Assembly (NCBI GenBank): GCA_003141715.1
Contig: PLNF01000024.1
Coordinates: 1-39,884, forward strand
Length of the DNA: 39,884 nt
DNA from: Bacteroidales bacterium
GTDB taxonomy: Bacteria; Bacteroidota; Bacteroidia; Bacteroidales; VadinHA17
Reading direction: 5' to 3'
Shown here: one piece after another, positions 1-39,884 of the stretch
How positions within the stretch are numbered: the first letter of the stretch is position 1
How the letters are laid out: the number at the start of each line of letters is the position of its first letter
The notes under the pieces: generated by a model
Told to the model about the DNA's origin: nothing
What the model saw: the letters and a program-made list of their open reading frames with translations, nothing else
The model's database searches: none
Position numbers and translations under genes: made by a program

Positions 1-492
1 GGTGTAGATGTCGGTTTTAATTCTAATTCCGGGCAATTCCTGATCAAACAGTTTGGCATTGATCCGACAACTGCAGCATCGGGCAGAAGCGTCTACTTCT
101 TTGGCCGTATGTTAGGTACTTTTGGAGGTGCTCTGCTGTTGACAAGGATATCATCTCGCAAATTCTTTCTCGGCTCATCGGCCCTGGGTATTGTTTGCTT
201 GGTGTCTATACTTCTTGTTAAATCTACTTTTATGGCCTGGGGATTGGTATTCATGATAGGTCTGGCTGTCGCTAACATCTGGCCACTAGTATTCTCAATA
301 GCAGTTGAAAAATATCCCGCTCGCAAAAATGAAATTTCAGGATTGATGATGATGGCAATATCAGGTGGAGCAGTTATCCCATTGCTTATAGGCTGGATAA
401 GCGATCTTAGCAATGTTGCTTTCGGTATGTCAATTCTGATAGTTTGTATGATTTATCTGTTATCAGTATCTGTTTACAGTCTTAAGAGATAA
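1..492 (+). CDS. Sugar MFS permease, FHS type (C-terminal part)
   Basis: The frame is open from the first base, so the gene begins upstream of the window. About 163 residues remain, ending in a normal stop. It starts near GVDVGFNSNSGQF, typical of the second half of fucose/glucose-type FHS permeases. Several hydrophobic membrane helices follow, including GTFGGALLL and a FMIGLAVANIWPLVFSIAVE stretch, with an RKNE-containing cytoplasmic loop. The family carries out proton-coupled sugar uptake across the inner membrane. The exact sugar cannot be read from this fragment. A fucosidase remnant lies 5 kb downstream, but that is weak evidence for fucose. A strong hairpin terminator follows. Confidence 0.85.
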   Translation, partial: GVDVGFNSNSGQFLIKQFGIDPTTAASGRSVYFFGRMLGTFGGALLLTRISSRKFFLGSSALGIVCLVSILLVKSTFMAWGLVFMIGLAVANIWPLVFSIAVEKYPARKNEISGLMMMAISGGAVIPLLIGWISDLSNVAFGMSILIVCMIYLLSVSVYSLKR

Positions 493-530
493 ACAATAAA
501 TTACGATCTGATTATTCTTTCGTATATTAT

Positions 531-557
531 AAAAGACAGGTTAAAAGCCTGTCTTTT
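531..557 (+). terminator. Rho-independent terminator of the MFS gene
   Basis: A perfect 10-bp stem, AAAAGACAGG (531-540) with CCTGTCTTTT (548-557), encloses a 7-base loop. The downstream arm ends in a T run and is followed by more T-rich sequence. It lies 38 bp after the permease stop, so it probably ends that transcript. Since the A and T runs form part of the stem, it could also act in the reverse direction, but no gene converges on it. Confidence 0.85.
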
Positions 558-835
558 TATTTTTAATCAATCATTATTCATCCAATCAGATTCAATGTAT
601 ATACACTAAAACAGGCGGTTCATACAAAACCCAAACCAATAGTGATTTTTTACGGAAGATCACACTAATTTTAATGGTGATTTTGAAGAGTCTGTAGTTA
701 ACGTAAAAATGGGGTTATTTAAAAGAAACATTTTTCTTTCAATTTCAATATTCAGGTAAATAGTTTTAGGTTAGCTTTTCCAGTGTTCCGGAGTTCCCCT
801 TTCCCCATTTTCCCAACTACTCCAGAACATTTTAT
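558..835. other. Intergenic stretch with no recognised gene
   Basis: Between the permease terminator and the hairpin upstream of the exported Gfo/Idh gene I find no credible coding frame on either strand, no RNA gene and no clear repeat. The sequence is A+T-rich, with a short C/T-rich patch near 790-815. It may include the promoter of the next gene, but I could not find a convincing -33/-7 pair. Confidence 0.5.
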
Positions 836-890
836 CCCCCTTCACTGTGAGGTTTATGTATAGATAAACTTCTTATCAGCCCGAAGGGGG
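836..890 (+). promoter_or_regulatory. Two-tier hairpin in the leader of the exported Gfo/Idh gene
   Basis: An outer stem CCCCCTTC (836-843) pairs with GAAGGGGG (883-890). Inside it, GAGGTTTAT (849-857) pairs with ATAAACTTC (864-872), allowing one G-U pair and a 6-base loop. A short T-rich tract (TTCTTTTTG) follows at once. It lies about 110 bp before the chosen start codon and about 280 bp after the previous gene's own terminator. It could be a terminator or attenuator in the leader, or a structured leader of another kind. I recognise no known riboswitch. Confidence 0.5.
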
Positions 891-998
891 TTCTTTTTGT
901 TTGTCAAAAATAGAACTTCTTCCATTTGTATTTTGACCTTAAAACTTGCAAATTGCAGAGTAATTTGTAATTTTTACTCGGATGCAAACACAAATAAT

Positions 999-2267
999 AT
1001 GAAAGAAGTTAAACTAGCCAGGCGTAATTTTCTGAAGAAAACAGCTACTGGAGCTATCGCTTTAACAATTGTACCCAGGCATGTATTTGGAGGACAGCGC
1101 TATACTGCTCCAAGCGATCAGCTAACTAAAGGCATTGTAGGAGTCGGGGGCATGGGAAGAGGCCATTTTGATTATGAAGGTACCCGTCTGCTTGCAGTAT
1201 GTGATGTTGACAAAAACCACCTTGATCAGGCAATCTCTGCAGCCGGTGGAAATATCTCTGGCTACCACGATTTCCGGGAACTGATTGCCAGACCTGATAT
1301 TGATATTGTTCATATTGCCACTCCGCCTCACTGGCATGGTATAATAGCAAAAACAGCTGCTGAAGCCGGCAAGGATATCTGGTGCGAAAAACCAATGACA
1401 CGCACTATAGGAGAAGGAATAAAGGTAGTTGAAGCAGTCCAGAAAAATGGCCGGATGTTTCGGCTCAATACATGGTTCAGGTTTAAGGATCAGTTTTATG
1501 GTCTGGGGACTACTGTAAAACCACTTAAGAAACTTGTCGACAGCGGGGTTCTTGGATGGCCTTTAAAGGTAACAGTCAGCGGAATAACAGGTTATGATTG
1601 GAAGTTCTATTGGAGCGGTCTTTATAATCTTCAGCCAATGCCTGTACCACCTGAGCTGGACTACGACTTCTGGCTAGGCCCTGCACCTTATAAACCGTAT
1701 AATCCTGAGCGGGTTCATACTAAATTTCGCGGCTATTGGGACTATGATGGCGGTGGTTTGGGTGATATGGGTCAACACTATCTCGACCCAGTTCAGTACC
1801 TGCTTGGTAAGGATGATACAGGTCCTGTTTCGGTAGAAATTGATGCACCTCAGCAACATTACGATGCGGTAGGCTCGTGGCGCAGGATTACTTTCACTTA
1901 TGCTGATGGATGCCAGATAATTCTCGATGGTGAAAACCGCGATAAAGATGCTGCCTATATTGAAGGGCCTCAAGGGAAAATTTTTAAAGGATTCAGATCG
2001 GATATCCCTGATATTCAAAAACTGATCGATTCTCTTCCTGACCCAGAACCGCAAATAGTGACATTCACCGAGTCAGTTCTTACAAGAAAAAAGTTCGCCC
2101 TTAATGAGGCAAACGGTCACAGATCATGTTCGATTGTGAACCTTGGTGTAATTGCACTCCGACTGGGAAGAAACCTTAAATATGATCCTGTTAAACAGCA
2201 GTTTATCGATGATGAAGGAGCGAACCGGCTCATTAATCCGCCGATGCGGGGACCATGGAAAATCTGA
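999..2267 (+). CDS. Tat-exported Gfo/Idh/MocA family oxidoreductase
   Basis: About 422 residues when started at the ATG at 999. The frame is open further upstream, but this start places a twin-arginine signal (RRNFLKK followed by a hydrophobic stretch, then PRHVFGG) at the N-terminus. The Rossmann motif GVGGMGRGHF lies near residue 45 and the family's EKP motif (WCEKPMTRTIGEG) about 80 residues later. A central GDMGQHYLDP segment belongs to the substrate domain. Family members oxidise or rearrange sugars using bound NAD(P), and periplasmic ones often carry a tightly held cofactor. The next gene encodes DUF1080 domains, which include 3-keto-disaccharide hydrolases. That suggests a periplasmic route in which a glycoside is oxidised at C3 and then cleaved. 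The substrate is unknown. Confidence 0.85.
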   Translation: MKEVKLARRNFLKKTATGAIALTIVPRHVFGGQRYTAPSDQLTKGIVGVGGMGRGHFDYEGTRLLAVCDVDKNHLDQAISAAGGNISGYHDFRELIARPDIDIVHIATPPHWHGIIAKTAAEAGKDIWCEKPMTRTIGEGIKVVEAVQKNGRMFRLNTWFRFKDQFYGLGTTVKPLKKLVDSGVLGWPLKVTVSGITGYDWKFYWSGLYNLQPMPVPPELDYDFWLGPAPYKPYNPERVHTKFRGYWDYDGGGLGDMGQHYLDPVQYLLGKDDTGPVSVEIDAPQQHYDAVGSWRRITFTYADGCQIILDGENRDKDAAYIEGPQGKIFKGFRSDIPDIQKLIDSLPDPEPQIVTFTESVLTRKKFALNEANGHRSCSIVNLGVIALRLGRNLKYDPVKQQFIDDEGANRLINPPMRGPWKI

Positions 2268-2283
2268 ACTATAATTTGAAAAT

Positions 2284-5200
2284 ATGAATGTAAAAAGAAT
2301 ACTTCTCATCAGTTTTTCTCTCCTTCTGATATCTCTGGAGGCTTTCCCACAGGATAAAAGAACTATTGAAACAAAAGTAGCAGATCTTCTTGCCCGTATG
2401 CCTTCCAATGACCAGCAATTTACTGAAAGACTTATGGTCGATTTGTTGTCTCTCGGAGAAACTGGAATAAAGCAGATTTGCGATCAGGTTATCCCTGCCG
2501 GAACCGGCGATGATACACGTCCAAGGTTTGCAATCGAAAGCCTTTCCCGTTTTCTCTCCGGGAAAAATTATGAAAATGAAAAACCAATGTGGGAAAAAGT
2601 CTGTATAAGTTATGCTACGGGACAAACAGACTTTGGAGTCAAAGATTTTTTCATGAAACAACTTCAGCTGTTCGGTAGGAGCCAGTCGGCAGAAGCCATG
2701 AAGATATACCTAATGAGTAAGGAAATTTGCAGCCCGGCCCTTGCAGTAATAACTGCAACCGGTGGGAAAAATGCAGAGACAATTTTATCTGAATCACTGA
2801 AGAATAAAGAACTTCCATGTGCCGCTGCTGTTATGAACGCACTTGCATTAATGAAATCGCAGATAGCTGTAAATGAATATATTACATGGGCTTCAATAAG
2901 TGATATCAATATAAAAGCTTCTGCATTCAACGCACTTGCACAGAGCGGAAGTCAATCAGCATATCCTGTTTTGTTGAAAGCTGCTGAAGAGGTTGGATAC
3001 AGGTGGGAAGCTACAGGTGCAACAGCTTCTTTGCTCAAGTACGCTAAAGTGATCGGTCTGAATGGTGATATTAAAACCATGGATAAGATCTGTAAACTCA
3101 TAATTTCAAAATGCGATGATAATATAACAATTCAAAACAAGACAGTTGCACTCGATACCTATGTAGGCTTTCATGGTGTCAGCGCTATGGCTGACCTGAT
3201 AAAAGCAGCCGCTCATTCAAACATCAAGTACAGAAATGCAGCTATCCTTATGTCGCTTTCAATTCCAGTACCGGAAGTTGTTAAGAAATGGATTGAATAT
3301 TTTCCAAAAGCTATTCCAGCTGCAAGACCTGAAATAATCAACATGTTGGGTATAAGATCAGACAAGATGGCTCTGCCTCTTGTAACTGCTTCATTGTCAG
3401 ATCAGGATTTGAACGTCAGGAGGGAGGCTTCTGCTGCTGTTGTCAAGATAAACGGGAGCAGGTCTATCCCGGCATTGATAGATTACATGATGAAATTCAG
3501 CAGCGAATCAGATCAGGAAGCTGCAAAATCAGCTCTGATGACTGTTTGCGGCAGCGATAATATTTCACTTCTGATACCTATCCTGAAAGGCGGAACTTCT
3601 GCAGCAAGGAAAAGTACGATTGAACTGCTGGCCTGGAATAATGGGAATGATTATTTCAAAGAGGTTCTTCCTTTTACATCATCTTCTGAAGAACCTTTAA
3701 AAACAGCCGCAATGAAAGCACTTGCAAGTCTTGCCGGACCATCCGATCAGACAAAACTGATTGAACTCCTCTCAGTAACAGATAATCAGGATTATATAAA
3801 CGATATCCGGACTGCCATTGCAGTGGCGGCCGATAAAATATCTGATCCTGAAAAGAGATCTTCAGCCATTCTTAAAGCAATGGGAGGAAACATACAAAAG
3901 GGGAAAATTATTCCTATCCTTGCAAAAACAGGTGGACGTGAAGCTCTGAAAACTGTACTAAAGGAATTTGAAAATGGGAATGCTGATATCCGTGATGTAT
4001 GTTTTAATACTCTTTCAACCTGGAAAGACTATTCAGCATCTTCGGCATTGTATGAGATTTGTGCCTCCGGAAATAAAACTTATGAAGGGCCGGCTTTTGA
4101 GGGATATATCAAACAAATAAGATCAACCGATCTGACCGACGAACAAAAATTGCTGCTTTTCAGAAAGATCATGCCCTATGCTTTGAGCACTGATCGTAAA
4201 AACGAAATTCTGACGGAGATAGGAAAACTCAAGACATATCAGTCTCTTTATTTTGTTGCAAATTATCTTGAAGATTCTTCAACCTCGGCAACAGCTGCCA
4301 AAGCTGCAATGAATATCGCTCTTCCCTCAGTAAATTCAAAGGCAGGTTTGTATGGAGAGTTAGTAAAAGAGATTCTTATCAAAGCAGCCGGGAAACTGAA
4401 AGGGCAGGAGAGTGAATACGATAAAGAGATGATAAACAAATATTTATCAGGTATGCCTGCTGATGAAGGTTTTAAACCAATGTTTAACGGGAAGGATCTT
4501 TCCGGGTGGCAGGGACTTGTTGAAAACCCTGTTGTAAGGGCTAAGATGAAACCTGCAGAACTGGCAAAAAAACAGATCGAAGCAAATAAAAAAGTATCTG
4601 GTAACTGGAGTGTTAAAGATGCATGTATATGGTTTAACGGTGCAGGTGATAATCTTTGTTCAATTAAGGAATATGGTGATTTTGAAATGTTAGTGGACTG
4701 GAAAATCACAAAGAAAGGTGACAGCGGGATTTACCTGAGAGGTTCCCCCCAGGTTCAGATATGGGATACCTCGAGAAAAGAGGTAGGAGCTCAGGTTGGC
4801 TCCGGTGGATTGTACAATAACCAGACTAACCCGTCCAAACCTCTCAAAGTAGCAGATAATCCCGTTGGCGAATGGAATAGTTTCAGGATTGTAATGATCG
4901 GTGAAAAGGTATCAGTATGGCTGAATGGAGAGCTTGTTGTTGATAATGTCACTTTGGAAAATTACTGGGATCGTAAAATCCCAATATTCCCAACTGGACC
5001 AATTGAACTGCAGGCGCATGGTACTGATCTGGCATTCAGAGATATATATGTCAGAGAAATAAGTGAAAAGGAATTTAATCTTACCCCTGAAGAAAAATCG
5101 GAAGGATTTAAAGCGCTTTTCAATGGAAGAAATCTGAACGGCTGGGTTGGAGATACAATTGCCTATGGAGTTGAAGATGGATTGTTAGTTACGATTCCAT

Positions 5201-5913
5201 CCAAAGGAAATATAGGTAATCTTTATACGAAAAAAGAATATGCCGATTTTATAATCCGATTTGAATTTCAACTTACACCGGCTGCAAATAATGGTGTGGG
5301 TATCAGAGCTCCCCTTACCGGAGATGCAGCTTATGTGGGTATGGAGCTTCAGATACTCGACGATACTGACCCTGTTTATGCAAACCTGCAACTTTACCAA
5401 TATCACGGATCGGTTTATGGGGTAATTCCTTCCAGAAGAGGATACCTTAAAGCTCTCGGTGACTGGAATTATGAAGAGGTCACTGCTAAAGGAACACGGA
5501 TTAAGATTGTTCTTAATGGAACGACTATTGTTGATGGAGATATTGCCGGACCAAGAGACAATGGAACTATGGATCACAAGGACCATCCCGGATTAAAAAA
5601 TAAGATTGGTCATATCGGTTTTCTGGGTCATGGATCACTCGTAAAATTCAGAAACATAAGAATTAAAGATCTTTCATTTTCAGCCTGTTCTCAAGTGAAA
5701 CCACCTGAACCTTTTGGCCCGGTTCCTTCTGAACGACAACTTGCCTGGCATGAGATAGAGTATTATATGTTTGTCCATTTTACTGTTAACACCTTCACCG
5801 ATAAGGAATGGGGTTACGGAGATGAAAGTGAGTCTGTCTTTAATCCCACTGAACTCGATTGCAGACAATGGGCAAGAGTTGCCAGGGACGCAGGTATGAA
5901 GTTTCAAACGTAA
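2284..5913 (+). CDS. HEAT-repeat protein with two DUF1080 domains, 3' end fused to fucosidase debris
   Basis: The frame encodes 1209 residues. A signal peptide (ILLISFSLLLISLEAFPQ) is followed by about 700 residues of alpha-helical HEAT-like repeats. Two DUF1080 jelly-roll domains follow. The first starts near GFKPMFNGKDLSGWQG (about residue 730) and the second near GFKALFNGRNLNGWVG (about 940). DUF1080 includes 3-keto-disaccharide hydrolases, so a role beside the upstream Gfo/Idh enzyme, 16 bp away, is likely. The natural protein should end near KFRNIRIKDL, around 5670. From there the frame continues into FSACSQ, a lipobox-like segment, and about 70 residues of GH29 fucosidase before a stop created by a second join. 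The last 80 residues are therefore not native to this protein. Whether the fusion is real or an assembly fault is open. Confidence 0.8.
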   Translation: MNVKRILLISFSLLLISLEAFPQDKRTIETKVADLLARMPSNDQQFTERLMVDLLSLGETGIKQICDQVIPAGTGDDTRPRFAIESLSRFLSGKNYENEKPMWEKVCISYATGQTDFGVKDFFMKQLQLFGRSQSAEAMKIYLMSKEICSPALAVITATGGKNAETILSESLKNKELPCAAAVMNALALMKSQIAVNEYITWASISDINIKASAFNALAQSGSQSAYPVLLKAAEEVGYRWEATGATASLLKYAKVIGLNGDIKTMDKICKLIISKCDDNITIQNKTVALDTYVGFHGVSAMADLIKAAAHSNIKYRNAAILMSLSIPVPEVVKKWIEYFPKAIPAARPEIINMLGIRSDKMALPLVTASLSDQDLNVRREASAAVVKINGSRSIPALIDYMMKFSSESDQEAAKSALMTVCGSDNISLLIPILKGGTSAARKSTIELLAWNNGNDYFKEVLPFTSSSEEPLKTAAMKALASLAGPSDQTKLIELLSVTDNQDYINDIRTAIAVAADKISDPEKRSSAILKAMGGNIQKGKIIPILAKTGGREALKTVLKEFENGNADIRDVCFNTLSTWKDYSASSALYEICASGNKTYEGPAFEGYIKQIRSTDLTDEQKLLLFRKIMPYALSTDRKNEILTEIGKLKTYQSLYFVANYLEDSSTSATAAKAAMNIALPSVNSKAGLYGELVKEILIKAAGKLKGQESEYDKEMINKYLSGMPADEGFKPMFNGKDLSGWQGLVENPVVRAKMKPAELAKKQIEANKKVSGNWSVKDACIWFNGAGDNLCSIKEYGDFEMLVDWKITKKGDSGIYLRGSPQVQIWDTSRKEVGAQVGSGGLYNNQTNPSKPLKVADNPVGEWNSFRIVMIGEKVSVWLNGELVVDNVTLENYWDRKIPIFPTGPIELQAHGTDLAFRDIYVREISEKEFNLTPEEKSEGFKALFNGRNLNGWVGDTIAYGVEDGLLVTIPSKGNIGNLYTKKEYADFIIRFEFQLTPAANNGVGIRAPLTGDAAYVGMELQILDDTDPVYANLQLYQYHGSVYGVIPSRRGYLKALGDWNYEEVTAKGTRIKIVLNGTTIVDGDIAGPRDNGTMDHKDHPGLKNKIGHIGFLGHGSLVKFRNIRIKDLSFSACSQVKPPEPFGPVPSERQLAWHEIEYYMFVHFTVNTFTDKEWGYGDESESVFNPTELDCRQWARVARDAGMKFQT

Positions 5914-6073
5914 ATGACGGGAATCCGGAAACTTACTGGACCACAAATGATTTACAAACGGCTGGCGATTTAATCATTTACCTTGGAGCTGAAACAGAGG
6001 TGAACAGGATCTTACTTCAGGAATATATAAAACTAGGACAAAGAGTTCAGGAATTCAAGGTTTCAGCACATTT
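5674..6073 (+). pseudogene. GH29 alpha-L-fucosidase remnant (N-terminal piece joined to discoidin piece)
   Basis: From 5674 the sequence reads as the end of a lipoprotein signal (FSAC), then PSERQLAWHEIEYYMFVHFT and CRQWARVARDAGMK, the conserved start of a bacterial GH29 fucosidase. At 5893-5901 it switches frame to YEVSNVNDGNPETYW...LGAETEVNRILLQEY, part of the F5/8 (discoidin) domain that sits near the C-terminus of such enzymes. The whole catalytic region between them is absent. The signal-peptide start and the end of the discoidin domain are also missing. The join falls in bases readable both as GMK and as YEV (shared TATGAAG), as expected for a short-homology deletion. It cannot be a working fucosidase. 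Confidence 0.85.
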
Positions 6074-6748
6074 TTATTCTACATGAAACATTCTTGCTAC
6101 TTTAACTGCTGCTGTAACTCTCTTTGTAAGTCCTGCCCAGTTTTTCTTGAGGATATGCTCTTTCGTGATGAGATTTGAACCTATACCGACACAGGTTACT
6201 CCTGCATTAAACCATTCTGTTAAATTTTCAAGAGTTGATTCAACTCCACCCGTAGGCATTATACTTGTCCACGGACACGGTCCTTTAATTGCTCTGACAA
6301 AATCAGGTCCACCAACAGATGAACCAGGGAATATTTTAACTATCTCGGCGCCAAGCTCTTCAGCATAACTGATTTCTGAGAGCGTTCCACAACCTGGTAT
6401 CCACAGGAGTTTTCTCCGGTTGCATACTTTTGCCATTTCAGGATTAAGTACGGGCGAAACAATGAAATTAGCACCCAGCTGTACATATAATGAAGCAGTT
6501 CCGGCGTCAACTATTGATCCGGCACCCATTACTAACCCGGGGACCTCTTTTTCTGCCCATTTATTAAGTTCGCTGAATAATTCATGTGCATAATCGCCAC
6601 GATTAGTGAATTCAAAAACCTTTATTCCGCCATCAGAGCAAGCCTTGATTACATTTCTGCATATTTCCGGATCTTTATGGTAGAATATTGGTACAATGCC
6701 TGCTTCCCTCATCTTAAGGATGACGTCTATTCTTGTAAACCGTGCCAT
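6074..6748 (-). CDS. eda: KDPG/KHG-type aldolase
   Basis: 224 residues, the usual length. It is a class I aldolase that cleaves 2-keto-3-deoxy-6-phosphogluconate or a related 4-hydroxy-2-oxoacid to pyruvate and an aldehyde. Visible are EFTNRGDYA (active-site Glu region), SPVLNPEMAKVCNRRKLLWIPGCGTLSE, and VKIFPGSSVGGPDF with the Schiff-base Lys, then the phosphate-binding PTGGV. The Bacteroidota form replaces the classical TLRT and PGVATPSE sequences with these variants. It is convergent with the fucosidase remnant, whose last readable codons abut its stop. It is divergent from the membrane protein at 6952. Together with the nearby GntP and glycerate kinase genes it points to sugar-acid breakdown. 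Confidence 0.9.
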   Translation of the reverse strand: MARFTRIDVILKMREAGIVPIFYHKDPEICRNVIKACSDGGIKVFEFTNRGDYAHELFSELNKWAEKEVPGLVMGAGSIVDAGTASLYVQLGANFIVSPVLNPEMAKVCNRRKLLWIPGCGTLSEISYAEELGAEIVKIFPGSSVGGPDFVRAIKGPCPWTSIMPTGGVESTLENLTEWFNAGVTCVGIGSNLITKEHILKKNWAGLTKRVTAAVKVARMFHVE

Positions 6749-6814
6749 AGCTTTTTTCGTTTATACAAATGTATTTAAAAAATACAAAGTTTTAAGTCAG
6801 TTAATTATTTTTAT

Positions 6815-6865
6815 GGTTCCGGGTTCTCGGTCCTTGGTCCTCAGTCATACTACCTAGCACCAAGC
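6815..6865. repeat. Heptamer tandem repeats, two opposed blocks
   Basis: Four heptamers on the + strand, GGTTCCG GGTTCTC, then GGTCCTT GGTCCTC (6815-6842), are the reverse-complement form of the ACC-AG heptamers seen at 14714 and 35093. After a short gap, ACCTAGC ACCAAGC (6852-6865) gives the same family in forward orientation, so the two blocks could pair. A T-rich near-repeat (CTTTTATCTTTT twice, about 6885-6912) follows. The region separates the divergent aldolase and SpmA/SpmB-like genes. Confidence 0.7.
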
Positions 6866-6951
6866 ACCTTTTTACAACATTTCTACTTTTATCTTTTTAC
6901 TTTTATCTTTTGTCTTTCCTAATAATTATCTTAGCATCTCAATCGATTACC

Positions 6952-8184
6952 ATGGCCTTAAATTACATCTGGATCGCTTTCTTCATAATTGGATTTATTG
7001 TGGCTCTTGGTCAGTTGATATTCGTTGGTAATACTCAAATATTCAATGACCTTATAAATTCTGTTTTTTCAAATGCAAAAACAGGCTTTGAAATTTCACT
7101 CGGATTAACAGGTGCACTTACGTTATGGATGGGACTATTAAAAGTGGGAGAGAAAGGCGGAGTGGTAGCGCTTCTTGGCCGACTTATTGGTCCGCTTTTT
7201 GAAAAACTTTTTCCCGGACTACCAAAAGGTCATCCGGCTTACGGATCAATTATGCTTAATATTTCTGCCAATATGCTTGGTCTTGATAACGCTGCAACCC
7301 CTGTAGGACTTAAGGCAATGAAAGAGATGCAGGAGGTCAATCCAGATAAAGAAACTGCTTCCAATGCCCAGATTATGTTCCTGGTTCTTAATGCTGCGGG
7401 GCTTACAATTATTCCTGTCAGTATTATTGTTTTCAGGACCCAGCTGGGAGCAGTCAACCCGGCTGATATTTTTATTCCAATACTAATTTCGACTTTTGCA
7501 GCTTCTCTTACGGGGATGGTCAGCGTAGCTATAATTCAGAAAATAAATCTTTTCGATAAGGTCATACTTGCATATCTGGGGGGACTTACTGCTATAATCA
7601 TTGGTATAATAATATATTTCAGCCGGCTTCCTAAAGAACAGATATCAACAATTTCGACTTTCGCTGCCAATTTTATCCTGATGTCGATAATTGTACTTTT
7701 TATTGTCATGGCATTCATCAAAAAAGTTAATGTATATGATGCTTTTATTGAAGGTGCCAAAGAGGGATTTAATACTGCCATCAGGATTATACCATTTCTT
7801 GTTGCAATCCTTGTTGCCATAGGGATTTTCAGAGCTTCAGGGGCAATGGATTTCATAATTTCCGGAATAGCAAAGTTTTTTACATGGTTGGGTGTTGATA
7901 CCCGATTCACAGGCGCTCTGCCGGTCGCGTTCATGAAACCACTGTCAGGAAGTGGTGCACGAGGACTGATGATTGATGCAATGAAGACAAATGGACCAGA
8001 CTCATTCATAGGGAGATTGTCCTGCACCATGCAGGGGACCACCGATACAACATTCTATATTGTTGCTGTCTATTTCGGTTCAGTAGGAATAAAAAATACG
8101 AGGTACTCAATAGGTTGCGGATTACTTGCTGATCTTGCAGGATTTACTGCAGCGATATTTGTAGCATATCTCTTCTTCACCTAA
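6952..8184 (+). CDS. SpmA/SpmB-like membrane protein (nucleoside-recognition 'Gate' domains)
   Basis: About 410 residues. I chose the ATG at 6952 (MALNYIWIAFF) over an upstream TTG because it starts directly before the first membrane helix. It contains two homologous halves. The first, with GAKTGFE-like FSNAKTGFEISLGLTG and NISANMLGLDNAATPVG, resembles SpmA. The second, with FIEGAKEGFNTAIRIIPFLVAI and a MQGTTDTTFYIVAVYFG segment, resembles SpmB. In Bacteroidota these are commonly fused and have no link to spores. The biochemical role is not established, though transport of a small metabolite is often assumed. It begins a rightward run with GntP and glycerate kinase, with a 9-bp gap to the next gene. 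Confidence 0.8.
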   Translation: MALNYIWIAFFIIGFIVALGQLIFVGNTQIFNDLINSVFSNAKTGFEISLGLTGALTLWMGLLKVGEKGGVVALLGRLIGPLFEKLFPGLPKGHPAYGSIMLNISANMLGLDNAATPVGLKAMKEMQEVNPDKETASNAQIMFLVLNAAGLTIIPVSIIVFRTQLGAVNPADIFIPILISTFAASLTGMVSVAIIQKINLFDKVILAYLGGLTAIIIGIIIYFSRLPKEQISTISTFAANFILMSIIVLFIVMAFIKKVNVYDAFIEGAKEGFNTAIRIIPFLVAILVAIGIFRASGAMDFIISGIAKFFTWLGVDTRFTGALPVAFMKPLSGSGARGLMIDAMKTNGPDSFIGRLSCTMQGTTDTTFYIVAVYFGSVGIKNTRYSIGCGLLADLAGFTAAIFVAYLFFT

Positions 8185-8193
8185 ACTTTATTT

Positions 8194-9525
8194 ATGAGTA
8201 TTCTGCTGGCTTCAATTATTGTGGGAATAAGCATTATTGCAATTATTATTCTTACATCCAGGTTAAAACTGGAAGCTTTTATTGCTTTATTTCTGGTTTC
8301 AATCTTCCTGGCGTTTACAGTTCTCCCTGTAAAAACGATCGTAAGCACAATACAGGAAGGATTTGGAAGCACAATGGCCACAATAGGATTCTTAATCATC
8401 CTTGGTGCAATTATTGGTCTTACACTCGACAAAACAGGTGGAACTCTCAGCATTGCCAGATTTATTCTTTCAAAAACAGGAGAAAACAAGAGTGCCCGGG
8501 CTTTGGGCATAATCGGTTTTATTACCGGATTGCCAATCTTTTGCAATTCCGGGTTCATAATATTAAGCGGACTCTCAAAGTCGTTAAGTTCAAAATCGAA
8601 ACTACCAATGCCATTTCTGGCAGCTGTTCTGGCATGTTCTCTCTATTCAGTGCACTGTCTGATACCCCCTCACCCTGGAGCACTGGCTGCAGCAGGTATG
8701 CTCAAGGTGAATATAGGTTACCTGATAGTGATTGGGACAATCTTCGCCATTCCCGGTACATTGGCTGCATATTTCTGGAGCAAATGGATTTGCAGGGGGA
8801 AAGATTATCAACCGGCAAAAGATACCGGTATAGATTCAAAATTAACTCAAAACGATCTTCCTTCAGCTTTCCTCTCATTCCTTCCGATCCTTATCCCTCT
8901 GCTGCTGATAGCATTCAAATCATTATTTAGTTTGCTCGACAAAGGAGGCCAGAGTCTGATTTCAAAAATACTCCTTCTGCCGGGAGAACCTATATTCGCA
9001 TTGTCAGTTGGCGTTGTTCTGGCTATGTTATTAATTAAAAATAAGACAATTGAATCAATGAATTTGATTTTTAGGGAAGCTATCGAAAAGGCGGGACCAA
9101 TACTTATTGTCACTGCAGCAGGTGGAATGTTTGGGATGGTAATTAAGGCAACAGGTACAGGTGAGGCAATGGGTAAGCTGCTAGCCGGCACAAACATTGG
9201 TATTGTGGTACCATTTCTTATTGCAGTTATAATGAAGACTGCGCAGGGATCATCCACTGTGGCAGTTATCACAACAGCATCATTTGTTGCTCCAATGTTA
9301 TCCTTGCTTGGTCTGGATTCAGAATGGGGCAGATTGCTTACTATGTTGTCGATGGGTGCAGGTTCAATGATTATATCTCATGCCAACGATTCTTACTTCT
9401 GGGTCATCTCCAATTTTTCTGAAATAGACACAGGGACAACTTTAAAAGTTTATTCCTCTTCAACTATTGTTATGGGAATTGTTGTATTTGCGTGCGTATG
9501 GATCACATCTTTGATAATTTTGTAA
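8194..9525 (+). CDS. GntP family permease
   Basis: 443 residues, very hydrophobic, full length for the gluconate:H+ symporter family. Family features seen are GFGSTMATIGFLIILGAIIG near residue 50, the GLPIFCNSGFIIL segment near residue 110, and the SLYSVHCLIPPHPGALAAAG motif near 150, followed by AQGSSTVAVIT and MGAGSMIISHANDSYFW. The family imports gluconate, glycerate and related hydroxy-acids. The gene ends 27 bp before a glycerate 2-kinase gene, so glycerate or a compound that yields it is the most likely substrate. That assignment rests on context only. Confidence 0.9.
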   Translation: MSILLASIIVGISIIAIIILTSRLKLEAFIALFLVSIFLAFTVLPVKTIVSTIQEGFGSTMATIGFLIILGAIIGLTLDKTGGTLSIARFILSKTGENKSARALGIIGFITGLPIFCNSGFIILSGLSKSLSSKSKLPMPFLAAVLACSLYSVHCLIPPHPGALAAAGMLKVNIGYLIVIGTIFAIPGTLAAYFWSKWICRGKDYQPAKDTGIDSKLTQNDLPSAFLSFLPILIPLLLIAFKSLFSLLDKGGQSLISKILLLPGEPIFALSVGVVLAMLLIKNKTIESMNLIFREAIEKAGPILIVTAAGGMFGMVIKATGTGEAMGKLLAGTNIGIVVPFLIAVIMKTAQGSSTVAVITTASFVAPMLSLLGLDSEWGRLLTMLSMGAGSMIISHANDSYFWVISNFSEIDTGTTLKVYSSSTIVMGIVVFACVWITSLIIL

Positions 9526-9552
9526 GAGGTCTGGATTTATAATTGACTGATT

Positions 9553-10890
9553 ATGAAGATGGAAAACGATAAAATGAATTGCAGAACAATCGCTGAACAG
9601 ATCTTTCTGGCAGGTGTCGAAAGTGTTCTACCCTACAGATTGATAACCAATGAGATGTCTTTGAAAGATAGTTGTCTGAAAATCGGCCATCAGAGTTTTT
9701 CGCTTGAAACGATTGAGAATATTTATGTTATTGGAGCCGGGAAAGCTGGCGCAATGATGGGAGCAGAAATAGAAAAGATACTTGGTAACCGGATCACTGA
9801 AGGGCATATAGTAGTTAAATATGGCTATTCATGTAAATTGAACTTTATTAAAGTTTCAGAAGCTGGTCATCCGATACCAGATGTAAACGGATTCAGCGCA
9901 ACCATGGAAATACTGAAAATAGCTGAATTGGCCAATTGGAATGACCTTGTAATCTGCCTGTTATCTGGCGGCGGCTCATCACTGTTATCTGATATACCCG
10001 AGGGATGTTTACCTGATGATATGATTAAGGTTAATGACCTTCTGATAAATTGCGGGGCCAGCATCAGTGAAATTAATGCAGTGCGTAAACATTTATCAGT
10101 TGTTAAGGGTGGTCAACTTGCAAGGGTCGTTTACCCTGCTACTCTTGTGAATCTTATTTTATCAGATGTTCCCGGTGACCCATTTGACGTAATAGCTTCC
10201 GGACCAACAGTCCCCGATCCCACAACATTTCTGCAGGCATTGACTGTTTTGGCAACGTTTGGGCTGACAAGATCTATCCCCCGCGGAATTCTTACTTTTT
10301 TAAAGGAAGGAGCTGCAGGAAAGAAGCCGGAAACCCCAAAACCCGGTGATCCTGCTTTTGATAAAACGTTCAATATACTTATCGGTTCTAACAGAATGGC
10401 ACTTGAAGCAGCCAAAAGCAAAGCATTGGAATTCAATATTAATGCTGTTATAATTGACGATCAGTTGCAAGGTGACACTTCCACAGTTGCTGAGTATTTA
10501 GTCGAAACTGCAATAAGATTTAAGAGTGATAAAGATGAAGTAAAGCCAGTGTGTCTTTTGTTTGGCGGAGAAACAACTGTTAAAATGACAGGAAAAGGTA
10601 CCGGAGGAAGAAACCAGCATTTAGCATTGTTGTCTGCCATCTTACTTCAAAACAATCCGGGGATAACAATACTTTCTGCAGGAACCGATGGTAATGACGG
10701 AACAACTGATGTCGCAGGAGCTGTCGTTGATTCAGATACTATACACGGAGCAATATCAAAAAATATTGATCCTGAGAAGCATCTTAATGAATTTGATTCA
10801 TTCCATTTCTTTAAAAAAGCCGGAGGACATATCATCACCGGACCGACTATGACAAACGTAATGGATATTATTGTGGTGATTGTGGAATAA
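9553..10890 (+). CDS. Glycerate 2-kinase, MOFRL type
   Basis: 445 residues, the usual length. Class II glycerate kinases phosphorylate D-glycerate to 2-phosphoglycerate with ATP, feeding lower glycolysis. Visible are GAGKAGAMMG near residue 60, LSGGGSSLLSDIP near 140, and the DVPGDPFDVIASGPTVPDPT motif near 205. The C-terminal MOFRL region has GGETTVKMTGKGTGGRNQH and SAGTDGNDGTTDVAGAV. It directly follows the GntP gene, giving an uptake-and-activation pair in the cytoplasm. The related symbols gckA and ttuD are both used for this family, so I give none. A second ATG lies two codons in, so the exact start is uncertain. Confidence 0.9.
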   Translation: MKMENDKMNCRTIAEQIFLAGVESVLPYRLITNEMSLKDSCLKIGHQSFSLETIENIYVIGAGKAGAMMGAEIEKILGNRITEGHIVVKYGYSCKLNFIKVSEAGHPIPDVNGFSATMEILKIAELANWNDLVICLLSGGGSSLLSDIPEGCLPDDMIKVNDLLINCGASISEINAVRKHLSVVKGGQLARVVYPATLVNLILSDVPGDPFDVIASGPTVPDPTTFLQALTVLATFGLTRSIPRGILTFLKEGAAGKKPETPKPGDPAFDKTFNILIGSNRMALEAAKSKALEFNINAVIIDDQLQGDTSTVAEYLVETAIRFKSDKDEVKPVCLLFGGETTVKMTGKGTGGRNQHLALLSAILLQNNPGITILSAGTDGNDGTTDVAGAVVDSDTIHGAISKNIDPEKHLNEFDSFHFFKKAGGHIITGPTMTNVMDIIVVIVE

Positions 10891-10903
10891 TAATGAAGGC
10901 GCA

Positions 10904-10967
10904 ACGATATAACGATATAACAACATAACGTCATAACAACATAACGTCATAACGTCATAACAACATA
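10904..10967 (+). repeat. Eight-copy octamer tandem repeat before a lipoprotein gene
   Basis: Eight contiguous 8-bp units of the form ACnnnATA: ACGATATA twice, then alternating ACAACATA and ACGTCATA. The array starts 13 bp after the glycerate kinase stop and ends 8 bp before the ATG at 10976. It therefore fills almost the whole gap and would lie in the promoter or leader of the next gene. Copy-number change would alter spacing in 8-bp steps. Confidence 0.9.
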
Positions 10968-10975
10968 ACAGCAAT

Positions 10976-12076
10976 ATGAACTATAACAAAACCCTGGTAA
11001 ATATGAAAGTAATATCTCTGTGCGCTATTTTTTTACTAAGTTTGATTTCGTGTAATCAGGCATCAAAACAAATAGCTGAAAATGGAAAAAAGCCTCTGAC
11101 ACAATTTATCGATACCTCTGACATGACCAATAATTTTTACGATAATATTGAAACTTATCCTCTTCCGGTAAAGGAATTGTTCATTGATGGTGAAATAGCT
11201 AATCCGGGCAAAGTTGATTTTACGGCTCTTCCTGTGCATTCGGTGATTGTTAAAGAGACTTTACTCGACAGTGCCGGAGGTAACAGTTTTGTGGGCGCTT
11301 ACAGATATGATGGCTATTCACTTTTTGATATTCTCGATAAAAGAATATTAAAAAAGGCAAACAGCAGTGAATTTAGACCCATTATCGATTTATATGTTGA
11401 AATTGAAAATGAGAAAGGTGAAAAAGTTGTCTTTAGCTGGGGTGAAATCTATTATCCGAATAACCTTCATAAGATATTGATTGCCACTGGTGTGTCGAGG
11501 ATAGTACCTTCCAAAACCAAAGAGCTCTGGCCGCTTCCGGTTGAAAGCAAGATTGTGGCAGCAAGCGATCTTGTGACTGAAAGAAATATCACTTCTCCGG
11601 TAAGGATTACCGTTAAGTCATATCCACACTCATTTACTGTTCAGAAGGGTATGTCACCGATGTATTCATCACGGATAGATATTTTCAGTTCTTCCAGACA
11701 GGTAGGGCAAATTGAAACTCTCCCTGCAAACCTTAATTATGAAACTTTTAATACAATATTTTATGGCAGGGGAAAAGGCATTCATAGTACTACACCATTT
11801 AACGGGATTTTGCTTAAAGATCTCCTTCTGAAGAATTATCCTGTGAACAGGGAAAATCTGAAATCTGGCATAATCTGTATTGCAGGGAAGGATGGCTACA
11901 GGAGTGCTATCTCATATTCTGAACTATTCAACCGGAACGACCAGCAGGAGTTTATGCTTATCAAGACCAGGGTTCAGGAAGATGGAGGTCTTTTCAGAAT
12001 TTTCGCCGCCGCGGATTTTTTCTCCGACAGAGCAATTAAATCAGTCAGCGAAATACACTTGGATATTATTAAATAA
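10976..12076 (+). CDS. Lipoprotein with two sulfite-oxidase-fold (molybdopterin-oxidoreductase-like) repeats
   Basis: 366 residues. A signal peptide ends in a lipobox (LLSLISC), so the mature protein is probably membrane-anchored outside the cytoplasm. An internal ATG at 11003 gives a more compact signal and may be the true start. The mature part seems to hold two related halves. The first has LFIDGEIANPGKVDFTAL, YRYDGYSLFDIL and VFSWGEIYYP. The second has GRGKGIHSTTPFNGILLKDL and GIICIAGKDGYRSAISYSEL, then a C-terminal DRAIKSVSEIHLDI. This resembles the oxidoreductase molybdopterin-binding fold, but I see no clear Mo-ligand cysteine motif, so a catalytic role is doubtful. Moderate confidence in the fold, low in function. 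Confidence 0.55.
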   Translation: MNYNKTLVNMKVISLCAIFLLSLISCNQASKQIAENGKKPLTQFIDTSDMTNNFYDNIETYPLPVKELFIDGEIANPGKVDFTALPVHSVIVKETLLDSAGGNSFVGAYRYDGYSLFDILDKRILKKANSSEFRPIIDLYVEIENEKGEKVVFSWGEIYYPNNLHKILIATGVSRIVPSKTKELWPLPVESKIVAASDLVTERNITSPVRITVKSYPHSFTVQKGMSPMYSSRIDIFSSSRQVGQIETLPANLNYETFNTIFYGRGKGIHSTTPFNGILLKDLLLKNYPVNRENLKSGIICIAGKDGYRSAISYSELFNRNDQQEFMLIKTRVQEDGGLFRIFAAADFFSDRAIKSVSEIHLDIIK

Positions 12077-12087
12077 AATGAAAAATC

Positions 12088-12513
12088 ATGAAAGCAAAAT
12101 TATTAGTTATTTTATTCAGTTTAGCATTAATTTCCAGTAGCTACGGAAGTAAAAAATCAGGAGAAAACGCGAAGGGTACAGCCAATTTAACACAAACTAC
12201 TGCTACAGATTATGGAATGATGATAGTAGCGAAGTTAACTGTGAAACCGGAAAAGGTAAAAGCCTTTACAGAAGCCGCTAAGGAGATAATTGAAAAATCC
12301 AATAAAGAAACCGGCTGCAAATCTTACCAGCTTTACCAGGACCCTTATGATAATACGAAGTTTGTTTTTGTCGAAGAATATAAGAATCAGGCTGCAGTTG
12401 ATGCCCATTTTGCCAGCGATTATTTTAAGGCTTTTGGTCCCAAAATCAGTGATCTGGTTGCAGAACCGGCTAAGATTAAAATAATTAGTGTGGCCAAAGA
12501 GGAAAATAAATAA
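12088..12513 (+). CDS. Exported ABM-domain protein (putative quinol monooxygenase-like)
   Basis: 141 residues. An N-terminal signal (KLLVILFSLALISSSYG) precedes a linker and a single antibiotic-biosynthesis-monooxygenase (ABM) ferredoxin-like domain from about residue 45. MMIVAKLTVKPEKVKAFTEA, NKETGCKSYQLYQDPYD and FVFVEEYKNQAAVDAHFASDYF are the family's usual landmarks. ABM proteins include quinol oxygenases and heme-degrading enzymes, and many have no known substrate. Export is less common for them. The gene follows the lipoprotein gene after 11 bp, so the two are probably co-transcribed. Confidence 0.8.
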   Translation: MKAKLLVILFSLALISSSYGSKKSGENAKGTANLTQTTATDYGMMIVAKLTVKPEKVKAFTEAAKEIIEKSNKETGCKSYQLYQDPYDNTKFVFVEEYKNQAAVDAHFASDYFKAFGPKISDLVAEPAKIKIISVAKEENK

Positions 12514-12518
12514 TAGGG

Positions 12519-12534
12519 TCATGCCATGGCATGA
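12519..12534. promoter_or_regulatory. 16-bp perfect palindrome upstream of the dehydrogenase gene
   Basis: TCATGCCATGGCATGA is its own reverse complement. It sits 6 bp after the ABM gene stop and 47 bp before the chosen dehydrogenase ATG. It has no T tract, so it is not a simple terminator. It could be an operator for a dimeric regulator. No second copy was noticed in the window. Confidence 0.45.
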
Positions 12535-12581
12535 ACAATAATTGGTCTATTCAACAAATATTTGAATCTAATACTGATATA

Positions 12582-13613
12582 ATGAAGGCCCTCGTACTTG
12601 AAAAGTATAATGAACTTGTTTATAAAGATGTTCCCGACCCAATAATAAAGAGTGACGAAGTACTTGTCAGGGTGATGGCCTGTGGAATCTGTGGCTCTGA
12701 TGTCCATGGGATGGATGGCAGTACAGGGCGAAGAATCCCGCCAATGATCATGGGACATGAAGCTTCAGGGATTATCGTAAAAACCGGTGCTGACGTAAGC
12801 GGATGGAAATCAGGAGACAGAGTTACTTTTGATTCAACAGTTTATCCGCTGAATGACTGGTTTACACTCGAAGGAATGTATAATCTCAGCGACAACCGTG
12901 AGGTTCTAGGGGTATCCCCTGGCACCTATAAAAGAGATGGTGCATTTGCCGAATTCATTGCAATTCCTCAGCATATCCTGTACAAAATACCTGCAAAGGT
13001 CACTTTTGAACAGGCTGCTATGGCAGAGGCTGTTGCTGTTGCTCTTCATTCGGTTAATATCTCAGGAGCCGGAACCGGAGATAAATGTGTTGTGGTGGGT
13101 GCCGGAATGATTGGTATTTTTATTCTGAAACTCCTTAGAATATCAGGTGCTTCAAAGATCATTGCAATTGATAGTAATCCTAAACGACTTGAGCTGGCCA
13201 ATATAACCGGTGCGGATCATACATTCATTTCAACGGAAGAGAACCTTGGAGAAAAAATACTTGCTCTGACAAACAACAGAGGAGCAGATATCTCTTTTGA
13301 AGCTGTCGGAAAGAGTGAATCAGTGAATATTGCTATTGATATTCTACGAAAAGGCGGAAAGACAGTTTTAGTTGGGAATATCTCTCCCATTATCGATTTT
13401 CCTCTTCAAAAAGTTGTTACCCGCGAGTTAAAAGTACTTGGAAGTTGTGCTATCAGAGGTGAATATGAAACCGTCCTTAATATGCTGGATACCGGAAAGA
13501 TTAGTGTCGATGATCAGATCTCGGCAGTTGCACCTCTTTCGGAAGGAGCTGTCTGGTTCAACAAGCTATACAGAAAAGAAGAAGATCTGAATAAAATTAT
13601 TCTCGTACCCTGA
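12582..13613 (+). CDS. Medium-chain zinc-dependent dehydrogenase lacking structural-zinc cysteines
   Basis: 343 residues from the ATG at 12582 (MKALVLEKYNELVYKDVPDP), the classic start. An upstream in-frame ATG would add 17 unrelated residues. Catalytic zinc ligands are visible as Cys37 (GICGSDVHG), His59-Glu60 (GHEASG) and the later AEAVAVALH. The Rossmann motif VVGAGMIGIF lies near residue 170 with an acidic residue (IAIDSN) favouring NAD. The lobe that normally holds four zinc-binding Cys (about residues 90-103) has Leu, Trp, Leu and Ser instead. The closest relatives I know are galactitol-1-phosphate, sorbitol and threonine dehydrogenases. With the adjacent Gfo/Idh and GntP genes it probably oxidises a polyol or sugar acid. 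The substrate is unknown. Confidence 0.85.
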   Translation: MKALVLEKYNELVYKDVPDPIIKSDEVLVRVMACGICGSDVHGMDGSTGRRIPPMIMGHEASGIIVKTGADVSGWKSGDRVTFDSTVYPLNDWFTLEGMYNLSDNREVLGVSPGTYKRDGAFAEFIAIPQHILYKIPAKVTFEQAAMAEAVAVALHSVNISGAGTGDKCVVVGAGMIGIFILKLLRISGASKIIAIDSNPKRLELANITGADHTFISTEENLGEKILALTNNRGADISFEAVGKSESVNIAIDILRKGGKTVLVGNISPIIDFPLQKVVTRELKVLGSCAIRGEYETVLNMLDTGKISVDDQISAVAPLSEGAVWFNKLYRKEEDLNKIILVP

Positions 13614-13622
13614 TTTTAATAA

Positions 13623-14759
13623 ATGGCTGGAAGAATTTATAATATTTCAATTGCCGGATGCAGTAAAGTGGCACATCTGCATGCAAAAGCGATCCTGAGC
13701 ATTCCAAATGCGCGACTGGCAGGTGTTTGGAGCAGAACAACCTCAAAAGCAGAAGATTTTGCTTCTCTGTACAAAACACAGGCCTATTCAGATATTTCAA
13801 AAATGGTAACAGAAAACAAATCTGATCTCGTAATTATCTGTAATGCACATCCTTATCATAAGTCTCCTGCTGTTGAGGCAGCTTTCGCAGGTGCCAATGT
13901 GCTGGTTGAAAAGCCACTTGCTTCTGATCTTCAGGATTGCGACGATATCATTAAAGCCTGTAAAAATAGCCACGTAAGATTAGGAGTAATAAGTCAGCGG
14001 AGATGGTACGAACCTGTAAAAAGAGTTAAGCATGCTATTGAACAGGGTAAGATCGGGAAACCGGTACTGGCAGTTGTTACAATGTTGGGTTGGCGAGATA
14101 AAGCTTATTATGATTCTGATGCATGGCGTGGAGCGTGGAAAACGGAAGGTGGTGGTGTCCTGGTTAACCAGGCTCCGCATCAGCTCGATATACTTTTATG
14201 GTATATGGGTGAAATTGATGAAGTTTATGGCATCTGGAAGAACCTGAATCATCCTTATATTGAAGTAGATGATACAGCTGTAGCAATAGTCAAATTTAAA
14301 AGTGGTGCAATCGGAAATATACTGGTCAGTAACTCTCAGAAACCGGGTCTTTACGGGAAGGTGCATGTACATGGGGAAAATGGTGCGTCTGTAGGAGTAC
14401 AGACCGATGGAGGGGCAATGTTCATTGCTGGCAGGACTGGTGTTACCGAACCACCGGTTAATGATCTGTGGACCATTCCGGGTGAAGAAGATTTATTGAA
14501 ACAATGGATCAGGGAAGATATCGAGATTTTTAATAATTGTGATGCTACAGTAAGGTATATGCAATACCAGATTGAGGATTTTCTTCATTCAATAGGGAAT
14601 AGAAAGGAACCGGCTGTAACTGGAGAAGATGGTCGCAGAACCGTGGAGCTATTCACCTCAATCTACCGCTCCACTCGCGATAATATGCCTGTAAAGTTTC
14701 CTCTGAAACCTGAACCAAGCACCCAGCACCCAGCACCGAGTAACAAAAGTTTTATTTAA
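13623..14759 (+). CDS. Cytosolic Gfo/Idh/MocA family oxidoreductase
   Basis: 378 residues with no signal peptide. The N-terminal Rossmann fold has ISIAGCSKVAHLHAKAI, an altered GxGxxG loop, then VWSRT. The family EKP motif is in VLVEKPLASDLQDCDD near residue 95. The substrate domain has GGGVLVNQAPHQLDILLW near 180, with the His expected in catalysis. It begins 9 bp after the zinc dehydrogenase and is followed by a GntP permease 18 bp later, so all three are probably one operon. The native end should be near MPVKFPL. The remaining residues (KPEPSTQHPAPSNKSFI) are encoded by the heptamer repeat at 14714-14741 and adjoining bases, so the tail is an acquired extension. Confidence 0.88.
   Translation: MAGRIYNISIAGCSKVAHLHAKAILSIPNARLAGVWSRTTSKAEDFASLYKTQAYSDISKMVTENKSDLVIICNAHPYHKSPAVEAAFAGANVLVEKPLASDLQDCDDIIKACKNSHVRLGVISQRRWYEPVKRVKHAIEQGKIGKPVLAVVTMLGWRDKAYYDSDAWRGAWKTEGGGVLVNQAPHQLDILLWYMGEIDEVYGIWKNLNHPYIEVDDTAVAIVKFKSGAIGNILVSNSQKPGLYGKVHVHGENGASVGVQTDGGAMFIAGRTGVTEPPVNDLWTIPGEEDLLKQWIREDIEIFNNCDATVRYMQYQIEDFLHSIGNRKEPAVTGEDGRRTVELFTSIYRSTRDNMPVKFPLKPEPSTQHPAPSNKSFI
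14714..14741 (+). repeat. Heptamer repeat inside the 3' end of the Gfo/Idh gene
   Basis: Four heptamers ACCAAGC, ACCCAGC, ACCCAGC and ACCGAGT, followed by AACAAA. This is the same family as the arrays at 6815-6865 and 35093-35120. Here the array is translated, giving the Pro/Ser/His-rich C-terminal tail of the oxidoreductase. Confidence 0.85.
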
Positions 14760-14777
14760 CCTATTAATAGTCAGTTT

Positions 14778-16097
14778 ATGCCACTAGTAATTGTTATCCT
14801 TGGAATCTGCCTTCTGCTTTTTCTGATACTAGTCCTTAAATTCAATTCGTTTTTATCATTCGTTATTGTTTCTCTAGCTGTGGGGCTGGCTGAAGGAATG
14901 ACCATAGATAGCGCCGTTGTTTCTATCGAAAACGGTATTGGTAATACAATGGGTTTTCTTGTTTTGGTACTTGGTTTCGGAGCCATGCTTGGTAAACTGG
15001 TTTCAGAAAGTGGAGCTGCTCAGAAAATAACATCCAAACTGATTAAGGCTTTCGGTATTAAACATATTCAACTGGCATTAATGCTCACAGGTTTTATTGT
15101 TGGTGTTTCACTTTTTTACGATGTTGGGTTTTTCATTATGATACCACTGATCTTTACCGTGGCTGCTTCAACCGGACTTCCATTATTGTATGTCGGATTA
15201 CCAATGCTTGCGGCTCTTTCTGTGACTCATGGTTACCTACCTCCTCATCCTGCACCAACAGCGATTGTCACGATGTTTCATGCGGATCTTGGAAAAACAT
15301 TGTTTTACGGTATAATCGTTGCAATTCCTGCTATAATCATTTCTGGTCCCGTATTATCAAAAGCTCTTAGTAAGATTGAGGCAAAACCACTGCAGGAATT
15401 TTTAAATCTGAAAGTTATGACTGATGAGGAGATGCCGGGCTTTTGGGTAAGCTTTTTTTCATCACTTCTCCCGGTTATCCTGATTACTGTTTCAACAATA
15501 GCCGGATTCCTGCTGCCCGGAGATAACGGAGTAAGAAAAGTCCTTGGATATATAGGAAATCCGGTAATTGCTATGATGATATCTGTTTTATTTTCTATTT
15601 ATACCCTTGGTCTGGCCAGAGGCAGAAAAATGACTGACATTATGAATTCCCTGGCCCATTCAGTAACTACTATCACCATGATTATGTTGCTGATCGCCGG
15701 AGCCGGTGCTCTGAAACAGGTTCTGGTAGATAGCGGAGTAAGTAAATATATAGGAGAATTGCTGAGCCAATCTTCTCTCTCACCTCTGTTTCTGGGATGG
15801 ATGATAGCAACAATTCTGCGGTTTTGTGTTGGTTCGGCTACCGTAGCTGGAATTACTACGGCAGGTATAGTTCTGCCATTAGTTACCGGGGGGTCGGTAA
15901 AACCTGAATTGATGGTTCTGGCTATCGGTTCCGGAAGTCTTATGTTCGGGCATGTAAATGATGGCGGATTCTGGCTCTTCAAGGAATACTTCAACCTCAG
16001 TATTAAGGATACCCTGAAAACATGGAGCGTAATGGAAACATCTATTGGTATTAGCGGATTGTTAGGGGTTTTAGCTCTTAGTCTGTTTGTAAAATGA
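14778..16097 (+). CDS. GntP family permease (second copy)
   Basis: 439 residues, full length for the gluconate:H+ symporter family and clearly a paralogue of the permease at 8194. Signature segments are GNTMGFLVLVLGFGAMLGKL near residue 60, GVSLFYDVGFFIMIPL near 115, and LSVTHGYLPPHPAPTAIV near 150, then VGSATVAGITTAGIVLP and GSLMFGHVNDGGFWLFKEYF. It ends the block with the zinc dehydrogenase and Gfo/Idh genes, which suggests uptake of the hydroxy-acid those enzymes process. The specific substrate cannot be read from sequence alone. Confidence 0.92.
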   Translation: MPLVIVILGICLLLFLILVLKFNSFLSFVIVSLAVGLAEGMTIDSAVVSIENGIGNTMGFLVLVLGFGAMLGKLVSESGAAQKITSKLIKAFGIKHIQLALMLTGFIVGVSLFYDVGFFIMIPLIFTVAASTGLPLLYVGLPMLAALSVTHGYLPPHPAPTAIVTMFHADLGKTLFYGIIVAIPAIIISGPVLSKALSKIEAKPLQEFLNLKVMTDEEMPGFWVSFFSSLLPVILITVSTIAGFLLPGDNGVRKVLGYIGNPVIAMMISVLFSIYTLGLARGRKMTDIMNSLAHSVTTITMIMLLIAGAGALKQVLVDSGVSKYIGELLSQSSLSPLFLGWMIATILRFCVGSATVAGITTAGIVLPLVTGGSVKPELMVLAIGSGSLMFGHVNDGGFWLFKEYFNLSIKDTLKTWSVMETSIGISGLLGVLALSLFVK

Positions 16098-16171
16098 CTG
16101 AGTAGTTATTAAGTTTTTTCTTATACATTTAAACTTTAAAAAGAGGTTAACTAATCTGAGAATTGATTTCT

Positions 16172-19100
16172 ATGAAGAAAATGCTTTCACTGCTTTCTTT
16201 AATGCTTGTAGTTTATGCACTTAAGGCTCAGCAGGGTGCCCCCTTACTTACTAATTTTAAAGAAAGCAATGAGATCGAGAATCAGAACTGGGCTATTTGT
16301 CAGGATGACAAGAATGTTATGCTGTTTGCCAACAGACGGGGAATTCTCACATTTGATGGGCAGGGCTATAATTTAATTCCGATACCAACAATTCCGTATT
16401 CCCTTAAATATAATCCGCAGGAAAGGAAAGTTTATGTCGGTGGAGAGAACAATTACGGTTACCTTGCCCGGGATGATAAGGGAATTTACAGATACTTCTC
16501 TATTTCAGGGGATTCTGCCTCGGTAGGAATAATATCGAGGATAATTTTTACGGATTCTACTATATATTTTTATGGGGAACAAAGTATAAGCAGGCATAAT
16601 ATAAAATCAGGAGAACTTGAGCTTCGACTCAGACAGAAAGAAAATGAACCTTTTACCGGGATGTTTATCACCCCGAAAAATACTTTCATAAATGTTTTAT
16701 CAAAAGGACTTTACCGACTTGAGAGTGATACCTTATTCCCAATAGTTACCGGTTATTTGTCAAAGGATGATGAGATCCTTTTCAGCCTGCCATACAACAA
16801 TAGTCTGGTTCTGCTGGGAAAAAGCAACGGGGACCTGTCTCTTTTCGACGGCATAAAATTCTATGACTACCAGATTAAGGATGAGGGTTACCTCAGGCAA
16901 AATATTCTTTCCGAAGGATTATCAATTTCTGATAGCCTGTACGCATTCTCGACACTTGATGGAGGAGCACTGGTTATTGAAAAGAAAAGTGGTGATCTGA
17001 AATACACCATTAATTATGTAAATGGATTACCCGATGATGAAGTTTTTGCACTTGGAGTCGATAACAATCATGGTCTTTGGCTTTCCCATCAGTATGGACT
17101 TACCCGCGCTGATCTGAAGTTGCCGGTTTCCAACTTCAGTATTTATCCGGGGCTGAAGGGTAACCTCATCACCTCCATCTGGCACAATAATGAATTATAT
17201 GTCGCCACAAGTGAGGGTGTTTATTATCTTAAAGAGGTTAAAAATTATACTGAAGTTGAAGTTCTGGTAAAGAATGAAGGATCCTCCGGGGCACCAAGCC
17301 AGGCAGTCATACGGAATATGCCAGTTCAAAAGCTGGCTAAGGAGCCACAGAAGACAAGGAAAAGCATTTTTGCACAAATATTCGGTAAAAAATCCGTTCC
17401 TGCTGTTGCTCAGGTTGAACAGGAAAAGGAACAACCGTTAATTAAGCCACCGGAAATAAAGCTGCCGGAACCGAAATATTTCAAAAAGATAGCCGGCAGG
17501 CTGAAATCAATCAATTATATCTTTAAAAAAATTGATGGAATAAATGAAAAATGTAAGCAGCTGGTCACTGCAGGAAATGAAATCCTTGCATCTACGAACA
17601 AAGGTCTTTTTGTTATTTCCCGGCATATTGCCAAACCTGTTGTCAATAACAGGTATATTAATCACATAAGCGCACAATCTGAAGATAATAAGTATTTTGT
17701 CGCCACGTCAGATGGTTACTTTTATATTACTCCTGATTTAAATGGCGGATGGGAGGCTATTTATCCGGATAAAACGTTCAATCACTCAATCTATTCAATC
17801 GTATCAACAGATGAGAATACCGTCTGGGCCGGAAGCGACGATATCGTCTTCAAAATAAGTTTCACTAACGGCGTACCTTTAGGAAATCCTGAAACATATA
17901 GCATTAAAAGTGATTTTCCTCAGAGATATATCATTGACTATGTTAATGATACATTATTTCTTTTTACATTATCGAAAGTAAGTTATTATAACCGGAGTCT
18001 TGATTCTTTTAAAGAGTACAAAAAGGAGTTTACAAGTGATGGTACCAGGATGAAATTTGTTTTCTCGCAGCCTGAAATTCCCTGGATAAAAACTGACGAC
18101 GAATGGATCAATATAAGTTCAGCAGGCAATATTGAATATAATGATAAGGCTCTTCTTAAAATCTTTGATAATCTTAATTCAATATATACCGATAAAGATA
18201 ATATCTGGGTAGTGAGCGGCGATAATATGCTCTTCAGAATTGTCCGTAACAGGATACCTTTAAATAAGCCTGACATTGGTCTCTTTCTAAGAAGTATCTC
18301 TGATGCTAAAGGGCTCTATTTCAAACTCTCGGACATTGTTATCGGGAGTGGTGACAATACTGTGTACTTTGATGTAGTGGCACCCGGATATCTTAAGGAG
18401 CATTCGACACAATATCAATATATCGTTGACAAAGTAATGCCAGAATGGACAAAATGGTCGTATAGTAATACAATAAGCCTGGTGATAAAACCTGGTAAAT
18501 ATTCACTTCAGGTTAGGGCCAAAGATATATGGGGCAATAAAAGTGATCCAAAAGTGGTAGCATTTACAATTGAAGCTCCCTTTACTCAAACGCCATTTTT
18601 TTTCGTAATTGTTCTTGGTGCAATATTTATTGCAATAATTATTGTAGTAATTGGAGTAGTAAGGTTCAGGGAAAGGCAGCTTAAAAAAGATAAACGGATC
18701 CTCGAGACCAGGGTAAAAGAACGGACCGCCAAAATTGAGGCACAGAAACAAGAGATTACATCAAGTATTGAATATGCAAGCAGGATACAGATGGCTATGC
18801 TGCCGGAGGATTGGCATTTCAGAAATTCATTCGCCGACTATTTTATTATATTCAACCCGAGGGACATTGTAAGCGGCGATTTTTACTGGATAGGTGAAGA
18901 TGAAAAACATATTTACTTCACGGTTGCCGACTGCACAGGCCATGGCGTTCCGGGTGCCTTTATGAGCACACTGGGAATATCAACACTGGATGAGATAATC
19001 ACCAATAATACCAATCTTAAGGCAAATACTGTTTTGAACCTGTTACGTGAGAAGATCAAAACGTCGCTTCATCAGACCGGCAAACAGGGAGAAGCCACTG

Positions 19101-19504
19101 ATGGAATGGATGTAGCCTTCTGTATTCTTCATAAGAACAGAAAAAAACTCGAATTTTCAGGGGCATATAACCCTCTCTTCATTTTCCATGACGGAGAGTT
19201 CAGTGAATATCGCGCCGACAGGATGCCAATCGGGATATACTACGGTGAAAAAGAAACATTTTCAAATTATGTGATTGATGTGCAAAAAGGTGATACAATC
19301 TATATCTTTTCAGATGGTTTTGCTGATCAGTTTGGCGGTCCAAAAGGATCTAAATACATGAGATATAATTTAAAGAATCTTCTGTCAGAGATCTATTACA
19401 AACCAATGGCTGAACAACGCATTATACTGGAGAATGAGTTTGAAATGTGGAAGGGTTCCGCAAACCAGATCGACGATGTTACTATTTTAGGTGTGAGGAT
19501 ATAA
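16172..19504 (+). CDS. Propeller/Y_Y_Y sensor with SpoIIE-type serine phosphatase output
   Basis: About 1110 residues from the ATG at 16172 (MKKMLSLLSLMLVVYALKAQ, a signal peptide). The periplasmic part is a two-component-regulator-type beta-propeller broken by a Lys/Pro-rich linker near residues 390-430. A Y_Y_Y-like immunoglobulin domain (YQYIVDKVMPEWTKWS ... YSLQVRAKDIWGNKS) follows, then one membrane helix near 807-832. A coiled coil (RVKERTAKIEAQKQEI) leads into a PP2C/SpoIIE phosphatase from about 885. Its metal-binding Asp residues are visible in VSGDFYW, VADCTGHGVPGAF, IFSDGFADQFGG and QIDDVTIL. The architecture matches hybrid two-component sensors but replaces the kinase with a phosphatase, so it should control a partner-switch (anti-sigma antagonist) pathway. 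No partner gene is adjacent. Confidence 0.88.
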   Translation: MKKMLSLLSLMLVVYALKAQQGAPLLTNFKESNEIENQNWAICQDDKNVMLFANRRGILTFDGQGYNLIPIPTIPYSLKYNPQERKVYVGGENNYGYLARDDKGIYRYFSISGDSASVGIISRIIFTDSTIYFYGEQSISRHNIKSGELELRLRQKENEPFTGMFITPKNTFINVLSKGLYRLESDTLFPIVTGYLSKDDEILFSLPYNNSLVLLGKSNGDLSLFDGIKFYDYQIKDEGYLRQNILSEGLSISDSLYAFSTLDGGALVIEKKSGDLKYTINYVNGLPDDEVFALGVDNNHGLWLSHQYGLTRADLKLPVSNFSIYPGLKGNLITSIWHNNELYVATSEGVYYLKEVKNYTEVEVLVKNEGSSGAPSQAVIRNMPVQKLAKEPQKTRKSIFAQIFGKKSVPAVAQVEQEKEQPLIKPPEIKLPEPKYFKKIAGRLKSINYIFKKIDGINEKCKQLVTAGNEILASTNKGLFVISRHIAKPVVNNRYINHISAQSEDNKYFVATSDGYFYITPDLNGGWEAIYPDKTFNHSIYSIVSTDENTVWAGSDDIVFKISFTNGVPLGNPETYSIKSDFPQRYIIDYVNDTLFLFTLSKVSYYNRSLDSFKEYKKEFTSDGTRMKFVFSQPEIPWIKTDDEWINISSAGNIEYNDKALLKIFDNLNSIYTDKDNIWVVSGDNMLFRIVRNRIPLNKPDIGLFLRSISDAKGLYFKLSDIVIGSGDNTVYFDVVAPGYLKEHSTQYQYIVDKVMPEWTKWSYSNTISLVIKPGKYSLQVRAKDIWGNKSDPKVVAFTIEAPFTQTPFFFVIVLGAIFIAIIIVVIGVVRFRERQLKKDKRILETRVKERTAKIEAQKQEITSSIEYASRIQMAMLPEDWHFRNSFADYFIIFNPRDIVSGDFYWIGEDEKHIYFTVADCTGHGVPGAFMSTLGISTLDEIITNNTNLKANTVLNLLREKIKTSLHQTGKQGEATDGMDVAFCILHKNRKKLEFSGAYNPLFIFHDGEFSEYRADRMPIGIYYGEKETFSNYVIDVQKGDTIYIFSDGFADQFGGPKGSKYMRYNLKNLLSEIYYKPMAEQRIILENEFEMWKGSANQIDDVTILGVRI

Positions 19505-19579
19505 GACTGTCGCTCGTTGTCTGAAGCCCATCGCCTTCATTAATAATTCACTATCTTTAAACATTAAATTTAAACAATA

Positions 19580-20980
19580 ATGAAAATTAAATTTATAGGT
19601 GCAGCAAGGGAAGTGACCGGGAGTAAACATCTGATTACTACAGATTCAGGTAAGAAAATCCTACTTGATTGTGGAATGTTCCAGGGTAAAGGACTCGAAA
19701 CCGATAGTATGAACAGGGACCTTATGTTTGACCCATCACAGATCGATCATATAATTCTTACACATGCACATATAGATCATTCTGGATTGATACCCTATGT
19801 GTATAAGCTGGGATTCAGGGGATCAGTAATTTGCACAAACGGAACACGCGATCTTTGTGCTATAATGCTGGCGGATTCCGCTTTTATTCAGGAGCATGAT
19901 ACAATTACATTCAATAAACGCAGGATCAAAAAAGGACTTCCGCAGGTGACTCCTATTTATACACAGTCAGATGCAACTGAATGCATGAAACTCTTTATCG
20001 GTGTTCCGAATGAGATGAAATTCAGGATTGATGAAAATATAAAGGTTAAGTTTACAAATACCGGTCATATGCTTGGCAGCGGAGTGGCCAATATTGAAAT
20101 AGCCGAAAACGGGCAGATTAATAAAATAGCCTATACAGGGGATATAGGCAGACCGGTTGATCAGATTCTTGCACCTCCCCAGCCTTTTCCACAGGCTGAT
20201 ATACTTATTACCGAATCAACTTATGGCGACAGATTGCATCAGGATTCAAAAATGGCTGAAGAAGAACTTCTTGATATAGTGGTAGATACTTGTGTAACTA
20301 AAGCTGGTAAGCTGATAATCCCTGCCTTTAGTGTTGGTCGTACTCAGGAAATTGTATTTGCACTTAATAACTTCTTTAACGAGGGCAGGTTACCTAAGAT
20401 TGATATTTTTGTCGATAGCCCGCTTGCAGTAAATGCGACTGCCGTTTTCAGGATGCATCCTGAATGTTTTAATAAAAATTTCAGTGATGTTCTGGAAAAG
20501 GATCCTGATCCGTTCGGTTTTGATAATCTGTATTATATCAACAAGGTAGAAGATTCAAAAAAACTCAATGATCATAAAAAGCCCTGTGTAATTATCTCAG
20601 CTTCAGGTATGATGGAAGCCGGACGCGTAAAGCATCATCTTGCAAATAATATCTCAGATCCGAAAAACACCATACTTATTGTTGGATATTGCGCGCCAAC
20701 AACTCTCGGAGCAAGAATTGGAAGGGGAGCTAAAGAAGTATCTATCTTTGGAACGGTTCATGAGGTAAAAGCTGAAGTGAAAAAAATAGAATCGTTCAGT
20801 GGTCATGGTGATTATAAGGAAATGATCAGTTTTATAAGCTGCCAGGATAAGAGCGCCCTCTCAAAGATTTTTATAGTTCATGGTGAGTATGAAACACAGA
20901 AGAAGTATGTTTCTTCACTAACTACTGAAGGATTTAAAAATATTGAAATTCCGGCAAAAGGACAGGAATACTTGATTTAG
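19580..20980 (+). CDS. Beta-CASP metallo-beta-lactamase RNA hydrolase
   Basis: 466 residues. The metallo-beta-lactamase motif THAHIDHSG lies near residue 56, with further metal ligands in TNTGHMLGSG and YTGDIGRP. ESTYGDR near 212 begins the beta-CASP region, followed by PAFSVGRTQE, a SASGMMEAGRVKHHL segment near 335 and the C-terminal ESFSGHGDYKEM. This is the cleavage-and-polyadenylation-factor-like family of exo/endoribonucleases found in many bacteria. It acts in the cytoplasm on RNA, though particular substrates are unknown. It stands alone. A TATCTTTA sequence at 19552-19559, one base from the Bacteroidota -7 consensus, lies 20 bp upstream and may be its promoter. Confidence 0.92.
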   Translation: MKIKFIGAAREVTGSKHLITTDSGKKILLDCGMFQGKGLETDSMNRDLMFDPSQIDHIILTHAHIDHSGLIPYVYKLGFRGSVICTNGTRDLCAIMLADSAFIQEHDTITFNKRRIKKGLPQVTPIYTQSDATECMKLFIGVPNEMKFRIDENIKVKFTNTGHMLGSGVANIEIAENGQINKIAYTGDIGRPVDQILAPPQPFPQADILITESTYGDRLHQDSKMAEEELLDIVVDTCVTKAGKLIIPAFSVGRTQEIVFALNNFFNEGRLPKIDIFVDSPLAVNATAVFRMHPECFNKNFSDVLEKDPDPFGFDNLYYINKVEDSKKLNDHKKPCVIISASGMMEAGRVKHHLANNISDPKNTILIVGYCAPTTLGARIGRGAKEVSIFGTVHEVKAEVKKIESFSGHGDYKEMISFISCQDKSALSKIFIVHGEYETQKKYVSSLTTEGFKNIEIPAKGQEYLI

Positions 20981-21067
20981 GAATTAAGAATTACGAAAAT
21001 CATTAATAGTTATATGGTCCTTCTTAGAAGAGGGGCGACGTGGCAATCTTAATGAATACCTGTACTT

Positions 21068-21775
21068 TTATTGTATATATTTTCTTAATTCTTTTCTCAC
21101 TGTTTTCCATTCCGGGAAAACTTCTGTTAAGAGCTTATAATATTGTGAGCCATGGTTATGATGCTTAAGATGACATAGCTCATGAATAATAACATACTCA
21201 ATGTACAGGTCAGACAGTTTTATGAGTTCTGTGCTTAATGTTATTATTCCTTTATTTGAACAGCTGCCCCATCGTCTTTTCATGGTTCGGATAACCAGAC
21301 CTGCCGGCTTAAACATCTGATTTTCATGTTCCATGAGAACTTTGCTCATTAATCCGGGAAAATATTTCAAAGCTTCGCCTTTATATCCTTTATAGAGCAA
21401 CCTCTTTATTGCTATAACATCTTCTGCCTGTTCTATTCTCAGTTCAATAGTATTATCGAAGAACCGGATGTACGATTTTCCTGATTTTTCAATCTTTAGA
21501 ACAGACTGCTTTCCGTGGAAAAGATGAGTTGAGCCTGTTGTATATGTCCTGTTGAGGGTACTGCTATCCAACCTCCTGTAATTGTCACGATGTCTCAGAA
21601 CCCAATTGTACTTTTCATTTACAATCCTGCTGATTGTCTTCAATGATGTAAGATATGGGACCCTTACAATTACTGATGAATCGGGAAGTACACTAATCCC
21701 TATTGTCCTTCTTCTTGAATATATTATTTTGAATTCTATATCCTCTATTCTGTGAATTCGTTGGTCTTTTAGCAT
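21068..21775 (-). CDS. YgjP-like (M48-type) zinc metallopeptidase domain protein
   Basis: 235 residues, normal for the YgjP/DUF45 family. The zinc motif HELCHLKHHNHGSQYY gives HExxH and the third His. Upstream, RRWGSCSNKGIITLSTELI is the other family hallmark. The N-terminal part (FKIIYSRRRTIGISVLPDSSVIVRVP, kept short here) is the usual beta-rich entry. Members are cytosolic and often sit near restriction or stress genes, but their substrates are not established. It lies 34 bp downstream of the truncated GH9 gene in the same direction. No functional link is evident. Confidence 0.9.
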   Translation of the reverse strand: MLKDQRIHRIEDIEFKIIYSRRRTIGISVLPDSSVIVRVPYLTSLKTISRIVNEKYNWVLRHRDNYRRLDSSTLNRTYTTGSTHLFHGKQSVLKIEKSGKSYIRFFDNTIELRIEQAEDVIAIKRLLYKGYKGEALKYFPGLMSKVLMEHENQMFKPAGLVIRTMKRRWGSCSNKGIITLSTELIKLSDLYIEYVIIHELCHLKHHNHGSQYYKLLTEVFPEWKTVRKELRKYIQ

Positions 21776-21809
21776 TAATTATTTTAATACAGTCAATTAG
21801 TTTCGGTCT

Positions 21810-22823
21810 TTATTTATCAAATAAGTTCTTTGAATGAGATTGCATTGCTGAAAGATAATATATCAGGCTTGCAGTGCCATCCATTGTACATTCGTTTGTA
21901 GAATAATCCGCGAAGTCATCATGATAAACGGCAAGTTTGGTCTGGAATTGGGCATATTCATCTTTCTTAGACAGGTAGATATATTTAAGGGAATTGAATA
22001 TTGTCTGATAGACCGGTCCGTCAACCAGACCTCCATAAACCTGACCTCCCTTAACAACATAAGAGGAATGGGAGTTCTCAGGGTAATCACCTTTTTCGGG
22101 AAGTCCGACTATCATACTGGTCCCCCATGGATTACAACCGAAGAGCCAGTCGAGACCCCACTTGCTCTCGTTGAGAACATCCGGCAAACCATCCTGTCCT
22201 GGCAACCCATTGGAAAGATACTTATCGCCAAATGAGGCAGGATTCTCTGAATATGCAAAAAGCATCTGGTAAGTTGCATTGGCTGAGGTTGCCACATATT
22301 GAAGATAATCAGCAGCATCATGCCATCCGCCTGTGACATTTATATGAGCGGAGTCATCTGATTTACCATATATCTCATACCCGTCATGGGTGTGGCATGA
22401 ATCTTTTACAAATGGGTTATATCCGCATCTTTGCTGTCGCATATAGTTTAGAAGATAATCAGCTGTGCCGTCATATACATTATCTGCGATACGGAATTCG
22501 GGAGAGACAGCTTTTCCTGCAATAATTCTATAAACTCCGCTATTCTTAAGGCTTGTGAACGGCAGCTGATAACAGCTTACAAATGGTATTAATGCTTCAG
22601 TTTTAATGACATTATGGAAAGTCATTGCCACTTTACCTGATTTTGCATCGATTACTTCAAATGACTTAAGATCTAAAGATTTCCTGCTTAATAAAACTGC
22701 AACTTTAATATCATTATTTCTGTAGCCTAGCTGGTTGATCCTGATCCATTCATCTTTTTCGCTTCCTAAGGATATGGTGTTAATTAAAACCCAGAAAATT
22801 AATGATATGCATGCATTTTTCAT
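21810..22823 (-). pseudogene. GH9 cellulase with in-frame loss of its central catalytic region
   Basis: The 337-residue open frame has a signal peptide, an N-terminal Ig-like cellulase domain (about 25-112: WIRINQLGYRNNDIKVAV), and then the start of a GH9 catalytic domain with GGWHDAADYLQY (Asp169 and Asp172, the general-base pair). At LDWL/FGCNPWGTSM (residues 224-236) the sequence jumps to the domain's C-terminal part. That part continues through GGLVDGPVYQTIFNSLK to YHDDFADYSTNECTMDGTA with the acid Glu311. Full-length GH9 enzymes of this layout are roughly 550-600 residues, so about 200-250 residues and most of the (alpha/alpha)6 barrel are missing. The frame is intact, but activity on beta-glucans is unlikely. 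Listed as a pseudogene for that reason. Confidence 0.8.
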
Positions 22824-23004
22824 ATATGACTTGCTGTTATCTGTCAGGACGCAATTTAATAAAAAATGAATTTAGTGTCCACTTAAAATTAAATATTGTT
22901 CTTTGAAATCATGAGTACATCGAGGTTATGGAGCTTTTTTATTACATATCGATTTGATATAAAATACTACCCAGACTTTGAAAAGATTGAAATTAAAATC
23001 CATT
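22824..23004. other. Intergenic stretch with first copy of a long imperfect direct repeat
   Basis: No gene is seen. AAAATACTACCC and GACTTTGAAAA at 22961-22984 recur in altered form (AAAATATTACCC, GACTCTGAAAA) at 23236-23258, preceded in both cases by GATTTG. The two copies flank the palindrome group at 23005-23118. The promoter of the GH9 gene should also be in this stretch, but I could not pick out a clear one. Confidence 0.5.
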
Positions 23005-23118
23005 ACCGTTGGCTTCAGCCAACGGTATATCAGCCTCATATAAAAGGACTTTAGTCCTTCATTTTGGGCTATAGCCCCTACTTGTAGAGTCTCCTGATCC
23101 GTTGGCTAAAGCCAACGG
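23005..23118. repeat. Group of four REP-like palindromes
   Basis: Four palindromes occur within 114 bp. ACCGTTGGCT/AGCCAACGGT (23005-23026) has a 2-base centre. AAGGACT/AGTCCTT (23044-23059) also has a 2-base centre. GGGCTATAGCCC (23066-23077) is perfect. CCGTTGGCT/AGCCAACGG (23099-23118) repeats the arms of the first with a different centre. The layout A-B-C-A' resembles REP/BIME elements, which are usually mobilised by a RAYT transposase encoded elsewhere. None is encoded in this window. Confidence 0.8.
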
Positions 23119-23305
23119 TAAGTTAAATCACTTTGGAAAATCCTCTTTTAAAATGTTAAATTTTCTAATGTTATATGTTAAAAAAAATTAAAAATCAAAT
23201 TTTCAGGAATATCAGCATATTTTGATTTGTCTAATAAAATATTACCCGACTCTGAAAATGGTTAGTAAATTATTCCCAGTAATTTTTTCAGCCATTTCTT
23301 AACAA

Positions 23306-23329
23306 GTTAGTAGGTTAGTAGGTTAGAAT
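23306..23329 (+). repeat. Three-copy octamer tandem repeat
   Basis: GTTAGTAG twice, followed by GTTAGAAT. It is one more short-unit array in a gap that lacks genes, 26 bp before the hairpin at 23355. Confidence 0.75.
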
Positions 23330-23354
23330 AAAGATCAGGTCAGGGTAATATCAG

Positions 23355-23379
23355 CGGGTGGCAGTTCAACTGCTACCCG
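23355..23379. repeat. Isolated 25-bp palindrome
   Basis: CGGGTGGCAGTT and AACTGCTACCCG face each other around a single C, with one G-U-type mismatch. It lies 48 bp beyond the stop of the leftward metallophosphoesterase gene. On that strand no T run follows, so it does not look like that gene's terminator. A T-rich tract follows only on the + strand, where no gene ends nearby. A REP-like element is more likely. Confidence 0.6.
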
Positions 23380-23426
23380 TTCCTTTTTATTTATAATGGA
23401 TGAGACGCTTTATTATACTGAACTGC

Positions 23427-24608
23427 TTATTCCTTTTTAATTGTTATTACTGTAATTTCGGGTGGCATCCATATCCTGAACGGGATAGCCAGAACTCCAA
23501 GTCCACGGTTAACGTACTGATACTGATTACCATCTGAGTACAATCCATTCCAATGAGGGTAAAAATATTTTGCCGGGCTCCATCGGAATTTCTTAGTGAT
23601 TATCCCCATTTGCATTCCATGAGTATGCCCCGAGAGAGTAATATCTATATCAGTTTTTCCCGTCACATCCTCAGCCCATTGATTTGGATCATGACTGAGA
23701 AGTATTTTAAGGTCAACACTGTCAAGCCCGAAGATTGCTTTATCCAGATCGCCGTGGATCATATGCGGATGCCGTCCTTTTGTGACAATACCTATAAGAG
23801 CGATTTTTGCTTTACCTATCTTGACTATCTTAAATTCATCATTCAGAACCTGATATCCTGAAGCCCTGATCAGGTTATTCATTATCAATATATTGTTGTC
23901 CCTGTCTGCTTCCGTGAAAAATGGGTCGTAAGTTCCGACATCGTGGTTACCTAAAATAGCATAATTGCCATATATGCTCCTTGCTTTAGACAGGATTGTG
24001 TCATCTCTTTCGAATTCCCTCCATCCATAGTCAATAAAATCGCCCGTATTCAGAATCAGGTCAGGCTTTAAGGAGTTAACGTCATCCATAACCTTTTGCA
24101 ACAACTTCTTGTGATTATAAAAACAGGGGAGATGCAAATCCGATAACTGAACGATTTTCAAACCATCAAGATCTCTATTTAATCCTTTGATTTTTATGGT
24201 GATTTCTTCTGTTTTGAAATTAAATCGCCCATAGAAGGTACTCAAGCCGATAATTGAAAGGATTACTATCATAATGATCAGCCCTGTATTTGTCAACAAT
24301 CTTATATGATCACCTTTTCTTATCCTGATTAATTTCCCTGAAAAATGCAAAATATCTAAAATAGCTCTGGGAATAACAACAGCAATAATCATTCCCGTCA
24401 TATTCATCATTAACCAGACATGCCGGGGGCTATCGTAAAAGCTCCTGAAAGAAGTTGTTTCAATGAAAATGATCCACAAGCTGAGACTGAGAATAAGGTG
24501 AATAATCATTGAAATGAAATATTTTGCCTTTGAATCGGGATAGAAGTGCTGGCGCAGAACCAAAACAGTAAGGATCTCTGTAATGACCAGAATAATCAAT
24601 AATCCCAT
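23427..24608 (-). CDS. Membrane-anchored metallophosphoesterase (YkuE/YaeI-like)
   Basis: 393 residues. About four hydrophobic segments occupy the first 135 residues (LLIILVITEILTVLVL; MIIHLILSLSLWIIFI; MMNMTGMIIAVVIP; TGLIIMIVILSIIGL). A calcineurin-like phosphoesterase domain follows. Metal-ligand motifs are LSDLHLPC, NTGDFIDYG, LGNHDVGTYD, LLSHDPN and SGHTHGMQMG. Related proteins hydrolyse phosphodiesters or UDP-diacylglucosamine, while others lack a known substrate. The gene is isolated, with palindrome-rich sequence downstream and a NUDIX remnant upstream. Confidence 0.9.
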   Translation of the reverse strand: MGLLIILVITEILTVLVLRQHFYPDSKAKYFISMIIHLILSLSLWIIFIETTSFRSFYDSPRHVWLMMNMTGMIIAVVIPRAILDILHFSGKLIRIRKGDHIRLLTNTGLIIMIVILSIIGLSTFYGRFNFKTEEITIKIKGLNRDLDGLKIVQLSDLHLPCFYNHKKLLQKVMDDVNSLKPDLILNTGDFIDYGWREFERDDTILSKARSIYGNYAILGNHDVGTYDPFFTEADRDNNILIMNNLIRASGYQVLNDEFKIVKIGKAKIALIGIVTKGRHPHMIHGDLDKAIFGLDSVDLKILLSHDPNQWAEDVTGKTDIDITLSGHTHGMQMGIITKKFRWSPAKYFYPHWNGLYSDGNQYQYVNRGLGVLAIPFRIWMPPEITVITIKKE

Positions 24609-24785
24609 AAATAGAATATTTAAGATATAAAAGTACTCAAATATTAATTATCCTGATTATTCTTACATACGCTATGACAAATTGATAAATGTCAAACAGT
24701 AATCTTGTAAATTGATTCATTGATTTTCAAGCGACTTATGATAAATTTTCAATAATATTGATGAACAAGTAATTATTTAAAATGT
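24609..24785. other. A+T-rich gap upstream of the metallophosphoesterase
   Basis: No gene, RNA or repeat is recognised. It should hold the promoter of the leftward phosphoesterase gene and whatever drove the former NUDIX gene. Confidence 0.4.
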
Positions 24786-25061
24786 ATGACCCAAGTTAAT
24801 TCTTATGATCCTCTTTTTGTTCCTGATTCAAAACTGATTTATTCAGTTATCTCTGCTAAATATAAAAACCAATGAATATTTGTCCGCCATCAAAAGCGTA
24901 CAACATGGGAGATAGCCGGGGGGCATATTGAAAAAAGTGAGACTGCATTTGAAGCAGCCATAAGGGAATTAATGGAAGAGACCGGAGCAGAAAACCTTAC
25001 TCATCCCGATATTCAGCCACATTTATTCAGGAAAACAGTCGGGTATTTAAAGATTCAATAA
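24786..25061 (+). pseudogene. NUDIX hydrolase remnant with nonsense codon and internal deletion
   Basis: An ATG at 24786 opens MTQVNSYDPLFVPDSKL, then ISAKYKNQ, a TGA at 24873-24875, IFVRHQKRTTWEIAGGHIEK and AFEAAIRELMEETGAE. The TGA stands where relatives have Trp, so it looks like a TGG-to-TGA change. The Nudix box (G-x5-E-x7-R-E-x2-E-E-x-G) is complete. Directly after it comes NLTHPDIQPHLFRK, which in this family is the C-terminal end, so about 60 residues are missing. The frame then stops at 25059-25061. Intact relatives are (d)NTP pyrophosphatases of about 140-170 residues. The gene is clearly dead. Confidence 0.8.
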
Positions 25062-25118
25062 GCTTTTTTTTTGCCACCAACCTACCTGCCGGTAAGCAGG
25101 GACGCAAAGGCACAAAGG

Positions 25119-26303
25119 TTAAATATATTCAAAGGTGACTTTCTTAAGCCATTTCTCCTCGAGCAACCGTGCTATTCGTTTTACGACAGTCCGCCTTATT
25201 TCAAGGTCAACAGGCAGGTTTGGGTCCTGATGTGCAATATTTATCCTTGTACCAATAATGAAGTGAATTTCATCGCTCTCCATGATAAGCCTGACGATCT
25301 TATCTGCCGGTCCCTTGCCAAGTTTTACGCTGTTATTATAAGTTTTTAATATCTCGTTAACCTTCTGTAGTGTGAGTATACCTTCAGTTACAAGATCAAT
25401 TCCTTCCAGAAAACTTTCGGGGGGAAGTTCCGGATCTTCGAATATTAATTCATCAATTATTGTTCTGTTTAATTCCCTGGCAATAATATCTGCAGTTGTA
25501 CCGCCGCAGAGAATAACTTTTCCCTTATATGCCATGACTTTTGCAGCCAGCTCTTTATCCTTTTCCTTTTCGTATGGCGGACCTGTACTGATAATCAGTT
25601 TTCGAGGCTCCCGGAAGTAAATTGTTGCACAACTTATATCATCACGGGCTTTATAGTTGTCGTTTTTGTGAGCCATTGTAACAATCTTCCCGGCAAGCAT
25701 AATAGCTGAAATTGATGCTTCACTTGTTACCAGAGATGCCGCATAAGTTGATATATTTTCCCTTTCCCAGCCAAATGGAAATTGTTCGCTGCCCATTCCA
25801 CTCTGAGAAACGCCATCTGAACAGAAGATTATTCTGTCTTCTTTCTCAGGCATAAATGAACAGGTTTTGAGCACTTTGCCGGAATTTTTACCTTTCTCAA
25901 GCACTACCTTTTTCCATGAAGGATCAAATATCTGGTTGCCTCTTAAAATAATGCATGATGGGTTGTCATATTCCAGGATTGTTGCTTTTCCGCTGCTCTC
26001 AATATCTATAATTGTAAAAGTTGAATAGCTGATTTTCCTTTCACTGCATACGGGAAGGGTATTCATTATTATCTCAGCAATACGGTCGACCTCTTTATGT
26101 TCACGTGTAAAATTTATGGACATAGTTGCTGTAAGTGTTGCAAGAATATTTGCTTTAACACCGTGTCCCATACCGTCTGAAAGAACAGCTATAACCCTGT
26201 CTTCTTCTTTTATATACCTGTACAGAAATACATCACCGCAAATCCTCTCACCGTCGTAGTTCCTTTGCTGACTGTTAACCTCTATAAAAAAATTCCTGTT
26301 CAC
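25119..26303 (-). CDS. SpoIIE-type protein phosphatase linked to sensory hydrogenase
   Basis: 394 residues, starting with GTG at 26303. No ATG lies in the short gap to the upstream gene. The N-terminal half is a PP2C/SpoIIE phosphatase: ICGDVFLYRY, LSDGMGHGVKAN, IIFCSDGVSQSGMG and ARDDISCATIYF supply the metal-binding Asp residues. The C-terminal half (about 230-394, with STGPPYEKEKDKELA and VILCGGTTADIIARELNR) is a domain I know from phosphatases beside sensory [FeFe]-hydrogenase genes. It starts 6 bp after the stop of the PAS-bearing hydrogenase homologue, so the two are surely co-translated. Inference: the H-cluster/PAS protein controls this phosphatase, whose target would be a phosphorylated regulator elsewhere. 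Confidence 0.88.
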   Translation of the reverse strand: MNRNFFIEVNSQQRNYDGERICGDVFLYRYIKEEDRVIAVLSDGMGHGVKANILATLTATMSINFTREHKEVDRIAEIIMNTLPVCSERKISYSTFTIIDIESSGKATILEYDNPSCIILRGNQIFDPSWKKVVLEKGKNSGKVLKTCSFMPEKEDRIIFCSDGVSQSGMGSEQFPFGWERENISTYAASLVTSEASISAIMLAGKIVTMAHKNDNYKARDDISCATIYFREPRKLIISTGPPYEKEKDKELAAKVMAYKGKVILCGGTTADIIARELNRTIIDELIFEDPELPPESFLEGIDLVTEGILTLQKVNEILKTYNNSVKLGKGPADKIVRLIMESDEIHFIIGTRINIAHQDPNLPVDLEIRRTVVKRIARLLEEKWLKKVTFEYI

Positions 26304-26309
26304 GTAAGA

Positions 26310-28196
26310 TTATTTGGACTTATTTTTTGTATTCAGTTTTTTTGATTTATACGACTCAATTATAGAGTTCAGCATCTGCTCTGTTTCTGATGCACCTTCT
26401 CCAAGAAGGAATCCTATCTTCTGAACCATTTCAAGGTTTTTCTCAATCACCTCACTTACCCTGCTGGTAACCTCTTCACCCTGAACTTCGGGAGAATAAA
26501 GGTCGCGGATTATAGCTCCGCAAATTTTATTCTTCCTGATTGGAAAGATTGAGACATTCAGCATTTTATCTTCAAAATGGACATCTTTACTTAATACAGG
26601 TTCATCTTCCTTCAGTACAAAAGTGAACATATTATACACATTAAAGGGAAGGAGTGTTTTAACATCAGCACCAGCCAGTCCGGGAATTACATCAGATATG
26701 GCTTTGGCATCTTCACCAATAATATTTATAAAGCTTTGATTAGAATGAAGTATTTTAAGATTGTTGTCAACGATAACCACACCGGTAGGAAGCTTTTCGA
26801 GCATATTATTCATCATATCGGAAGCACTCTGGGCAATCTCTTTTTCCCTGCGGGCAAGTTCTTCTGATTCTTTGAGAGCCGTTTTTGTTTCAGCCAGTTT
26901 TCTGTTTGTCTGTCTGAGTGTCTCAATATATTCCTGTTTATTACGGAGATTAAAGGTATGGCACATTTCAGGAACTGCAAGTCCCTTGGCAACTGTTGAT
27001 GCGAAATCGCGACAGGAGAGATATCCGCAGGCACCACAGTTTATTTCATCATTGGGACTGTCTTTGCCGATTATTTTAAGTACTTCTAATACAGCTTCTT
27101 CCGGAGGGTCCGGAATTCTCTGGTCGTCAGGTGTGAAGGTTCTTAAAAAATCCAGTTTTGACCATTTTTCCATATTTTTCTGCCAGAGTGCCTTGTCAAG
27201 CTGGCCTACTCTCTTTTCAGCATACCTGCTTACAAGGGCTCTTCTCCTGAATCGTTCATTATGATGCTGCATACCTGGACCAAGCAGGCATCCATGGCAA
27301 AAGAAGAGGTTAAAATGATGTTGTAAAGTATCAATGTATTTATCAAAATCATTTATTGCTTCAAGTATTTCTTCTTTTCCCGAAGCAGTTATTACCCGGC
27401 TTGAAACCATATCACGTTTTATCCCACCTGCCTGGATAATCCCTGCAGGCAGTGGGTAGAGCGCGCCCCAGTTACCATGTGGCGGATCAAAATCAGACAT
27501 TTTAACCAGTCTTTCCTGAATCTTGAATTCATCAAAAAGTTCCCTTAGCTCCACAAAAGTCAGAACCCCGTCAACAAGATTCCCTGAATCATAGATAAGT
27601 GATTCGTCTTTTGCATCGATGCACGGGCCTATCTGAACTGTGGCTACCTCTGGTCCGTATAGCTTTTTTACAACCATTGCAGTGGCAACAATAGGAGAGA
27701 CCAGCGGGGCCAGATTTGGTACAAGCTCCGGATGAAACTTCTCAATAAGCTTGACAATTGATGGGCAGTTTGCAGTTATCAGATACTTGCCTTCAGCTTT
27801 TAAGAAAAGTTTTGCATAAGCTGCAGCAATCAGATCAACTCCGAATGAATCCTCATGAACATAGTCAAAACCCAGCGAACGGATCATTGCTACGAACTTC
27901 CTGTAATCAGTTATATCATCAAACTCCGATGCAATGCTTGGCTCAATAAGTGCTGCAGTTTTTCTTCCGGATGATAATAGTTTCTTCACGTCTTCCTTTG
28001 AATCGCGGAATTCAATAGCATGCGGAGTACATGATACATAACAAAGTCCACACCCTATGCATCTGTCGGGAAGAATATACGGATGCGCCTTCTGGGGTTT
28101 AACCTCAATAGCATTTACAGGGCAGACTCGCACGCAGGAATATGAGTTTCTGCATTTTTCGTCATTTATATAAAGAACTGGCTTTCTGTTTTTCAT
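26310..28196 (-). CDS. Sensory [FeFe]-hydrogenase homologue with PAS domain (HydS-like)
   Basis: 628 residues. Order: two [4Fe-4S] ferredoxin motifs (Cys15-25 and Cys46-56 regions); an [FeFe]-hydrogenase H-cluster domain (about 75-350); a CGACGYLSC-type iron-sulfur domain (Cys387, 390, 395, 412); a helical linker; a PAS domain (about 462-565); a charged C-terminal helix. H-cluster motifs are degenerate. TANCPSIV has Asn143 where active enzymes have the proton-relay Cys, though the ligand Cys144 stays. IGPCIDAKDE keeps Cys192. FFCHGCLLGPG has Cys300 and Cys303, a Cx2C instead of Cx3C. This matches sensory (group C/D-like) hydrogenases rather than a turnover enzyme. No kinase is attached. Output is probably through the phosphatase gene 6 bp downstream. 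Confidence 0.9.
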   Translation of the reverse strand: MKNRKPVLYINDEKCRNSYSCVRVCPVNAIEVKPQKAHPYILPDRCIGCGLCYVSCTPHAIEFRDSKEDVKKLLSSGRKTAALIEPSIASEFDDITDYRKFVAMIRSLGFDYVHEDSFGVDLIAAAYAKLFLKAEGKYLITANCPSIVKLIEKFHPELVPNLAPLVSPIVATAMVVKKLYGPEVATVQIGPCIDAKDESLIYDSGNLVDGVLTFVELRELFDEFKIQERLVKMSDFDPPHGNWGALYPLPAGIIQAGGIKRDMVSSRVITASGKEEILEAINDFDKYIDTLQHHFNLFFCHGCLLGPGMQHHNERFRRRALVSRYAEKRVGQLDKALWQKNMEKWSKLDFLRTFTPDDQRIPDPPEEAVLEVLKIIGKDSPNDEINCGACGYLSCRDFASTVAKGLAVPEMCHTFNLRNKQEYIETLRQTNRKLAETKTALKESEELARREKEIAQSASDMMNNMLEKLPTGVVIVDNNLKILHSNQSFINIIGEDAKAISDVIPGLAGADVKTLLPFNVYNMFTFVLKEDEPVLSKDVHFEDKMLNVSIFPIRKNKICGAIIRDLYSPEVQGEEVTSRVSEVIEKNLEMVQKIGFLLGEGASETEQMLNSIIESYKSKKLNTKNKSK

Positions 28197-28210
28197 ACTA
28201 ACTAATATAA

Positions 28211-28335
28211 GTGCCTAAAGTGCCTAGAGTGCCTAAAGTACTTAGAGTTACTATCAATATGTCAATCATCAGCTTTTTAAAACATTAAACCTTTAACTTT
28301 AAGTACTCCAAACTTTAGCTCACTTTAAGTACTTT
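28211..28335. repeat. Nonamer tandem repeats with an inverted partner
   Basis: Four 9-bp units, GTGCCTAAA, GTGCCTAGA, GTGCCTAAA and GTACTTAGA, run from 28211 to 28246. AAAGTACTTAGAGT (28235-28248) recurs inverted with one change as ACTTTAAGTACTTT (28322-28335). The array fills the gap between the ferredoxin gene and the sensory hydrogenase gene, so it would be transcribed as a stem-loop-prone spacer if the two are one operon. Confidence 0.75.
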
Positions 28336-28337
28336 CT

Positions 28338-28592
28338 TTAAACTAATCCGGCAAATTCTTTTTCCAGAATGCTCTCTATTTTTGAGAGTGTGACTCCCTC
28401 AAGAGTTACTCCGTTTATGTTCAGGTTTGGACCATTACTGCAGAGACCCATACAACGAGCCCCTTTGAAAATGACTTTGTCGTCAAGATGATTTTTTCTG
28501 AGATATTCTCTGATGAACATTACAACATCTTTATTACCCCGGGAAAAACAGGAACTGCCAAGACAGATTTGCATCTCAATTCTCTGAGCCAT
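28338..28592 (-). CDS. Thioredoxin-like [2Fe-2S] ferredoxin
   Basis: About 84 residues from the ATG at 28592 (MAQRIEMQICLGSSCFSRG). An in-frame ATG 11 codons upstream would add an unrelated leader overlapping a -7-like box, so I prefer the inner start. The four cluster ligands are arranged as in HydC/NuoE: CLGSSC (Cx4C), then CMGLC (Cx3C) in KGARCMGLCSNGP. It lacks the N-terminal helical part of HydC and is therefore a free-standing thioredoxin-fold ferredoxin. Such genes accompany sensory hydrogenases, and this one precedes one by 141 bp. It probably exchanges electrons with that protein. It is divergent from hydC. Confidence 0.85.
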   Translation of the reverse strand: MAQRIEMQICLGSSCFSRGNKDVVMFIREYLRKNHLDDKVIFKGARCMGLCSNGPNLNINGVTLEGVTLSKIESILEKEFAGLV

Positions 28593-28604
28593 TTTTTTAC
28601 TGTT

Positions 28605-28612
28605 CAAAAATA
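28605..28612 (-). promoter_or_regulatory. -7-like box for the [2Fe-2S] ferredoxin gene
   Basis: Read leftward the sequence is TATTTTTG, matching the Bacteroidota TAnnTTTG consensus, 12 bp before the chosen ATG. I found no good -33 element at the right distance, so this is tentative. Confidence 0.35.
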
Positions 28613-28816
28613 AACACGACATCAAAAGTAATAATTATTTCTGAGCTGTCATAAACCTCTGTTAATCTTAAATTCCTGGTTTTTACAGGCAAAATTATTT
28701 TGGTACGAACTTTTAACGATAATATTTTTATAGGTATAATTCTCAATACATATTATAAAACAATAATAACCAGTACGTTATAAAAGAATAAAACAAAAAA
28801 GTAATTTGTTAATTTA

Positions 28817-28834
28817 TTGTTAATAAAATAACAA
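28817..28834. promoter_or_regulatory. Putative Rex operator upstream of hydC
   Basis: TTGTTAATAAAATAACAA matches the Rex operator form TTGTTAANNNNTTAACAA known from clostridial-type Rex proteins at all but one arm position. It lies just upstream of the hydC -7 box, over the expected -33 area, and is flanked by further half sites. Rex would release it when NADH/NAD+ rises. A rex gene lies at 36732. An 18-bp stretch (28818-28835) recurs exactly at 35126-35143. Confidence 0.7.
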
Positions 28835-28861
28835 TGTTTATTTATTAACAATAAAATCAAT

Positions 28862-28869
28862 TATCTTTG
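28862..28869 (+). promoter_or_regulatory. -7 box of the hydC promoter
   Basis: TATCTTTG fits the TAnnTTTG element of Bacteroidota primary-sigma promoters, 30 bp before the hydC ATG. A weak -33 candidate (TTTA at 28837-28840) stands 21 bp upstream. The putative Rex sites surround that position. Confidence 0.6.
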
Positions 28870-28899
28870 TCTTGAAATTATATACATAATACTATCAGA

Positions 28900-29370
28900 A
28901 TGGGAACAGATCTTGATATAATTCTGAGAAAATACAAACAGGGGAAAAGAGAAGATTTAATTCCTTTGCTTCAGGAAATACAGGATGATCTGGGATATCT
29001 TTCTGAAGAAGCGATTGTAAAGACAGGGAGATTCCTGGGGCTAAGTACAACAAAGATCTATGGACTTGCCACATTTTATGACAGGTTCAGGTTCTTCCCT
29101 TCAGGAAAAATTCAGATTAGGATCTGCCATGGAACATCATGTTTTCTAAACGGATCACAAACAATCATAAATAAAATAAAAGAAGAGACCGGAGTGATGC
29201 CGGGACAGACAACCAGGGACGGCAATTTCAGCTACGAGATTGTTTCATGCATGGGTGGTTGCTGTAATGGACCAGTGATAAATGTAAATGGTCAATATCA
29301 CACTCATATTAAAGCTGAACAGCTTCCTGAACTGATTAAAAGGTTAAAATACGTTATTGAAAACGACTAA
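28900..29370 (+). CDS. hydC: HydC, NuoE-like [2Fe-2S] subunit
   Basis: 156 residues, typical for the HydC/NuoE family. An N-terminal helical bundle (about 1-70, with LLQEIQDDLGYLSEEAI and TTKIYGLATFYDRF) precedes a thioredoxin-fold [2Fe-2S] domain. Ligands are CHGTSC (Cx4C) and CMGGC (Cx3C) followed by CNGPVINVNG. In electron-bifurcating hydrogenases, HydC joins HydB and HydA in a cytoplasmic complex coupling NADH and ferredoxin to hydrogen. All ligand cysteines are present, unlike in the neighbouring HydB N-terminus. It is first in the run hydC-hydB-hydA-sensory kinase, with an 18-bp gap to hydB and a likely Rex-controlled promoter upstream. Confidence 0.92.
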   Translation: MGTDLDIILRKYKQGKREDLIPLLQEIQDDLGYLSEEAIVKTGRFLGLSTTKIYGLATFYDRFRFFPSGKIQIRICHGTSCFLNGSQTIINKIKEETGVMPGQTTRDGNFSYEIVSCMGGCCNGPVINVNGQYHTHIKAEQLPELIKRLKYVIEND

Positions 29371-29388
29371 TTCCAGTAAAAATTCCCG

Positions 29389-31323
29389 ATGGAAGATTTA
29401 AAAACATTCCTGATCGATAAGGTTCTTATGTATGAATCCGATACATTGTCACCGGAAACAAATAAGGTTTTACAACAGGTGAGACGGGAAAAAACCAATA
29501 AACCTGTAATCTTTGTCTCTACCGGTACAAGTAGTGTCATTGCCGGATCAGAAAAAACCTGTTCAGCAATTGATACATACATTAAGGAAAATGAACCATC
29601 AGCAGAATTAGTGCATGTAGGATGTAACGGACCAGCTTCTTATGAACCGCTTGTATGTATTCAGATTCCGGGGAAAAATAAATTATTCTTCAGAAATATA
29701 ACTGAAGAGAAGGTGGAACCTCTGCTGAACGGGGTTTTTCACAATGATATAAATGAGGACGATCTGGCCGGTCAGACAGGCACAAAAGGATTTGAATTGT
29801 GGTCGGGAATCCCTTTTATGGATGAGCTGCCATTTTTTGCAAACCAGAAAAGAGTCATACTTAGCAACTGTGGATTCTACGATCCCGAAAGCATTGAAGA
29901 ATATATAGCCCGAGGAGGTTACCGTGCATATATCAAAGCAATAAGACATTATACCTTTGAAGAAGTATGTGATATTATTGAAAGGAGCGGGCTGAGAGGC
30001 AGAAGCGGAGGAGGATATCTTACAGGATTGAAATGGAAGCATGCGCTTAATACAACCTCAAGTGCAAGGTATCTTATCTGCAACGCAAAGGAAAGTGACC
30101 CCGGAGCCTTCACCGACAGAACAATCCTTGAAAGTGATCCGCACCGGTTAATCGAAGGTATTGCAATTGCTTCCTACGCTATCGGGGCTTCTAATGCCAT
30201 TATTTTTATGCGATCGGGTTCGGATCATGCAAAGAACAGGCTTCAGAAAGCAATCGACAGAGCCAGAGACTTCGGACTTTTCGGGCATAATATTTTCTCA
30301 AGTGGATATAACCTTGATGTCATAATCCGAGTTGAACCCGGAGCATTCGTTTGTGGTGAAGAAACTGCTCTGATTAACACTCTTGAAGGGAAACGGGGTA
30401 TGCCACAACTTAAACCTCCTTATCCGACAACAGCAGGATTATTCGGAAAACCAACTGTTATTAACAACGTGGAGACTCTTATGAATGTCCCCCTCATAAT
30501 GCAGAACGGACCGGAATGGTTCCGCACTCTGGGAACAGATAATAGTCCTGGTACCAAAGTATTTGCAGTCGCAGGAAAAGGACGCATGTCGGGTGTGGTT
30601 GAAATCGAAATGGGTACCAGTATCAGGACAATTCTTGAAGATATTGCTGATGGAATAAAAGAGGGGAAAGAGTTTAAAGCTATACAGCTCGGGGGAGTAT
30701 CAGGTTCATTCATTACAGATAAAAACCTCGATATTGTTATTGATTACGATGTTCTAAAGAAAAAGGGAATTGGTATGGGAGCGGGTGGATTCGTGATAAT
30801 TGATGAGAATACCTGTATGGTTGACCTTGTAAGATATTATATGGAATTCATCCGAAATGAAAGTTGTGGAAAATGTATCCCATGCCGAGAAGGTACCGGC
30901 AGGATGCTCGAGATACTTGAAGGTGTTATAAGGAAACCTCTGAATGAAGAATCCGGAACAACCCTCGAGAGATTTAAAGGTGTAATGCAACTCGAAACAA
31001 TAGCATCGGTAATGAAAGACACTTCTCTGTGCGGACTCGGACAAACAGCTCCGAACCCTTTCATAAGTGCTCTTAAAAATTTCAGGGATGAGTTTGAAGA
31101 GCATATATTTGACAGGAAATGCCGCGCCAATATCTGCAGGGGACTCAGAACATTTTCAATTGATGTGGACAAGTGTACAGGTTGCACGGCATGTGCTGCT
31201 AAATGTCCTGTAAATGCGATTTATGGTACACGACTTCAGCCGTTTTTTATTGTTGAGGAGAAATGTATCGGCTGCGGGATCTGTTTCGATATTTGTAAGT
31301 TCAGTGCAATAAATGTTAAATAG
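29389..31323 (+). CDS. hydB: HydB, NuoF-like flavin subunit with altered cofactor-site residues
   Basis: 644 residues with the standard HydB layout. An N-terminal thioredoxin-like domain (about 38-110) precedes a NuoF-type FMN/NADH domain (about 180-400), an SLBB region, the [4Fe-4S] motif SCGKCIPCREG (about 492-502) with later CGLGQTAPNP, and two C-terminal [4Fe-4S] motifs. Oddities: the N-terminal domain keeps few cysteines (Cys79 in VGCNGPASYEPLV, where family members have a second Cys), so its [2Fe-2S] cluster is probably lost. CNAKESDPGAF has Lys234 in place of the usual Asp. MRSGSDH replaces the usual RAEY/RGEY with its Glu. These positions line the FMN/NADH pocket in NuoF. The complex may bind nucleotide differently. 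hydA starts 5 bp after its stop. Confidence 0.9.
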   Translation: MEDLKTFLIDKVLMYESDTLSPETNKVLQQVRREKTNKPVIFVSTGTSSVIAGSEKTCSAIDTYIKENEPSAELVHVGCNGPASYEPLVCIQIPGKNKLFFRNITEEKVEPLLNGVFHNDINEDDLAGQTGTKGFELWSGIPFMDELPFFANQKRVILSNCGFYDPESIEEYIARGGYRAYIKAIRHYTFEEVCDIIERSGLRGRSGGGYLTGLKWKHALNTTSSARYLICNAKESDPGAFTDRTILESDPHRLIEGIAIASYAIGASNAIIFMRSGSDHAKNRLQKAIDRARDFGLFGHNIFSSGYNLDVIIRVEPGAFVCGEETALINTLEGKRGMPQLKPPYPTTAGLFGKPTVINNVETLMNVPLIMQNGPEWFRTLGTDNSPGTKVFAVAGKGRMSGVVEIEMGTSIRTILEDIADGIKEGKEFKAIQLGGVSGSFITDKNLDIVIDYDVLKKKGIGMGAGGFVIIDENTCMVDLVRYYMEFIRNESCGKCIPCREGTGRMLEILEGVIRKPLNEESGTTLERFKGVMQLETIASVMKDTSLCGLGQTAPNPFISALKNFRDEFEEHIFDRKCRANICRGLRTFSIDVDKCTGCTACAAKCPVNAIYGTRLQPFFIVEEKCIGCGICFDICKFSAINVK

Positions 31324-31328
31324 CTTTT

Positions 31329-33050
31329 ATGCTTTTTACAATACAGGTAAATAATAAAAAGATCAAAGCCGAAAAGGGTGAAACAATCCTTTCGGCCCTT
31401 AATCGCAACGGAATTATTATACCGACCCTCTGCAGGATGAAAGAGTTTACCCCCACTGGCGCCTGCAGGATGTGTGTTGTTGAAGTCGAAGGTCGTGATC
31501 GGCTGGTTACAGCCTGTTCACAACCTGTAGAGGAATGGATGAAGATTAAAACACATTCACCCAGGGTGATCACAGCACGAAAAACAATAGTTGAGCTGTT
31601 GCTGTCAAACCATCCTGACGATTGCCTCTATTGCGACAGAAATCTGAATTGTGAACTTCAGCGTCTTTCGGAAGAGCTGAATATCAGAGAACGACGCATA
31701 CGCGGCAGAAAAATAAAACCCCGTCTCGACCAGTCAAGCCCTGCTATAATAAGGGAACTCTCCAAATGTATTCTCTGCGGACGATGTGTCAGAGTCTGTG
31801 AGGAAGTAATAACTGCAACTTCACTTGATTTTATTAATAAAGGGAGAGAAACACATGTTGGCGCTGCCATGGACAGGGATTTTAACTTTTCAAGCTGTGT
31901 TCATTGCGGCCAGTGCGTCCTGGTTTGTCCTACCGGTGCGCTTCATGAAAAACATAATATTTCAGAAGTTCAGGAATACCTTAATAAACCTGAAATAGTA
32001 AAGGTCATTCAGTATTCTTCAATGGTGGTTTACGGAATAGCTGAAGAACTTGGGATGAGATATACCAGGGAATTTGATAAGATTCTGAATACCATTCTTC
32101 GTAAAATTGGTTTTGATAAGGTTTATAAAACAGGATTAGGTACTGATGTTTGTATATCCGAAATTGCAGGTCAGCTCTCCGAAAGAATTGAAAATAAGTC
32201 AGATAACCCTTTATATATTTCTGCTTGTCCTGCATGGGTCAAATATGCAGAGCAATTTATTCCATCACTCATTCCTCAACTCTCCACAGTTAAATCCCCG
32301 CAACAGATTACCGGGGTACTGATAAAGACTCTGGTAGCAGATCAGCTTGGCGTTAAACCTGAGGAGATCTTTTCAGTTTCAGCCACTCCCTGTATGGCAA
32401 TGAAATTTGAAGCCCGTCGAGACGGGATGATGAGGAAAGGTATCAGTGATGTGGATTCTGTTTTGACGGTGAGGGAACTTGCCAGGCTTATAAGGTTATA
32501 TGGTATTGACACCTCAAACATTGAACATGAACCGGCTGATGAACCTATGTCAGGAAGAAGCTCAGCCGCCATATTGGCTGAAGTGTCTGGAGGGATGGCA
32601 GAAGGTGTCATCCGATCATATCATTATCAGAAAATGAAGAAAGAGCCTGATATACAGATTTTTAAAAAGTTGAGATCGGGAGGAACATTCAGGGAAATGT
32701 CAGTAATGATAGGTGAGACCGAGGTTAAAGTCGCAGTAGTAGATAGTCTTACAGGTCTGGAAAAGTTAAAGGTTTCCATAGCAGCCGATAAAAAGTATGA
32801 CCTTATTGAAGTAATGACTTGTCCGGGCGGATGCGTACATGGAGCAGGATTATCATTCAATAATTCAAAGGATGAAATTAAAACCAGATCGAAGCTGGTC
32901 TATCAGGCGGATGATACAGAAGCAATTAATCTGCCATGCAAATCACCGTCTCTTATAAATTTATACGAGAAACTGTTAAAAGATAATGCTGACATTGCAG
33001 ATAAAAAGATATTCTTTACTCATTTTGAGAAAAGAAATGTATTGTTATAA
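31329..33050 (+). CDS. hydA: HydA, [FeFe]-hydrogenase catalytic subunit with atypical active-site residues
   Basis: 573 residues. The N-terminal NuoG-like part has a [2Fe-2S] domain (CRMKEFTPTGACRMC...TAC) and a His-Cys3 [4Fe-4S] site (HPDDCLYCDRNLNCEL). Two [4Fe-4S] motifs follow (CILCGRCVRVC and CVHCGQCVLVC), then the H-cluster domain (from about 210). The four H-cluster cysteines are present: Cys300 in SACPAWV, Cys355 in TPCMAMKFE, and Cys498 and Cys502 in MTCPGGC. Three conserved second-sphere features differ. Ala299 replaces the proton-relay Cys of TSCCP. Met358 replaces the Lys of MPCTAKK. HGAGLS replaces the usual GGGQP end. No C-terminal extra [2Fe-2S] domain is present. It should assemble an H-cluster, but ordinary hydrogen turnover is doubtful. 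Confidence 0.9.
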   Translation: MLFTIQVNNKKIKAEKGETILSALNRNGIIIPTLCRMKEFTPTGACRMCVVEVEGRDRLVTACSQPVEEWMKIKTHSPRVITARKTIVELLLSNHPDDCLYCDRNLNCELQRLSEELNIRERRIRGRKIKPRLDQSSPAIIRELSKCILCGRCVRVCEEVITATSLDFINKGRETHVGAAMDRDFNFSSCVHCGQCVLVCPTGALHEKHNISEVQEYLNKPEIVKVIQYSSMVVYGIAEELGMRYTREFDKILNTILRKIGFDKVYKTGLGTDVCISEIAGQLSERIENKSDNPLYISACPAWVKYAEQFIPSLIPQLSTVKSPQQITGVLIKTLVADQLGVKPEEIFSVSATPCMAMKFEARRDGMMRKGISDVDSVLTVRELARLIRLYGIDTSNIEHEPADEPMSGRSSAAILAEVSGGMAEGVIRSYHYQKMKKEPDIQIFKKLRSGGTFREMSVMIGETEVKVAVVDSLTGLEKLKVSIAADKKYDLIEVMTCPGGCVHGAGLSFNNSKDEIKTRSKLVYQADDTEAINLPCKSPSLINLYEKLLKDNADIADKKIFFTHFEKRNVLL

Positions 33051-33068
33051 TAAATAACACGATTAAAT

Positions 33069-35030
33069 ATGTTGGTTTACACCATAAAGGAGCTTTGCCG
33101 CACATGCTATACCTGCGTAAGGGAATGCCCTGCCAAAGCTATCCGGATTGTGGGAGGACAGGCTGAGGTAATTGATGAAAGGTGTATTGCGTGCGGCAAT
33201 TGTACAAAAGTGTGCAGCCAGGGAGCGAAGGTCTTTCTTAATACAACCGACAGAGTAGTAAAACTTCTCGAAAGTGATCCGAAAGTTGCAGCTATTATTG
33301 CTCCGAGTTTTCCGGCGGAATTCTTTGATATTCCTGATCATCATATCCTTACGGGCATGATAAAGGCACTTGGTTTTGAACTTGTGGCTGAAGTCTCTTT
33401 TGGCGCTGACCTTGTCGCCGACAGATATAAAAAGCTTGTATCTGAGGAAAAGAAATTTTATATATCGTCTGATTGCCCTTCAATTGTCAATTACGTTAAA
33501 TTTTATCACCCTGCACTTGTAGATAACCTGGCTCCGGTCGTCTCCCCCATGGTGGCAATGAGCAGAGTGGTACGTGAAAAATATGGAAAGGATACAAAAA
33601 TTGTATTTATAGGTCCTTGCATTGCAAAGAAAGCTGAAAGCAGTGAAATTGATGAAGCTATAACCTTTACCGAATTAAGAGATATGCTGGCCGACAGAGG
33701 TATTACTCCGGAAACCAGTACACCGATAGACTTTGATCAGCCGGTGGGTGGAAGAGGCGCCATATTCCCTGTTGCACGTGGATTGCTTCAGACAGCTAAA
33801 ATCAGCGACAATGCTATAACCGGAAATATGATAGCTGCTGAAGGAAGAATCGATTTTCAGGGAGCATTAAAGGAATTTGAAGCAGGTCTGATAAAGAACC
33901 AGCATATGGAGTTGCTTTGTTGCGAGGGATGTATTATGGGACCCGGGTTATCAAAAAACGGCAAGCAATATAACAGACGGTCACTGGTGAGTTCCTATGC
34001 CAATAGTAAAATGCAGAATATTGATTCTGAGAGCTGGCAAAAATCATTTGACGAGTTCGCTGACCTGGACCTGTCAATCAGGCATAAACCCGAAGATCTC
34101 CAGATTGAAACACTTGATGAGAATGATGTGAACGATATTCTTATTAAGATGGGCAAAAAGACGAAGAAGGATCAGCTCGATTGCGGTGCATGTGGTTATG
34201 AAAGTTGCGTCGAGCACGCAATAGCCATTAAAAAGGGACTGGCTGAAGTTGAGATGTGCCTGCCTTATACCATCGAAAAACTGCACAAATCGATAAAGGA
34301 CCTTGCATTATCAAACGAGAAACTCTCATCAATGAAACAGGCTCTTAAGCAATCTGAAAAACTGGCCCATATGGGTCAGCTTTCTGCAGGTATAGCACAT
34401 GAGCTTAATAATCCGCTCGGAGTGGTGATTATGTACAGCAACATCCTCCTGGAAGAATCGAAGACAGGAGATCCTGTCAGAGAAGATCTTAAACTCATCG
34501 TAGACCAGGCTGCCAGATGTAAAAAAATTGTAGCAGGGTTATTGAATTTCGCTCGCAAGAACCAGGTAAACCATCAGATGGTTAGTATAAAAGACCTTGT
34601 TGATCATAGCCTTGAAAGCCTGATTATTCCCGGGAAGGTTAAAATCAATATTGATGACAGAACTACAAATCCTGAAGCTATGCTTGATCAGGAGCAGATG
34701 ATGCAGGTACTTACAAACCTGATCAAGAATGCTTTTGATGCAATGCCTGCAGGAGGAACTGTCAATATTAAGATGGAGGATACACTCAGCGATGTAATAA
34801 TAGTTATAAGTGACACAGGTACTGGTATAAAAGAAGAAGACAGGGCTAAAATTTTCGAGCCGTTTTTTACCACAAAAAGTATCGGAAAGGGCACCGGTCT
34901 GGGACTGGCAACTGCTTATGGTATTGTTAAAATGCATAAAGGTCAGATAACAGCCGATTCGAATAATAACCCTTCCAATGGCGCAACAGGAACCAGCTTT
35001 AAGATTGTGTTGCCGAGACGGAAGGAATAG
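33069..35030 (+). CDS. Sensory [FeFe]-hydrogenase homologue fused to histidine kinase
   Basis: 653 residues. Order: two ferredoxin-type [4Fe-4S] motifs (Cys10-20 and Cys39-49); a hydrogenase H-cluster-like domain (about 70-320); a CGACGYESC iron-sulfur domain (Cys372, 375, 380, 397); a coiled coil; a HisKA domain with His444 (AHELNNPLG); and an ATPase domain with NLIKNAFDAM, DTGTGI and GKGTGLGLA. H-cluster motifs: SDCPSIV has Asp135 in place of the relay Cys and keeps Cys136. GPCIAKKAE keeps Cys184, Lys187 and Glu190. CCEGCIMGPG ends the site. The first two thirds closely match the PAS-type homologue at 26310-28196, so the two are paralogues with different outputs. It is the last gene of the hydC run, 18 bp after hydA. 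Its likely partners are the receivers just downstream. Confidence 0.9.
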   Translation: MLVYTIKELCRTCYTCVRECPAKAIRIVGGQAEVIDERCIACGNCTKVCSQGAKVFLNTTDRVVKLLESDPKVAAIIAPSFPAEFFDIPDHHILTGMIKALGFELVAEVSFGADLVADRYKKLVSEEKKFYISSDCPSIVNYVKFYHPALVDNLAPVVSPMVAMSRVVREKYGKDTKIVFIGPCIAKKAESSEIDEAITFTELRDMLADRGITPETSTPIDFDQPVGGRGAIFPVARGLLQTAKISDNAITGNMIAAEGRIDFQGALKEFEAGLIKNQHMELLCCEGCIMGPGLSKNGKQYNRRSLVSSYANSKMQNIDSESWQKSFDEFADLDLSIRHKPEDLQIETLDENDVNDILIKMGKKTKKDQLDCGACGYESCVEHAIAIKKGLAEVEMCLPYTIEKLHKSIKDLALSNEKLSSMKQALKQSEKLAHMGQLSAGIAHELNNPLGVVIMYSNILLEESKTGDPVREDLKLIVDQAARCKKIVAGLLNFARKNQVNHQMVSIKDLVDHSLESLIIPGKVKINIDDRTTNPEAMLDQEQMMQVLTNLIKNAFDAMPAGGTVNIKMEDTLSDVIIVISDTGTGIKEEDRAKIFEPFFTTKSIGKGTGLGLATAYGIVKMHKGQITADSNNNPSNGATGTSFKIVLPRRKE

Positions 35031-35035
35031 AATGG

Positions 35036-35083
35036 GAGACTGAGAGACTGAGAGGCTAAGAGAATCAGAAGCTAAGGGATTCA
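35036..35083 (+). repeat. Six-copy octamer tandem repeat
   Basis: GAGACTGA twice, then GAGGCTAA, GAGAATCA, GAAGCTAA and GGGATTCA, starting 5 bp after the kinase stop. The 15-mer GAGACTGAGAGACTG (35036-35050) recurs exactly at 39800-39814 after hydG. Confidence 0.85.
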
Positions 35084-35092
35084 ACTTAATAA

Positions 35093-35120
35093 ACCGAGGA
35101 CCGAGCACCCAGAACACAGT
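35093..35120 (+). repeat. Four-copy heptamer tandem repeat
   Basis: ACCGAGG, ACCGAGC, ACCCAGA and ACACAGT, followed by AACAA. The unit and the trailing AGTAACAA match the translated array at 14714-14741. It ends 5 bp before the putative Rex operator. Confidence 0.85.
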
Positions 35121-35125
35121 AACAA

Positions 35126-35143
35126 TGTTAATAAAATAACAAT
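35126..35143. promoter_or_regulatory. Second putative Rex operator, upstream of the receiver gene
   Basis: TGTTAATAAAATAACAAT is identical over 18 bp to 28818-28835 upstream of hydC. It lies 58 bp before the ATG of the receiver gene that begins the run receiver, receiver-kinase, rex. That would make rex autoregulated together with the signalling genes. I could not define a confident -7 box in this gap. Confidence 0.65.
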
Positions 35144-35201
35144 AATCATAATTATCATAATAACTGGTTGATTTAAAGAATTTTTAGAAATTTGTGGAAA
35201 A

Positions 35202-35597
35202 ATGAAAAAGAGTGACATAACAATACTGGTTGCTGATGATGATCCGGATTACCTTTTTCAGACAGTATTCAATCTTGAGAAGGCAGGTTACAAAACTGTG
35301 GCTGTTGAGAGTCAGGCGGAGGCAGAATCTGTAATCGCCAGATTCAAACCCAACCTGGCAATATTTGACCTGATGATGGAAAATGATGACAGCGGCTTCA
35401 TCTTATGTTACAAGATAAAGAGAAAATACCCCGATGTGCCGGTTATTCTGGCAACAGCGGTATCTCATGAAACAGGATTATCCTTCAGCATCGATTCTGA
35501 CCAGGAAAAGTCGTGGATAAGAGCTGACAAATACCTCGAAAAAGGTATCAGACCTGAACAACTCGACCAGGAGGTTATGAAATTATTAAAACTTTAA
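35202..35597 (+). CDS. Stand-alone response-regulator receiver
   Basis: 131 residues, a single receiver domain. The acidic pocket is Asp12-Asp13-Asp14 (VADDDPDY), the phospho-acceptor is Asp56 (AIFDLMM), the conserved Thr/Ala is in LATAVS, and a Lys lies near the C-terminus (YLEKGI). There is no DNA-binding or enzymatic output, so it acts as a phosphorelay intermediate or protein-binding switch. It lies about 170 bp after the hydrogenase-kinase gene and 1 bp before a receiver-kinase gene, so those are its obvious partners. Confidence 0.9.
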   Translation: MKKSDITILVADDDPDYLFQTVFNLEKAGYKTVAVESQAEAESVIARFKPNLAIFDLMMENDDSGFILCYKIKRKYPDVPVILATAVSHETGLSFSIDSDQEKSWIRADKYLEKGIRPEQLDQEVMKLLKL

Positions 35598-35598
35598 G

Positions 35599-36735
35599 AT
35601 GGCTGTTCTGAAAGTACTTGTTATTGATGATGAACCGGGTATACGATCAGGTGTATCCAGGATACTCAACAACTTTCACGTTACCTATCCTTTTATGGAT
35701 GAGGATTATACGTTTGAGGTTACCGAAGCTGCCACAGGCGAGGAAGGCATCACAATTCTTGAGCGGGATATGCCTGATATTCTATTGCTCGATAACAAAT
35801 TACCGGGAATACAGGGAGTTGAAGTTCTGGAGTATATCAGGAAAAGAAATTATGATATTGTTGTCGCAATGATCACCTCTTATGCTTCTCTCGACGTTGC
35901 ATTAAGGGCAACCCGCGACGGTGCTATCGATTTCATTCCTAAGCCATTTACCCCACAGGAGCTGAAATCAAGTATTGAAAACATTACCAAACAGCAGTAT
36001 CTTAAGAGGATAACACATAAGATGAAACAGGAGGGGAAAAAGATCAGATATCAGTTTCTTTCTGTATTGTCGCACGAATTGAAAGCACCGCTTAATGCAT
36101 TGGAAGGTTATCTCAGGATGATGCAGGGCAAGCAGGCCGGAGAATTAATTGATGATTACGCAACTCCTATTGAGAGATCTCTTCAAAGGATACAGGGAAT
36201 GAGAAGCCTTATCATGGACCTTCTTGATTTTACTAAAATCAGACTTGAACGAAAAGAAGAAAAAATACAGGAGGTAAATCTCGCCGAATTGGCTTCAGAA
36301 GCAATAGTGACTGTTCAGCCTTATGCAATCCAGATGGATGTAAGTATTAATCTCGACGTAAGGACAAATGTTATTATAATGGCTGACCCCGATGATATGG
36401 AGATTGTATTTAATAATCTCATCTCCAATGCTGTTAAGTACAATAAAATAGGCGGCAAAGCTGAAATTACAATAGATAGTTCTGACAGTGAAGCAATTCT
36501 GATTATTTCGGATACCGGAATTGGCATAACCAAAAATGATACTGAAAATCTTTTTGCTGAGTTTGTACGGATCAGGAATGAAAAGACAAGGAATATATCA
36601 GGAAGCGGACTCGGATTATCGATAGTTAAAAAAGTTGTGGAATTATATCATGGCACAATTAAGGTTGATAGTACCCCCGATGTAGGAACAGTATTTACAG
36701 TACGATTACCAAAAAAACCAATAACCATTCCATGA
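35599..36735 (+). CDS. Receiver-histidine kinase hybrid
   Basis: 378 residues. The N-terminal receiver has Asp10-Asp11 and phospho-acceptor Asp65 (LLLDNKLPG), then MITSYAS and the Lys in FIPKPFTPQEL. It is followed by a HisKA domain with His159 (SHELKAPLNALEGY) and an ATPase domain with NLISNAVKYN, DTGIGIT and GSGLGLSIVKKVVELY. There is no membrane segment. A receiver ahead of a kinase suggests that the kinase is controlled by phosphorylation from another kinase, for example the hydrogenase-kinase fusion upstream. Its 3' end overlaps the rex start by 4 bp (ATGA), so the two are translationally coupled. Confidence 0.9.
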   Translation: MAVLKVLVIDDEPGIRSGVSRILNNFHVTYPFMDEDYTFEVTEAATGEEGITILERDMPDILLLDNKLPGIQGVEVLEYIRKRNYDIVVAMITSYASLDVALRATRDGAIDFIPKPFTPQELKSSIENITKQQYLKRITHKMKQEGKKIRYQFLSVLSHELKAPLNALEGYLRMMQGKQAGELIDDYATPIERSLQRIQGMRSLIMDLLDFTKIRLERKEEKIQEVNLAELASEAIVTVQPYAIQMDVSINLDVRTNVIIMADPDDMEIVFNNLISNAVKYNKIGGKAEITIDSSDSEAILIISDTGIGITKNDTENLFAEFVRIRNEKTRNISGSGLGLSIVKKVVELYHGTIKVDSTPDVGTVFTVRLPKKPITIP

Positions 36736-37355
36736 AACTACCAGGAAAAACCGTAGAAAGGCTTAGTAAATACAGGAGGACACTTCTGGAATGCCTTAAC
36801 GAGAAAAGAAACTTCATCTATTCCCATGATCTGGCTGCACGTATTCATATTACTGCCGTACAGGTAAGACGTGACCTTATGCTGATTGGTTATTCGAGCG
36901 TCCTTAGAAAAGGCTATGATGTCAGGGAGCTTATCGATACTATCAGTAAGATAATAGATTCTGAAGAGAGCATACATGTGGCAGTAATCGGGATTGGGAA
37001 TCTTGGAAGAGCTGTTGCCGGTTATTTTAAGGGCAAAAGATCAAAACTTAACCTTGTGGCATCGTTTGATAACGATCCGCAGAAAATAAATAAAGTTATT
37101 TCAGGAGTAAAATGTTATCCGTACAACGATATAGAAAGGATGATAAAAGAGCTGGATATCAGAATAGCAATTCTTACAGTTCCCCTAGATTCTGCAAAAG
37201 AGATAACTGAAGAAATGGTCCGCTATGGAATAAAAGGTATTCTGAATTTTACAACTATTCCTTTAAACGTACCCTCCGGGGTCTACCTCGAGGAATATGA
37301 TATGATAACTTCAATAGAAAAAGTTGCCTATTTTGTAAAAGAGAATAAAATTTAG
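36732..37355 (+). CDS. rex: Rex, redox-sensing transcriptional repressor
   Basis: 207 residues, the normal length. The N-terminal winged helix (about 1-75) contains KTVERLSKYRRTLLECL and TAVQVRRDLMLIGY with the family's DNA-contact Arg residues. The Rossmann domain has VAVIGIGNLGRAVAGYF and FDNDPQKI, followed by a C-terminal swapped helix. Rex dimers bind DNA when NAD+ is high and release it when NADH rises, controlling fermentation and hydrogenase genes. Its placement among the hydrogenase signalling genes, and the two TTGTTAA-type operators nearby, support local regulation. The start overlaps the previous gene by 4 bp, and ribF follows 14 bp later. Confidence 0.93.
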   Translation: MKLPGKTVERLSKYRRTLLECLNEKRNFIYSHDLAARIHITAVQVRRDLMLIGYSSVLRKGYDVRELIDTISKIIDSEESIHVAVIGIGNLGRAVAGYFKGKRSKLNLVASFDNDPQKINKVISGVKCYPYNDIERMIKELDIRIAILTVPLDSAKEITEEMVRYGIKGILNFTTIPLNVPSGVYLEEYDMITSIEKVAYFVKENKI

Positions 37356-37369
37356 ATTACAGGTTTAAC

Positions 37370-38290
37370 ATGAAGATATTCAAAAGCATTGAGGAGGCGA
37401 AAAATATCATAAACCCTGTCGTTACAACCGGATCCTTCGACGGGGTTCATATCGGACATAAGACCATACTTAACCGGCTCAGGATGCTGGCTGAGAAATA
37501 CAATGGCGAATCGGTGCTGATCACATTTGATCCTCATCCCAGAAAAGTTCTCTACCCCGATACTGCAGGGAAAGATCTTAAATTGATTAATTCAAAGGAA
37601 GAAAAGCTTGATCTTCTGGAGAAAGCGGGACTTGATAATGTCATTATAGTAGAATTCACAAAAGAGTTCTCAAAGATCACAAGCGAACAATTTGTAAGAG
37701 ATTTACTTCATGGCATCCTAAATGCAAAAGTTGTTGTTGCCGGGTTTAACCATCATTTTGGATTCAACAAGGAAGGTGATTATAAACAATTATGGGACTG
37801 GCAGGGAAAATATCATTTTGAGGCAGAAGAGATTCCCGAACAGGAGGTTTACCACGAAACCGTAAGTTCAACAAAAATCCGGCAGGCTATAAGCGATGGT
37901 TATATTCAAAGAGCAAATGCATACCTCGATCACTATTATATTATTAAGGGTAAACCTGAGAATTATCTGATTGAAGATACTCATAATCTTCCTTCACTGT
38001 TAAAAATTCCACTTACAGAAGAATGCAAAATCCTGCCTTCACCGGGGATATATGCTGTTTCAATTGAGTCGGGGCTGGTCAATTCAAAAGGAATGGCAAT
38101 AATTCATGGCAGACCTGAAAATACATCAGAAGTTTTAGTGAATATTTTTGAAGAAATAAACCTTAATTCTGGTAATAAAATCACTGTTTCATTCCATAAA
38201 AAGATACATGGAGCTATCAGCTTTTCCGATATCAGGGCTGTTTCAAAAATCAACCTGGCGATCGAGGAGATATCGGACCTTATATATTAA
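37370..38290 (+). CDS. ribF: Bifunctional riboflavin kinase / FAD synthetase
   Basis: 306 residues, typical length. The N-terminal FAD synthetase nucleotidyltransferase motif GSFDGVHIGHKTIL and FDPHPRKVLYPD are present, with ISSTKIR-like VSSTKIRQAISDG near residue 165. The C-terminal riboflavin kinase part (about 190-306) is less conserved than usual: the normal GxAx(N)xG-type entry is reduced to YYIIKGKPENYLIEDTHNLP. The synthetase half looks intact. The kinase half may be weak. It turns riboflavin into FMN and then FAD. Its position before hydG and after rex suggests supply of flavin for HydB, though ribF is also a housekeeping gene. Confidence 0.85.
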   Translation: MKIFKSIEEAKNIINPVVTTGSFDGVHIGHKTILNRLRMLAEKYNGESVLITFDPHPRKVLYPDTAGKDLKLINSKEEKLDLLEKAGLDNVIIVEFTKEFSKITSEQFVRDLLHGILNAKVVVAGFNHHFGFNKEGDYKQLWDWQGKYHFEAEEIPEQEVYHETVSSTKIRQAISDGYIQRANAYLDHYYIIKGKPENYLIEDTHNLPSLLKIPLTEECKILPSPGIYAVSIESGLVNSKGMAIIHGRPENTSEVLVNIFEEINLNSGNKITVSFHKKIHGAISFSDIRAVSKINLAIEEISDLIY

Positions 38291-38322
38291 CAGAAATCAT
38301 TTTCAAAAGGCTATTTGTTGAT

Positions 38323-38330
38323 TATCTTTG
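38323..38330 (+). promoter_or_regulatory. -7 box upstream of hydG
   Basis: TATCTTTG, identical to the hydC -7 box, lies 39 bp before the hydG ATG and 32 bp after the ribF stop. No clear -33 box or Rex site is seen, so hydG may have its own constitutive promoter. Confidence 0.5.
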
Positions 38331-38369
38331 CAGTCGAAGTTGCGAGGCTTAAATTTAATTTTTAATTTA

Positions 38370-39794
38370 ATGAAGTTTTCACCTGAAAAATTGAGTATTC
38401 CCGATCAGCGAATGAAGCCATTCATTGATCCTGAAGAGATATGGAACCTGATCAATAATACCAAGCCTGATAAGCAGAGGGTAAGAGATGTTATTGCAAA
38501 ATCGCTTGATAAGCAAAGACTCACAATGGAGGAGACTGCTGTTCTTGTAAACTCTGTTGGAACCGGGTTGGCTGATGAGATCAAACAAGGTGCCCGTGAA
38601 TTGAAGGAGAAGGTATATGGAAACAGGATTGTGCTTTTTGCACCTCTCTATGTCGGAAACAGGTGTATCAATAATTGCCAGTATTGTGGATTCAGAGTTA
38701 CAAACGCTGAAGCTATCCGGAAGACCCTGAGTGATAGTGATATAGTTAAAGAAGTTGAAGCTCTCGAGGATAATGGGCAGAAGAGATTAATACTGGTTTA
38801 CGGAGAACATCCTGATTATTCACCTGAATATATTGCCCATACAGTTAAAATTGTTTATGGTGTAAAGAAAGGCCACGGTGAAATAAGGAGGGTAAATATA
38901 AATGCGGCCCCTCTCGATATTGAGGGATTCAGAACCGTGGGAGAATCAGGTATCGGTACTTACCAGGTATTCCAGGAAACGTATCATCCTGAAGCATATA
39001 AGTGGTATCATCTTGGAGGAAAAAAGAGAGACTATGAATATCGCCTGACAGCGCTCGACAGGGCACAGGAAGCCGGAATTGACGATGTGGGAATAGGGGC
39101 CCTCTTCGGCCTTTACGACTGGAGGTTTGAAGTAATGGGACTTGTACGTCATACCAATCACCTTGAGGCCTGTTATAACGTAGGCCCCCATACAATTTCA
39201 TTCCCCCGTATTAAAGATGCCCTCAGCCTGAATATTGACGGTAAATATGAAACAGGGGATGAAGATTTTAAGAAACTGGTTGCCATACTAAGACTTGCCG
39301 TTCCATATACCGGATTGATATTAACTGCAAGGGAGGCTCCTGACGTCAGGAGGGAAGCTATGCAATATGGTGTATCACAGATAGATGGTGGTACGAAACT
39401 CGAGCTTGGTTCATATTCCGATACAAAAAATGAAAAACAAAATCTGAATCGTGAGCAATTTAAGATAAATGATGCTCGTTCACTGGCAGAAGTTATCGAT
39501 GAACTCCTGGAAAACGATTACCTGCCTTCGTTTTGCACCTCGTGTTACAGAATGGGACGCACCGGTGAACATTTCATGGAGTTTTCAGTACCCGGATTCA
39601 TAAAAAGATTCTGTACTCCAAATGCAATACTTACTCTCTCAGAATATATCTGCGATTATGCCCAGGGAGAAACTGTTGAAAAAGGATGGAAAACTATCGA
39701 AAAAAACCTCGAAAAACTTGAAGCAGGGGTGGCCGTAAGCACAAAGGAAAAAATTGAAAGGATTAAGCTAGGGGAGAGGGATCTGTACTTTTAG
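38370..39794 (+). CDS. hydG: HydG, radical-SAM [FeFe]-hydrogenase maturase
   Basis: 474 residues from the ATG at 38370 (MKFSPEKLSIPDQRMKPFID). Upstream in-frame TTG codons would start inside the promoter-like region. HydG cleaves tyrosine to make the CO and CN- ligands of the H-cluster. The radical-SAM motif CINNCQYCGFR (Cx3Cx2C) is near residue 95. The C-terminal auxiliary-cluster motif CTSC...C with 22 residues before the last Cys (CX2CX22C) is complete, separating it from ThiH. All catalytic features look intact, so this cell can probably build H-clusters. hydE and hydF are not in the window and may lie beyond its right end. Confidence 0.94.
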   Translation: MKFSPEKLSIPDQRMKPFIDPEEIWNLINNTKPDKQRVRDVIAKSLDKQRLTMEETAVLVNSVGTGLADEIKQGARELKEKVYGNRIVLFAPLYVGNRCINNCQYCGFRVTNAEAIRKTLSDSDIVKEVEALEDNGQKRLILVYGEHPDYSPEYIAHTVKIVYGVKKGHGEIRRVNINAAPLDIEGFRTVGESGIGTYQVFQETYHPEAYKWYHLGGKKRDYEYRLTALDRAQEAGIDDVGIGALFGLYDWRFEVMGLVRHTNHLEACYNVGPHTISFPRIKDALSLNIDGKYETGDEDFKKLVAILRLAVPYTGLILTAREAPDVRREAMQYGVSQIDGGTKLELGSYSDTKNEKQNLNREQFKINDARSLAEVIDELLENDYLPSFCTSCYRMGRTGEHFMEFSVPGFIKRFCTPNAILTLSEYICDYAQGETVEKGWKTIEKNLEKLEAGVAVSTKEKIERIKLGERDLYF

Positions 39795-39799
39795 ATTAA

Positions 39800-39865
39800 G
39801 AGACTGAGAGACTGGGAACGCTGGACGCTAAACATTGAACATTGAGCATTGAACATTGAACATTG
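39800..39865 (+). repeat. Octamer and heptamer tandem repeats after hydG
   Basis: GAGACTGA and GAGACTGG (39800-39815) match the array at 35036. After a short degenerate stretch, five heptamers (AACATTG, AACATTG, AGCATTG, AACATTG, AACATTG) run from 39831 to 39865. Confidence 0.85.
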
Positions 39866-39868
39866 AGT

Positions 39869-39884
39869 CCCCTCTGAAAAGGGG
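39869..39884 (+). terminator. Hairpin at the window edge, possible terminator
   Basis: CCCCT (39869-39873) pairs with AGGGG (39880-39884) around CTGAAA. The window ends at the last stem base, so whether a T run follows cannot be seen. Confidence 0.4.

Follow-up and report, generated by a model that had tools for sequence, protein, structure and literature searches.

Trimeric hydrogenases of the A3 HydABC/BfuABC type, as in T. maritima, A. woodii and T. kivui, are among the closest described relatives of the locus presented here, which has the same subunit set and Fe-S layout. Sub-types of BfuABC that include a T subunit of group C3 are described for Hydrogenedentota, with a PAS- or kinase-bearing sensor gene adjoining HydABC (PMC11406978). 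The sensory groups C and D comprise TmHydS, TamHydS, R. albus HydS and T. saccharolyticum HfsB with its phosphatase HfsC; with these the locus shares a ferredoxin domain, an H-domain mostly lacking the relay cysteine, a C-terminal FeS domain, PAS as in group C, and a phosphatase neighbour as in hfs (PMC8163306, PMC10055695, PMC11837493, PMC5707799). Group C and D sensors are of low turnover with the relay cysteine mostly replaced (PMC8163306, PMC10055695, PMC10407848), and true H2 sensing by H-cluster proteins was still called 'putative' in a 2022 review (PMC8924675). As in Rex regulons, in which excess NADH frees Rex from DNA (PMC5707799), a rex gene and Rex-box-like palindromes, as putative binding sites, are present.

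Unlike A3 HydABC, the HydA of our locus and its kind lacks the proton path, the N-terminal cysteines of HydB are partly lost, and a single locus combines the two kinds of sensor with receivers, Rex and RibF. In contrast to groups C and D, a kinase domain is built into one of the sensors and a PP2C phosphatase gene adjoins the other, both near a changed HydABC, and unlike in Rex regulons the rex gene sits inside a sensory hydrogenase operon. The literature searched, which lacks most subscription journals, contained no such locus under HydABC with PAS and kinase, C1/C3 with kinase, Bacteroidota sensory FeFe or Rex with HydS, nothing on C3 with a phosphatase or on a Bacteroidetes Rex motif, and neither a loss of the HydABC proton path nor its tie to a PAS-type sensor. 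Both HydS kinds and a sensor adjoining HydABC are known, and it is the conversion of HydABC that was not found in the papers searched.

Results and discussion

Gene content of the locus

The window, by which we mean the whole stretch of DNA analysed, comprises 39,884 nt of contig PLNF01000024.1 (GCA_003141715.1) from a Bacteroidales bacterium of the VadinHA17 lineage, with the locus at 25119-39794. The open reading frames of a preliminary description were recovered at the same coordinates; an 84-aa ferredoxin gene (28338-28592) had been missing from its list. A tRNA scan found no tRNA genes in the window. Rex-box-like sites were sought with the pattern TTGTKAWNNNNWTMACAA, taken here as the consensus. 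The features are as follows.

25119-26303, minus strand: PP2C/SpoIIE-type serine phosphatase (PF07228, 44.7 bits)
26310-28196, minus strand: HydS-PAS, Asn at 299 (PF02906, Fer4, PF04060)
28338-28592, minus strand: thioredoxin-like [2Fe-2S] ferredoxin, 84 aa (PF01257, 42.4 bits)
28817-28834, no strand: Rex-box-like palindrome 5' of hydC (exact match to TTGTKAWNNNNWTMACAA)
28834-28851, no strand: second, overlapping Rex-box-like site (2 mismatches)
28900-29370, plus strand: HydC, NuoE-like [2Fe-2S] subunit (PF01257, 149.8 bits)
29389-31323, plus strand: HydB, NuoF-like FMN/Fe-S subunit with C-terminal ferredoxin domain (PF01512, PF10589, Fer4)
31329-33050, plus strand: HydA-like subunit with A299, I279, Q282, T353 and M358 (PF02906 and alignment)
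33069-35030, plus strand: HydS-kinase, Asp at 299 (PF02906, PF04060, PF00512, PF02518)
35125-35142, no strand: weak Rex-box-like site 5' of the receiver gene (1 mismatch)
35202-35597, plus strand: stand-alone receiver (PF00072)
35599-36735, plus strand: receiver with histidine kinase (PF00072, PF00512, PF02518)
36732-37355, plus strand: Rex, NADH-responsive repressor (NF003995, 197 bits against a cut-off of 126)
37370-38290, plus strand: RibF-like FAD synthetase/riboflavin kinase (PF06574, PF01687)
38328-39794, plus strand: HydG maturase (TIGR03955, 479 bits; cut-off 312)

The HydG translation carries both cluster motifs, CX3CX2C and CX2CX22C, as had been described before. Rex has its N-terminal DNA-binding and its NAD-binding domain (PF06971, PF02629, NF003995), and a domain search found no DNA-binding domain in either receiver protein (35202-35597 and 35599-36735). 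HydA, HydB and HydC carry the group A3 subunit set with its Fe-S and FMN domains.

The H-cluster domains

Residue numbers are those of CpI, matched to the proteins by motif. Three proteins matched PF02906 far above the cut-off of 22.1 bits, namely HydA-like with 220.9, HydS-kinase with 145.7 and HydS-PAS with 123.6 bits. Their translations confirmed the residues reported in the preliminary description for the relay position 299, with Ala in the L1 motif ISACPAW of HydA-like, Asp in SSDCPS of HydS-kinase and Asn in TANCPS of HydS-PAS. In the alignment, Ile279, Gln282, Thr353 and Met358 of HydA-like replace E, E, M and K, and C300, C355, C499 and C503 are retained; the proton path at C299, E279, E282 and S319 reads A, I, Q, S and is thus not intact. 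HydA-like also scores below the NCBIfam group A cut-offs (TIGR02512, 344.7 against 405.95 bits; NF040763, 566.9 against 765 bits). The closest solved structure, both by sequence and as top-ranked hit of the AlphaFold model m78fe15c60502 (mean pLDDT 75.6, moderate), is 8a6t_A, the HydA of T. kivui HydABC. In CpI, the variants E279A/Q and C299A/S have less than 1% activity (PMC6226526). With Asp at this position (C299D/C169D), CpI and HydA1 are reported to retain 30-80% of their activity (PMC6226526), and the Asp of HydS-kinase is therefore not plainly crippling.

HydS-PAS consists of a 2[4Fe-4S] ferredoxin domain, an H-cluster domain, an FeS domain and a PAS-like domain, and HydS-kinase of a ferredoxin, an H-cluster domain, an FeS domain and a histidine kinase. 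The PAS_8 match of the window's HydS-PAS lies below the Pfam cut-off; all 14 orthologues scanned gave a PAS_8 match with an E value no higher than 0.1, and the AlphaFold model m9626bc1165bc (mean pLDDT 71.7, moderate) has a mixed alpha/beta fold at 470-565. Both proteins show the domain combination of group C (ferredoxin, H-domain, C-terminal FeS, and PAS or kinase) and, with Asn and Asp, the trait that the relay cysteine is usually replaced. By their domains, HydS-PAS with its phosphatase and HydS-kinase would fit known sensory groups.

Conservation of the gene order

The order, with PP2C and HydS-PAS divergent from HydC-HydB-HydA-HydS-kinase-receiver-receiver/kinase-Rex-RibF, was surveyed in 38 fetched stretches, L099 and L101 being set aside as other hydrogenase loci. 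All ten genes from PP2C to RibF were found in 25 of the 38, and most of the others ended at a contig edge or belonged to a sister type that is described below. When 393 genomes of the order were searched with a profile of HydS-kinase, 139 gave a hit to the kinase form or to its PAS homologue. The loci aligned numbered 150 (144 with HydS-kinase; 133 with HydA upstream, 11 without), and the 133 were reduced to 117 by dropping 14 near-copies from the window's genus and the short kinase readings L095 and L105; L104 and L227, both among the 117, are identical in the tree columns. The six core genes from HydC to receiver/kinase lie within the stretch in 109 of these 117 final loci. The possibility that the locus is unique to this contig was dropped, as its order recurs across families (26 coded families for the window's type); a unique order had been named in the preliminary description as speaking against its reading.

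A scan of named contigs covered at least 591 stretches, of which 80 were kept and 16 of these examined. It yielded L106, a Bacteroidales metagenome bin with a HydA at 90% identity, as well as Ignavibacteria-related and other bins in which an intact HydA adjoins the kinase and the stretch contains no PAS sensor. Position 300 is Ser in two of the named bins with intact HydA. In L107 and L108 the kinase is present with no HydA adjoining.

A PAS-type sensor goes with a broken proton path

The 117 aligned loci fall into 69 with a PAS-type sensor (60 in the locus, nine elsewhere in the genome) and 48 without, 41 of the latter checked genome-wide and seven, from named contigs, judged from the fetched stretch alone. 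In the sensor-less loci E279, E282, R286, C299, S319, M353, K358 and M497 were all kept (48/48), and in the sensor-bearing loci E279, E282, C299 and S319 never occur together (0/69). Canonical HydA in relatives at the same locus, which the preliminary description had named as an observation that would speak against its reading, does therefore occur, but in the sister type, and the complete path is absent throughout the window's own type. Among the 69, E279 was found in six and C299 in 31, both in two; C299 is replaced by A (10), D (9), S (7), H (3), L (3), N (2), E (2) and F (2). K358 is kept in 40 and M353 in 37 of them. As 31 of the 69 keep C299, loss of the relay cysteine, evident in the window and stressed in the preliminary description, does not define the type; judged from the alignment, its defining feature is loss of the predicted proton path as a whole, mostly at E279.

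By contrast with the path, of 19 cluster-cysteine columns of HydA in the sensor-bearing type 17 are conserved in 69/69 and two in 68/69. HydC has its four cysteines in 65 of 65 sensor-bearing loci, and in HydB the cysteines from C493 on are kept in 69/69, those of the N-terminal thioredoxin-like part being often lost. The complex thus appears to have lost the established proton-transfer path and to have retained the H-cluster cysteines and most ligands of the electron-relay Fe-S clusters. The Ala of column A228 (L087 column), which presumably lies near the H-cluster, is replaced in most sensor-bearing loci.

The sensor itself was found in the fetched stretch in 60 of the 69 and PP2C in 57; for the remaining nine HydS-PAS was located by genome search alone, PP2C being outside the targets of that search. 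This search covered 51 genomes. With orthology judged by span and identity (35-95%), an orthologue of HydS-PAS is present in ten, all of them with a broken path, and absent from 41, all intact. Accordingly, ten broken-path loci with no sensor in the stretch, mostly at contig ends, all have HydS-PAS elsewhere in the genome. Some of the 41 orthologue-less genomes hold weaker HydS-PAS relatives, e.g. G221 with 32%. The rows dropped from the alignment follow the same rule, 14 being sensor-bearing with a broken path and L105 sensor-less and intact; L070 was unreadable. Apart from the window and L106, the 69 are spread over 26 coded families of the order; the 48 come from 25 coded families plus the named bins, and four families contain both types.

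Other genes follow the split to different degrees. Where more than 8.5 kb upstream were available, a divergent PP2C was present in 55/58 sensor-bearing loci vs 0/36 others, and with more than 6 kb downstream Rex was found in 55/58 vs 0/37 and RibF in 51/58 vs 0/37. The stand-alone receiver (57/58 and 37/37) and the receiver/kinase gene (58/58 and 37/37) belong to both types, and a collinear HydG-like gene was seen in 33/58 sensor-bearing and 17/37 other loci. Among the 76 loci with enough sequence on that side, 68 have the thioredoxin-like ferredoxin gene upstream of HydS-PAS.

These counts bear on the possibility that HydABC is still a hydrogenase, using another proton route or working slowly with a changed bias, with the HydS proteins merely regulating. 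E279, whose Ala and Gln variants are less than 1% active (PMC6226526), is missing in 63 of 69 loci, and the window protein lacks E279, E282, C299, M353 and K358 all at once, even if C299 is retained in 31/69 and Asp, a working relay in CpI (PMC6226526), occupies its place in nine. An alternative path is described for group D HydS (PMC10407848), and A3 complexes with an adjoining group C3 sensor are reported (Zheng and Huang, 2024; PMC11406978). Set against these precedents, a further group A enzyme is already encoded in 53 of 54 tallied genomes of the window's type, and we regard persistent enzyme function as unlikely.

Somewhat more doubtful is that H2 chemistry was wholly lost and the complex became an electron conduit from NADH to ferredoxin, or from NADH to the sensor, feeding HydS. 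Retention of the Fe-S relay cysteines and the FMN-domain match of the window protein would suit a conduit, as would K358 in only 40/69, M353 in 37/69 and the mostly replaced A228 (L087 column). Conservation of the H-cluster ligands, C503 among them, in 68-69 of 69 and the frequent presence of a linked HydG speak against it, an objection softened by the fact that those cysteines also hold the [4Fe-4S] part and that the other type has a linked HydG just as often.

Origin of the two types and selection on HydA

The main tree was built from HydB and HydS-kinase, excluding HydA, by a quick method without bootstrap and with some long branches. One branch (SH-aLRT 100) separates the sensor-bearing from the sensor-less type, and a single, fully supported branch between them indicates one event. 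On this tree the sensor changes once, C299 is kept or lost at least 10 times, residue 279 changes at least 33 times and C355 never. As rows from outside the order fall on the intact side, the window's type is probably the derived one. Since the split is one event on the tree, the association of sensor and path has no independent replicates. Independent co-occurrence of C299 loss with loss of K358 or M353 could be followed in only six usable pairs. In a HydA tree of every second row (35 and 24) with 23 other HydA, the window's type forms one group (support 100) and the sister type needs three changes, partly because L007, put among the others, is the HydA of a sister-type locus. From these sequence comparisons, the complex would share its ancestry with the canonical trimeric hydrogenase that sister-type loci still encode at this place.

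Within the genus HydA is under purifying selection, with dN/dS of 0.023-0.048, similar to neighbouring genes, in the four of six comparisons that were estimable; two of these four have a synonymous distance above 2, and the other two comparisons were saturated. Mean identity of HydA is 0.475 in the window's type vs 0.647 in the sister type, and HydB and HydC are also less conserved in the former; for HydS-kinase the values are 0.587 vs 0.560. General relaxation may account for part of the pattern, as HydA, HydB and HydC are all less conserved. Among the lost HydA columns, catalytic positions are modestly enriched (5/8, P 0.013) and proton-path positions alone are at 3/5 (P 0.068), both uncorrected for relatedness, and cluster cysteines are never among them. 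Plain decay, in which other hydrogenases made the complex redundant, selection on it was relaxed and it is now being lost, would explain the lower conservation of all three subunits, the many different residues at C299 and E279, the HydA of L070 being split in two and the internal stop in that of G424, but is very improbable given the low, neighbour-like dN/dS in the genus and Fe-S cysteines and gene order retained over 26 coded families.

Rex and Rex-box-like sites

A predicted Rex box (at most one mismatch, within 300 bases 5' of hydC) was found in 46/64 sensor-bearing loci vs 0/46 of the other type; dinucleotide shuffles of the sensor-bearing upstream regions gave a mean of 0.75 and a maximum of 3. 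Over the whole window, five matches with up to two mismatches compare with 4.84 expected, i.e. chance, and it is the exact one that precedes hydC. The tandem pair 5' of hydC was seen again in many relatives; the site before the receiver gene recurs in only 2/68 sensor-bearing loci. At this locus, the rex gene and the predicted Rex box are specific to the window's type.

Hydrogenases elsewhere in the genome

A PF02906 search of the genome revealed a fourth protein, encoded on contig C9 next to genes for HydB and HydC, with the L1 motif TSCSPGW and an intact IMEEGTEL, retaining the relay cysteine, E279 and E282. TSCSPGW also occurs in the solved HydA1 chain 7q4v_A, grouped with 7q4w (titled A. 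woodii HydABC). Because the C9 protein keeps these motifs and HydE and HydF are encoded in the same genome, a working hydrogenase outside the window is plausible, which was one of the two options named before; the alternative that the genome has no relay-cysteine hydrogenase was dropped. The HydG of the window may serve the C9 enzyme as well. By eye count, another group A HydA (at least 290 bits) is present in 53/54 genomes of the window's type (exception G424) vs 19/41 of the other, which is consistent with, but no proof of, an enzyme set free to serve as a sensor.

In the genus, hydC genes of the C9 type have a Rex-box-like site near -134 (16/22 with at most one mismatch, 21/22 with at most two), the one in the window's genome having two mismatches. 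For a second canonical hydC type, no site was found with at most one mismatch (0/20) and a single one with two (1/20), one of the genes having no upstream sequence. Sites also precede C9-type hydC in genomes without the locus, Rex lies on the contig of the C9-type hydrogenase in seven of ten genus genomes checked, and in four of five genomes of the other type a Rex is encoded outside the locus; in the window's own genome the Rex of the locus is the only one seen. Given these sites and other rex genes, the Rex of the window need not control the C9-type hydrogenase, and the idea that it is the sole regulator was dropped.

Proposed function

We lean, by a little, towards reading the locus as a hydrogen/NADH signalling module whose HydABC-like complex was turned from an enzyme into a sensor or redox relay. 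The preliminary description had suggested a signalling and redox-tuning module; the linked Rex, the Rex-box-like sites and the proton-path pattern add to this suggestion, and the function is still deduced from genes and alignments. More specifically, and only tentatively, a bifurcating-type HydABC may have been converted once, in what are now at least 26 families, into the input stage of two-component and phosphatase signalling, reading NADH, ferredoxin and H2 jointly without turnover. The altered H-cluster of HydABC would equilibrate slowly with H2 and, via FMN and Fe-S clusters, with the NADH or ferredoxin pool, holding a redox state in place of turning over. We infer such a held state because E279A/Q and C299A/S of CpI are less than 1% active and group C and D sensors are of low turnover; some H2 turnover could nevertheless take place, since protons take a different path in group D sensors (PMC10407848). 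The redox state of HydABC, together with the H-cluster of HydS-kinase, would then set the kinase activity towards the receiver and the receiver-kinase, and HydS-PAS would in parallel govern the PP2C phosphatase. Rex would set the level of the operon, lifting its repression at high NADH, and one likely target of the pathway would be the working hydrogenase elsewhere.

Over the 117 loci the PAS-type sensor exactly tracks the broken HydABC path, and the two types thereby offer matched versions of one complex, one likely an enzyme and the other likely not. Such a pair makes the question whether H-cluster proteins sense H2 directly testable, and the natural replacements at 279, 299, 353 and 358 provide a ready series of variants for H-cluster tuning.

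Next to the gene for the PAS-type sensor HydS-PAS, one small gene of the window was recognized:

28338-28592, minus strand: thioredoxin-like [2Fe-2S] ferredoxin of 84 amino acids, upstream of HydS-PAS

This ferredoxin is found upstream of HydS-PAS in 68 of the 76 loci with room for it. The N-terminal thioredoxin-like domain of the window's HydB (29389-31323) is missing cysteines, and among the 69 loci of the window's type, individual cysteines of this domain are retained in just 33-43. At four loci (L064, L065, L068 and L106), RibF is followed by a HydG-like gene on the opposite strand, with 42-44% identity, in place of the collinear HydG.

The genus also has a second canonical HydA type, carrying TSCCPGW (L101 and L303-L321), which lacks an upstream Rex-box-like site at up to one mismatch, unlike the C9-type operon, whose hydrogenase has the relay cysteine (TSCSPGW). 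In the Ignavibacteria-related L109, L110 and L113, a second HydCBA set (TSCSP) lies immediately downstream of the canonical locus. Genome G040 harbours two locus copies (L090 and L100), in one of which the HydS-PAS match is split in two pieces.

Both locus types, with the sensor and without it, occur within each of the GTDB families f1, f36, f60 and f68, as illustrated in f1 by G059 and G061 versus genera g1, g2 and g6. This co-existence within one family hints at transfer or an old duplication.
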